Source: a virus | Direction: 5' to 3' (one strand) | Virus record (IMG/VR): IMGVR_UViG_3300020171_000091 | Coordinates: 1-32,135 of that record | Length of the DNA stretch: 32,135 nucleotides | Shown here: in pieces, positions 1-32,135 of the stretch | How the letters are laid out: every line of letters starts with the position of its first letter | Position numbering within the stretch: position 1 is the stretch's first letter | Program-made: the position numbers and the translations under genes | Notes under the pieces: model-generated | Databases searched by the model: none | Told to the model about the DNA's origin: nothing | What the model saw: only the letters and a program-made list of their open reading frames with translations

Positions 1-209
1 GAACCGACATCAATACCCGCCGCCACCGTACCATCGGCAGCGTACCCCAACGAAGTCCAATCCTGATCGATAGTCGGTGCATCGTTATACGGTTTTGTGC
101 CATACAGACACAGCATCATATCGCCCGTCAACTGCGCCGCGGGAATAACCGGCGTCAGATTAGCCGTGCCGTAGACCGGCGCGCCGACTGCCCGGAGGCT
201 TATTGCCAT
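1..209 (-). CDS. Virion-associated protein, N-terminal part (cut by window edge)
   Basis: The ATG lies directly after the TAA of the upstream gene, so the two are translationally coupled. The 69 visible residues begin MAISLRAVG and continue with a Pro/Ala-rich stretch and a GDMMLCLYG segment. This looks like small phage virion proteins of the type that start MAISLRAVG and are encoded among head and tail genes. That resemblance is from memory and was not searched. The rest lies beyond the left edge, so size and domain content are unknown. As the last visible gene of the leftward structural operon it probably leads into the tail genes. Confidence 0.7.
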   Translation of the reverse strand, partial: MAISLRAVGAPVYGTANLTPVIPAAQLTGDMMLCLYGTKPYNDAPTIDQDWTSLGYAADGTVAAGIDVG

Positions 210-617
210 TTAGTCTACGGTAACGTCCAAATCTCCAGCGTTGATTTTGAAGGTATCGTTGGCGTCAATCTGCTTTGAAACATCCAGCGGCGACCACATG
301 AGGACATTGACATTCGTGCCCCAAGTCGTATTTGTTGCATGGTCAACCAACGCCATGTGAGTTACCAGACCCCAAGCCGAAGGTGTTGCCGTCGGGAAAG
401 TAATATCTGCGGCATTAGCACTTGCGCCACCCGAAGCCGCCGACAATCCCGCCAACTGCCGTGCATAAGCATTGCCACTTACTTCGGCACTCGGACTGTT
501 GGCTTCAAGTCCCGTCACCGCCGTAAATAGCGCCACATAAGCAGCAACCTGCACACCCGCAACATTCCGCATCTGGTCGATGATTTTATTCTCCATATAA
601 TCAGAAAATTCTGCCAT
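210..617 (-). CDS. Phage virion protein, Gp80/tail-fibre-like family
   Basis: This is a 135-aa protein. It opens with a FSDYMENKIID helix, followed by VALFTAV, an EVSGNAYARQ segment, an Ala/Ser-rich turn, FPTATPSAWGLVTH, and the ending INAGDLDVTVD. This order (xFSDYxExKIxD, YVALFT, EVSGxxYARQ, FPTAT, WGxVTHxAL, FxAGDLxVTxD) is shared by small phage structural proteins usually labelled tail fibre or virion protein. The assignment is by motif memory. An AGGAGGAA Shine-Dalgarno site lies just upstream of the ATG. It sits between the long fibre-like gene and the next virion gene, which fits a structural role on the particle surface. Confidence 0.75.
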   Translation of the reverse strand: MAEFSDYMENKIIDQMRNVAGVQVAAYVALFTAVTGLEANSPSAEVSGNAYARQLAGLSAASGGASANAADITFPTATPSAWGLVTHMALVDHATNTTWGTNVNVLMWSPLDVSKQIDANDTFKINAGDLDVTVD

Positions 618-637
618 CTATTCCTCCTCTCAGGGTA

Positions 638-661
638 GGGGCGGAGCCGAAGCCCCGCCCC
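638..661 (-). other. GC-rich intercistronic hairpin with UUCG loop
   Basis: Read on the minus strand, ten-base arms GGGGCGGGGC and GCTCCGCCCC pair, with one G-U wobble, around a TTCG tetraloop. The hairpin lies between the stop of the 652-aa fibre-like gene and the Shine-Dalgarno site of the next gene. No T-run follows, so it is not a classical intrinsic terminator. It could stabilise the upstream mRNA 3' end or cause partial termination. Confidence 0.55.
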
Positions 662-676
662 ATTCCCCCTCATTCT

Positions 677-2635
677 TTAGTGAATCCAGTACTGCGTCAC
701 GTGCCAGCCAGTCCCGTCGCAGACTATGGTAATACAGTCATACTGAGCGTCCATCGTAGCAACCGTCGCCGCACCGTCGATAAGTTCGGCGCCATTGGCG
801 TCGATTGTGATGATCTGTGCATCAGCGGACGTTTTCTTGAATGTATACCATAGACCACTTGAGGTGGCCGCGGCAGGCAGAACGTAAGTCCTGGCTGCGG
901 TATTGGCAACCAGAATCACGCCACCCTCAGCTTCGGTGAGCGTAGCCGCAACGTCAGCTTTGTTCGTCACCGTCCAGGATGGGGCAAGAAGTCGAGTCTG
1001 CCCTGTCCCGTTAGGTGTGGCCGTGATGTCACCATTGGCCGCATCCGCAATAACGACAGTCCCGGAGTTTGTCCCGGAGTTGGTGGATAACGTCAAATCA
1101 CCCGTACCACTTGTAGTCAGTACGGCGTTGGCATTATTGTCACCAATCGTTACCTCATCCGCAACCAACTGCACATTTCCCGTTCCGTTCGGAGTAACGA
1201 CAATATGGGCATTTGCGCCCTGAGTCATAACCAACGTACCACCATCGGTACCCATGTTCGTTCCCAGGGTCAGGTTGTATGCACCATTGGACATCAGGTA
1301 AACAGCTGCATCGCCAACACCAACATCTACGGTGTCACTTGCTATGACCGTTTTCCCACCACCGTTGACCGCAAGCGTAATGTCACCATCCGCTGCATCC
1401 TCGACGGTTATCGAACCGGTCGTGCTATTGCCGGTCTGCAACACCAGATCGTAGTTGCCACTTGACGATAGTGTTCCAGATGCCGCACCCGTACCGATCT
1501 TGACGTTACCAGTCCCCTTCGGGATAAGACTCAAACTGACGTTAGTTTCGCCCGAAGCGGTAAGGGACGGGTTCCCGCCCGTAGCCGCATTTGCCAAGGT
1601 CATCTCGTTCACTGCCGAGCCGGTAGTAGTGAAGATAATCAACTCATTACCACTGGCATCGGCAATGTACCCACCGTTCGCAATACGCGGAGCCGTCAGT
1701 GTCTTGCCGTTCAACGTCTGAGTGGCACGAACATACACGACAGTATCGGTAGCCGCCGGGTCTAACCATCTGACTGTTCGGGCTGCCGCCGGTGCATCGA
1801 AGGCCCACGAGTAGTCGTAGGCCCCGCATTCAACGGTCGTGGGGTTGGCAAGTATTGAAGCCGTCCCCACCGCCGGAATGTCCCAGGCCGGATTAGCAGC
1901 AGCACCCTGGGTCTTTAAGTAATACCCAGAAGTACCAGCCCCTAACCTTGCCCAGTCCGTTCCGTTGAAATACAGGATGTCACCTTGGGCCTGACTTGCG
2001 ATGGTGAAATCAGTGACGGTCGTTGCACCACCAGCAGCGACGGTTATATCCCCGCTGAACGATGACCACTGCGGAGCGGTCGCCCCAGAGTTCATTTGCA
2101 GGAACTGGGCCGACGTACCTTTGGCTAATCGAGCCAGAGCCGTGGCGCTACTTTTGTAGAGTAGATCACCGGCCGCATCCGACCCGACCGTAACGTCAGT
2201 CACGGTTATTGTGCAAACCGAATCCATCCAGGCATCACCAGTACCGGAAGGGCCCATGGAGTCATTGACCCATTTCCCGCCCCGGCTGATGAGGAATTCG
2301 CCGCCGTTTTGACCGGATACAGATACATCACTCATGGTACTAAACGCACCAACCGCGATAACGTCCCAACGAGAAGTGTCGGTGAGTCCGGTATCCTGGC
2401 CGGTGTTGTAGTACCGGAGTGACGAGTCTTTCTGGAAGAAACAGAGATCTCCCGCCCGGAACTTGCGCCCAAACAAACCAGTTGTGTAGTATGTACTGGC
2501 GCTGTCCCGTCGGAAGTCTATCTTCTTGACCTTGATCTTCGCGTCGGCGTCAATGGCCGCGTCGCCGATAGCATACGTCATTACCGGCAAGGCGAACATT
2601 ACCGCCAGAATCAGTGATAGTATTCTCTTGTTCAT
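677..2635 (-). CDS. Exported fibre-like repeat protein (652 aa)
   Basis: The N-terminus is a clear Sec signal peptide: MNKR, a hydrophobic core, then an Ala-X-Ala-like end near residue 22 (TYA|IG). The mature part is rich in Gly, Thr, Ala, Ser and Asn. From about residue 330 to 570 it contains roughly four diverged copies of a unit of about 50 residues, with the pattern DLTLSTNSGT, GDITATPNGTG. This resembles beta-rich fibre or adhesin shafts. The last 70 residues (LPAAA, WYTFKK, CDGTGWHV) resemble the C-terminal cap seen in phage fibre-type proteins. It lies directly after the major capsid gene with a GGAGGG ribosome site. A signal peptide on a protein in this position is odd. A head decoration or fibre is the best guess, with no recognised catalytic domain. 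Confidence 0.7.
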   Translation of the reverse strand: MNKRILSLILAVMFALPVMTYAIGDAAIDADAKIKVKKIDFRRDSASTYYTTGLFGRKFRAGDLCFFQKDSSLRYYNTGQDTGLTDTSRWDVIAVGAFSTMSDVSVSGQNGGEFLISRGGKWVNDSMGPSGTGDAWMDSVCTITVTDVTVGSDAAGDLLYKSSATALARLAKGTSAQFLQMNSGATAPQWSSFSGDITVAAGGATTVTDFTIASQAQGDILYFNGTDWARLGAGTSGYYLKTQGAAANPAWDIPAVGTASILANPTTVECGAYDYSWAFDAPAAARTVRWLDPAATDTVVYVRATQTLNGKTLTAPRIANGGYIADASGNELIIFTTTGSAVNEMTLANAATGGNPSLTASGETNVSLSLIPKGTGNVKIGTGAASGTLSSSGNYDLVLQTGNSTTGSITVEDAADGDITLAVNGGGKTVIASDTVDVGVGDAAVYLMSNGAYNLTLGTNMGTDGGTLVMTQGANAHIVVTPNGTGNVQLVADEVTIGDNNANAVLTTSGTGDLTLSTNSGTNSGTVVIADAANGDITATPNGTGQTRLLAPSWTVTNKADVAATLTEAEGGVILVANTAARTYVLPAAATSSGLWYTFKKTSADAQIITIDANGAELIDGAATVATMDAQYDCITIVCDGTGWHVTQYWIH

Positions 2636-2662
2636 TCTACCCTCCTTGGGTTTATCCTCCTG

Positions 2663-3886
2663 CTATTCAATCGACGCCCACTTGGAGGGAAGGCCGGTGA
2701 TGGTGAAGTTGGAAGCCGGGCAACTAACCGTTAGTTCGGCAAAGTAGACCATGAACGCGAGATAGGCCATATAGTTCGCAGTCCACTTCCAGATCGACCC
2801 GCCGAGGGCCGAGAAGTGGGGCAAACCAGTATGGAATATCTTGAGCGTCTTGGGATTGATGCCGTAGGCACAGCCCGGGGTAATCAGTTCGTCGGCGAGA
2901 ATCTGGAACTTGTTGCCGAGGTAGGCGAACTCGATGCCGGAATATCCGCCCTCAAGTTCGATGTCGGAAGCCTTCAGAGCCAAACCCTTTAGCCGAGCCG
3001 CCAACTGCCAGCAGCCCACGGGGTCAACGATACAGTATTTGATCGGCCCTTCCCCGCCACGCAGCTTGACCAGATGGTTGGATTCGGCCAGGAGCTTCTC
3101 GGTCAACCCTTCCGCATCCGCGGCCTTGACTACCGGCACAAAGTAGTAGTTGGCAGCAGTTCCGCGGTTGATGTTCTGGACGGTGTTGTCGGTCGTTCCA
3201 ATCAGGCTCTTCAATCCCTGCATGACCGTACCGCGAGAGTCCTCAAGATACCAGTAGTCAGCGGCGCCACAACCAGAAATGGTGCCGGTGAACGTGACGA
3301 CTCTGGTCTCGAAGTTCACCGCGGTTACAACCACGGAATCAGCCGTTGCCGAACCGCCGGTCTCGGCTGCATAGGAATCCATCACCATACCCTCGCGGAT
3401 ATGGCGGACATCGGCCATGCGCTGAGTCGAACCACTGACAGCCTGGTCGGCCTGCGCCAATGCCCCATAGCCATTGCCGTACCACTGAATGGCACAGTAC
3501 CACTTAAACCACGCCTTGAGGTCTTCCATCTTCGTATCCGCAAGGTCAGCCAGGGAATCCGTCTTCATCTGTTCGACGTGCTTGATCAGGAAGTCGATAG
3601 TACCTTGCGTGTTCTTCATGGTCGTGTAGGTATCGGCGGTATTCAACGCGCGACTGGCCGCAATGGTACCGGCATCCGCGGGGTTCTTAATGCCCGGAAA
3701 TGCGGGGATTTTCACGGGAACCGTGATCTGTTCGCCCCCAGCAATTTCGGTCTTGACTCTCTTCTCTTTCGTGAACAACTGGTACAACAGAACGTCCGTC
3801 TGGAACTGATCGACTACTTCCTTGGTCTTATGCTCAAGCAAGTAGGCTTGCAGTGTGCCAGACGAAGTTGCGGTATCGTAAGCCAT
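2663..3886 (-). CDS. Major capsid protein (HK97-fold type)
   Basis: This is a 407-aa protein placed directly after a scaffold-like gene and two genes after the portal, which is the usual capsid position. It begins MAYDTATSSGTLQAYLLEHK. It has an N-terminal helical part with KTEIAGGEQITVPVK, a central insertion rich in Gly/Thr beta segments (about 175-250), and a C-terminal part with YCIVDPVGCWQLA and FHTGLPHFSALGG. These features fit P22/HK97-like capsid proteins that remodel from a procapsid. Identification rests on size, gene order and general sequence character, not on a diagnostic motif. The ribosome site is a strong GAGGAGGAAG. No protease gene is visible, so maturation without cleavage using a separate scaffold is likely. 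Confidence 0.75.
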   Translation of the reverse strand: MAYDTATSSGTLQAYLLEHKTKEVVDQFQTDVLLYQLFTKEKRVKTEIAGGEQITVPVKIPAFPGIKNPADAGTIAASRALNTADTYTTMKNTQGTIDFLIKHVEQMKTDSLADLADTKMEDLKAWFKWYCAIQWYGNGYGALAQADQAVSGSTQRMADVRHIREGMVMDSYAAETGGSATADSVVVTAVNFETRVVTFTGTISGCGAADYWYLEDSRGTVMQGLKSLIGTTDNTVQNINRGTAANYYFVPVVKAADAEGLTEKLLAESNHLVKLRGGEGPIKYCIVDPVGCWQLAARLKGLALKASDIELEGGYSGIEFAYLGNKFQILADELITPGCAYGINPKTLKIFHTGLPHFSALGGSIWKWTANYMAYLAFMVYFAELTVSCPASNFTITGLPSKWASIE

Positions 3887-3925
3887 TTCTTCCTCCTCGT
3901 TGTTATGTTTTTGGCTTAGCTAAAA

Positions 3926-4780
3926 TTAAACTACGATACCCTGCTCTTTTTTCCTTGCCATCTCAAGGTCGGCGACGAACTTCTTTTTTGCCGCATCGTC
4001 ATCTTTCCCCTCCGGTGGTTTGGCCGGTGGGGGAGTTTCTTTCGGCGTCTCCGGCAACCGGTTTTTCGCCTCGGTCTGAGCCTTGTTGCGTCGCTCGTGA
4101 CTGGTTTCAAACCGTTGCTGGATTAGTTTGGCGACGTGGGGAATGTCCTCGGTTTCAAAAGGACGGCCATCGGTATCGGCTTTGAAGGCAAGGTAGAACA
4201 GAACGTCATCCTCAACCACGTCCGGGCACTTCTCCGCGTTGCTCTTGAGATAATCCTGGACTTGTGATTGAATTTCTCGGCTCCGTCCCTTTTCCTTTTC
4301 TTCTTTCGCCTTTTCCTCAGACGTCTTTTGGGATTCGGCAAACTTCCGGTCGTACTTGTCCTCTACGGACTTAACTACTGACCGGACAAACATAGTCACC
4401 TTCTTGTCAACTTCCGGCAAGCCGGTGATTTCTATTGTCTCTGCCTCTTCCTTCGCTCGTTGTGGAGTTATTTCCCCTCTTGCCAAACGTCCCTTGATGT
4501 CGTCAAGTTCAGTACGCAGGGTATTGATAGTTTCGTCTTGTCCTGCTCGGTTCTTTCTTTCGTCGGCCAGGGCCGCTGTCTTGCGACGGTAGTCCCGGTC
4601 TTTCATGTAACCTTCCTTGAACGTCTTGAAAGTAACGGGTTGACCATCCGGTGTCTTGGCAAAAGGTTTGTCCAATAACTCGCCGGACAGTTCCTCGATC
4701 TTTTCTAAATCAAGGACTGGAAGGTCTGGTTGCGCCGGTGGCGGCGTAATTTGTCCCTGATCTGGTTTCTTCTCGTCCAT
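3926..4780 (-). CDS. Scaffold-like phage head protein
   Basis: The 284-aa product is highly charged and hydrophilic, with proline-rich ends (PPPAQPDLPV near the start, PKETPPPAKPPEG near the C-terminus). The middle is a long Lys/Glu-rich coiled-coil stretch (about residues 75-190). The motif DGQPVTFKTFKEGYMKDRDYRRKT near residue 45 is of the kind found at the N-terminus of phage scaffold proteins. It lies between portal and capsid genes, the standard scaffold position. It probably acts as the inner assembly template of the procapsid and is expelled before DNA packaging. A basic C-terminus (MARKKEQGIVV) could bind the shell, as in P22. The AGGAGGAAACG ribosome site sets the start. Confidence 0.7.
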   Translation of the reverse strand: MDEKKPDQGQITPPPAQPDLPVLDLEKIEELSGELLDKPFAKTPDGQPVTFKTFKEGYMKDRDYRRKTAALADERKNRAGQDETINTLRTELDDIKGRLARGEITPQRAKEEAETIEITGLPEVDKKVTMFVRSVVKSVEDKYDRKFAESQKTSEEKAKEEKEKGRSREIQSQVQDYLKSNAEKCPDVVEDDVLFYLAFKADTDGRPFETEDIPHVAKLIQQRFETSHERRNKAQTEAKNRLPETPKETPPPAKPPEGKDDDAAKKKFVADLEMARKKEQGIVV

Positions 4781-4851
4781 CGTTTCCTCCTACCGTAGTT
4801 GTTGAGGGGTTAGCGTTATTGCTCCCCCCAACTTGACCACGAAATCTCTAA

Positions 4852-5001
4852 CTATTTGCGGCGTGGAACCATCCCATGCTCGACGCCATAGAGCAATCGA
4901 AGTGCGGCTCTTGCCGTCTCGGTATTCTGGCAGCGTTGTTTGATAATCCACTTGCCGTTCTTCTTGTGATAGATTACGTTGCCCTTAATTTTATATGGCA
5001 C
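4852..5001 (-). CDS. Small basic phage protein (49 aa), GTG start
   Basis: The product reads MPYKIKGNVIYHKKNGKW, then IIKQRCQNTETARAALRLLY and a short basic tail. Phages and prophages commonly carry 45-50-aa proteins of the form YrvkGNxVxxKkxGkW, followed by a helix with TAxxAxxxLxxL. This one matches that plan. The GTG start overlaps the end of the portal gene by 11 nt, with a G-rich stretch just upstream as a weak ribosome site. The role is unknown. Its position between portal and scaffold suggests late expression. Confidence 0.7.
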   Translation of the reverse strand: MPYKIKGNVIYHKKNGKWIIKQRCQNTETARAALRLLYGVEHGMVPRRK

Positions 5002-6934
5002 TTGGCCCCCCCAGTCCCGGCCCCTTATCAATGGACATGGTGCCCGGTTGCGACGGTATTCCCAGCTCTTTAGGTGCCGATCCCCTCGCCCCGACCATCA
5101 TCTGTTGAGACAGAAGTCGTTCCTCTTCCTCTCGCTGGAAACTTTCATGTTGTAGGGAATGCGCTCCCACGGCCTGTTTACGCGGGTCGGTAGCGGGTAG
5201 CATCCGAATCTCCGGTGACTTGCGGAGTCGATCAAGAACCTCAAGGTGTATCTTGTGGTTGTCATACTTCTCCGCCTCCACCCGTTTTCCAACTTTCAAC
5301 TGAGCATTTTCGGCGATGGCGTTTTCCTCATCGAGAATCGTCGGATCAATACGAATGGCCTGTGGGCCGATCTGCAGCATGGAGATAATCGTCCGTCTAT
5401 CTCGCGGATCCTGGGGATTCAATATGCCCAACTTCACCATATCGAAAGTAATTGCCCGTTGTGTTTGTTTCCCCTCGGAGAAGGATGGCAGATGGATAAT
5501 GAGGTCGAAGTCGCGGTTAAACTTAGCCGCCTTGAAAAATCGCACCTTATGTTCCGAATACTCGCCGAAGATGGAAATAAACCGTTTATCCGCCTGGAAT
5601 TGCTGACAATTCAAGAGCCGCAACTTCCCCACCGCGGCCAGGGATAAGTCATGGTTCGCGGCAATCGGGATCAAGTCCGAATCATCCAACGCCTTCCTGA
5701 TAGACAGGGCGTAGCCGGATGCATCCGGTGGGCCGCCACCCTCGGAGACTTGGCGGATGGAACTGGAAATGTCCATGCCCTGTGAAATAACGGGCAGAAC
5801 CTGTATCAATTCAGCGGGCATCTTGTCCAACTCCAGCTTATACGGTTGCTCACCATGTGGCCCGGGCATAAAAACGTGCCTCGCCCCGGGTTGCAGCATA
5901 TTCTTCTTGCCCTCTTCGGATATGTCCACGTTTCCCGGGATGAGAACGGGTGAACCGATAAGTTTCTTCTTACCGTCCTGCAACACCTGTGAGATGATGG
6001 AGTTATACACCTTATTCAGGCCCCGGAAATCCTCGATGAACGACTTGGCGGCGAAGCGACCGGGCAAGAGAATATCTTGGAAGGGGACTAACGGCAGAAG
6101 ATTGTGGGAGTAGGGGTACGTCCAGCTCTTTTCTTTCTTGTCCTTCTTCTTGGCATCCGAGGATTCAAGTATCTTGTCCCGCGCCATCCACAAAATCTTC
6201 CCTTCTGGGGTATCTGGGTTCGGTTTCTCCCAGTACCGATACACCGCATATCGGTTATAGGTATGGTAAGTAGACCCCTTCTCAAGCAACTGATACAACC
6301 TTGCTTCCAGCGTGTCCATTTCCGCGTCTGGTTTCCACTCATCGGGCACGTCGAAGCCGGTTAGCCTCTTGATCTCTTCTTTGGATAGATAGTATTTGGT
6401 CAAGAACCAATTAACTTCATCGAACTCTTCAATGCCACTGGGCAGGAGGATCCGGTCAGGATGCCAGAGTTTTGTGTATTCCTGATTCGTTGTCTTGTCC
6501 CATCCTTCTTCCCAGAAATAATCGCCCGCGATGGACGCGCCGGTAATAGCCTTGGTAATCTTCCGACGATCTTGACCGCGGATGTAGGAGTAGAGTAGGT
6601 ATTGTTCGGCCAATTCCGCCGCCTGAATATCAGCATCCTCGGCCGTGGCGGGAATGACCTTAACAATCAGTTCATTCTGCAGGAGCTTGCCCACCCGGGT
6701 ACGCAGTTTCGACCCGACGAAATTCACGGTCTCGCGGGTAATCCACGGATGTTCGGAATCCTGCAATGCTTCGTTCTTAATTTCTTTCCTGTCCGAGCGG
6801 ACATGAATCCAATGCTCACCGATGGCGAAGGCGTAGTTCTCGTAGCGAATCTTCGCCAGGTAGTCGCGGTAATCACTCTGGGCGGCGAGTTCGTCCCGGA
6901 TCCGTTGTAGGTAGAAGTCGTTATCTCTTGCCAT
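4991..6934 (-). CDS. Portal protein
   Basis: The 647-aa product has the size and position expected for a phage portal (the DNA entry ring of the head). It has a helical N-terminus with YENYAFAIGEHW and RETVNFVGSKLRTRVGKL, a DYFWEEGWD core segment, and ILLPGRFAAKSFIEDFRGLNKVYNS near the middle. The segment KKLIGSPVLIPGNVDISEEGKKN and a long C-terminal helical part with HLEVLDRLRKSPEIR follow. These features are typical of P22-type portals. The ATG chosen overlaps the upstream gene's stop by 14 nt. A TTG nine bases earlier (6943) is possible, and neither has a strong Shine-Dalgarno site, so translation probably relies on coupling. Confidence 0.85.
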   Translation of the reverse strand: MARDNDFYLQRIRDELAAQSDYRDYLAKIRYENYAFAIGEHWIHVRSDRKEIKNEALQDSEHPWITRETVNFVGSKLRTRVGKLLQNELIVKVIPATAEDADIQAAELAEQYLLYSYIRGQDRRKITKAITGASIAGDYFWEEGWDKTTNQEYTKLWHPDRILLPSGIEEFDEVNWFLTKYYLSKEEIKRLTGFDVPDEWKPDAEMDTLEARLYQLLEKGSTYHTYNRYAVYRYWEKPNPDTPEGKILWMARDKILESSDAKKKDKKEKSWTYPYSHNLLPLVPFQDILLPGRFAAKSFIEDFRGLNKVYNSIISQVLQDGKKKLIGSPVLIPGNVDISEEGKKNMLQPGARHVFMPGPHGEQPYKLELDKMPAELIQVLPVISQGMDISSSIRQVSEGGGPPDASGYALSIRKALDDSDLIPIAANHDLSLAAVGKLRLLNCQQFQADKRFISIFGEYSEHKVRFFKAAKFNRDFDLIIHLPSFSEGKQTQRAITFDMVKLGILNPQDPRDRRTIISMLQIGPQAIRIDPTILDEENAIAENAQLKVGKRVEAEKYDNHKIHLEVLDRLRKSPEIRMLPATDPRKQAVGAHSLQHESFQREEEERLLSQQMMVGARGSAPKELGIPSQPGTMSIDKGPGLGGPSAI

Positions 6935-7169
6935 TTTGCTCAATGATGATGATCTTAAACTTGCGCCTCAAACCAATCGCCCCGGAGGTAAGGAGTTTTT
7001 TGAACAATAGATTTTCCGGCAGGTGGATGGTTTCCCCGTCCGTGAATACCCCCGTCCCCCGGTATATCACCTTCGGCTTTGTCGGTTCGGGACGCGGTGG
7101 TTTCGGTGGCGGCGGGACATAACCCGGTGCAAGGCTTCTTGTGTATTCGGCTAATTTAGGTGCGGGCAT
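6921..7169 (-). CDS. Small proline-rich protein upstream of portal
   Basis: This is an 82-aa protein with a Pro-rich segment (residues about 15-35, PPPPKPPRPEPTKPK). It is followed by a short beta-type domain containing YRGTGVFTDGETIHLPENL and a basic, Ile-rich end. Its ATG overlaps the preceding gene's stop as TAATG, and a GAGGGGGAA site precedes it. It is not recognised. It is probably a late accessory protein coupled to portal translation. Confidence 0.65.
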   Translation of the reverse strand: MPAPKLAEYTRSLAPGYVPPPPKPPRPEPTKPKVIYRGTGVFTDGETIHLPENLLFKKLLTSGAIGLRRKFKIIIIEQNGKR

Positions 7170-7360
7170 TATTCCCCCTCTTTAGGATGGAATGTGGAGC
7201 TAACAATCCCAAACTTGCCCAGCGTTTTCGGATCAATGTCAGCAAGGGTCTTGGCAAGGAGAGCGCGGACGAGCAAATCTTGCCGCCGCATAAGTAGGTA
7301 GATAACTCCCCCCAATACCCCGACCATAACCAGGACGCCGATCAGCAATGTCGTGTTCAC
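7169..7360 (-). CDS. Small single-pass membrane protein
   Basis: The 63 residues start with a hydrophobic segment (about 4-24, LLIGVLVMVGVLGGVIYLL) followed by RR, so the C-terminus is predicted in the cytoplasm. The GTG start overlaps the upstream stop (GTGA) with a GGGGGAAG ribosome site. Function is unknown. The fact that it lies among packaging genes rather than lysis genes is mildly unusual. Confidence 0.65.
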   Translation of the reverse strand: MNTTLLIGVLVMVGVLGGVIYLLMRRQDLLVRALLAKTLADIDPKTLGKFGIVSSTFHPKEGE

Positions 7361-7680
7361 TTCTTCCCCCGTGTCCTTGCCTTAAATGCTTGTGGTTCAA
7401 GTGTGATACGATCCGTGCCCTTGTCGGGGACGAACTTCTCTTGAACGGACGCTACGGGTTCCTCGGGGGCCTCGGGTGGCGGTGGTAGTTCCGGGGGTTT
7501 CACTTCGAGGGTCTCAGTCTTGGTGACGACGAAGGATTTAATGCAAGCGTCGCAGAGTTTCTTGGTTGCAGAGACTATGAACGTGAAGGTAAGGTCGCCG
7601 AATGTTTCCGTCAGCGTCCAGTTGGCGGTTGGTTCTTTGCCGCCCGTATCTTTTCCGCATAATTCACAACAAAACATCAT
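7357..7680 (-). CDS. Small zinc-ribbon-like protein with acidic/proline tail
   Basis: The protein has 107 residues. Two cysteine pairs, CCELC at residues 4-8 and CDAC near residue 43, flank a WTLTETFGDLTFTF beta segment. This suggests a treble-clef or zinc-ribbon fold. The C-terminal half is rich in Pro and Glu and looks unstructured, ending in a basic KARTRGKK. An AGGAGG site precedes tandem ATG codons. The family was not recognised. Confidence 0.65.
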   Translation of the reverse strand: MMFCCELCGKDTGGKEPTANWTLTETFGDLTFTFIVSATKKLCDACIKSFVVTKTETLEVKPPELPPPPEAPEEPVASVQEKFVPDKGTDRITLEPQAFKARTRGKK

Positions 7681-7685
7681 GCCTC

Positions 7686-7952
7686 CTATTTGGTTAATTG
7701 TAGTTGAAGCTCAAACTTACGACCCATGAAATTTATAATCAGATGGGGGACAAAAACGGTATCGGTAACCGTGAATCTCTTGGCCTCATAGTCTTGCTTC
7801 GCCGTTGTGGTAAGGTCGATGGGGCGAAGTAATTGTGGCCCGACACAACCGGGTTCCCACTTACACACCAGTACCGTATCCACCGAGTGAAGACTGACAG
7901 GTAGGGGATCGGCCTTAGCTGACAGAAGACAAAGTAAGAGTGGCAAAAACAT
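7686..7952 (-). CDS. Small exported protein
   Basis: The 88 residues begin with a short signal peptide (MFLPLLLCLLSAKA|DPLP). The mature part has about 74 residues, with two cysteines and a VTDTVFVPHLIINFMGRKFEL beta-type end. The ribosome site is AGGAGGTAGT before the ATG. A secreted protein encoded immediately after the large terminase is unexpected. No family could be named. Confidence 0.6.
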   Translation of the reverse strand: MFLPLLLCLLSAKADPLPVSLHSVDTVLVCKWEPGCVGPQLLRPIDLTTTAKQDYEAKRFTVTDTVFVPHLIINFMGRKFELQLQLTK

Positions 7953-7960
7953 ACTACCTC

Positions 7961-9337
7961 CTATAATCCTAAAATCTCAGCGTACTGATTCTTGCGCTGT
8001 CCCTGTTTCTCGCGCATGATCATTTCCCGGTATGCCCGTTGTGCATCCGTAACTTCTATCCCCTCGCCCAGGGGGATTGCCGCAGCTTGACGAGGTAAAT
8101 GGCTGGTGATGGCGTAGCGTCGGGCGTCGTGGGTGTGGTTATATTTATCCACCGGCGTATTGTTGGAAGAACTCAACCGTTTATCCTCGTCGGCGAAGTG
8201 ATACTCCCCGAACTCCACGACGGAGTGGGGGCAGGTTTCGGCGCAGACCATCAACAAGGGCAGCCCATCCAGTTCGTTGGTATTCATCAATCCCGCCACC
8301 CGTTGGATCCCGAGCATCAAATCCCGAAAGGAGGCGGGGACGACGTTGAGTCCTCGTTTTTGACAGGAGTAAATCCATTCCGAGCCGGACGGATCCGCGT
8401 AGAAGACGCTGATGTTGTTCTTCCTCTGGAATAGGGTAATGTGATCGACAAGACTATCAAAGTCCTGTTTCGTCGCATAGAACTCGTCGAAATTTATCCA
8501 TCTTCGTCCCACCCGTCCCAGGGCTTCAATCACAAACGGATCGCCGTATCCCCAATCTATCCCCGCGATGGCCTCATCAAACTGGGGTATCGGTTTCTTC
8601 CAGAGGTGTTTGTCTTGTAAGTCGTAGACCAAGCCTTCAAAAGACACGAACTGAGCGTCAAGTTCCTGGGCGGCGAAACGAGGATCATAGGCTTCGCGCA
8701 AGGCATGAATCTCAAGTGGGTCAAGGTAGGTGTTGCTGTCAATGGGGGCGTTGACGACGCAATATTCGTTCTTAACCCTAAACCCCTCCGGTGTCCGCTT
8801 GTCCTTCGTTGCCTCAGTGTACCACCGTCGATACAGCCAGTTCTTGCCCCGGGGCGTCGTGGTGCCGATGATTGACCCCTTGGTGCTTAGAATACGGCCA
8901 AGGAGGATGTCAAAGCATTCCTCGGAGATCATGGATATTTCATCCACCCATATCCAATCCAGTTCCGGCCCCCGTAAGTGGTCGGGTTTCTCCGCAGTCT
9001 TGACCTGCACCTTGAAGCCGTTGACCAATTCTATTGTCCGCTCACTGACCTTGCGGTCACGGATGAGCAATGGATTGATGTAGCGTAAAAAAGCCCCTTC
9101 CGGGACAATACTCATGGGGAAGGTAGGGCTTACTATCCACCCCATCCCACACCCCTTGCCCTTCTTCCACTTCATCGCCTTGCGTTCCGTCTCATGTGCC
9201 CCCCCAACGGTCTTTCCGCTCCTGACGCCCCCGATGAATAACGGGAACCGGTAGTGTTCACACGCCTTCTTGAACTCCGTTTGCGGGCCGGTGCGGATGT
9301 ACTTCTCGGAAAAAAGAGGGACTTCTAACTGCTTCAT
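7961..9337 (-). CDS. terL: Terminase large subunit
   Basis: The 458-aa product is the packaging motor. The ATPase part has a Walker A motif GGVRSGKT (about residues 36-43) and a Walker B motif LDWIWVDEIS, followed by the coupling motif GTTTPRGKNWLYRRW. The C-terminal nuclease has AGIDWGYGDP, then FYADPSG, then DKYNHTHDARRYA. These supply the acidic residues of an RNase H-like fold used to cut concatemers. The start was placed at the ATG that overlaps the upstream stop (ATGA), giving MKQLEVPLFSEK. A longer reading of the frame to 9439 has no ribosome site and overlaps the upstream gene. The next genes downstream lead to the portal, the docking partner. Confidence 0.93.
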   Translation of the reverse strand: MKQLEVPLFSEKYIRTGPQTEFKKACEHYRFPLFIGGVRSGKTVGGAHETERKAMKWKKGKGCGMGWIVSPTFPMSIVPEGAFLRYINPLLIRDRKVSERTIELVNGFKVQVKTAEKPDHLRGPELDWIWVDEISMISEECFDILLGRILSTKGSIIGTTTPRGKNWLYRRWYTEATKDKRTPEGFRVKNEYCVVNAPIDSNTYLDPLEIHALREAYDPRFAAQELDAQFVSFEGLVYDLQDKHLWKKPIPQFDEAIAGIDWGYGDPFVIEALGRVGRRWINFDEFYATKQDFDSLVDHITLFQRKNNISVFYADPSGSEWIYSCQKRGLNVVPASFRDLMLGIQRVAGLMNTNELDGLPLLMVCAETCPHSVVEFGEYHFADEDKRLSSSNNTPVDKYNHTHDARRYAITSHLPRQAAAIPLGEGIEVTDAQRAYREMIMREKQGQRKNQYAEILGL

Positions 9338-9585
9338 ATCTGAGCTATCTTGGGAAACTTCTTCTTCCACCGTTTGTAGTCTAACCCCCCGGAATTGACA
9401 ATGATCCCGAAGGCTCGAACCTTCGTCCGCGAATAACACTCCATGCTACCCCGGGGTACCCGGCAAGTCTCACATCTCCGGCAACGCTCCCCAAACAACA
9501 TCGACCTCTTCTCCCCAGGGCACCATACCCACTTACCCCCCTTCCCGGCCACTCCCTCCCCAAAACCAGAGAAAGCCTTACGCAT
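9334..9585 (-). CDS. Small Cys-rich protein coupled to large terminase
   Basis: The 83-aa product contains WVWCPGEK, then CRRCETC, then MECYS. These five cysteines are spaced to bind one zinc ion. The C-terminal half, AFGIIVNSGGLDYKRWKKKFPK, is basic. Its TGA overlaps the terminase ATG, and a GAGGG site precedes its own start. It may be a DNA-binding accessory of packaging, but this is inferred from position only. Confidence 0.65.
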   Translation of the reverse strand: MRKAFSGFGEGVAGKGGKWVWCPGEKRSMLFGERCRRCETCRVPRGSMECYSRTKVRAFGIIVNSGGLDYKRWKKKFPKIAQI

Positions 9586-9588
9586 CCC

Positions 9589-9783
9589 TCACAACTCCTT
9601 CAACACTACGTCGCTGTCCACCGGCTTCATACTCAGCCCGTCCGCTCGGATATATGTCACCTTGAACATTACGTCCCCAATCTTGAATGTGGCACCCAAA
9701 GGGATGCTGAAAATACGTTTGCCCTCAACGGGAACCACTATCTTCCCCCCACGACCCCGACCAATAGCAAGAATCTTACTCAT
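9589..9783 (-). CDS. Small basic beta-rich protein
   Basis: The 64-aa product starts MSKILAIGRGRGGKIVVPVEG and looks like a compact beta-barrel fragment, with alternating hydrophobic residues and FKIGDVMFKVTYI. It has a GAGGAG ribosome site embedded in the end of the previous gene and an ATGA overlap. Function not recognised. Confidence 0.65.
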   Translation of the reverse strand: MSKILAIGRGRGGKIVVPVEGKRIFSIPLGATFKIGDVMFKVTYIRADGLSMKPVDSDVVLKEL

Positions 9784-9995
9784 AACTCCTCAAATTCCAG
9801 AAATAACGACTTTTGAGGGTGGCACTGGCGAGAAAACTCAACCCTATAAACCCGCCCCTCCGTACCCCCACCCAGTCCCCGACACCGTACCCCCCTACCC
9901 CCCGTGTCAATTGTGATACTACCCATAGAACGCACACAGGAGCGCAACGGCGCATAGGCCATTGACTGATAATAGGTTATATGTATACCTGTCAC
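9780..9995 (-). CDS. Small unknown protein in terminase operon
   Basis: The frame has 71 codons from a GTG that overlaps the end of the small terminase gene (GTGA), and its stop overlaps the next start (ATGA). These paired overlaps are the main reason to accept it. The central part is unusually Gly/Arg-rich (IDTGGRGVRCRGLGGG) because the DNA here is strongly purine-biased. The end, RVYRVEFSRQCHPQKSLFLE, looks more protein-like. No family was recognised. Confidence 0.5.
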   Translation of the reverse strand: MTGIHITYYQSMAYAPLRSCVRSMGSITIDTGGRGVRCRGLGGGTEGRVYRVEFSRQCHPQKSLFLEFEEL

Positions 9996-10402
9996 TCTTT
10001 TTTGTCCTTTTCCTTTGGTTGGGTGGGGGTTGCGGGTGTATCCTTATCATCTTCATTAAACGAAATGGATATATCTTGTTTTATCTGCTGTTTCTCTCCG
10101 GGACGGTAGGAGCCACCGAGGTAAAGACCGAGATCGAGCGCATGATCTGACGACTTTTCACCGAGATCGAGCTTTAAGCCCAACGCCTTTCTACCCTTCA
10201 TGTCGAGAATCTTGTCAGAGATACCTGCAACGCGGCAAATGATTTCGCGCCAATCCTCTGTTTTTTCCCAATCATACAGCACCCCGTCGTCAACCTCGAA
10301 CCCGTTCACCTTCAACAGCTCCGCAATCTTGTAGCACGGGAGCGTGTACCAACCCATCCGACCAATCATCTCGATGATCTGTACCCGATCTTTACGTTTC
10401 AT
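9992..10402 (-). CDS. terS: Terminase small subunit (putative)
   Basis: This is a 136-aa protein, a usual size for small terminases. The N-terminal 55 residues are helical and read like a DNA-binding domain (RVQIIEMIGRMGWYTLPCYKIAELLKV, then DDGVLYDWEK). The middle has ICRVAGISDKILDMKGRKALGLKL, suitable for an oligomerisation helix. The tail is charged and Pro/Lys-rich. It lies just upstream of the large terminase, separated by small genes only. The role would be recognition of the packaging site on concatemers. No diagnostic motif proves this, so the call relies on size, helix pattern and order. Confidence 0.6.
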   Translation of the reverse strand: MKRKDRVQIIEMIGRMGWYTLPCYKIAELLKVNGFEVDDGVLYDWEKTEDWREIICRVAGISDKILDMKGRKALGLKLDLGEKSSDHALDLGLYLGGSYRPGEKQQIKQDISISFNEDDKDTPATPTQPKEKDKKE

Positions 10403-10520
10403 TTATCGACCGCTCCATTTTGGGGTATCCCCCTGCTTGTAATTCCATCGTGGCGAGGCCCAGCAACTCCGCCACGCGGTTTACGGGCATTGGGTGGTAC
10501 TTGATACCCTTTCCCGGCAT
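10392..10520 (-). CDS. Very small protein overlapping terS start
   Basis: From the ATG at 10520 the frame encodes 42 residues, including PVNRVAELLGLATMELQAGG, which reads like a short helix-turn-helix. An AGGA site lies seven bases before this ATG. An alternative ATG at 10538 adds six residues but has no ribosome site. The frame ends inside the next gene with an 11-nt overlap. It may be real, and evidence is limited to start context and helix pattern. Confidence 0.4.
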   Translation of the reverse strand: MPGKGIKYHPMPVNRVAELLGLATMELQAGGYPKMERSINET

Positions 10521-10569
10521 CGAGCGATCCTGGGGCATGGCGGGCTTGCTTTAGTCAAGTCTTAAATCC

Positions 10570-10782
10570 TTAATCACTGCTCACCGGATCCTCGTTCATG
10601 CGGTCAATAGCAAGGGCGGAGAGGGGAAAGGTCAGGGTCCTCATAGTTGTGTTGGTAACATTGTTTATTTCCCATCCCGCCTGTACCTCTCGCCCATCTT
10701 CTATCTTGATCATGTAGCGCCAAGAATTCACGGTGACCCCGGGCCGGCGACTGATTTTTAGATGCGTAGCCTCTAACCTCAT
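10570..10782 (-). CDS. Small unknown protein downstream of HNH gene
   Basis: The product has 70 residues and is likely beta-rich, with WRYMIKIEDGREVQAGWEINN and a TLTFPLSALAIDRM segment. Its ATG overlaps the HNH stop (ATGA), and a GGGGGAA site sits in the end of that gene. Function unknown. Between it and the next gene (10539-10569) nothing was seen. Confidence 0.6.
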   Translation of the reverse strand: MRLEATHLKISRRPGVTVNSWRYMIKIEDGREVQAGWEINNVTNTTMRTLTFPLSALAIDRMNEDPVSSD

Positions 10783-11222
10783 CTCAAAATTCCCCCACCA
10801 TGCGCTTTTCTATGACATCGGCCACAAAGTGTCGCGAGATTGTCTGGGTTGCAATTCTGCTTGTTGGCGTCAAGGTGATGTACTGCAAGAGCCTTTTCGC
10901 CTTGCGGCTCACCGCACATCCGGCATCGATAGTGGTCACGTTCGCGTATGCTACGTCGAAGCGTTGCCGTCCAGTCGACCGAATAGGGCTGAAAAGTGAT
11001 ACCGCCTTTCCAGTTGTGATTTCTCTCACCACGCTTTGCTTGTGCAATTTTTGCTTTTGCTTCAGGGGTATGCTTAAAACCTAATGCGTGCCGCTTACTC
11101 TTCATCGCCTGGCTAATTTTTTGGATCGCTTCTGGTGAGTGCTTATGGCCGAGGAAATATTTCTTGCCTTTCATCGCTCGACTGATTTTTTGCCGAGCTT
11201 CGGGTGAATGTCTATGGCCCAT
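10779..11222 (-). CDS. NUMOD3-HNH homing-type endonuclease (copy 1)
   Basis: The product has 147 aa. The first 60 residues are three tandem NUMOD3-type DNA-binding motifs (GHRHSPEARQKIS, GHKHSPEAIQKIS, GFKHTPEAKAKIA). A linker (RNHNWKGGI) and an HNH nuclease follow. The nuclease has CRMC and CGRC pairs binding structural zinc, catalytic VHHLD, and the final LATLCGRCHRKAH. Such genes are mobile, cutting alleles that lack them and spreading by repair. It sits at the upstream end of the packaging operon, next to the candidate origin, with stop and start overlaps on both sides. No intron signatures were seen. Confidence 0.88.
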   Translation of the reverse strand: MGHRHSPEARQKISRAMKGKKYFLGHKHSPEAIQKISQAMKSKRHALGFKHTPEAKAKIAQAKRGERNHNWKGGITFQPYSVDWTATLRRSIRERDHYRCRMCGEPQGEKALAVHHLDANKQNCNPDNLATLCGRCHRKAHGGGILR

Positions 11223-11527
11223 TAAAATTCACCCCACAAACATATATGTTTATTAGTCTTCTTCTTAGTCTTAGTATTAGTCTTAGTATGTACCTGCCCA
11301 AGGCACTCCTTTGGAAAGCCCAAGGCAATCCCGCGGCACTCCCAGGGCATTCCCGAATAGTTGCTAATAAGTGGGAGTTGTGGGATATTCACGCGGGGAA
11401 AAAAGTTATCCACATTGATTTCGTACCCTCTTGGTCGGCACATTGTTTTGACATTTTTTGCACGCGAACTCGGGTCATGAAGGGGGCCGCGAGGGGTTTT
11501 TGTGGCAAGAATTAACGCGCCGGGCAT
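11222..11527 (-). CDS. Doubtful reading frame across origin-like region
   Basis: The frame has 101 codons, and its TAA overlaps the HNH start (TAATG). The start overlaps the previous gene by 16 nt, and no good ribosome site was seen. The second half contains GMPWECRGIALGFPKECLG, then a Lys/Thr repeat (TKTNTKTKKKTNK). This resembles the low-complexity linker of phage replication initiators, and a comparable segment (ECPRNARSVPKE) occurs in the initiator at 17761. It may be a decayed piece of such a gene, or only a reading of the iteron repeats. Low confidence that a protein is made. Confidence 0.3.
   Translation of the reverse strand: MPGALILATKTPRGPLHDPSSRAKNVKTMCRPRGYEINVDNFFPRVNIPQLPLISNYSGMPWECRGIALGFPKECLGQVHTKTNTKTKKKTNKHICLWGEF
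11302..11356 (+). repeat. Five 11-bp phased iteron-like repeats
   Basis: The units start at 11302, 11313, 11324, 11335 and 11346. Their cores are GGCACTCC, GGAAAGCC, GGCAATCC, GGCACTCC and GGCATTCC. The exact 11-bp step places each core on the same face of the helix, as expected for cooperative binding of an initiator or regulator. The second unit is degenerate. Confidence 0.6.
11406..11414 (+). promoter_or_regulatory. Perfect DnaA box
   Basis: TTATCCACA matches the strongest bacterial DnaA box consensus exactly. One such 9-mer can occur by chance, but its place beside the iterons and AT-rich tract makes function plausible. Confidence 0.5.
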
Positions 11528-11709
11528 CGTTTCCTCGGTGTAATTTTACGTCTCAAAAAGTTCTCCGTCACATTACGCGATGCCTGATAATCGGTAAGAG
11601 CTTGCCGACGGGAATTGTCCAACATCATATCCTCGTCCTCGATCTCTCCCGTGATTTCCAAATCCTGATAGTAGACCGGATCAAGTTCGCAACGCGGAAT
11701 AGTACCCAT
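11512..11709 (-). CDS. Small acidic/basic protein, first gene of leftward operon
   Basis: The product has 65 aa. It has an acidic middle (ITGEIEDEDMMLD) and a basic C-terminus (NFLRRKITPRKRCPAR). No strong ribosome site is visible. It lies next to the divergent control region, so it would be the first gene transcribed leftward. A regulatory role is possible but not shown by any motif. Confidence 0.5.
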   Translation of the reverse strand: MGTIPRCELDPVYYQDLEITGEIEDEDMMLDNSRRQALTDYQASRNVTENFLRRKITPRKRCPAR

Positions 11710-11781
11710 TCATAACTAATATGGTGGGTGTTTTTCCACTTTCGACGCTAACCCCCACAACTACGCGAGTTAAATGTTGTT

Positions 11782-11810
11782 TTGGCAAAAATGCGATAAG
11801 TCCCTATAAT
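11782..11810 (+). promoter_or_regulatory. Sigma70-type promoter P1, rightward
   Basis: TTGGCA (11782-11787) and a consensus TATAAT (11805-11810) are separated by 17 bp, the optimal spacing. It points toward the early genes. The stretch 11710-12037 has no credible gene. A frame at 11721-11948 lacks a ribosome site and protein-like composition. Confidence 0.6.
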
Positions 11811-11832
11811 ATCAATAGTTCATTTTATCGCG

Positions 11833-11852
11833 GCGATAACCTCTATAATATC
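11833..11852 (+). promoter_or_regulatory. Second -10-like copy (P2), part of a direct repeat
   Basis: GCGATAAC followed by CTATAATATC repeats the P1 segment GCGATAAG and CTATAATATC 39-40 bp downstream. The -10 TATAAT (11844-11849) is perfect, but the -35 region (TTCATT, 19-bp spacing) is poor. It may be an auxiliary promoter or a duplicated regulator site around the -10 element. Confidence 0.4.
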
Positions 11853-11948
11853 GACGTGGCGGGCAACGTGGGCGGAGCGTTGAAATATCGGGCGTTATGG
11901 CGTTTCGGGAATGGATTTGAAAGTATTTTCAACAAAACAGCAGTTTAA

Positions 11949-11976
11949 TCGCTATTGTTTCAGGTAGTTATAGCGA
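11949..11976 (+). promoter_or_regulatory. Inverted repeat, likely operator
   Basis: TCGCTAT (11949-11955) and ATAGCGA (11970-11976) form perfect 7-bp arms around a 14-bp spacer. They lie 25 bp upstream of the strongest early promoter. Centre-to-centre spacing is 21 bp, two helical turns, which suits a dimeric regulator. No repressor gene is visible in the window. Confidence 0.45.
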
Positions 11977-12000
11977 CCTGTTATATTATAGCACGTCATG

Positions 12001-12031
12001 TTGACATACGTTAGGCGGAAAACCGTATAAT
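12001..12031 (+). promoter_or_regulatory. Main early promoter (P3), rightward
   Basis: Both hexamers are perfect sigma70 consensus: TTGACA (12001-12006) and TATAAT (12026-12031). The 19-bp spacer is longer than ideal, which often makes a promoter depend on activation or supercoiling. The start of transcription should fall near 12038, exactly where the leader hairpin begins. Confidence 0.65.
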
Positions 12032-12037
12032 AGGACA

Positions 12038-12124
12038 TGGAGCGCACAAGACCTCAGCAACCAACTTTTACCCGCCCCCTGTCACCGTGTCCTGTCCCAT
12101 CCAACAAGGTCAGTGTGTGCTCCA
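12038..12124 (+). promoter_or_regulatory. Long 5'-leader hairpin of the early transcript
   Basis: TGGAGCGCACA (12038-12048) pairs with TGTGTGCTCCA (12114-12124), 11 bp with one G-U wobble. After a small internal loop, GACCT (12050-12054) pairs with AGGTC (12107-12111). The 16-bp stem starts at the predicted +1 and ends about 27 nt before the first gene's ribosome site (GGGAGACC). It could protect the mRNA 5' end or act as a processing or antitermination signal. Confidence 0.55.
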
Positions 12125-12162
12125 GCACGGCGGCGGGGGGTGGACTTAAAAGGGAGACCAAG

Positions 12163-12765
12163 ATGACCGCAACCACTAAAAGCACCCAAGCCCAAGCTGC
12201 AACACAAATCAAGACGATTCTCAAGCGGGAATTCCCGGGCATTGCATTCTCAGTCCGGTCAGAGTCCTTTTCTGGTGGCGACAGCGTCCACGTGTCTTGG
12301 AATCTTGGCCCGACCAGCGAACAAGTCAACAAGCTTATCTCTCGTTACCAGTACGGCCATTTCGACGGGATGATTGACTGCTATGAGTACTCGAACTGCC
12401 ATGAAGACATCCCTCAAACTAAGTTCGTCTGTGCGCAACGCGACTACCGCACCCAAGAAGAGATTGACAACTACGATCTCAAGTGGAATGATCCCGCACG
12501 CCGCGACCTTTGGAAAGAAGAAAAGACCCTATATCACATCATCGCCCGCGATCTGTGCAAATTGGCCGGGATTGAATACCGCGGACTTGCTGCGCCAGCC
12601 CCCGATGACTTTAAACACATGGCCCCTGGCTTTGGTTGCCCGGATTTCCAGGCGATAATCAATCATCTCCTATATGGGCAAGCACTGATGACCGGCTATC
12701 ACGGCGTCAAGCGGGCACTGTCCGATGACGGGACGGAGATCATCAACTCGTTTATTATCTATTAA
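12163..12765 (+). CDS. LPD29-domain protein (first early gene)
   Basis: The product has 200 aa. Residues about 10-75 match the pattern of the LPD29 domain: IKTILKREFPGIAFSVRSES, SGGDSVHVSW, GPTSEQVNKLISRYQYGHFDGMID. This domain is found in phage and plasmid proteins, and its function is not established. The remainder is a helical region rich in Asp and Trp (DLKWNDPARRDLWKEEKT). The ATG follows GGGAGACCAAG, and the same GGAGACCAAGATGAC start context is reused at the next gene. An upstream in-frame ATG at 12037 lies at the +1 site and inside the hairpin, so it was rejected. Being first in the operon, it is likely made early and may counter or redirect the host. Confidence 0.75.
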   Translation: MTATTKSTQAQAATQIKTILKREFPGIAFSVRSESFSGGDSVHVSWNLGPTSEQVNKLISRYQYGHFDGMIDCYEYSNCHEDIPQTKFVCAQRDYRTQEEIDNYDLKWNDPARRDLWKEEKTLYHIIARDLCKLAGIEYRGLAAPAPDDFKHMAPGFGCPDFQAIINHLLYGQALMTGYHGVKRALSDDGTEIINSFIIY

Positions 12766-12778
12766 TAAGGAGACCAAG

Positions 12779-13159
12779 ATGACAAACGATAAGGGAAAGC
12801 ATACGAAGGAACCTTGGCATGGCGTAGGGTGTGGTGAATATGAGTGGCCAAAGATAGTCAGCGGAGATAACCTTATCATTGCTGATGTGTTGCACAATTC
12901 ATGGGGACATGGTGTTGCTGTTGCTAATCTTGCCCGCATCGTTGCCTGCGTCAACGGATGTGAAGGAATTAACCCGGAAGCAGTGAAGGAAATGCTGGAG
13001 GCGTTGGAAGCATGGAATGAGAGTTTCAAAAATACGTGTGGCATACAAAAATACGAGTATCTTCGACCGCTCGAACTCAATGCCTGCTATATAGATGCCC
13101 GCGCCGCTATCGCCCATGCCACGGGCACAAGCGAAAAGTCGAAAGAAGCGAAGGAATAG
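12779..13159 (+). CDS. Phage protein of the 'HTxxPW' type
   Basis: The 126-aa protein starts MTNDKGKHTKEPWHGVGCGE. Many phage genomes encode proteins of this plan: HTxxPW, then a short beta part with ADV, then a VANLARIVACVNGCEGI helix and a MLEALE helix. This one has all four elements in order. Function is unknown in the family as far as I know. The ribosome site is AAGGAGACC. It follows the previous stop by 13 nt and is co-transcribed. Confidence 0.7.
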   Translation: MTNDKGKHTKEPWHGVGCGEYEWPKIVSGDNLIIADVLHNSWGHGVAVANLARIVACVNGCEGINPEAVKEMLEALEAWNESFKNTCGIQKYEYLRPLELNACYIDARAAIAHATGTSEKSKEAKE

Positions 13160-13167
13160 GAGGTACC

Positions 13168-13599
13168 ATGGAACACAAGTTCAAGGTCGGGGACAAGGTG
13201 AGATGCGAAGGAACGAACCGCTGTGGTGAATGTACCTGGAAACAACCGTCGGTAATTTATTGCATTGATAGTGATATACACATTCAAGCCTGCGGCGCAA
13301 GAGAAGTCAAGACGTGGATTGCCAACGAGTGTCTCCCCCTTTTCCGCCTTGTCGAATCAGTGGATCAACCTGAAATCAAAACTCAACCACAGGAGGTTAT
13401 GATGAACGACGTGATTGCAGGACTGTATGAAAAGACGGCGGACGCCGTTGTGGTCAACAAGTGGTTCGGGGCATGGCTTAACGAAGGAAACTTCGCCACC
13501 CGATGTGCAAGTAGGCTTTTGTTGACCCTCAATGGAAGCTACTTCCTAAACGAAGCCTACCGCCTTGAGGCAGAAGAAAAGGCGAAGGCAGAGAAGTAA
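13168..13599 (+). CDS. KOW/SH3-like small protein with internal start
   Basis: The product has 143 aa from an ATG preceded by AGGAGG. The N-terminal half begins MEHKFKVGDKVRCEG, a short SH3/KOW-like beta barrel, with CGEC and further cysteines. The C-terminal half starts at residue 78 (MMNDVIAGLYEKTAD) and is helical. In front of residue 78 stands a second full AGGAGG site followed by tandem ATG codons in the same frame, so a 66-aa C-terminal product is probably made as well. No family was recognised. Confidence 0.65.
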   Translation: MEHKFKVGDKVRCEGTNRCGECTWKQPSVIYCIDSDIHIQACGAREVKTWIANECLPLFRLVESVDQPEIKTQPQEVMMNDVIAGLYEKTADAVVVNKWFGAWLNEGNFATRCASRLLLTLNGSYFLNEAYRLEAEEKAKAEK

Positions 13600-13626
13600 G
13601 ATGATCCTGCACGCTGGCTTGAGCTT

Positions 13627-13959
13627 GCACCGTCCCGCGCGTATGGCCGATGTGCCAGGTTGCAACGATGCGTCGCGGGCGGATAAATATGGCCTTGTCA
13701 CAAGCCCTCTGACAAGGCCCCGGATTTTAATGGGTGGCCCACCAGCCCCAATCCAATGTCTGAAATCAAGGGCCAGAGCAGGCAAGATGCCTGGGGCAGA
13801 GGAGCGGGGCATTATGGCCGACTGGAAAGACCCTTTCAGCCCGAAATCTATCATTGGAAACGAAAGAATCCATGCAGGTTTCTTGGCTGCCAAACGTTGG
13901 GACGTTGGCCAGTCGGCCCCCTATTTCTTCGGTCTCCCTTCCCGGCCTGCGGGGTTTTT
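13627..13959 (+). ncRNA. Candidate structured RNA between early genes
   Basis: About 420 bp here carry no convincing gene but dense perfect inverted repeats. These are CCG-T-CCCGCG with CGCGGG-CGG (13630-13682), GGCCTTGTCA with TGACAAGGCC (13691-13719, 9-nt loop), CAGGC with GCCTG (13779-13793), and GGCCGACTGG with CCAGTCGGCC (13816-13918). A final CCCG/CGGG hairpin is followed by TTTTT (13941-13959). The order, ending in a terminator-like element, suggests a folded RNA of about 330 nt. It does not match an RNA class I recognise. A reading frame from 13601 to 14008 crosses all of it but has poor composition. Confidence 0.35.
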
Positions 13960-14023
13960 GCACCTCTTGGCCAGTGTCGGCTACCCCGTGGGTCGGGCAA
14001 TTTTCTGAAAAGAGAGGTATGAA

Positions 14024-14827
14024 ATGAAAACAATTATCGTCAAAACACAACAAGATTGGGATGCAATACCCATTGAATCCCAAGAAGAAAGACTGATTGA
14101 AATCAGGGGAACGGAATGTATATACATCAAACAAAACCCCAACAACAGCACGGCGACGCTCCACGGCAACAGCTCAGCGACGCCCTACGACAACAGCACG
14201 GCGACGCTCTACGGCAACAGCACGGCGACGCTCCACGGCAACAGCACGGCGACGCTCTACGACAACAGCACGGCGACGCTCTACGGCAACAGCTCAGCGA
14301 CGCTCCACGGCAACAGCACGGCGACGCTCCACGGCAACAGCACGGCGAGGCTCTGCGACAACAGCACGGCGATTGTCTGGTCGGCGAAGTCGGTCAAAAA
14401 ATATGGGCGTTACGCCGCTATCGTCAAAAAACAGCCCATCGTCTACCGCAATCTCGCGGATTGGGTATCTACAAATGATTGCACAAAAATCAATGCCTCA
14501 ACCCTCTTACTCTATAAGCGCGTGTCCGAGAGGTTCTTGACGCAAGAGGAGACAAACAATCAAACCGAATGGGTGGTCGGGAAAACCCTAATCCACTCCG
14601 ACTATAATCCCGCTCAAAGTGAATGCGGTGCGGGTCAATTTCACGCCTGCGCCAAACCGTTTTTTTGTGACCAATTCCGGGACATCCGTGGCGATAAGTA
14701 TATAGCCCTTGCCGTCAAAATCAAGGACGTTTTTGTGTGGAAAAAGAACCCGTCATATCCTCATAAGATCGCGTTCCGTTCCGGCAAGGTGCTCTACGAA
14801 TGCGACCGAGAAGGGAAAAAGATATGA
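14024..14827 (+). CDS. Octapeptide-repeat protein with DUF7666-like C-terminus
   Basis: The product has 267 aa. After a 40-residue start (KTQQDWDAIP) come ten tandem 8-residue units of type NSTATLYG (residues about 41-120), likely forming a small beta-solenoid. The C-terminal part (about 185-265) has the order VVGKTLIHSDYNPAQSECGAG, FHACAKP, YIALAVKIKDVFVW. This resembles the C-terminal module of phage proteins with short Asn/Ala repeats (DUF7666-type). Cellular role is unknown. The AGAGAGG ribosome site sets the start. Confidence 0.7.
   Translation: MKTIIVKTQQDWDAIPIESQEERLIEIRGTECIYIKQNPNNSTATLHGNSSATPYDNSTATLYGNSTATLHGNSTATLYDNSTATLYGNSSATLHGNSTATLHGNSTARLCDNSTAIVWSAKSVKKYGRYAAIVKKQPIVYRNLADWVSTNDCTKINASTLLLYKRVSERFLTQEETNNQTEWVVGKTLIHSDYNPAQSECGAGQFHACAKPFFCDQFRDIRGDKYIALAVKIKDVFVWKKNPSYPHKIAFRSGKVLYECDREGKKI
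14144..14383 (+). repeat. Ten tandem 24-nt coding repeats
   Basis: Ten units of AACAGCACGGCGACGCTC-YACGRC type encode the octapeptide of the host gene. Units differ mainly at one or two codons (Tyr/His, Gly/Asp, Thr/Ser). Near-identity at DNA level points to recent expansion by slippage or recombination. All three forward frames stay open across the array. Confidence 0.95.
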
Positions 14828-14928
14828 GAGCCGGGCAATTCTTCGCGGGTGGCAGAGACCTGTACCCGGTACGCCGGACGACCAGTGTGTTCCCGTCCGC
14901 CCGTGGAAGTAAACAAAAAAGGAGCTGA
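14824..14928 (+). CDS. Tiny basic protein (34 aa), possible
   Basis: The ATG overlaps the upstream stop (ATGA). The frame encodes a basic peptide, MRAGQFFAGGRDLYPVRRTT, ending in KQKRS. Its stop lies two bases before the next start, and that gene's AAAGGAG site is in its tail. Overlap at both ends favours translation, but composition gives no clue to function. Confidence 0.4.
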   Translation: MRAGQFFAGGRDLYPVRRTTSVFPSARGSKQKRS

Positions 14929-14929
14929 G

Positions 14930-15145
14930 ATGAAAGTCATTTTAACCAAAACGACAACGCAATACAACACGCCCGAGCATACGTCAATCGACTGCTTCTT
15001 GATTCTGAGCGGCGACAATGCTGAGGATTTGGTCGTACTCAACACGGTCATCAACTGCGACCAAGTAAGCGTCAACTACCTCGCCGAAAAGGGAATGAAG
15101 ATCGCCAAAATCATTGGCGCGGAATACGTCGAACAGGTGGGGTAA
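14930..15145 (+). CDS. Small unknown early protein
   Basis: The product has 71 aa, starting MKVILTKTTTQYNTPEHTSID. It has a beta-rich first half, then LNTVINCDQVSVNYLAEKGM and a helical end. The ribosome site is AAAGGAG. An earlier in-frame ATG overlaps the upstream gene and lacks a ribosome site. Not recognised. Confidence 0.65.
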   Translation: MKVILTKTTTQYNTPEHTSIDCFLILSGDNAEDLVVLNTVINCDQVSVNYLAEKGMKIAKIIGAEYVEQVG

Positions 15146-15146
15146 T

Positions 15147-15368
15147 ATGAACTGGCAAATCCGCAAGCATATCAAGGTTCTCGGCGTGGTGCATACGCTG
15201 TGGGAGGCGGTCGAGGCATACCCCGAGAATCCTAACCCCCGGAGCTATTATCTCTGCCGTCCGCCGAATCGCGAGCCGACCGAAGAACAAAGAGGTTATG
15301 TTTCCATCCGCCGTGCCGTGCGAGTGGCACGACTGGTGGCGTTGGAGAACGAAAAGGAGATTCGATGA
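15147..15368 (+). CDS. Small basic early protein
   Basis: The product has 73 aa, MNWQIRKHIKVLGVVHTLWEAVEA, then a Pro/Tyr-rich turn (NPRSYYLCRPPNREP) and a basic helix (SIRRAVRVARLVALENEKEIR). A GGTGGGG stretch precedes the ATG. Not recognised. Confidence 0.6.
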   Translation: MNWQIRKHIKVLGVVHTLWEAVEAYPENPNPRSYYLCRPPNREPTEEQRGYVSIRRAVRVARLVALENEKEIR

Positions 15369-15418
15369 CCGAAAAGATTGACCGCAAGACTATGCTCGGC
15401 GGAAAGGAGACTAAATGA
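15365..15418 (+). pseudogene. Truncated copy of the YqaJ exonuclease start
   Basis: An ATGA-coupled frame of 17 codons reads MTEKIDRKTMLGGKETK. The first 13 residues align with the start of the exonuclease downstream (MEKVDRTKFLGGSD), sharing EK-DR---LGG. After the GG the similarity stops at an AAGGAG ribosome site used by the next gene. This looks like the 5' remnant of a duplicated or replaced exonuclease gene, with a 63-aa gene now between remnant and full copy. A chance match of a short peptide cannot be excluded. Confidence 0.4.
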
Positions 15419-15606
15419 CGGTGACATACGAAGGACTCAAGACATTTATGGAAACGGTGGGGGCAACATGGTGCCTGTTGATAGGCACGCATGGCGAGCA
15501 TTGGGTAATCAAGTTCCATGGTTCCGTCCTCTATGACGATAAATTGTGGAAATCGTATCTGCGCATGTATAGCTGGGAAAATATCCAGTCCATACTCACA
15601 TGGTAA
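15415..15606 (+). CDS. Small unknown early protein
   Basis: The product has 63 aa, MTVTYEGLKTFMETVGATWC, then GTHGEHWVIKFHGSVLYDD and a Trp-rich end. It has a strong GGAAAGGAG site. It is not recognised. It may have been inserted in front of the recombination genes. Confidence 0.6.
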   Translation: MTVTYEGLKTFMETVGATWCLLIGTHGEHWVIKFHGSVLYDDKLWKSYLRMYSWENIQSILTW

Positions 15607-15620
15607 AAAAGGAGAACGAT

Positions 15621-16520
15621 ATGGAAAAGGTTGACCGCACGAAATTCCTGGGTGGAAGTGATATTGCCGCTGCAATCGGCATGAATCGCTGGCATTCTCC
15701 CCTGATGTTATGGGCACAAAAAACGGGAGAATTGCCGATAGAGATACCCGACAACGAGGCGATGGAGTGGGGCCGGGAGCTTGAGGATTCCGTTGCTAAG
15801 GGATTCACGCGCAAAACTGGATTTGAAGTCCGCCGCACCCCACAGAACTATGTCCACCCAAAGTATCCCTATTTCCGCTGCCAGGTGGATCGACTCCTGA
15901 CGGGGACAGACGAGTTGCTCGAAGTCAAAACGACGAATGCATGGCAGGCAAAGGAATGGGAAGGCGAAGAAATACCGCAAGAATATATTCTCCAAGTCAT
16001 GTGGCAGTTGGGCATCACCAAACGGTCAGTCGGCTGGATTGCCGTTCTAATCGGCGGGCAGAAATTCCGCTACAAGAAAATCCCGTTCGACAAGGTGCTG
16101 TTCGACGATATGATAGAGAAGGCATTACTCTTCTGGCAATGCGTTATCGACAAAACACCGCCGATGGCCGACGGGCTTGACAATCCGATTATGGTCGAAC
16201 TCTATCCCAAGCCAACCAACAAAAGCATCCAAGAAGTCGAGGAAATGGATACGGCAATCGGCCACAGGCAGGAGTTGAAGATGCACGGGAAAGAAATCGA
16301 GAAATCACTCGATGAAGTCGAGGCGTTACTCAAACAGAAGATCGGCGAATCACTTGGCCTGAAAACCGTGAAGTACACGGTTATGTGGAATCGGGAAGCC
16401 AAGAACGGCTTAAACGAAAAGAGACTCAAGGAAGCACATCCGGATATCTACACCCAATTCTATGAACGAGGCTATAAGCGCGTTTTGCGGGTGAAGCTTA
16501 ACGACAAAAAGGAGAAATGA
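15621..16520 (+). CDS. YqaJ-type viral recombinase exonuclease
   Basis: The product has 299 aa from the ATG after AAAGGAG. The start, MEKVDRTKFLGGSDIAAAIGMN, is the hallmark of YqaJ/lambda-exonuclease relatives. Motifs include EWGRELED (about 49-56), CQVD with Asp90, and LLEVKTT with Glu101 and Lys103 (the D-ExK nuclease core). A QVMWQLGITK segment follows near 130. The C-terminal third is a charged helix (MDTAIGHRQELKMHGKEIEK) and a basic end. It degrades one strand of linear DNA to give single strands for the annealase encoded directly downstream, with an ATGA overlap. Replication, repair and host-independent recombination are likely roles. Confidence 0.9.
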   Translation: MEKVDRTKFLGGSDIAAAIGMNRWHSPLMLWAQKTGELPIEIPDNEAMEWGRELEDSVAKGFTRKTGFEVRRTPQNYVHPKYPYFRCQVDRLLTGTDELLEVKTTNAWQAKEWEGEEIPQEYILQVMWQLGITKRSVGWIAVLIGGQKFRYKKIPFDKVLFDDMIEKALLFWQCVIDKTPPMADGLDNPIMVELYPKPTNKSIQEVEEMDTAIGHRQELKMHGKEIEKSLDEVEALLKQKIGESLGLKTVKYTVMWNREAKNGLNEKRLKEAHPDIYTQFYERGYKRVLRVKLNDKKEK

Positions 16521-17662
16521 TGGCAGATATAGCAACAGTCAAAAAAGCTACGGCATCGACGCAGATGACTTCCGTCGAAGCCATGATCAAGAAAGCGGCC
16601 AGTGACCTGGGCGAGGCGTTACCGGCACACATGAACTCGGAACGGCTGGTCAGGATTGCGCTGACGACTATACGGACCAACCCCGAGCTGATGAAGTGTA
16701 CTCAGGCCAGCTTGCTTGGCGCTCTGTTTCAATCGGCTTTCTTGGGCCTTGAGCCGAATATCGAAGGACAGGCCTATATTCTACCCTTCAACAATCGGCG
16801 CAAGATCGACGGCAACTGGATCACGGTCAAGGAAGCGCAATTCCAGATCGGCTACAAGGGGTATGTCCAACTCTTTCACCGGCACAAGTCGGCCATATCG
16901 CTCATGTTTGAGGCCGTCTACGAACATGATCATTTTGATTACGAATACGGTACTGCTGGCTATCTGCGTCATAAGCCAGCCGAGAAGGACCGGGGTGAGG
17001 TCCGGGGATTCTACGCGGTCGCCAAGCTCTCCAATAGTGGTACGACTTTCAAGTATATGTCAAAAGATGAATGCCTCGAGCACGGGCGACTCTACTCAAA
17101 ATGCTTTGACAAGCAGACTGGCAAATTCTATGATCATACTCCCTGGGCATCCCACCCCGACGCCATGTGCCTCAAGACCGTCCTGATGCAATTGATGAAG
17201 TTGCTACCCAAGTCCATCGAAATCCAAAAGGCGATCGCCTCAGATGAAAGTATCAAGACAAAAGTGGCAATCGATATGTCTACTGTGCCGGATGAGGCGG
17301 TATGGGATGAACCGGAAGTCTCGACGGAAAAGGTCGAAACAAAACCCCCGACCGAAAATGGCAAAACGCCGGACGAGGGCGACTTAGCCGCCGACGCTAA
17401 CGGCAAACCCCCGGTGGAAACTCCGATCAACCTGGAAGCTGAAACGGCCCCCAAGAAAAAATACTGCGACCCCAATATGGAATTTGAAAAGCTCAATACC
17501 ATTCTCGGTATCTTGTTGACTGCTTTGGGCAAACGTCCATTGAAAGAGCGCGGGTTGCTTGCCGAGAAAATCAGCAGGGTCAAAACCGGTGATCCGACCA
17601 AAGACCTTGAGGCTAAGATCGACATCCTGCATGAAGCAGGCATAACCGAAGCAAAGGTATAA
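16517..17662 (+). CDS. recT: RecT-family single-strand annealing protein
   Basis: The product has 381 aa. The conserved RecT core spans about residues 20-235. It includes NPELMKCTQASLLGALFQSAFLGLEPN, QAYILPFNN, AQFQIGYKGYVQLFHR, VYEHDHFDYEYG, then WASHPDAMCLKTVLMQLMKLLPKS. The family anneals complementary single strands and pairs with the exonuclease next to it. The last 140 residues are an extension. It has an acidic Pro/Glu-rich linker, then a helical module (LNTILGILLTALGKRPLKERG), longer than in typical RecT of about 270-300 aa. The first ATG overlaps the upstream stop, and the second ATG (16520) is better spaced from AAGGAG. Confidence 0.92.
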   Translation: MMADIATVKKATASTQMTSVEAMIKKAASDLGEALPAHMNSERLVRIALTTIRTNPELMKCTQASLLGALFQSAFLGLEPNIEGQAYILPFNNRRKIDGNWITVKEAQFQIGYKGYVQLFHRHKSAISLMFEAVYEHDHFDYEYGTAGYLRHKPAEKDRGEVRGFYAVAKLSNSGTTFKYMSKDECLEHGRLYSKCFDKQTGKFYDHTPWASHPDAMCLKTVLMQLMKLLPKSIEIQKAIASDESIKTKVAIDMSTVPDEAVWDEPEVSTEKVETKPPTENGKTPDEGDLAADANGKPPVETPINLEAETAPKKKYCDPNMEFEKLNTILGILLTALGKRPLKERGLLAEKISRVKTGDPTKDLEAKIDILHEAGITEAKV

Positions 17663-17708
17663 TGTCCCTGCCCGGCTCCTCCTTTTCTCGGCCAAACCTC
17701 CCGAGTTT

Positions 17709-17735
17709 CGGGGTGGGTTGCACCAGCCCACCCCG
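17709..17735 (+). other. Strong hairpin before the replication gene
   Basis: CGGGGTGGG and CCCACCCCG are perfect 9-bp arms around a 9-nt loop, in the 98-bp gap between RecT and the initiator. No T-run follows. It may attenuate or stabilise the message, or limit read-through to the initiator. Confidence 0.5.
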
Positions 17736-17760
17736 CCGGGCGGGATAAAAAGGATCGCTA

Positions 17761-18543
17761 ATGCCCTATAGAAACATCGTCTTCGTCAAGTTGGAAAAAC
17801 GCCTACTTAATGATCCGCGTTGGTATATGTTAAGCGAGGCGGCTCAATTGAACTTTATCCGCTTCATGCTCTTGGCCGCCGAAACCTACAATCGCATCCC
17901 GAAAAACCTCGAAGCGATACGCAAGGCATTCAAAACTGAGCAGGATTTGACCACCCTCGAAAAGACCATAAAAGAGATCAGGGATAACTTCCCGAAGTTC
18001 AAAGAGAACAAGAAACTCTACTATTTCGCTGACTTCGAGACCAAGACTAACTATATCAGGGAATGCCCCAGGAATGCCCGGAGCGTGCCGAAAGAAGTTG
18101 CAGAAGGAAATCAAGGGAAAGAAAAAGAGAACAAGAAAGAATGGATTGCGCGGTTTGAAAAGTTATGGCCTGATTATCCGCGACGCGATGGGAAAAAAGA
18201 AGCATTGCGACATTTCTTGGCAACGGTGAAGACGGATGGAGACTGGGCTAAAATACAGAAGGCACTCGCCAACTTCAAGCGCTATGTTTTGCGTATGGGT
18301 TTTGACGAGAAACATATCAAGACAGCCAAAACGTGGTTCAACAATTGGCAGGACTGGGTAGACTACCAAGAGCCACAGTCTACCATCGCGACGGTAACAC
18401 CGGAGGCTCTCTACCTCTGCCCTCTCTGCAATAAACGATTCAGGGATTCAAGAAAAAACGAACCTCTGACTTGCCCGCTTTGCAGGGGTACGCCGAAAAT
18501 ATCCGATCAATCGTTTGCCCTGATCAAGGAGGACAAACCATGA
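17761..18543 (+). CDS. Phage replication initiation protein with zinc ribbon
   Basis: The product has 260 aa. Residues 1-95 form a helical, winged-helix-like part (RWYMLSEAAQLNFIRFMLLAAETYNRIPKN, then LYYFADFET). A charged linker follows, with ECPRNARSVPKE and KEKENKK. Residues about 127-203 (RFEKLWPDYPRRDGKKEALRHF, ALANFKRYV, KTAKTWFNNWQDWVDY) match the C-terminal module of phage replisome organisers. The last 40 residues add a zinc ribbon with CPLC at 220-223 and CPLC at 238-241. It probably binds the phage origin and recruits host helicase. The AAAGG site is 9 nt before the ATG. Confidence 0.8.
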   Translation: MPYRNIVFVKLEKRLLNDPRWYMLSEAAQLNFIRFMLLAAETYNRIPKNLEAIRKAFKTEQDLTTLEKTIKEIRDNFPKFKENKKLYYFADFETKTNYIRECPRNARSVPKEVAEGNQGKEKENKKEWIARFEKLWPDYPRRDGKKEALRHFLATVKTDGDWAKIQKALANFKRYVLRMGFDEKHIKTAKTWFNNWQDWVDYQEPQSTIATVTPEALYLCPLCNKRFRDSRKNEPLTCPLCRGTPKISDQSFALIKEDKP

Positions 18544-18821
18544 GCAAGCCGAAACACGAACGCGAGATGGATAAGACGGCGTTTGAAAAGTGGGCGAGCG
18601 AGCACGCGCGGCCGTGCAAGGCAGAGGAGATTATTGCAATGCTGCCAGAAGGTCTTTGGCCGCTGGTGGCTTCTCTTATGGTATATCAGCGGATGCCGCT
18701 TACAATAATTGCGAAGTTTAGCCGCATACCGTGGAAACGCTTTAGACGTACTTTCCGCAATGAACTGAATAAAGCATGGCAAGAAATTAAGAAGGAGGAC
18801 GCGTGCGCGACCAAGCCATGA
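18540..18821 (+). CDS. Small HTH-like protein
   Basis: The product has 93 aa, with an ATGA overlap and a GGAGG site within the end of the initiator gene. Residues about 34-80 (MLPEGLWPLVASLMVYQRMP, LTIIAKFSRIPWKRFRRTFRNEL) read as a helix-turn-helix with a basic recognition helix. It may partner the initiator or regulate the operon. No family name is certain. Confidence 0.6.
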   Translation: MSKPKHEREMDKTAFEKWASEHARPCKAEEIIAMLPEGLWPLVASLMVYQRMPLTIIAKFSRIPWKRFRRTFRNELNKAWQEIKKEDACATKP

Positions 18822-19123
18822 AGGAAATCTTTTTGAGACGCGGCTTTGACCAAAAAGTGCGTCGCTTCGTACGCCTGCGGTTAGTCTCAAGAGACGGCAA
18901 TGGCGGATTCATTTGCCGACCTCTCCCTGGCAATAAGCAGACGTATCATATAATGCACGAGAACGGAGCGCTTGTCTGCCGCGAAGCCCTCAAACATACT
19001 CTTTGCGATGGCTATTTAGCCAAAATGAAACGCGGGCCTAATCCGTCTTGCTCCCATTGTGAGGCCGTGCGGCATGTTTTCCCGGAAGTCAATCAAGGCG
19101 TACTATTTCAGGAGACTTTATGA
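18803..19123 (+). CDS. Small Cys-containing basic protein, GTG start
   Basis: The product has 106 aa. The GTG start is chosen because AAGGAGG lies five bases before it. The ATG at 18818 is too far from that site. It overlaps the previous gene by 19 nt. It has a basic N-terminus (FLRRGFDQKVRRFVRLRLV), then ICRPLPGNKQTYHIM, and CSHC near the C-terminus. Not recognised. Confidence 0.6.
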   Translation: MRDQAMKEIFLRRGFDQKVRRFVRLRLVSRDGNGGFICRPLPGNKQTYHIMHENGALVCREALKHTLCDGYLAKMKRGPNPSCSHCEAVRHVFPEVNQGVLFQETL

Positions 19124-19126
19124 TAC

Positions 19127-19200
19127 GGCGGGCGGTACTCCTTTCCCCATCACAGCTGGGGTTCCCTGGGGTTATCATTGGCCCCAGCGCCCGCCTTTTT
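19127..19200 (+). terminator. Branched hairpin terminator
   Basis: GGCGGGCG (19127-19134) pairs with CGCCCGCC (19188-19195) and is followed by TTTTT. Inside are two further hairpins, CCCC/GGGG and CTGGGG/CCCCAG, so the RNA would fold as a three-way junction. It ends the replication segment and may lower expression of the small-gene array that follows. Because the stem is interrupted by a junction, a riboswitch-like regulator is an alternative. Confidence 0.7.
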
Positions 19201-19220
19201 AATAACCATAGGAGGTTAAG

Positions 19221-19493
19221 ATGAAAGATAAAGAAGCAAGAAATAGGTTGAGCGTTTTACAGTCAAGGGTTGATTCCCTTGAGTCCCAAAGCGCGGATTA
19301 CTATGACGAAATACTAAAAACCGCCGGGGATTTTGGATATAGGTATGGTTGTTATGGCGCAAAGACTGAGGTTTGGTTCCCGAATTCCACGCCAGACCTT
19401 CCTATCGCGGCATGGAACCACCTCACCCCCGCCCAGCAAGTTGATATGATTCGCCACAACCAGAAGCCGGGAAAGAAACAACGGAGGTCTTAA
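19221..19493 (+). CDS. Small coiled-coil protein
   Basis: The product has 90 aa. The first 35 residues form a heptad helix (RLSVLQSRVDSLESQSADYY), and the rest has YRYGCYGAKTEVWFPN and a HLTPAQQVDMIRH helix. It is the first gene after the terminator hairpin, with a full AGGAGG site. Its TAA overlaps the next ATG. Not recognised. Confidence 0.65.
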   Translation: MKDKEARNRLSVLQSRVDSLESQSADYYDEILKTAGDFGYRYGCYGAKTEVWFPNSTPDLPIAAWNHLTPAQQVDMIRHNQKPGKKQRRS

Positions 19494-19693
19494 TGTCCAC
19501 CCCTAAACAAATCGAGATCGGGAAGATACCGAGCCTTGAGATATTAACAAATAGTCCCCGATGCGAGGCTTGTTATTTTGGTAAATGCGGGTGCGGGTGT
19601 TCTCTTTATGATTGTACGTCCTATCCCCACCGCCTCGGCGCCCGTGTCGTCATTATCCCTAATAAGCCCAAGAAGGCAAAGGAGAAGAAGTGA
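19493..19693 (+). CDS. Small Cys-rich protein (66 aa)
   Basis: Six cysteines are packed as CEACYFGKCGCGCSLYDC (residues about 24-41), likely one or two metal sites. The end is a Lys-rich KPKKAKEKK tail whose DNA carries the AAGGAG ribosome site for the next gene. GTGA overlap follows. Function unknown. Confidence 0.65.
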   Translation: MSTPKQIEIGKIPSLEILTNSPRCEACYFGKCGCGCSLYDCTSYPHRLGARVVIIPNKPKKAKEKK

Positions 19694-19848
19694 GACCGAG
19701 AAAGAAGAAAAGAGAATGTTGGAATTGTGGTTTTGCCTCTCGTCAAGCCAGGTGGTGTTTTGTTCATGCGGTAGAAATTTCAAAGAAAGGTCGCATCGCC
19801 CATTGCTACGATTGGGAGCCGCGCCGCAAGGCAAAGGAGAAGAAGTGA
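19690..19848 (+). CDS. Small zinc-finger protein (52 aa), GTG start
   Basis: The frame starts at a GTG overlapping the previous TGA and encodes MRPRKKKRECWNCGFASRQA, then RWCFVHAVEISKKGRIAHCY and a basic tail. Cys10, Cys13, Cys23 and Cys39 could bind zinc. It ends with the same KAKEKK stop context as its neighbour (identical DNA over at least 19 bases). The length is below common gene-finding limits. Confidence 0.65.
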   Translation: MRPRKKKRECWNCGFASRQARWCFVHAVEISKKGRIAHCYDWEPRRKAKEKK

Positions 19849-20102
19849 CACAAATCATAATGGCAATCTGTTTTGTGACTTTGGTTGTATGGTGTGCCCG
19901 GTTGACGTGGTGTGACAGTATGGCGCGAAGGTGTGTAAGCGAACAGACTAAAATTCTCAAAGAACTTTTTGCTCATACGCATCTTCTACACGATCTCAAT
20001 TCTATTGAGGCGCGGATCACCCACATAGAGAAGCACTGTAAGACTGGCTACCATTGGATACAGCTACAAGCTATGAAGCCGGAGAAAAAGGAGAAGAAGT
20101 GA
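19845..20102 (+). CDS. Small membrane-anchored protein, GTG start
   Basis: The product has 85 aa. Residues 4-20 are hydrophobic (IIMAICFVTLVVWCARL), followed by a basic stretch and a helical cytoplasmic part (TKILKELFAHTHLLHDLNSIEARITHIEKH). It starts at a GTGA overlap and ends in KKEKK, with an AAGGAGAAG site for the next gene. Unknown role. Confidence 0.6.
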   Translation: MTQIIMAICFVTLVVWCARLTWCDSMARRCVSEQTKILKELFAHTHLLHDLNSIEARITHIEKHCKTGYHWIQLQAMKPEKKEKK

Positions 20103-20512
20103 AAAACAAAAACCTGGATGTCAATTTCTGCGATTTTTGTTCTATAGATTCAACCGACGCGAAAGACCATGTCGGTACAGACAAGTGCGCCATTTGTGGT
20201 AAGTGGGCTTGTCCCCACGAAAAATGTCCAGGACGCTTAGGAGGCCGCGACCCTACTGAGCATTTTCCGCGTAGCTATTCATGTGGCGCACCACTATATC
20301 CATTTATTTGTGCAAACTGCTGGGCGAAGGCTCGCCAAGTACCGGGTGAACAAATCAGACGGGGTATTCCCCTTAATGCCAGCGGGGATAGTTGGTCAAT
20401 TCGATTGGGTGAATATATTACAAGGCATCACGTCGAATTCAAAAAACAACTGAACGAGATATTTGTTGATGAGATTCGACGGTTGATAGAACTCGGGAAG
20501 GGGGCAAAGTGA
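20099..20512 (+). CDS. Zinc-finger protein of the early array, GTG start
   Basis: The product has 137 aa. It has CDFC near residue 11, CAIC near 30, then CPHEKC, SCGAP and CANC, arranged like two treble-clef fingers over the first 80 residues. The C-terminal 50 residues are a helix with charged residues (RLGEYITRHHVEFKKQLNEI). It starts in the GTGA overlap. It could bind nucleic acid or bridge protein partners. Family not recognised. Confidence 0.65.
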   Translation: MKNKNLDVNFCDFCSIDSTDAKDHVGTDKCAICGKWACPHEKCPGRLGGRDPTEHFPRSYSCGAPLYPFICANCWAKARQVPGEQIRRGIPLNASGDSWSIRLGEYITRHHVEFKKQLNEIFVDEIRRLIELGKGAK

Positions 20513-20748
20513 AAAGCCTACTCTCTCTTGCCATCCACGCCGTCCTTCTCGTCGGCCTGATTCTCGTGGGTATTGTCCTGACGGCCTCAATCGTCAAGTC
20601 TACCATTCAGGACTGTCAGTTGTCCGGGGCGAAATACAAAATGGCGACTATCCACTATGCCGATTCATTAAGCGGCATAAGGATCGAAAAGGCACAAGAA
20701 CAGGCGTGGAATTATCAAAAACCAACAGCCAAAAGGAGGCGAAAGTGA
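20509..20748 (+). CDS. Small single-pass membrane protein
   Basis: The product has 79 aa. After MKS, residues 4-30 are strongly hydrophobic (LLSLAIHAVLLVGLILVGIV). The rest is hydrophilic with a basic end (KPTAKRRRK). The GTG start overlaps the previous stop. The segment may be an uncleaved anchor, with the C-terminal part outside the cytoplasm. Unknown function. Confidence 0.6.
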   Translation: MKSLLSLAIHAVLLVGLILVGIVLTASIVKSTIQDCQLSGAKYKMATIHYADSLSGIRIEKAQEQAWNYQKPTAKRRRK

Positions 20749-20861
20749 GGCGATTGTTTAGAATGATTTATAGAATCGTTTGGGATTTTCCCCATAACTG
20801 GGAACCGCATGGATGGCAGATTTCGGAAATGACCATGCAATATTGGATGGGTGGTGAATGA
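20745..20861 (+). CDS. Tiny Trp/Met-rich protein (38 aa), GTG start
   Basis: The frame runs from a GTG overlapping the last stop to a TGA overlapping the next ATG. It encodes MRRLFRMIYRIVWDFPHNWE, then PHGWQISEMTMQYWMGGE. AAGGAGGCGAAA precedes it. The overlaps and ribosome site support it. The peptide is basic-amphipathic at its start and could lie on a membrane. Confidence 0.5.
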   Translation: MRRLFRMIYRIVWDFPHNWEPHGWQISEMTMQYWMGGE

Positions 20862-21061
20862 TCCCCTGGCTCCGCGACCCTATTACGAACCGCGAGTACC
20901 GTATCACGCCGGGCAATCCGAAACTGGGCCTCTGCCCCAAGTGCCCGGCTGATTCCACGGCGCGTTATCCCGTCGTGCAAACACGATTCAGGAAGCGCGT
21001 GCGGCTGGCGATACTCTGCCAACGACACGGGGTTGTGCAACTATGGAAGGAGGCAAAATGA
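20858..21061 (+). CDS. Small zinc-ribbon-like protein
   Basis: The product has 67 aa, MIPWLRDPITNREYRITPGNP, then LCPKCP and, near the end, LAILCQRH, giving three cysteines and a histidine. ATGA overlap on both sides. Unknown function. Confidence 0.6.
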   Translation: MIPWLRDPITNREYRITPGNPKLGLCPKCPADSTARYPVVQTRFRKRVRLAILCQRHGVVQLWKEAK

Positions 21062-21342
21062 CCCCGCCTAACATCACTGCAATCATCGCCCTGGTTTTCG
21101 GTGTTATCGGCACCCTTGTCTGGATACTCTGCCGGGCGGCAGGAAGGAAAATGCCAGTACCGCCAGCCTTGCATCTTGACAAAAAGACGGGACGGGTATG
21201 GGAATATCAGGATTTCATAGGACGTGGTTGTCCCAACAACCCCACCGCCACCTTTCGTGGAATCCGCACCATTGATGGTAAATATGCGGGGTACGATTGT
21301 TCCCACTGCGGTATCGTGTGGGATGATAAGGAGGTCAAATGA
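21058..21342 (+). CDS. Small membrane protein with Cys pair
   Basis: The product has 94 aa. Residues about 5-25 are hydrophobic (ITAIIALVFGVIGTLVWIL). The C-terminal part has a CPNNPTATFRGI stretch and DCSHCGIVWDDKE, so one small metal site is possible. The GGAGGCAAA site and ATGA overlap set the start. Unknown function. Confidence 0.6.
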   Translation: MTPPNITAIIALVFGVIGTLVWILCRAAGRKMPVPPALHLDKKTGRVWEYQDFIGRGCPNNPTATFRGIRTIDGKYAGYDCSHCGIVWDDKEVK

Positions 21343-21665
21343 CCATTGAACTTTGGTGTCAGTATAGTACACTTGACAAACAATGGTGCTATCAGTTAGT
21401 CTCTACCGGCCAACCTGGAACGTATTTTCTCCAGTGGGTTTGGTTCTACACCGGCAAGTTCCTTGCTCGTTTTTATTTTCCCTCCACCGACATCTATCTT
21501 TATCCTTACGTATTTACTTGGAGCGAGGGCAACCGTCGACTGGGACGGTGGGGTGATTCTTGGGATGCGAGGCAGATTGCGAAATGGATAGTTGCCGCGA
21601 TCAGAAAACACGAGGCGAAGATTATAAAAAAAGCATTACGAAAACGAATCAAGGAGGTCAAATGA
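21339..21665 (+). CDS. Aromatic-rich unknown protein
   Basis: The product has 108 aa and is very rich in Trp, Tyr and Phe (YFLQWVWFYTGKFLARFYFPS, IYLYPYVFTW). A basic helix at the end (WIVAAIRKHEAKIIKKALRKR) follows. It starts with AAGGAGGTCAA and an ATGA overlap. Not recognised. Confidence 0.6.
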   Translation: MTIELWCQYSTLDKQWCYQLVSTGQPGTYFLQWVWFYTGKFLARFYFPSTDIYLYPYVFTWSEGNRRLGRWGDSWDARQIAKWIVAAIRKHEAKIIKKALRKRIKEVK

Positions 21666-22018
21666 GATCGATTAAGTTCAGGGCATGGGAGCCGGAAACC
21701 GAAATGGGAAAACCGGGTAGCATGAGCTATAATCAAGACTTTTGTTTTTCTCAAATACAACACCCCGACGGCATTATCATCATGCAATTCACCGACCTCC
21801 AGGACAAGAACGGGAAAGAGATATATGAGGGAGATGTGGTAAAAGCGGCAGATGAGGATTCACCACACATCAAGAAATGGGTCGTTGATTTTGAGAGTGG
21901 GAGATTTGTAGCCACTAATAGTAGAGACACTATCGGGTTGCATTATTGGGCCGACATTCAAATAGAAATCATCGGCAACATCTACGAGAACCCGGAACTA
22001 CTCAAGGAGGGCAAATGA
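21662..22018 (+). CDS. YopX family protein
   Basis: The product has 118 aa. The start MRSIKFRAWEPETEMG, then MQFTDLQDKNGKEIYEGDVVKA, then IEIIGNIYENPELL, are the three signature segments of the YopX family. That family is common in phages of many hosts, forms beta-rich oligomers, and has no settled function. AAGGAGGTCAA and ATGA overlap set the start. An earlier in-frame start lies inside the previous gene. Confidence 0.9.
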   Translation: MRSIKFRAWEPETEMGKPGSMSYNQDFCFSQIQHPDGIIIMQFTDLQDKNGKEIYEGDVVKAADEDSPHIKKWVVDFESGRFVATNSRDTIGLHYWADIQIEIIGNIYENPELLKEGK

Positions 22019-22143
22019 ATTATGAAATATATTGCAACGGTAAGTTAATCGCCACGTTTGAGAACGAACAAGATCGAGATGATTGCCTCGATTATCTCCA
22101 AGACAAATACGAAGACTGTAAATTTACGACGGAGGCTAAATGA
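22015..22143 (+). CDS. Very small acidic protein (42 aa)
   Basis: It encodes MNYEIYCNGKLIATFENEQD, then RDDCLDYLQDKYEDCKFTTEAK, a beta hairpin plus an acidic helix. Small phage proteins of this shape are common. It has a GGAGGGCAA site and ATGA overlaps at both ends. It was accepted on coupling and a protein-like pattern. Confidence 0.6.
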   Translation: MNYEIYCNGKLIATFENEQDRDDCLDYLQDKYEDCKFTTEAK

Positions 22144-22253
22144 AAAGTGGATTAGATTCATTTAGTAAAACTATTATAATAATATTTGCGTTGGGGTTCG
22201 GTTTCAGTGTTGCCATTCATTTACTGCTATGGTTGCTCAAGGAGGTCAAATGA
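22140..22253 (+). CDS. Tiny membrane protein (37 aa)
   Basis: After MKSGLDSFSK comes a hydrophobic helix, TIIIIFALGFGFSVAIHLLL, ending WLLKEVK. GGAGGCTAA precedes the ATG, and both ends overlap neighbours. Its DNA is clearly more AT-rich than the surroundings. Unknown function. Size and shape resemble small phage membrane effectors. Confidence 0.55.
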   Translation: MKSGLDSFSKTIIIIFALGFGFSVAIHLLLWLLKEVK

Positions 22254-22444
22254 CCCTCGCCAAAGAAGGGCTGATACCCCGAAAGGGGAAAGGAGTAGAG
22301 ATGGACTTCTGTCGAGGATGCGGCAAAGAAATAGATGAAGATGATGTGTTTCAATGCGGAAAATGTGGAGCACTGGTCTGTGAATCTTGTTGCTATGGTT
22401 CTGGTGGTTGTGCTGTTTGTGAACGGGAAAGGGGAAAGGAGTAG
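22250..22444 (+). CDS. Small double zinc-finger protein
   Basis: From the coupled ATG (ATGA overlap, AAGGAGGTCAA) the product has 64 residues. A second ATG at 22301 has its own AAAGGAG site and begins MDFCRGCGKEIDEDDVFQ. The cysteine order CRGC, CGKC, CESCC, CAVC fits a RING/B-box-like or zinc-ribbon pair. The short form may be the main product, since the first 17 residues are basic and unstructured. Confidence 0.65.
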   Translation: MTLAKEGLIPRKGKGVEMDFCRGCGKEIDEDDVFQCGKCGALVCESCCYGSGGCAVCERERGKE

Positions 22445-22479
22445 GGATGCATCAATGTGAAGAGGGAAAAGGAATAAAG

Positions 22480-22971
22480 ATGCGTTTCCTTGTCCTCGAT
22501 CCCAGCAAGACCGGCACAGGATGGGCATATTTCGATTCATCTCTACCAAAACACCTTGTCGCCTCCGGCTGCATCCGTCCTCACAAAAAGGACGGTCATT
22601 GGATGTCAAGCATAGAAAAGCAGTTGAAGGTTGTCCTTGCCGAATACTCCCCGGAGAAGGCATGGATGGAGAACAAATACAAGTATGCCCGGAAGTATTA
22701 CTCCAAGAAGCTGGGGCGGTGGGTGATAACCGTGGGCGGCTCACAAGAATATGCCTCCGCGTGGAATCTGGTCAATAAGGTCATAAGTGATCATGGCATC
22801 CCCTGCGAGGAATTGGACACCCGACGTCTCGTCAAGAACAAAATGGCCGTCCTCTGCGCCCGACGATATACTGACAAAAAAGTAGGGGAAGACGAGGCGG
22901 AATGTATCTGCTGGGGCGAATTTCTGATTGCCAACAAGTTTAACCAGGGTCAACCCCTGAAAGGAGGCTAA
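22480..22971 (+). CDS. RuvC-like Holliday junction resolvase
   Basis: The product has 163 aa. The RNase H-type fold is shown by MRFLVLDPSKTGTGWAYFD (Asp7), then EKAWMENKY (Glu64), and GEDEAECICWGEF (acidic residues near 138-141). These are the four-acid active-site pattern of RuvC and phage crossover-junction nucleases. It would resolve branched DNA from recombination before packaging, fitting with YqaJ and RecT upstream. AAAAGGAATAAAG precedes this ATG. An in-frame ATG at 22447 with an AAAGGAG site could add 11 residues. Confidence 0.8.
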   Translation: MRFLVLDPSKTGTGWAYFDSSLPKHLVASGCIRPHKKDGHWMSSIEKQLKVVLAEYSPEKAWMENKYKYARKYYSKKLGRWVITVGGSQEYASAWNLVNKVISDHGIPCEELDTRRLVKNKMAVLCARRYTDKKVGEDEAECICWGEFLIANKFNQGQPLKGG

Positions 22972-22972
22972 G

Positions 22973-23185
22973 ATGGGCAAGGTTAGCAGATTAGACAGAA
23001 CGATTCAGCGGTTGCAGGCGGAGAATGTGGATTTGGGCGCCCGGATCGCCCAGCTCCAAGTTGCCCTTGATGCAAGCAAAAAGCTCTACAAGGGCGCGCT
23101 TGACGCGGCATCAACTCTGGCCGGAGAGAATAGGCAGTTGAAAGAACGTGTTGCCGAATTGGAACAGAAACCCAAGGGAGGCTAA
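22973..23185 (+). CDS. Small coiled-coil protein
   Basis: The product is nearly all helix, 70 aa, with heptads: LDRTIQRLQAENVDLGARIA, LQVALDASK, and ENRQLKERVAELEQK. It probably forms a dimer. It has an AAAGGAGG site, and its end carries the GGGAGG site of the next gene. Function unknown. Confidence 0.65.
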   Translation: MGKVSRLDRTIQRLQAENVDLGARIAQLQVALDASKKLYKGALDAASTLAGENRQLKERVAELEQKPKGG

Positions 23186-23458
23186 ATGAAAAGACCGCCG
23201 AAGAAATTGTATTGGTGTAGGTGGGAAGAAAGTTTTGATACAATGCAGGAGGAACATTCTCATGGAGAACAATGTTCATACTGCACTACCAGCGGACATT
23301 GTGAATCTGATTTCAAACCCTGCCGCGTCTATGTGTATGAGCGGGTTAAGAGACAAATGGAAATCGTTGGCCTGAATACATTGCGGGTGTTGGAAAGCGT
23401 TCCCTCCAAGTCCGTCGCCCGGCGCTTGAAAATCCAAAAGCCGAAAGGCAAGGAGTAG
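23186..23458 (+). CDS. Small Cys-rich protein
   Basis: The product has 90 aa. The first half has WCRW, then HGEQCSYCTTSGHCESDFKPC, giving five or six ligands for zinc. The second half is a basic helix (YERVKRQMEIVGLNTLRVLE). GGGAGGCTAA precedes the ATG. Not recognised. Confidence 0.65.
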   Translation: MKRPPKKLYWCRWEESFDTMQEEHSHGEQCSYCTTSGHCESDFKPCRVYVYERVKRQMEIVGLNTLRVLESVPSKSVARRLKIQKPKGKE

Positions 23459-23460
23459 AG

Positions 23461-23667
23461 ATGACGATAAGGGAAATTCTACTAACGCATTGCCAATTCT
23501 ACGAGAGATTCCGAACCGTAAGGTTGGATGACATCGACGCCATCGCCCGCGAGATCATTGAAGAGGTGGAGAAGATTGCTAATCTAATCCCGGCCCCCAA
23601 TGGATTTCATTTGCACATACACCAGCAAGACTGGCAACGCTTCCGCAAAGAAAACGGGGTGGAATGA
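23461..23667 (+). CDS. Small helical protein
   Basis: The product has 68 aa, MTIREILLTHCQFYERFRTV, then a charged helix (DDIDAIAREIIEEVEKIANLI) and a His-rich end (FHLHIHQQDWQRF). An AAGGAGTAG site precedes it, and its stop overlaps the radical-SAM gene. Unknown function. Confidence 0.6.
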   Translation: MTIREILLTHCQFYERFRTVRLDDIDAIAREIIEEVEKIANLIPAPNGFHLHIHQQDWQRFRKENGVE

Positions 23668-24350
23668 TGGGACTATCAAAGGCAACTGGTGATATGTACG
23701 GATGGGTGACGCATACCTGGAATCCGGTCGGCGGTGAGTGCCCGCATAGATGCTCTTACTGCTACGTCCGCACGGGGCGATTGGGGGGATGTGCGAAGTA
23801 TCAAGGCCCGCAACGGCTAATTGAGAAGGAAATGAAGACAAACCTCGGCAAGGGCAATACGATATTCGTCTGTTCATGCAATGACCTATTTGCAGGACAA
23901 TTGCACCACGACCAAGTCATGCGTGTTCTGAGTTTACCTGGAGAAAATGTCTACGTTTTTCAATCCAAGAATCCGGCGGGAATGATTTTGTACGAATCGC
24001 ACTTCCCACCCAATTCTTTGCTCGGCACAACGATTGAAACAAATGAATTCATCTATACTGGGGCATACAGCCGAGCACCATTCCCGGTTCATCGTGCCCA
24101 CGCGATGTCTAAAATTACTTTGCCCAAGTTTCTGTCCATCGAGCCGATCATGGACTTCAGCTTCTTGGCGATGCTCCAATTAATTAGACTGGTCAATCCT
24201 GATTTCATTTCTATCGGCGCGGATTCGAGGCATTGCAATCTACCCGAACCGTCCGGTGAGAAAATACGAATCCTTATCGAGAATATCCAGAAAATGAAGA
24301 TCGAGGTCAGGCAAAAGAAGAATCTGGACAGATTGCTAAAGGAGGCGTGA
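23664..24350 (+). CDS. Radical-SAM-like Gp37/Gp68 (DUF5131) family protein
   Basis: The product has 228 aa. The start carries the family signature: THTWNPVGGECPHRCSYCYV, a Cys26-x3-Cys30-x2-Cys33 iron-sulfur motif. Then come FVCSCNDLFAG, YVFQSKNPAGM, LGTTIETN, FLSIEPIMDF and PDFISIGADSR, in the usual order for this phage-borne family. Radical SAM enzymes of this plan use S-adenosylmethionine. The substrate of Gp37/Gp68 proteins is not known to me. Two tandem ATGs overlap the previous stop. It could act on host or phage nucleic acid or on a cofactor. This is inference. Confidence 0.88.
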   Translation: MMGLSKATGDMYGWVTHTWNPVGGECPHRCSYCYVRTGRLGGCAKYQGPQRLIEKEMKTNLGKGNTIFVCSCNDLFAGQLHHDQVMRVLSLPGENVYVFQSKNPAGMILYESHFPPNSLLGTTIETNEFIYTGAYSRAPFPVHRAHAMSKITLPKFLSIEPIMDFSFLAMLQLIRLVNPDFISIGADSRHCNLPEPSGEKIRILIENIQKMKIEVRQKKNLDRLLKEA

Positions 24351-24712
24351 TGCCGGATATATCTATGTGTGAAAATCGCAAATGTCCAAAGCGGAATAAA
24401 TGTTATCGCTTTCGTGCCGTCCCCGATATAGGACAATCTTACTGTACCTTCAATGACCCCTTGGACGGAGATTGTCAATGGTTTATGCCCATTGAGAAAG
24501 GGGATAAGGTGATGGGGATAAAACACCCCCGTAGGAAGCCCGTGGTGAAGTCGAGGCAGGGGGGCGGGGAATCCCCCGTCCGACCCCGAAAAGCCCGCCT
24601 GCGGGCAAGGAAATGGGCAAAAATGGCTATTCTTCGTGTAGGATGCCCCTACGTTGTCGAGATTGAGGGTGGTCGGGTGATTTTGAAGCCGGTTGAGGGG
24701 GGGATTGAGTGA
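24350..24712 (+). CDS. Cys-rich phage protein with basic tail
   Basis: The product has 120 aa. The N-terminal 45 residues have the pattern MCENRKCPKRNKCYRF, then QSYCTFNDPLDGDCQWF, a family seen in many phages and likely holding a metal site. The middle is very basic (HPRRKPVVKSRQGGGE, RPRKARLRARKWAK). The last 30 residues form a short beta domain (YVVEIEGGRVILKP). The ATG at 24350 is seven bases from AAAGGAGG, while a GTG at 24347 is closer than ideal. Confidence 0.7.
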   Translation: MPDISMCENRKCPKRNKCYRFRAVPDIGQSYCTFNDPLDGDCQWFMPIEKGDKVMGIKHPRRKPVVKSRQGGGESPVRPRKARLRARKWAKMAILRVGCPYVVEIEGGRVILKPVEGGIE

Positions 24713-24915
24713 CCCTCCTTGACATCATCGCCGCCATTCCCCAGAAGCCGTATTATATTGACGGCGATTCCGCCGACCCTAACGGCGTGATCTATCTCTT
24801 GACAAAATATGTCAAGGAGTTAGGCCGCAAGTTTATTGGCATTGAAATATCAGAAAAGTATTGCGCGATTGCGAAACAGAGACTGATGGGAATATCAGAA
24901 AGTCTATTTCGGTAG
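24709..24915 (+). CDS. Remnant of a DNA methyltransferase (C-terminal motif only)
   Basis: The product has 68 aa from a GTG overlapping the previous stop. The last 40 residues (LGRKFIGIEISEKYCAIAKQ, then RL) match the end of phage N6-adenine/N4-cytosine methyltransferases, which follows the FxGxGT cofactor motif. Here that motif is absent, and in its place is DPNGVIYLLTKYVKE. The DPPY catalytic motif is missing too. So the gene is a fusion of an unrelated start with a methyltransferase tail, or a decayed gene, and cannot be an active enzyme. Confidence 0.6.
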   Translation: MTLLDIIAAIPQKPYYIDGDSADPNGVIYLLTKYVKELGRKFIGIEISEKYCAIAKQRLMGISESLFR

Positions 24916-25089
24916 TTTGGTTCTTTTCAGGTAGTCTTTTAATTTACGTAATATCTTGATTGCCTCTTCTCGACCGCCCGTCAAATAACATCCGCCCTCA
25001 AGGTCTGCCAAGGCTCGATCAATGAAGTAGTCGATCCTGCGGCTTGACTTTTTAGGCCGGGTCTTCATAACGGTATGGCGTTTTGACAT
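24904..25089 (-). CDS. Small basic protein at the end of the lysis operon
   Basis: The product has 61 aa and is basic and helical (KTRPKKSSRRIDYFIDRALA, then REEAIKILRKLKDYLKRT). It overlaps the endolysin gene at its start (an ATG at 25068 is also possible) and the opposite-strand methyltransferase remnant at its end by 12 nt. Neither start has a clear ribosome site. Function unknown. Confidence 0.55.
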   Translation of the reverse strand: MSKRHTVMKTRPKKSSRRIDYFIDRALADLEGGCYLTGGREEAIKILRKLKDYLKRTKLPK

Positions 25090-25594
25090 CGGGTGGGATG
25101 GGTTGTAAGGTTTTGAAGGTGTCCCCCACTTCGAAATGCATCGGATCGCGATTCATGCCAGCGAAGTTGCCGCCCCAATACCACCCCTCGGCCTCGAATC
25201 GTTTGACCAGTTCGGCCGGTTGCTTGTCGATTGCACCGACTGGATTGTCCTTGACGTTCAGGTCGATCGCTATCCCCCATGAATGCCGGGAGAGGCCACG
25301 TTTGGAGTTGTGGAATTTGTGACGTGGAACCCAGACACCAGCGATGTTCTTCTTGAATTCACCAACGTCAACGAGATCCGCCTTGCCGTCCACTTCAAGC
25401 CAATGAAAGATTCGGAATAGGGACATGGCTGCGTCGAAATGTGCCCAGATATTGCCGATGATTGGGATTGTGAATTTCTCGATATTCGCGGCCAGCCACT
25501 TCCGGTCGGTGATGATGATCCGGCCACCTGTCGCCTCGGAATAGGTGAACTTGCCAAAGCGGGCGATGACTTCAGCGTCGGTCAGGAGTCTCAT
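25052..25594 (-). CDS. Endolysin, M15-type (VanY/L-Ala-D-Glu) peptidase
   Basis: The product has 180 aa. The catalytic zinc motif SRHSWGIAIDLNV gives His104 and Asp111, and DPMHFEV gives His153. Together they form the SxHxxGxAxD and MHFE signature of the peptidase M15 family. Residues 1-60 have an accessory helical part. The enzyme cuts cross-links or stem peptides of the cell wall and so serves in host lysis. It has no signal peptide, so release probably depends on the holin-like protein encoded upstream. The start was set at the ATG overlapping the metallophosphoesterase stop (ATGA). A TTG at 25609 is weaker. Confidence 0.85.
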   Translation of the reverse strand: MRLLTDAEVIARFGKFTYSEATGGRIIITDRKWLAANIEKFTIPIIGNIWAHFDAAMSLFRIFHWLEVDGKADLVDVGEFKKNIAGVWVPRHKFHNSKRGLSRHSWGIAIDLNVKDNPVGAIDKQPAELVKRFEAEGWYWGGNFAGMNRDPMHFEVGDTFKTLQPIPPDVKTPYRYEDPA

Positions 25595-26403
25595 ATCTTC
25601 TGTAGGCAATCCCCGATATGCGGAGCCTTATAGAGAAAATGCCAGACAGTAATCCTGTCCAGCTCGTCAATCCTAACTATCACCCCGCCGATATGTGGCT
25701 GCATCTTGCCATAGTATCTGAGATATGGCCTCGACGGTTCCCACGTCATCCAGCAGGGGACTTGAATCAGATGCTGATGGGCAAGGTGCAGGTGCAGAAA
25801 GAAATGCCAATGACCCCGGGCGACAATATCGAAATGCGGCAACTTGCCCTCAGCCTCAGCTTGCAATAATAGGGTTCCTTCTCGATCCATGACCGTCGTG
25901 CGGTAGATAGCCGCCCCGGACTCGCCATGCGCCACATTCATCATCCGGTTAGTTCCGCCGATTTCGAGATTCGCCAGCGGGCCGAGAAACCTTGACCGCC
26001 GGGCGTGAGGTTTCAGTTCTTTACAAATCGATTCATGCTGTTTCCAGTCGAGGGATTCGTGATAGCCGGATCCGGACAGACAATAGAAATCGCGGCCCGT
26101 CACCAATGACTTGAGCAATTCAACGCAAACATCTTTTTGCTGATTCAGGTCGGACATCATCAAACCGATGCCGAATTGTTTGCGGTTCAGACCATGCAAG
26201 GCATCGCCGAGATGGATTACCGTGTCCACGTCCATCTTGTCACATGTTTCCCCGAACGATTGCCATGCTTCGTAGATTTGCAATTGGCCGGGATTTGCCC
26301 TATGTTCATTGCCCTCGGAATCCTTCCACAGCGGCGGAAAGAGGGCGTACTTGCTGCCCGTGTGGGTATCGGAGACAAGTGCTATGGTTCGTTTGAATTT
26401 CAT
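25591..26403 (-). CDS. Calcineurin-like metallophosphoesterase
   Basis: The product has 270 aa. Motifs in order are SDTHTGS (11-17; Asp12, His14), HLGDALHG (64-71; Asp67), SGSGYHES (about 110-117, in place of GNHE), VAHGES (His159) and GHWHF (His198, His200). They form the two-metal active site. The substitution of GNHE by GSGYHE, with Asn lost, is unusual and may change substrate choice. It sits between a DNA-binding-like gene and the endolysin, coupled by ATGA overlaps. Phage enzymes of this type act on nucleotides, RNA ends or cyclic messengers. Which applies here is not visible. Confidence 0.85.
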   Translation of the reverse strand: MKFKRTIALVSDTHTGSKYALFPPLWKDSEGNEHRANPGQLQIYEAWQSFGETCDKMDVDTVIHLGDALHGLNRKQFGIGLMMSDLNQQKDVCVELLKSLVTGRDFYCLSGSGYHESLDWKQHESICKELKPHARRSRFLGPLANLEIGGTNRMMNVAHGESGAAIYRTTVMDREGTLLLQAEAEGKLPHFDIVARGHWHFFLHLHLAHQHLIQVPCWMTWEPSRPYLRYYGKMQPHIGGVIVRIDELDRITVWHFLYKAPHIGDCLQKI

Positions 26404-26621
26404 ATCTTCAACCTCCCCACGAGTGTCTTGTAAAACTCTTCGTCGAGATTCTCGCTTTCCGCCCGTGTTTTCAGGCCGAGGGTGCTTGCCTTATCGTATA
26501 GGGCTTTCCAGGTACGTCCGAAAACCCGCAGCGCATCCTGGCGGGATATTTCGCCAGTTTGGATTTTCGGATACAGTTTACGCAGCATCTGCATTTCTTT
26601 CCTTGACCAAAATGATCTCAC
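26400..26621 (-). CDS. Small Myb/SANT-like helix-turn-helix protein
   Basis: The product has 73 aa, MRSFWSRKEMQMLRKLYPKIQT, then RQDALRVFGRTWKALYDKASTL and GLKT. The pattern W-E--L-KLYP----GRTW-AL--KA--LGLK is typical of Myb-like DNA-binding modules in phages. The GTG at 26621 overlaps the upstream stop (GTGA) and was preferred to GTG codons further up. It may control late transcription. Confidence 0.65.
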   Translation of the reverse strand: MRSFWSRKEMQMLRKLYPKIQTGEISRQDALRVFGRTWKALYDKASTLGLKTRAESENLDEEFYKTLVGRLKI

Positions 26622-27184
26622 AAGCACCACCCTGCACCGATGCGTGGTTCAATCCATCCAGGCACATTCGGGCCAAGAAGCCCATAGCCCATGATCTTGA
26701 AATGTTTGAGAGAGGCGCCGATAGAAAGAACCCCAATCGGGTTAAGGGCATTTAGGCTGGGCTTGAGGTTTATTTCGACGCCCCCAAGAATTCTGAACGG
26801 TGAAGATTGCTTGACCGGGATGTCGAGTGAATAGGGCATAGGTTTCGTTTCGATAGAGGCTGAATATAGGATGCCCCGATAAACAATAGAGTCTGAAATT
26901 GGGACAAAACACATCTTTTCTTGTATCAAAAATGGAATGTCCACACTATATACTTTAGATCGTACGGGGATTTGACCCAATGGAGTTTCTTTTGTAATTA
27001 TTATGGTATCATGAACTATATCCGTAATGATAGTTGTATCAGTCTTAAACTTTGTGATTATTATCGTGTCTTTCGTTTGGATGGTAATAGTTTGAATTCC
27101 CGGTTTGTGAAAATAGAGCGTACCCAGAATACCAATGATAATCCCGGCAACGAGGATAACAAACAAAACTTTCAGTTCTTTCAC
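26618..27184 (-). CDS. Membrane-anchored beta-rich protein, possibly spanin-like
   Basis: The product has 188 aa. The GTG start is set by GGGAGGTCAAC at 5-6 nt and overlaps the HNH stop. MKEL is followed by one membrane helix (about 5-24, VLFVILVAGIIIGILGTLYF). Repeated Thr/Ile strands follow (TITIQTKDTIIITKFKTDTT, IITDIVHDTIIIT), and a C-terminal 60 residues with GVEINLKPSLNALNPIG and GAGWCL. The anchor and periplasmic body in a lysis region suggest a spanin-like or envelope-spanning role, unproven. A longer frame to 27238 is not supported by a ribosome site. Confidence 0.65.
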   Translation of the reverse strand: MKELKVLFVILVAGIIIGILGTLYFHKPGIQTITIQTKDTIIITKFKTDTTIITDIVHDTIIITKETPLGQIPVRSKVYSVDIPFLIQEKMCFVPISDSIVYRGILYSASIETKPMPYSLDIPVKQSSPFRILGGVEINLKPSLNALNPIGVLSIGASLKHFKIMGYGLLGPNVPGWIEPRIGAGWCL

Positions 27185-27819
27185 GTTGACCTCCCGTTGA
27201 TTTTCCATGAATGTATTTTCATGTGACAAGAACGACATAGTGTTATTCCATTATCAATACAAAATCTTAATTCCGGGAATTCCGAAAATAATTTAAGATG
27301 ATGAGCTATTATATTCCCCCGCCCACATATTTTCCTACACAACCTACATGTCCATTGATCTTTTTTGTAAACTTCCATGGCCCATATTCGATATTCTAAA
27401 CTTTTTCGTATAAGGTGATTTTTATTACCAATACCGCCCCTCCATTGATGATTTTTTTCGCCCTTTTGGGCGTTGCTTTTTTTACGTCGATGTTCTAATG
27501 AAAATATCCGACCCACCAATGCTTCACTTGTTCTTCGTCGAGCTTCAAGAGAACGGCGTTTCCCATGGTTTGCTATACTTATTTTATGTTTCGTTATATC
27601 TGAATGTTTTTTACCAAAAAAATGATTTTTTTCGCCCATCCTACTTTCGCTCATTTTTTGACGTGCTTCCAGGGATTGTTTTTTTCCCAGCATATTAGAA
27701 GGAAGCCCCTTGTGAGACTGACTCATTTTCTGTCTTGTTTCAAGGGAATGATGTTTACCCCTGTTTGCATTACTTAATTTTTGCCGCAATTCCTCGGAAC
27801 ACCTTTGACCTTTTCTCAT
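27181..27819 (-). CDS. NUMOD3-HNH homing-type endonuclease (copy 2)
   Basis: The product has 212 aa. About six tandem NUMOD3-like motifs fill residues 1-125 (HHSLETRQKMSQSH, KQSLEARQKMSES, KRRSLEARRRTSEA and others). A linker (EKNHQWRGGI) precedes the HNH nuclease with CRLC and CRSC pairs, AHHLKLF and LCRSCHMKIH. Its DNA is much richer in A+T than its neighbours, a sign of transfer. It has its own consensus promoter. Its last codons contain the ribosome site of the next gene. An upstream TTG (27843) could add eight residues. Confidence 0.88.
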   Translation of the reverse strand: MRKGQRCSEELRQKLSNANRGKHHSLETRQKMSQSHKGLPSNMLGKKQSLEARQKMSESRMGEKNHFFGKKHSDITKHKISIANHGKRRSLEARRRTSEALVGRIFSLEHRRKKSNAQKGEKNHQWRGGIGNKNHLIRKSLEYRIWAMEVYKKDQWTCRLCRKICGRGNIIAHHLKLFSEFPELRFCIDNGITLCRSCHMKIHSWKINGRST

Positions 27820-27874
27820 ATTCTCGTTATATCTTTGTTGCAATTAAAACAATTTCGGATAATCATATAAATAT

Positions 27875-27902
27875 ATTATATATAGAAACCAAAGTTTGTC
27901 AA
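27875..27902 (-). promoter_or_regulatory. Consensus promoter of HNH copy 2
   Basis: On the minus strand, TTGACA (27902-27897) and TATAAT (27880-27875) are separated by 16 bp, both exact consensus. The 5' leader to the ATG would be about 45-50 nt. The surrounding AT-rich segment (27844-27918) holds no gene. Confidence 0.7.
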
Positions 27903-27918
27903 GTTATTTGTCGAAACG

Positions 27919-28224
27919 TCATCTTGTCGTGTCGGGGATCGCCTGAATCCTCAGCGATTCTTGCCACGCCTGTTGCGCCCGCGGGAATACATAGTCGAGC
28001 TTTGTCTTGATTTCGATTAGCAGATCATGCTGATAGGCAATGTCCGGTTTGATCGTATCCAATTCTTTTCGGAGTTGGATTATATCCCCGCTTTGCTTTG
28101 CCTCGTTCATTGAACAGCGGACACCGATTGTTGCAAGCCCGGCAAGTCCGACCACGCAGGCCACGATTGCCCCGACAAGCTTGACCAGCTTGATTGTTTT
28201 GCCGTTAGGTTGTTCCGTTGGCAT
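27919..28224 (-). CDS. Membrane-anchored helical protein (i-spanin-like)
   Basis: The product has 101 aa. A basic start (MPTEQPNGKTIKLVKLV) leads into one membrane segment (about 18-36, AIVACVVGLAGLATIGV), then a charged helix (IIQLRKELDTIKPDIAYQHD, LLIEIKTKLDYV). This topology, N-in with a periplasmic coiled coil, is that of inner-membrane spanins. It directly follows the holin-like gene, overlapping it by 20 nt, with a GGGGAAAG site. The spanin assignment is tentative. Confidence 0.6.
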   Translation of the reverse strand: MPTEQPNGKTIKLVKLVGAIVACVVGLAGLATIGVRCSMNEAKQSGDIIQLRKELDTIKPDIAYQHDLLIEIKTKLDYVFPRAQQAWQESLRIQAIPDTTR

Positions 28225-28414
28225 CTTTCCCCTTTCCGTTGGCGAGGTATTCACCGACACGACCGCCGACGAAGATACCGATCACCGCCACCCATTCCCA
28301 GCCAGTAAAGATCAGCTTCCCGGTCAGCGTCAAGACGAACGTGGCGGCCAAAGCCCAGACCTTGACGCTCGTGATGTTTGTGAAGAACTTAACGATCAGA
28401 TGTTTCACCATCAT
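28205..28414 (-). CDS. Holin-like small membrane protein
   Basis: The product has 69 aa. Two hydrophobic stretches (VKVWALAATFVLTLTGKLIF and WEWVAVIGIFVGGRV), a basic start (VKHLIVKFFTNIT) and a charged tail match class II/III phage holins. It lies upstream of a spanin-like gene and of the endolysin. Its AGGAGGTGA site serves two tandem ATGs, 28414 and 28411. Dual starts are known to set holin timing, which is possible here. Confidence 0.65.
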   Translation of the reverse strand: MMVKHLIVKFFTNITSVKVWALAATFVLTLTGKLIFTGWEWVAVIGIFVGGRVGEYLANGKGKDANGTT

Positions 28415-28980
28415 TCACCTCCTATCCGTAAAGTTTCGGGCCCGCACCCTTCCGGCATATCTAAAATGCCATACTTAATGAACAGGGAATCAATCGGCCC
28501 ATAGTATGGAACGGTTTTATATTCCATCTGCATCAAGGGATGGACATAAAGTGGGGTTAGCTGTATCTGTCCATACAGGGTATCAACCGGCTCGTCAAGC
28601 AACTCGATCCGGGGAACCCTTGACCGATCTCTTTTCCTGACGCGCCACCAATAGAGAATGTCAAGACCGAAATCAACGGTCATGCACCAGCCACGTCCCG
28701 TCGCCACCCACCTATCTTGCTCTGGGGTGAAGTGATTACGCGCCGCCCAATGACACACCCCCGAACCGAAAACAGATAGTGCGGTTTTAGCGAAGGTCTT
28801 GGACGCCATTTCTGCAAAGGGATCGTTCCCATCTATTGGGCAAATTAGATTCGCAATGACCTTGCATCCCTTCATTGTCCCGAGTCCATAAGACCAACAG
28901 GCGATGTCCGTTTTCTCCGTCGGAATTATCTGCGCCGCCGCACAGACGATTAATAGAAGTGTTAAGAATGTCAGTTTCAT
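28411..28980 (-). CDS. Exported protein of the lysis region
   Basis: The product has 189 aa. The signal peptide is MKLTFLTLLLIVCAAA|QIIP, with Gln after the likely cut. The mature protein has six or more cysteines (CWSYGL, GCKVIANLICP, GVCHWAARNHF, GWCMTVDF), a DFGLDILYWWRVRKRDRSR stretch and a beta-rich end. Paired cysteines suggest disulfides in the periplasm. It has a strong AGGAGG site. No family was recognised. A periplasmic lysis helper or envelope-modifying factor is possible. Confidence 0.65.
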   Translation of the reverse strand: MKLTFLTLLLIVCAAAQIIPTEKTDIACWSYGLGTMKGCKVIANLICPIDGNDPFAEMASKTFAKTALSVFGSGVCHWAARNHFTPEQDRWVATGRGWCMTVDFGLDILYWWRVRKRDRSRVPRIELLDEPVDTLYGQIQLTPLYVHPLMQMEYKTVPYYGPIDSLFIKYGILDMPEGCGPETLRIGGE

Positions 28981-28987
28981 AGGCCTC

Positions 28988-29509
28988 CTATTGGGCTATG
29001 CCGATATATTCTTTAACTCTATGCACCTTAGCATGACATCCACGACACAGGGTAATAAGATTGTCATCACTATCATCGTGGGTCAGATGCCATGAAATTA
29101 TATGGTGAACTATCGTTGATCGTTTCTTGCCACATTGTTGACAGATAAAGTTATCGCGTTTTCGGATTCGTTGAGCTATCTTTTTCCATTGTAGCACCGT
29201 TGTTCGTTTCATATCTTCGGGCGTAATGCCTCCACGCCAGAGTGGGTTGTTGTGGCCGAGCCATCTCTGTTGTCGTGCTTTCTTGAACTCCTCGGTGTGT
29301 TTTCTGCCGATGTTTTGTGCGCCCATCTTCTTTCGTGTTTCCGCAGAATAGATATCTTTTTTACCTTTATTCCACGGCGTCATGCCCTTTTTCCAACAAG
29401 TCGGCGGGACAATCCCTTTCGGGAATTCGGTCGCAGTAGAGTAGTGATGCCCCTTTATAAACCTGCCCATTTCATCCCGATTGTTCTTAGTGTCGTCGTT
29501 TGTGCCCAT
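28988..29509 (-). CDS. NUMOD3-HNH homing-type endonuclease (copy 3)
   Basis: The product has 173 aa. The N-terminal 80 residues contain one or two NUMOD motifs (GMTPWNKGKKD, then YSAETRKKMGAQNIGRKHTE). After GHNNPLWRGGI follows the HNH part with CQQC and CRGC pairs, VHHIISWH and LCRGCHAKVH. It interrupts the series of exported-protein genes, both of which look intact. The promoter lies so close that the mRNA probably begins at the ATG. No Shine-Dalgarno site is present. Confidence 0.88.
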   Translation of the reverse strand: MGTNDDTKNNRDEMGRFIKGHHYSTATEFPKGIVPPTCWKKGMTPWNKGKKDIYSAETRKKMGAQNIGRKHTEEFKKARQQRWLGHNNPLWRGGITPEDMKRTTVLQWKKIAQRIRKRDNFICQQCGKKRSTIVHHIISWHLTHDDSDDNLITLCRGCHAKVHRVKEYIGIAQ

Positions 29510-29514
29510 GGTAT

Positions 29515-29543
29515 ATTATACCTCAGCTCTCCCGTTTTGTCAA
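29515..29543 (-). promoter_or_regulatory. Perfect promoter of HNH copy 3, leaderless
   Basis: On the minus strand, TTGACA (29543-29538) and TATAAT (29520-29515) are exact consensus with the optimal 17-bp spacing. Only five bases separate the -10 from the ATG, so the start of transcription should coincide with the start codon. Confidence 0.75.
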
Positions 29544-29558
29544 GAGGTATTTGACAAA
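29536..29558 (-). promoter_or_regulatory. Inverted repeat overlapping the -35 box
   Basis: TTTGTCAA (29536-29543) and TTGACAAA (29551-29558) are perfect 8-bp arms around 7 bp. One arm is the -35 element of HNH copy 3. It could be an operator that represses the nuclease, or the mRNA end of the upstream gene. Confidence 0.45.
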
Positions 29559-29563
29559 GCCCA

Positions 29564-30496
29564 CTATAAACCAGACGCGATTAGCCACCAAAAACTTCCG
29601 TCACAGATCAACGTCCCTCCGCCCGGCCCGGCAATCGTTACGTCCGCCCCGGTGTTGCATTTGATGTCTTGGTTGCCAGACGATTCGTTGTCCTCCAGCA
29701 CGACATTATTCGCCCCTGAATTATAGAAGTGTAAAATCTGTCCAGCCACACCGTCGATGAAACCGCCGATTGTTATTGACCCGCCTGCGGTGTTGACCGC
29801 CATGACCGAAGCGTTGGCAACGGACACGGTATCACTTGTGCCTATTACGGCGAAGGTGCGGATAACGCCCTTGAAAACATTCCTCACTGCCACCGTTCCA
29901 GAATCTCGACCAGCATTATTTATGTATAATTTCACTGTGCCGATTGTGGTTGTACCTGTATAGAAAGTATACTCACCATTTTGCATCAATAATGCTGCCG
30001 TTAGATTTGCATTAGTGTTTCCCCTAACCCAAGCTGCTCCATTGTTATATAAATTATCCCCCAGATATAATGTTCCCTGAGTTGAAGAGACTGTTCGACC
30101 ACCAACGAAGGCATTACTTTTGGAGGTTCCGATTCCGCCCAGGGACACCATGCCAGTATCACCAGTCGCACAGCTGAAAGTGGCTTGTGGATAATTGGGA
30201 GAGGCAACGATTAGTGTTTTGTATACCCTTGCCGTATCCGCCGCCTGAACACGAGAGGAATCGTAGGTGGAAAGTAAATTACTTCTGACTGTAATTGAAG
30301 TACCCGATTTAGCACGGAGGACGTTGGTGAGGGTGGAGTCGGAAACGACGGTGGAACAGCGAGCCATAATTGCAGTCAGGGAATCAAAGGTGGATGTGCC
30401 GACGTGCCGACCGTTGACATCGTAGTCGTCCACCCAGTCAGCATGGACAAAACCGATGAAACCCAGTAAGGTTAGGATTGTCAATAGTTTTTTCAT
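29564..30496 (-). CDS. Exported fibre-like protein (310 aa)
   Basis: The signal peptide is MKKLLTILTLLGFIGFVHA|DWVDD. The mature part is rich in Thr, Ser, Gly and Asn with many short beta strands (TLYLGDNLYNNGAAWVRGNT, YTFYTGTTTIGTVKLYINN, SITIGGFIDG). It closes with GQILHFYNSGANNVVLEDNE and GGGTLICDGSFWWLIAS, a cap-like end resembling that of the 652-aa protein near the left edge. A fibre or adhesin role is likely. The export signal is the unusual part. An AGGAGG site precedes it. Confidence 0.65.
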   Translation of the reverse strand: MKKLLTILTLLGFIGFVHADWVDDYDVNGRHVGTSTFDSLTAIMARCSTVVSDSTLTNVLRAKSGTSITVRSNLLSTYDSSRVQAADTARVYKTLIVASPNYPQATFSCATGDTGMVSLGGIGTSKSNAFVGGRTVSSTQGTLYLGDNLYNNGAAWVRGNTNANLTAALLMQNGEYTFYTGTTTIGTVKLYINNAGRDSGTVAVRNVFKGVIRTFAVIGTSDTVSVANASVMAVNTAGGSITIGGFIDGVAGQILHFYNSGANNVVLEDNESSGNQDIKCNTGADVTIAGPGGGTLICDGSFWWLIASGL

Positions 30497-30506
30497 TACA
30501 ACCTCC

Positions 30507-30941
30507 TCAAAAACCCTTAAACAGATGTACCTTCAACCGCGTGTTGGTGCTGTTGTCCGTGAGACCTTGAACAACAAACCGGGCGTACCGCGAGGGCACG
30601 AGAGGGCAGGTAGAAGGATACCACGTCGCCCGCGTCCACAGGGAATCAATGGCCTTGAGGGTCAACTGATCTTTCTTCGGTCGTCCCATCCGTGTCTTCA
30701 GGGAGTCAATGCCTTCGATGACGTACAGGCAGACCTTAGTTGAATCGGCGTGGATTGACCGTGCCCAGTACACAACACCATAGTTGGCAAAGTTGGACAA
30801 CCTGACCGCCTTTGACGTACAGGCCGCCGTACCGTTGAGCTGCACCGAATCCATCATCAGCGTCGTATCCGAATGACGCGCAACATACGTCTGCCCGAAA
30901 AGAACAGACGCAAAACATAGTCCCAGAATCAAGTACTTCAT
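30507..30941 (-). CDS. Exported unknown protein (144 aa)
   Basis: The signal peptide is MKYLILGLCFASVLFG|QTYVARH, with Gln after the cut. Four cysteines in the mature part (AACTSKAV, KVCLYVI, STCPLVPSR) could give two disulfides. Strands such as VVYWARSIHADSTKV and YARFVVQGLTDNSTNTRLKV are beta-type. An AGGAGG site precedes it. It lies in a run of exported genes. No family was recognised. Confidence 0.6.
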   Translation of the reverse strand: MKYLILGLCFASVLFGQTYVARHSDTTLMMDSVQLNGTAACTSKAVRLSNFANYGVVYWARSIHADSTKVCLYVIEGIDSLKTRMGRPKKDQLTLKAIDSLWTRATWYPSTCPLVPSRYARFVVQGLTDNSTNTRLKVHLFKGF

Positions 30942-30963
30942 TACATCCTCCTGTTGTTAGTTT

Positions 30964-31965
30964 TCATAACCGCTTCGGCCACCAGCGATACAGCATTTTC
31001 GTTACCACCGCCGGAGTTACAGTAAAAAACAATGAATCACCATTACCTGTTGAATTTAAGACAATGGGCGTTAAGGTTACGCCCGGCGAAGAGATGATAG
31101 TAAAACCGATTGTCGTTGTCGGCGTAAACCAAGTCCTGATAATCGTATCCTGCGAACCCAAAGCAAGGATTGAATCAGTAACGACGGAATCGAGGAAACA
31201 ATAAGATGTATTCAATGTATCAAAAAAACCCTGGTCAAATCTCGCGCCGGAAATGCCTACGCTTGAACCATAAGTATTCGCCCACCACGGATAAAACTTG
31301 CCACCCCAGAATAACAGTGAGTCTCCACGACTAACAAAATATATGGTACTTGTACTTGACAATATCATCCCATCGGCAAGGTCGCCATGAATTTCTCCTT
31401 GATCTAACCATCCCACCTCACCATCCCAATATCTGATTCTAATTGTATCGGCTTCTATGTTAAGGGCGGAAACCTTGCCAAGCGTGTCTATGCGGAAAAT
31501 CACATGATCCGAAACTGTTGCCCATTCGGAGCGGGGATTTTGGGCATTTTTCAGGGTAAGCGTTCCCCGTGCGTCTACAAGAAAAGTATCCACGCCAGTT
31601 GACGGAATAAATATAAGTGTATCATTTGTCCCCATCCAAAAACCATTGGTTTTGAGTATAGAACCACCCACCTTAATTGTATCAAACGTCCCCGTCGTGC
31701 AGGATAGAACATTAACCCACCCGCTGTCATTCTTGAGGCCATGAATAATGGCCGTGTCCAAATACGCTCTGACCGCTGAGTCCGACGTATCGGCCCGGAA
31801 GAAGGAATTGCCGTAGCGATACTTACCTGCATTGTAAAGTGATTCTGATCGGTATGATCGTCTGGCATCACCCGCAAAATTTATAAGACTATCCTTCTGC
31901 AACTCCCAGAAAACCCACCGGGGATCGTCAAGACGCTGGGCGAAGAGACCCAAAGTCATCAGCAA
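30964..31965 (-). CDS. Exported fibre-like protein (about 333 aa)
   Basis: The frame begins with a hydrophobic segment ending in GLFA|QRLDDPRW, a signal peptide with Gln at +1. The start codon is uncertain. TTG at 31965 gives a very short n-region. An ATT that overlaps the upstream TAA (31971) would fit the spacing of an AAAGG site. The mature part has many beta strands rich in Thr, Ser and Asp (DTIIRTWFTPTTTIGFTIIS, VTLTPIVLNSTGNGDSLFFT). It contains repeats like DTIKVGGSILKTNGFWMGTN as seen in tail-fibre proteins. Function is inferred as receptor-binding or surface. Confidence 0.55.
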   Translation of the reverse strand: MLMTLGLFAQRLDDPRWVFWELQKDSLINFAGDARRSYRSESLYNAGKYRYGNSFFRADTSDSAVRAYLDTAIIHGLKNDSGWVNVLSCTTGTFDTIKVGGSILKTNGFWMGTNDTLIFIPSTGVDTFLVDARGTLTLKNAQNPRSEWATVSDHVIFRIDTLGKVSALNIEADTIRIRYWDGEVGWLDQGEIHGDLADGMILSSTSTIYFVSRGDSLLFWGGKFYPWWANTYGSSVGISGARFDQGFFDTLNTSYCFLDSVVTDSILALGSQDTIIRTWFTPTTTIGFTIISSPGVTLTPIVLNSTGNGDSLFFTVTPAVVTKMLYRWWPKRL

Positions 31966-31970
31966 GAGAA

Positions 31971-32135
31971 TTACTGTGCCTTTCGTTTCGCACCCCCGCT
32001 TTTGTAGTAGGCCGACATGAATCCACTGGCGAGTTTTGTAATCCCGGAGTCAATATTGGTAATCATCTTTCTTTTCTGCTTCGAGGTCATGGTTTTTGAT
32101 CTATATACCAGCTCTTTGTTCTGACGAAGGCTATT
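31971..32135 (-). CDS. C-terminal end of a larger late protein (cut by window edge)
   Basis: The visible 54 residues read NSLRQNKELVYRSKTMTSKQ, then KRKMITNIDSGITKLASGFM and a short basic end, SAYYKSGGAKRKAQ. They form two basic helices. This type of end occurs in large virion-associated polyvalent proteins (LPD38-like), but 54 residues are too few to be sure. Its stop immediately precedes the next gene. Confidence 0.5.
   Translation of the reverse strand, partial: NSLRQNKELVYRSKTMTSKQKRKMITNIDSGITKLASGFMSAYYKSGGAKRKAQ

Follow-up and report, generated by a model that had tools for sequence, protein, structure and literature searches.

A candidate second replication origin ahead of the terminase genes of an uncultivated phage, matching an iteron array in its initiator gene

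The window analyzed here is the entire 32,135 bp of an uncultivated virus record that IMG/VR classes as 'linear', and it carries two related iteron arrays: five units with a period of 11 bp beside an AT-rich tract ahead of the terminase genes, and a shorter array inside the phage's own replication initiator gene. The two arrays match one another, and elements of this kind recur in two settings only, initiator-type genes and the gaps before terminase genes, with conservation at the level of the DNA. We consider it likely that the segment at 11238–11353 is a copy, outside the initiator gene, of the origin element to which the phage initiator would bind, and that it serves either as a second origin or as a replication fork barrier, as in phage SPP1.

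Genome organization

The structural genes of the window are transcribed leftwards and include those for a probable small terminase subunit, TerL and a P22-like portal, and the early genes are transcribed rightwards and include those for a YqaJ-type exonuclease, RecT and the replication initiator; the intervening gap contains the extragenic array (Table 1). The window has no DNA similarity to known phages, its TerL returned no relatives when used as a query, and its LPD29 protein has two relatives, both of which lack arrays. The cumulative GC skew was proposed in the initial annotation as a check on an origin here; its minimum does lie near 11.5–13 kb, but this coincides with the point where transcription diverges and is therefore uninformative.

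Table 1. Features of the window that are discussed in the text.
Feature	Coordinates	Strand	Remarks
Portal protein, P22-like	4991..6943	-	
Terminase large subunit	7961..9439	-	
Probable terminase small subunit	9992..10402	-	Assigned by position alone; no family match
NUMOD3-HNH homing-type endonuclease	10779..11222	-	Between the element and the terminase genes
101-aa open frame across the array	11222..11527	-	Judged non-coding
14 bp palindrome AAACATATATGTTT	11238..11251	.	One of two that long in the record
AT-rich tandem tract (ACTAAG)n	11251..11289	-	Candidate DNA unwinding element; Tandem Repeats Finder, 6/12 bp unit
Box GGTACATAC	11286..11294	-	Between iterons and hexamer tract; compared by eye
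Extragenic iteron array, five GGNNNNCC units	11302..11353	-	Period exactly 11 bp
TTATCCACA, DnaA-box-like	11406..11414	+	Judged incidental
YqaJ-type exonuclease and RecT annealing protein genes	15600..17662	+	Upstream of the initiator gene
Replication initiator gene, 260 aa	17761..18543	+	PHROG replication initiation proteins, best 1.7e-10
Intragenic array, GGAATGCC x2 plus degenerate AGCGTGCC	18060..18089	+	Period 11 bp

The element was initially described as lying next to a homing endonuclease, with its parts within 180 bp of a doubtful coding region. An HNH gene is indeed present beside it, but the adjacency is incidental, there being no such gene at the element in the contigs L108, L131, L132 and L145 described below, and the HNH gene is probably an insertion between the element and the terminase genes. 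The doubt about coding was well placed, in that the 101-residue minus-strand frame matches no family and its codon score is neutral, although this score alone decides nothing because that of the accepted HNH gene is just as low.

Several other segments of the window are of note in their own right. The region at 11779–12050 looks like an operator-rich early promoter region, with two copies of TATAATATC after GCGATAA motifs and an inverted repeat of TTATCGCGGCGATAA; visual inspection adds a third promoter-like TTGACA-TATAAT ahead of position 12037. A 24 bp coding tandem repeat of 9.6 copies (14143–14372) is found in a gene with a weak match to the trimerisation domain of T4 gp5. Finally, an AT-rich island at 26989–27908, in which the GC content falls to 37%, contains a second NUMOD3 gene (27181–27843) and was probably acquired.

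The extragenic element

The units of the extragenic array read GGAATGCC, GGAGTGCC, GGATTGCC, GGCTTTCC and GGAGTGCC on the minus strand, corresponding on the plus strand to GGCACTCC at 11302, GGAAAGCC at 11313, GGCAATCC at 11324, GGCACTCC at 11335 and GGCATTCC at 11346. A run of at least four GGNNNNCC units at period 11 appeared in none of 300 shuffles of the whole window, and when any period from 8 to 30 bp was allowed, the combination of five units and five invariant columns was reached in none of 400 second-order shuffles. Towards the terminase genes the iterons are followed in order by the GGTACATAC box, the AT-rich hexamers and the palindrome, which is the layout of L108 and its group at the same genomic place. 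By eye, the box has counterparts in GGTACGTCC (L131 and L145), GGATAGTCC (L108) and GGTACGTAC (the initiator gene of G329), and inverted repeats likewise lie beyond the hexamers of L108 and L131. Only two 50 bp stretches of the record are less stable than the hexamer tract (z 3.7).

The five phased repeats, the palindrome, the AT-rich tract and TTATCCACA that the initial annotation combined into a DnaA-assisted iteron origin are thus all present, but the part assigned to DnaA is not supported by the relatives. A second copy of TTATCCACA occurs at 30186, and TTATCCACA is weak evidence because this copy number is about that expected by chance for a 9-mer in a record of this size. Allowing up to one mismatch, TTATCCACA is absent within 400 bp of the arrays in L108, L131, L132, L133 and L011, and the same search finds one single-mismatch site near the L116 array. 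We rate a role of DnaA as low, since TTATCCACA is not common to the arrays of the relatives.

A matching array within the initiator gene

Across the whole record, GGNNNNCC pairs 11 bp apart are found four times in the extragenic array, once in the initiator gene (18060–18078) and nowhere else, and GGAATGCC occurs exactly three times, once in the extragenic array and twice in the initiator gene. Local alignment of the two arrays (AACTAT..GGGAATGCCC) gives a score of 32 that was reached in none of 1000 shuffles; in a further comparison the extragenic array scores 32 against the window's own gene (0 of 500 shuffles) and just 14–21 against five other initiator genes. The extragenic array is the stronger of the two, with more units and a clearer unwinding tract, and after the intragenic array there is a purine-rich stretch where relatives have hexamers. 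The initial annotation noted that in phages of this kind the initiator gene often contains the origin; an array is present in that gene here too, and the window therefore shows a two-site arrangement.

The DNA of the intragenic array encodes a linker that is predicted to be disordered (residues 96–117). The preceding N domain is modeled by AlphaFold as helices with a two-strand wing as its last part, and a fold search of the PDB gives weak matches (best E 0.76, none with E ≤ 0.001), many of which are winged-helix regulators.

The N-terminal 99 residues of the initiator are present in L011 (74% identity) and L116 (62%), and were later recognized in L139, L140, L144 and G329. The initiator label of L139, L140 and L144 rests on the N domain, and PHROGs match none of them. 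In all seven N-domain initiator genes, the window's included, GGNNNNCC repeats are found between +299 and +356 relative to the ATG, so that phased repeats follow the predicted DNA-binding domain as in intragenic origins; they are spaced by 11 or 22 bp, and there are none in the first 270 nt of any of the seven. Because the repeats occupy all three codon phases, it is the DNA and not the peptide that is conserved. AT-rich hexamers such as AGATAA adjoin the array in six of the seven genes, the exception being the window's own. In 16 relatives that share the C-terminal domain only there are no runs of three GGNNNNCC units; the array therefore goes with the N-terminal domain, which we predict to bind the GGNNNNCC repeats.

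The 41.8 kb contig of G329 is broken within the hexamer repeats of the initiator gene (at the starts of L133 and L136). One end of the contig carries the N-domain part and the other the C-terminal part, and this placing suggests that the G329 genome is circular and that the assembler opened it at its origin.

The same element ahead of terminase genes in other contigs

A generic search for five-unit arrays identified L108, in which an array and an (AGATAA)n tract occupy a non-coding gap, followed by the gene upstream of TerL, TerL and the portal gene. L131 and L132 (75–76% TerL identity) have four units, a GGTACGTCC box and hexamers in the pre-terminase gap, and in L108, L131, L132 and L145, which form a lineage separate from the window, the element lies directly before the gene upstream of TerL. 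The contigs compared are all metagenomic and mostly incomplete, and the initiator genes are missing from those of the L108 type. When hexamers beside two units were sought as a motif, ten viral loci were returned, six of them initiator-type genes (L011, L139, L140, L144, L142 and L143) and the other four pre-terminase gaps (L108, L131, L132 and L145). The non-coding DNA of L108 aligns with the initiator-gene DNA of L011 with a score of 72 (shuffle maximum 38), and the remote arrays of L108, L131 and L145 align with the gene arrays of L139 and L140 (0 of 500 shuffles). The terminase proteins of the window and L108 are not alignable, and the common position is therefore not a matter of mere close kinship.

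In the pre-terminase gaps the number of units varies by whole 11 bp steps, and the GG and CC positions are kept along with these steps while the cores and the number of units change. The initial annotation would have abandoned the origin had relatives varied only at synonymous positions of the minus-strand frame; instead the unit number varies by 11 bp steps in non-coding DNA, and arrays are found in every reading phase. In G329 (L133), whose terminase is 84% identical to that of L108, the gap holds fragments of the element only and no hexamers, and the extragenic site is therefore dispensable in this genome; a comparison of its gene site with its remote site is not significant. A second array was not seen in L116 or L144, and among the contigs compared the window alone has strict arrays both inside and outside the initiator gene. 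The proposal that iterons and an AT-rich tract form a replication element is well supported, both by the relatives and by the array of the initiator gene, which matches the extragenic one, and the earlier interpretation as a whole is upheld in part. We also note that in L133 (8700–9106) the degenerate pre-terminase array is followed by TGTTTCACGTGAAATA, which we take to be close to the bacterial parS consensus.

Wider searches for 11 bp arrays

A GGRATGCC-specific pattern gave seven matches, near the chance number by our estimate, and BLAST with an idealised repeat gave only Microviridae matches that we judged meaningless. The generic five-unit scan yielded 85 stretches, and 49 of the 72 distinct arrays among them contain at most two different cores, most of these 49 being minisatellite-like. 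A scan of 300 genomes of the L116 phylum yielded L116 and one marginal match only. Seven of 17 open reading frames over degenerate arrays match PHROG 9474 replication initiation proteins (about 1 of 16 control frames has any initiator match), and L096 provides a further one on the other strand. Degenerate 11 bp GGNNNNCC arrays with other cores are present in other initiator-type genes (L085, L063, L061, L102, L109 and others), often preceding low-complexity linkers, and the 11 bp GGNNNNCC array is possibly a widespread iteron format. At L129 4942–5080 (the array is also that of L099) the 11 bp units include GGTTATCCACA, and DnaA-box 9-mers are embedded in the iterons.

Alternative roles of the extragenic element

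The array could be an operator at which the initiator regulates the terminase and structural operon as a late switch, with no part in replication. It heads the late operon in both lineages, and replication initiators often autoregulate. We nonetheless regard this as unlikely: the AT-rich hexamers are kept with the array, just as they are in intragenic copies that do not stand at operon heads, and no promoter-like site above chance was found on the minus strand at the array.

A terminase pac site, whose repeats would be bound by the small subunit and be helically phased around its ring, would fit a position directly upstream of the packaging genes in the window, L108, L131, L132 and L145. This is improbable, as arrays with hexamers also occur within initiator genes, so that the repeats are not restricted to the terminase region, and the window's array matches its own initiator gene. 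We give similarly little credence to an inactive relic, left when an initiator gene that once stood before the terminase genes moved away, even though in L144 the initiator gene and the terminase genes point the same way, with the initiator gene about 3.3 kb upstream, and G329 has lost most of the element. No trace of the initiator N domain is found beside any remote array, for which reason a decayed initiator gene is not evident and was rated low; the GG/CC positions and 11 bp steps persist despite the changing cores and unit number, and the window's remote array is stronger than the copy in the gene. That the repeats are coding repeats of the 101-residue frame, which is open through the array, or a product of chance is scarcely credible, given that no shuffle reproduces the array, that the frame has neither a family match nor a codon score above neutral, and that four contigs have non-coding counterparts.

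Comparison with known origins and proposed function

We return to the preferred reading, an extragenic copy of the initiator-binding origin element. Bacillus phage SPP1 has two origins of similar organization, each with direct repeats and an AT-rich unwinding element, with oriL located within gene 38 and oriR intergenic. Both are bound by the replisome organiser gp38, for which a role at oriR in stalling forks and initiating concatemer synthesis, together with the exonuclease and annealing protein, has been proposed (PMC6316719). The likeness of the window to SPP1 lies in the layout of the sites: repeats with an AT-rich region are found at two sites, one in the initiator gene and one outside it (11251–11353), a single initiator is predicted from the array match to serve both, and genes for an exonuclease (YqaJ) and a RecT annealing protein are present. 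The window differs in that its extragenic site directly precedes the terminase operon, its sites are about 6.7 kb apart compared with about 13 kb in SPP1, and its initiator has no detectable relative in 50,697 phage records.

Other origins share parts of this organization. In phage lambda the iterons of the O gene fall in the linker region, with an AT-rich tract after them, and linker-region repeats with an adjoining AT-rich tract are seen in six of the seven initiator genes here, although the window has 11 bp units, a different core and an additional extragenic copy. Phased iterons adjoining an AT-rich tract are also a feature of DnaA-assisted plasmid origins such as those of F and R6K, but the DnaA box is not conserved in the relatives and there is no Rep-type plasmid initiator.

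We propose that the N-terminal domain of the 17761–18543 protein would contact the GGNNNNCC iterons from a single side of the helix, as the 11 bp phasing would allow, that the adjacent hexamer tract would serve as the unwinding element, and that the initiator would also bind the shorter array within its own gene. We infer not only this binding and unwinding but also the origin or stalling activity and the choice of primary site. By analogy with SPP1, one site would start theta replication, and the other would be a late origin or fork barrier that triggers the synthesis of concatemers by recombination, using the phage exonuclease and RecT; concatemers would then be made close to the terminase genes, whose products would package them. 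On the same analogy the extragenic element is most likely the second (late) origin or a fork-stalling site like oriR, and the intragenic copy would be the equivalent of oriL.

To our knowledge, two-origin phages are known essentially from SPP1. In a more tentative extension, which we consider possible but doubtful, an extragenic origin copy heads the terminase operon in separate lineages and initiator binding there leads to concatemers and packaging, in which case the coupling would be general and not a peculiarity of SPP1. If this arrangement were demonstrated in uncultivated phages, for whose initiator known phage records contain no detectable relative, the role of the second origin would become open to comparison, the question being whether it is a late start or a fork barrier for the switch to concatemers. 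The signature of an 11 bp GGNNNNCC array followed by hexamers can also be used to locate origins in metagenomic phage genomes from their sequence alone.
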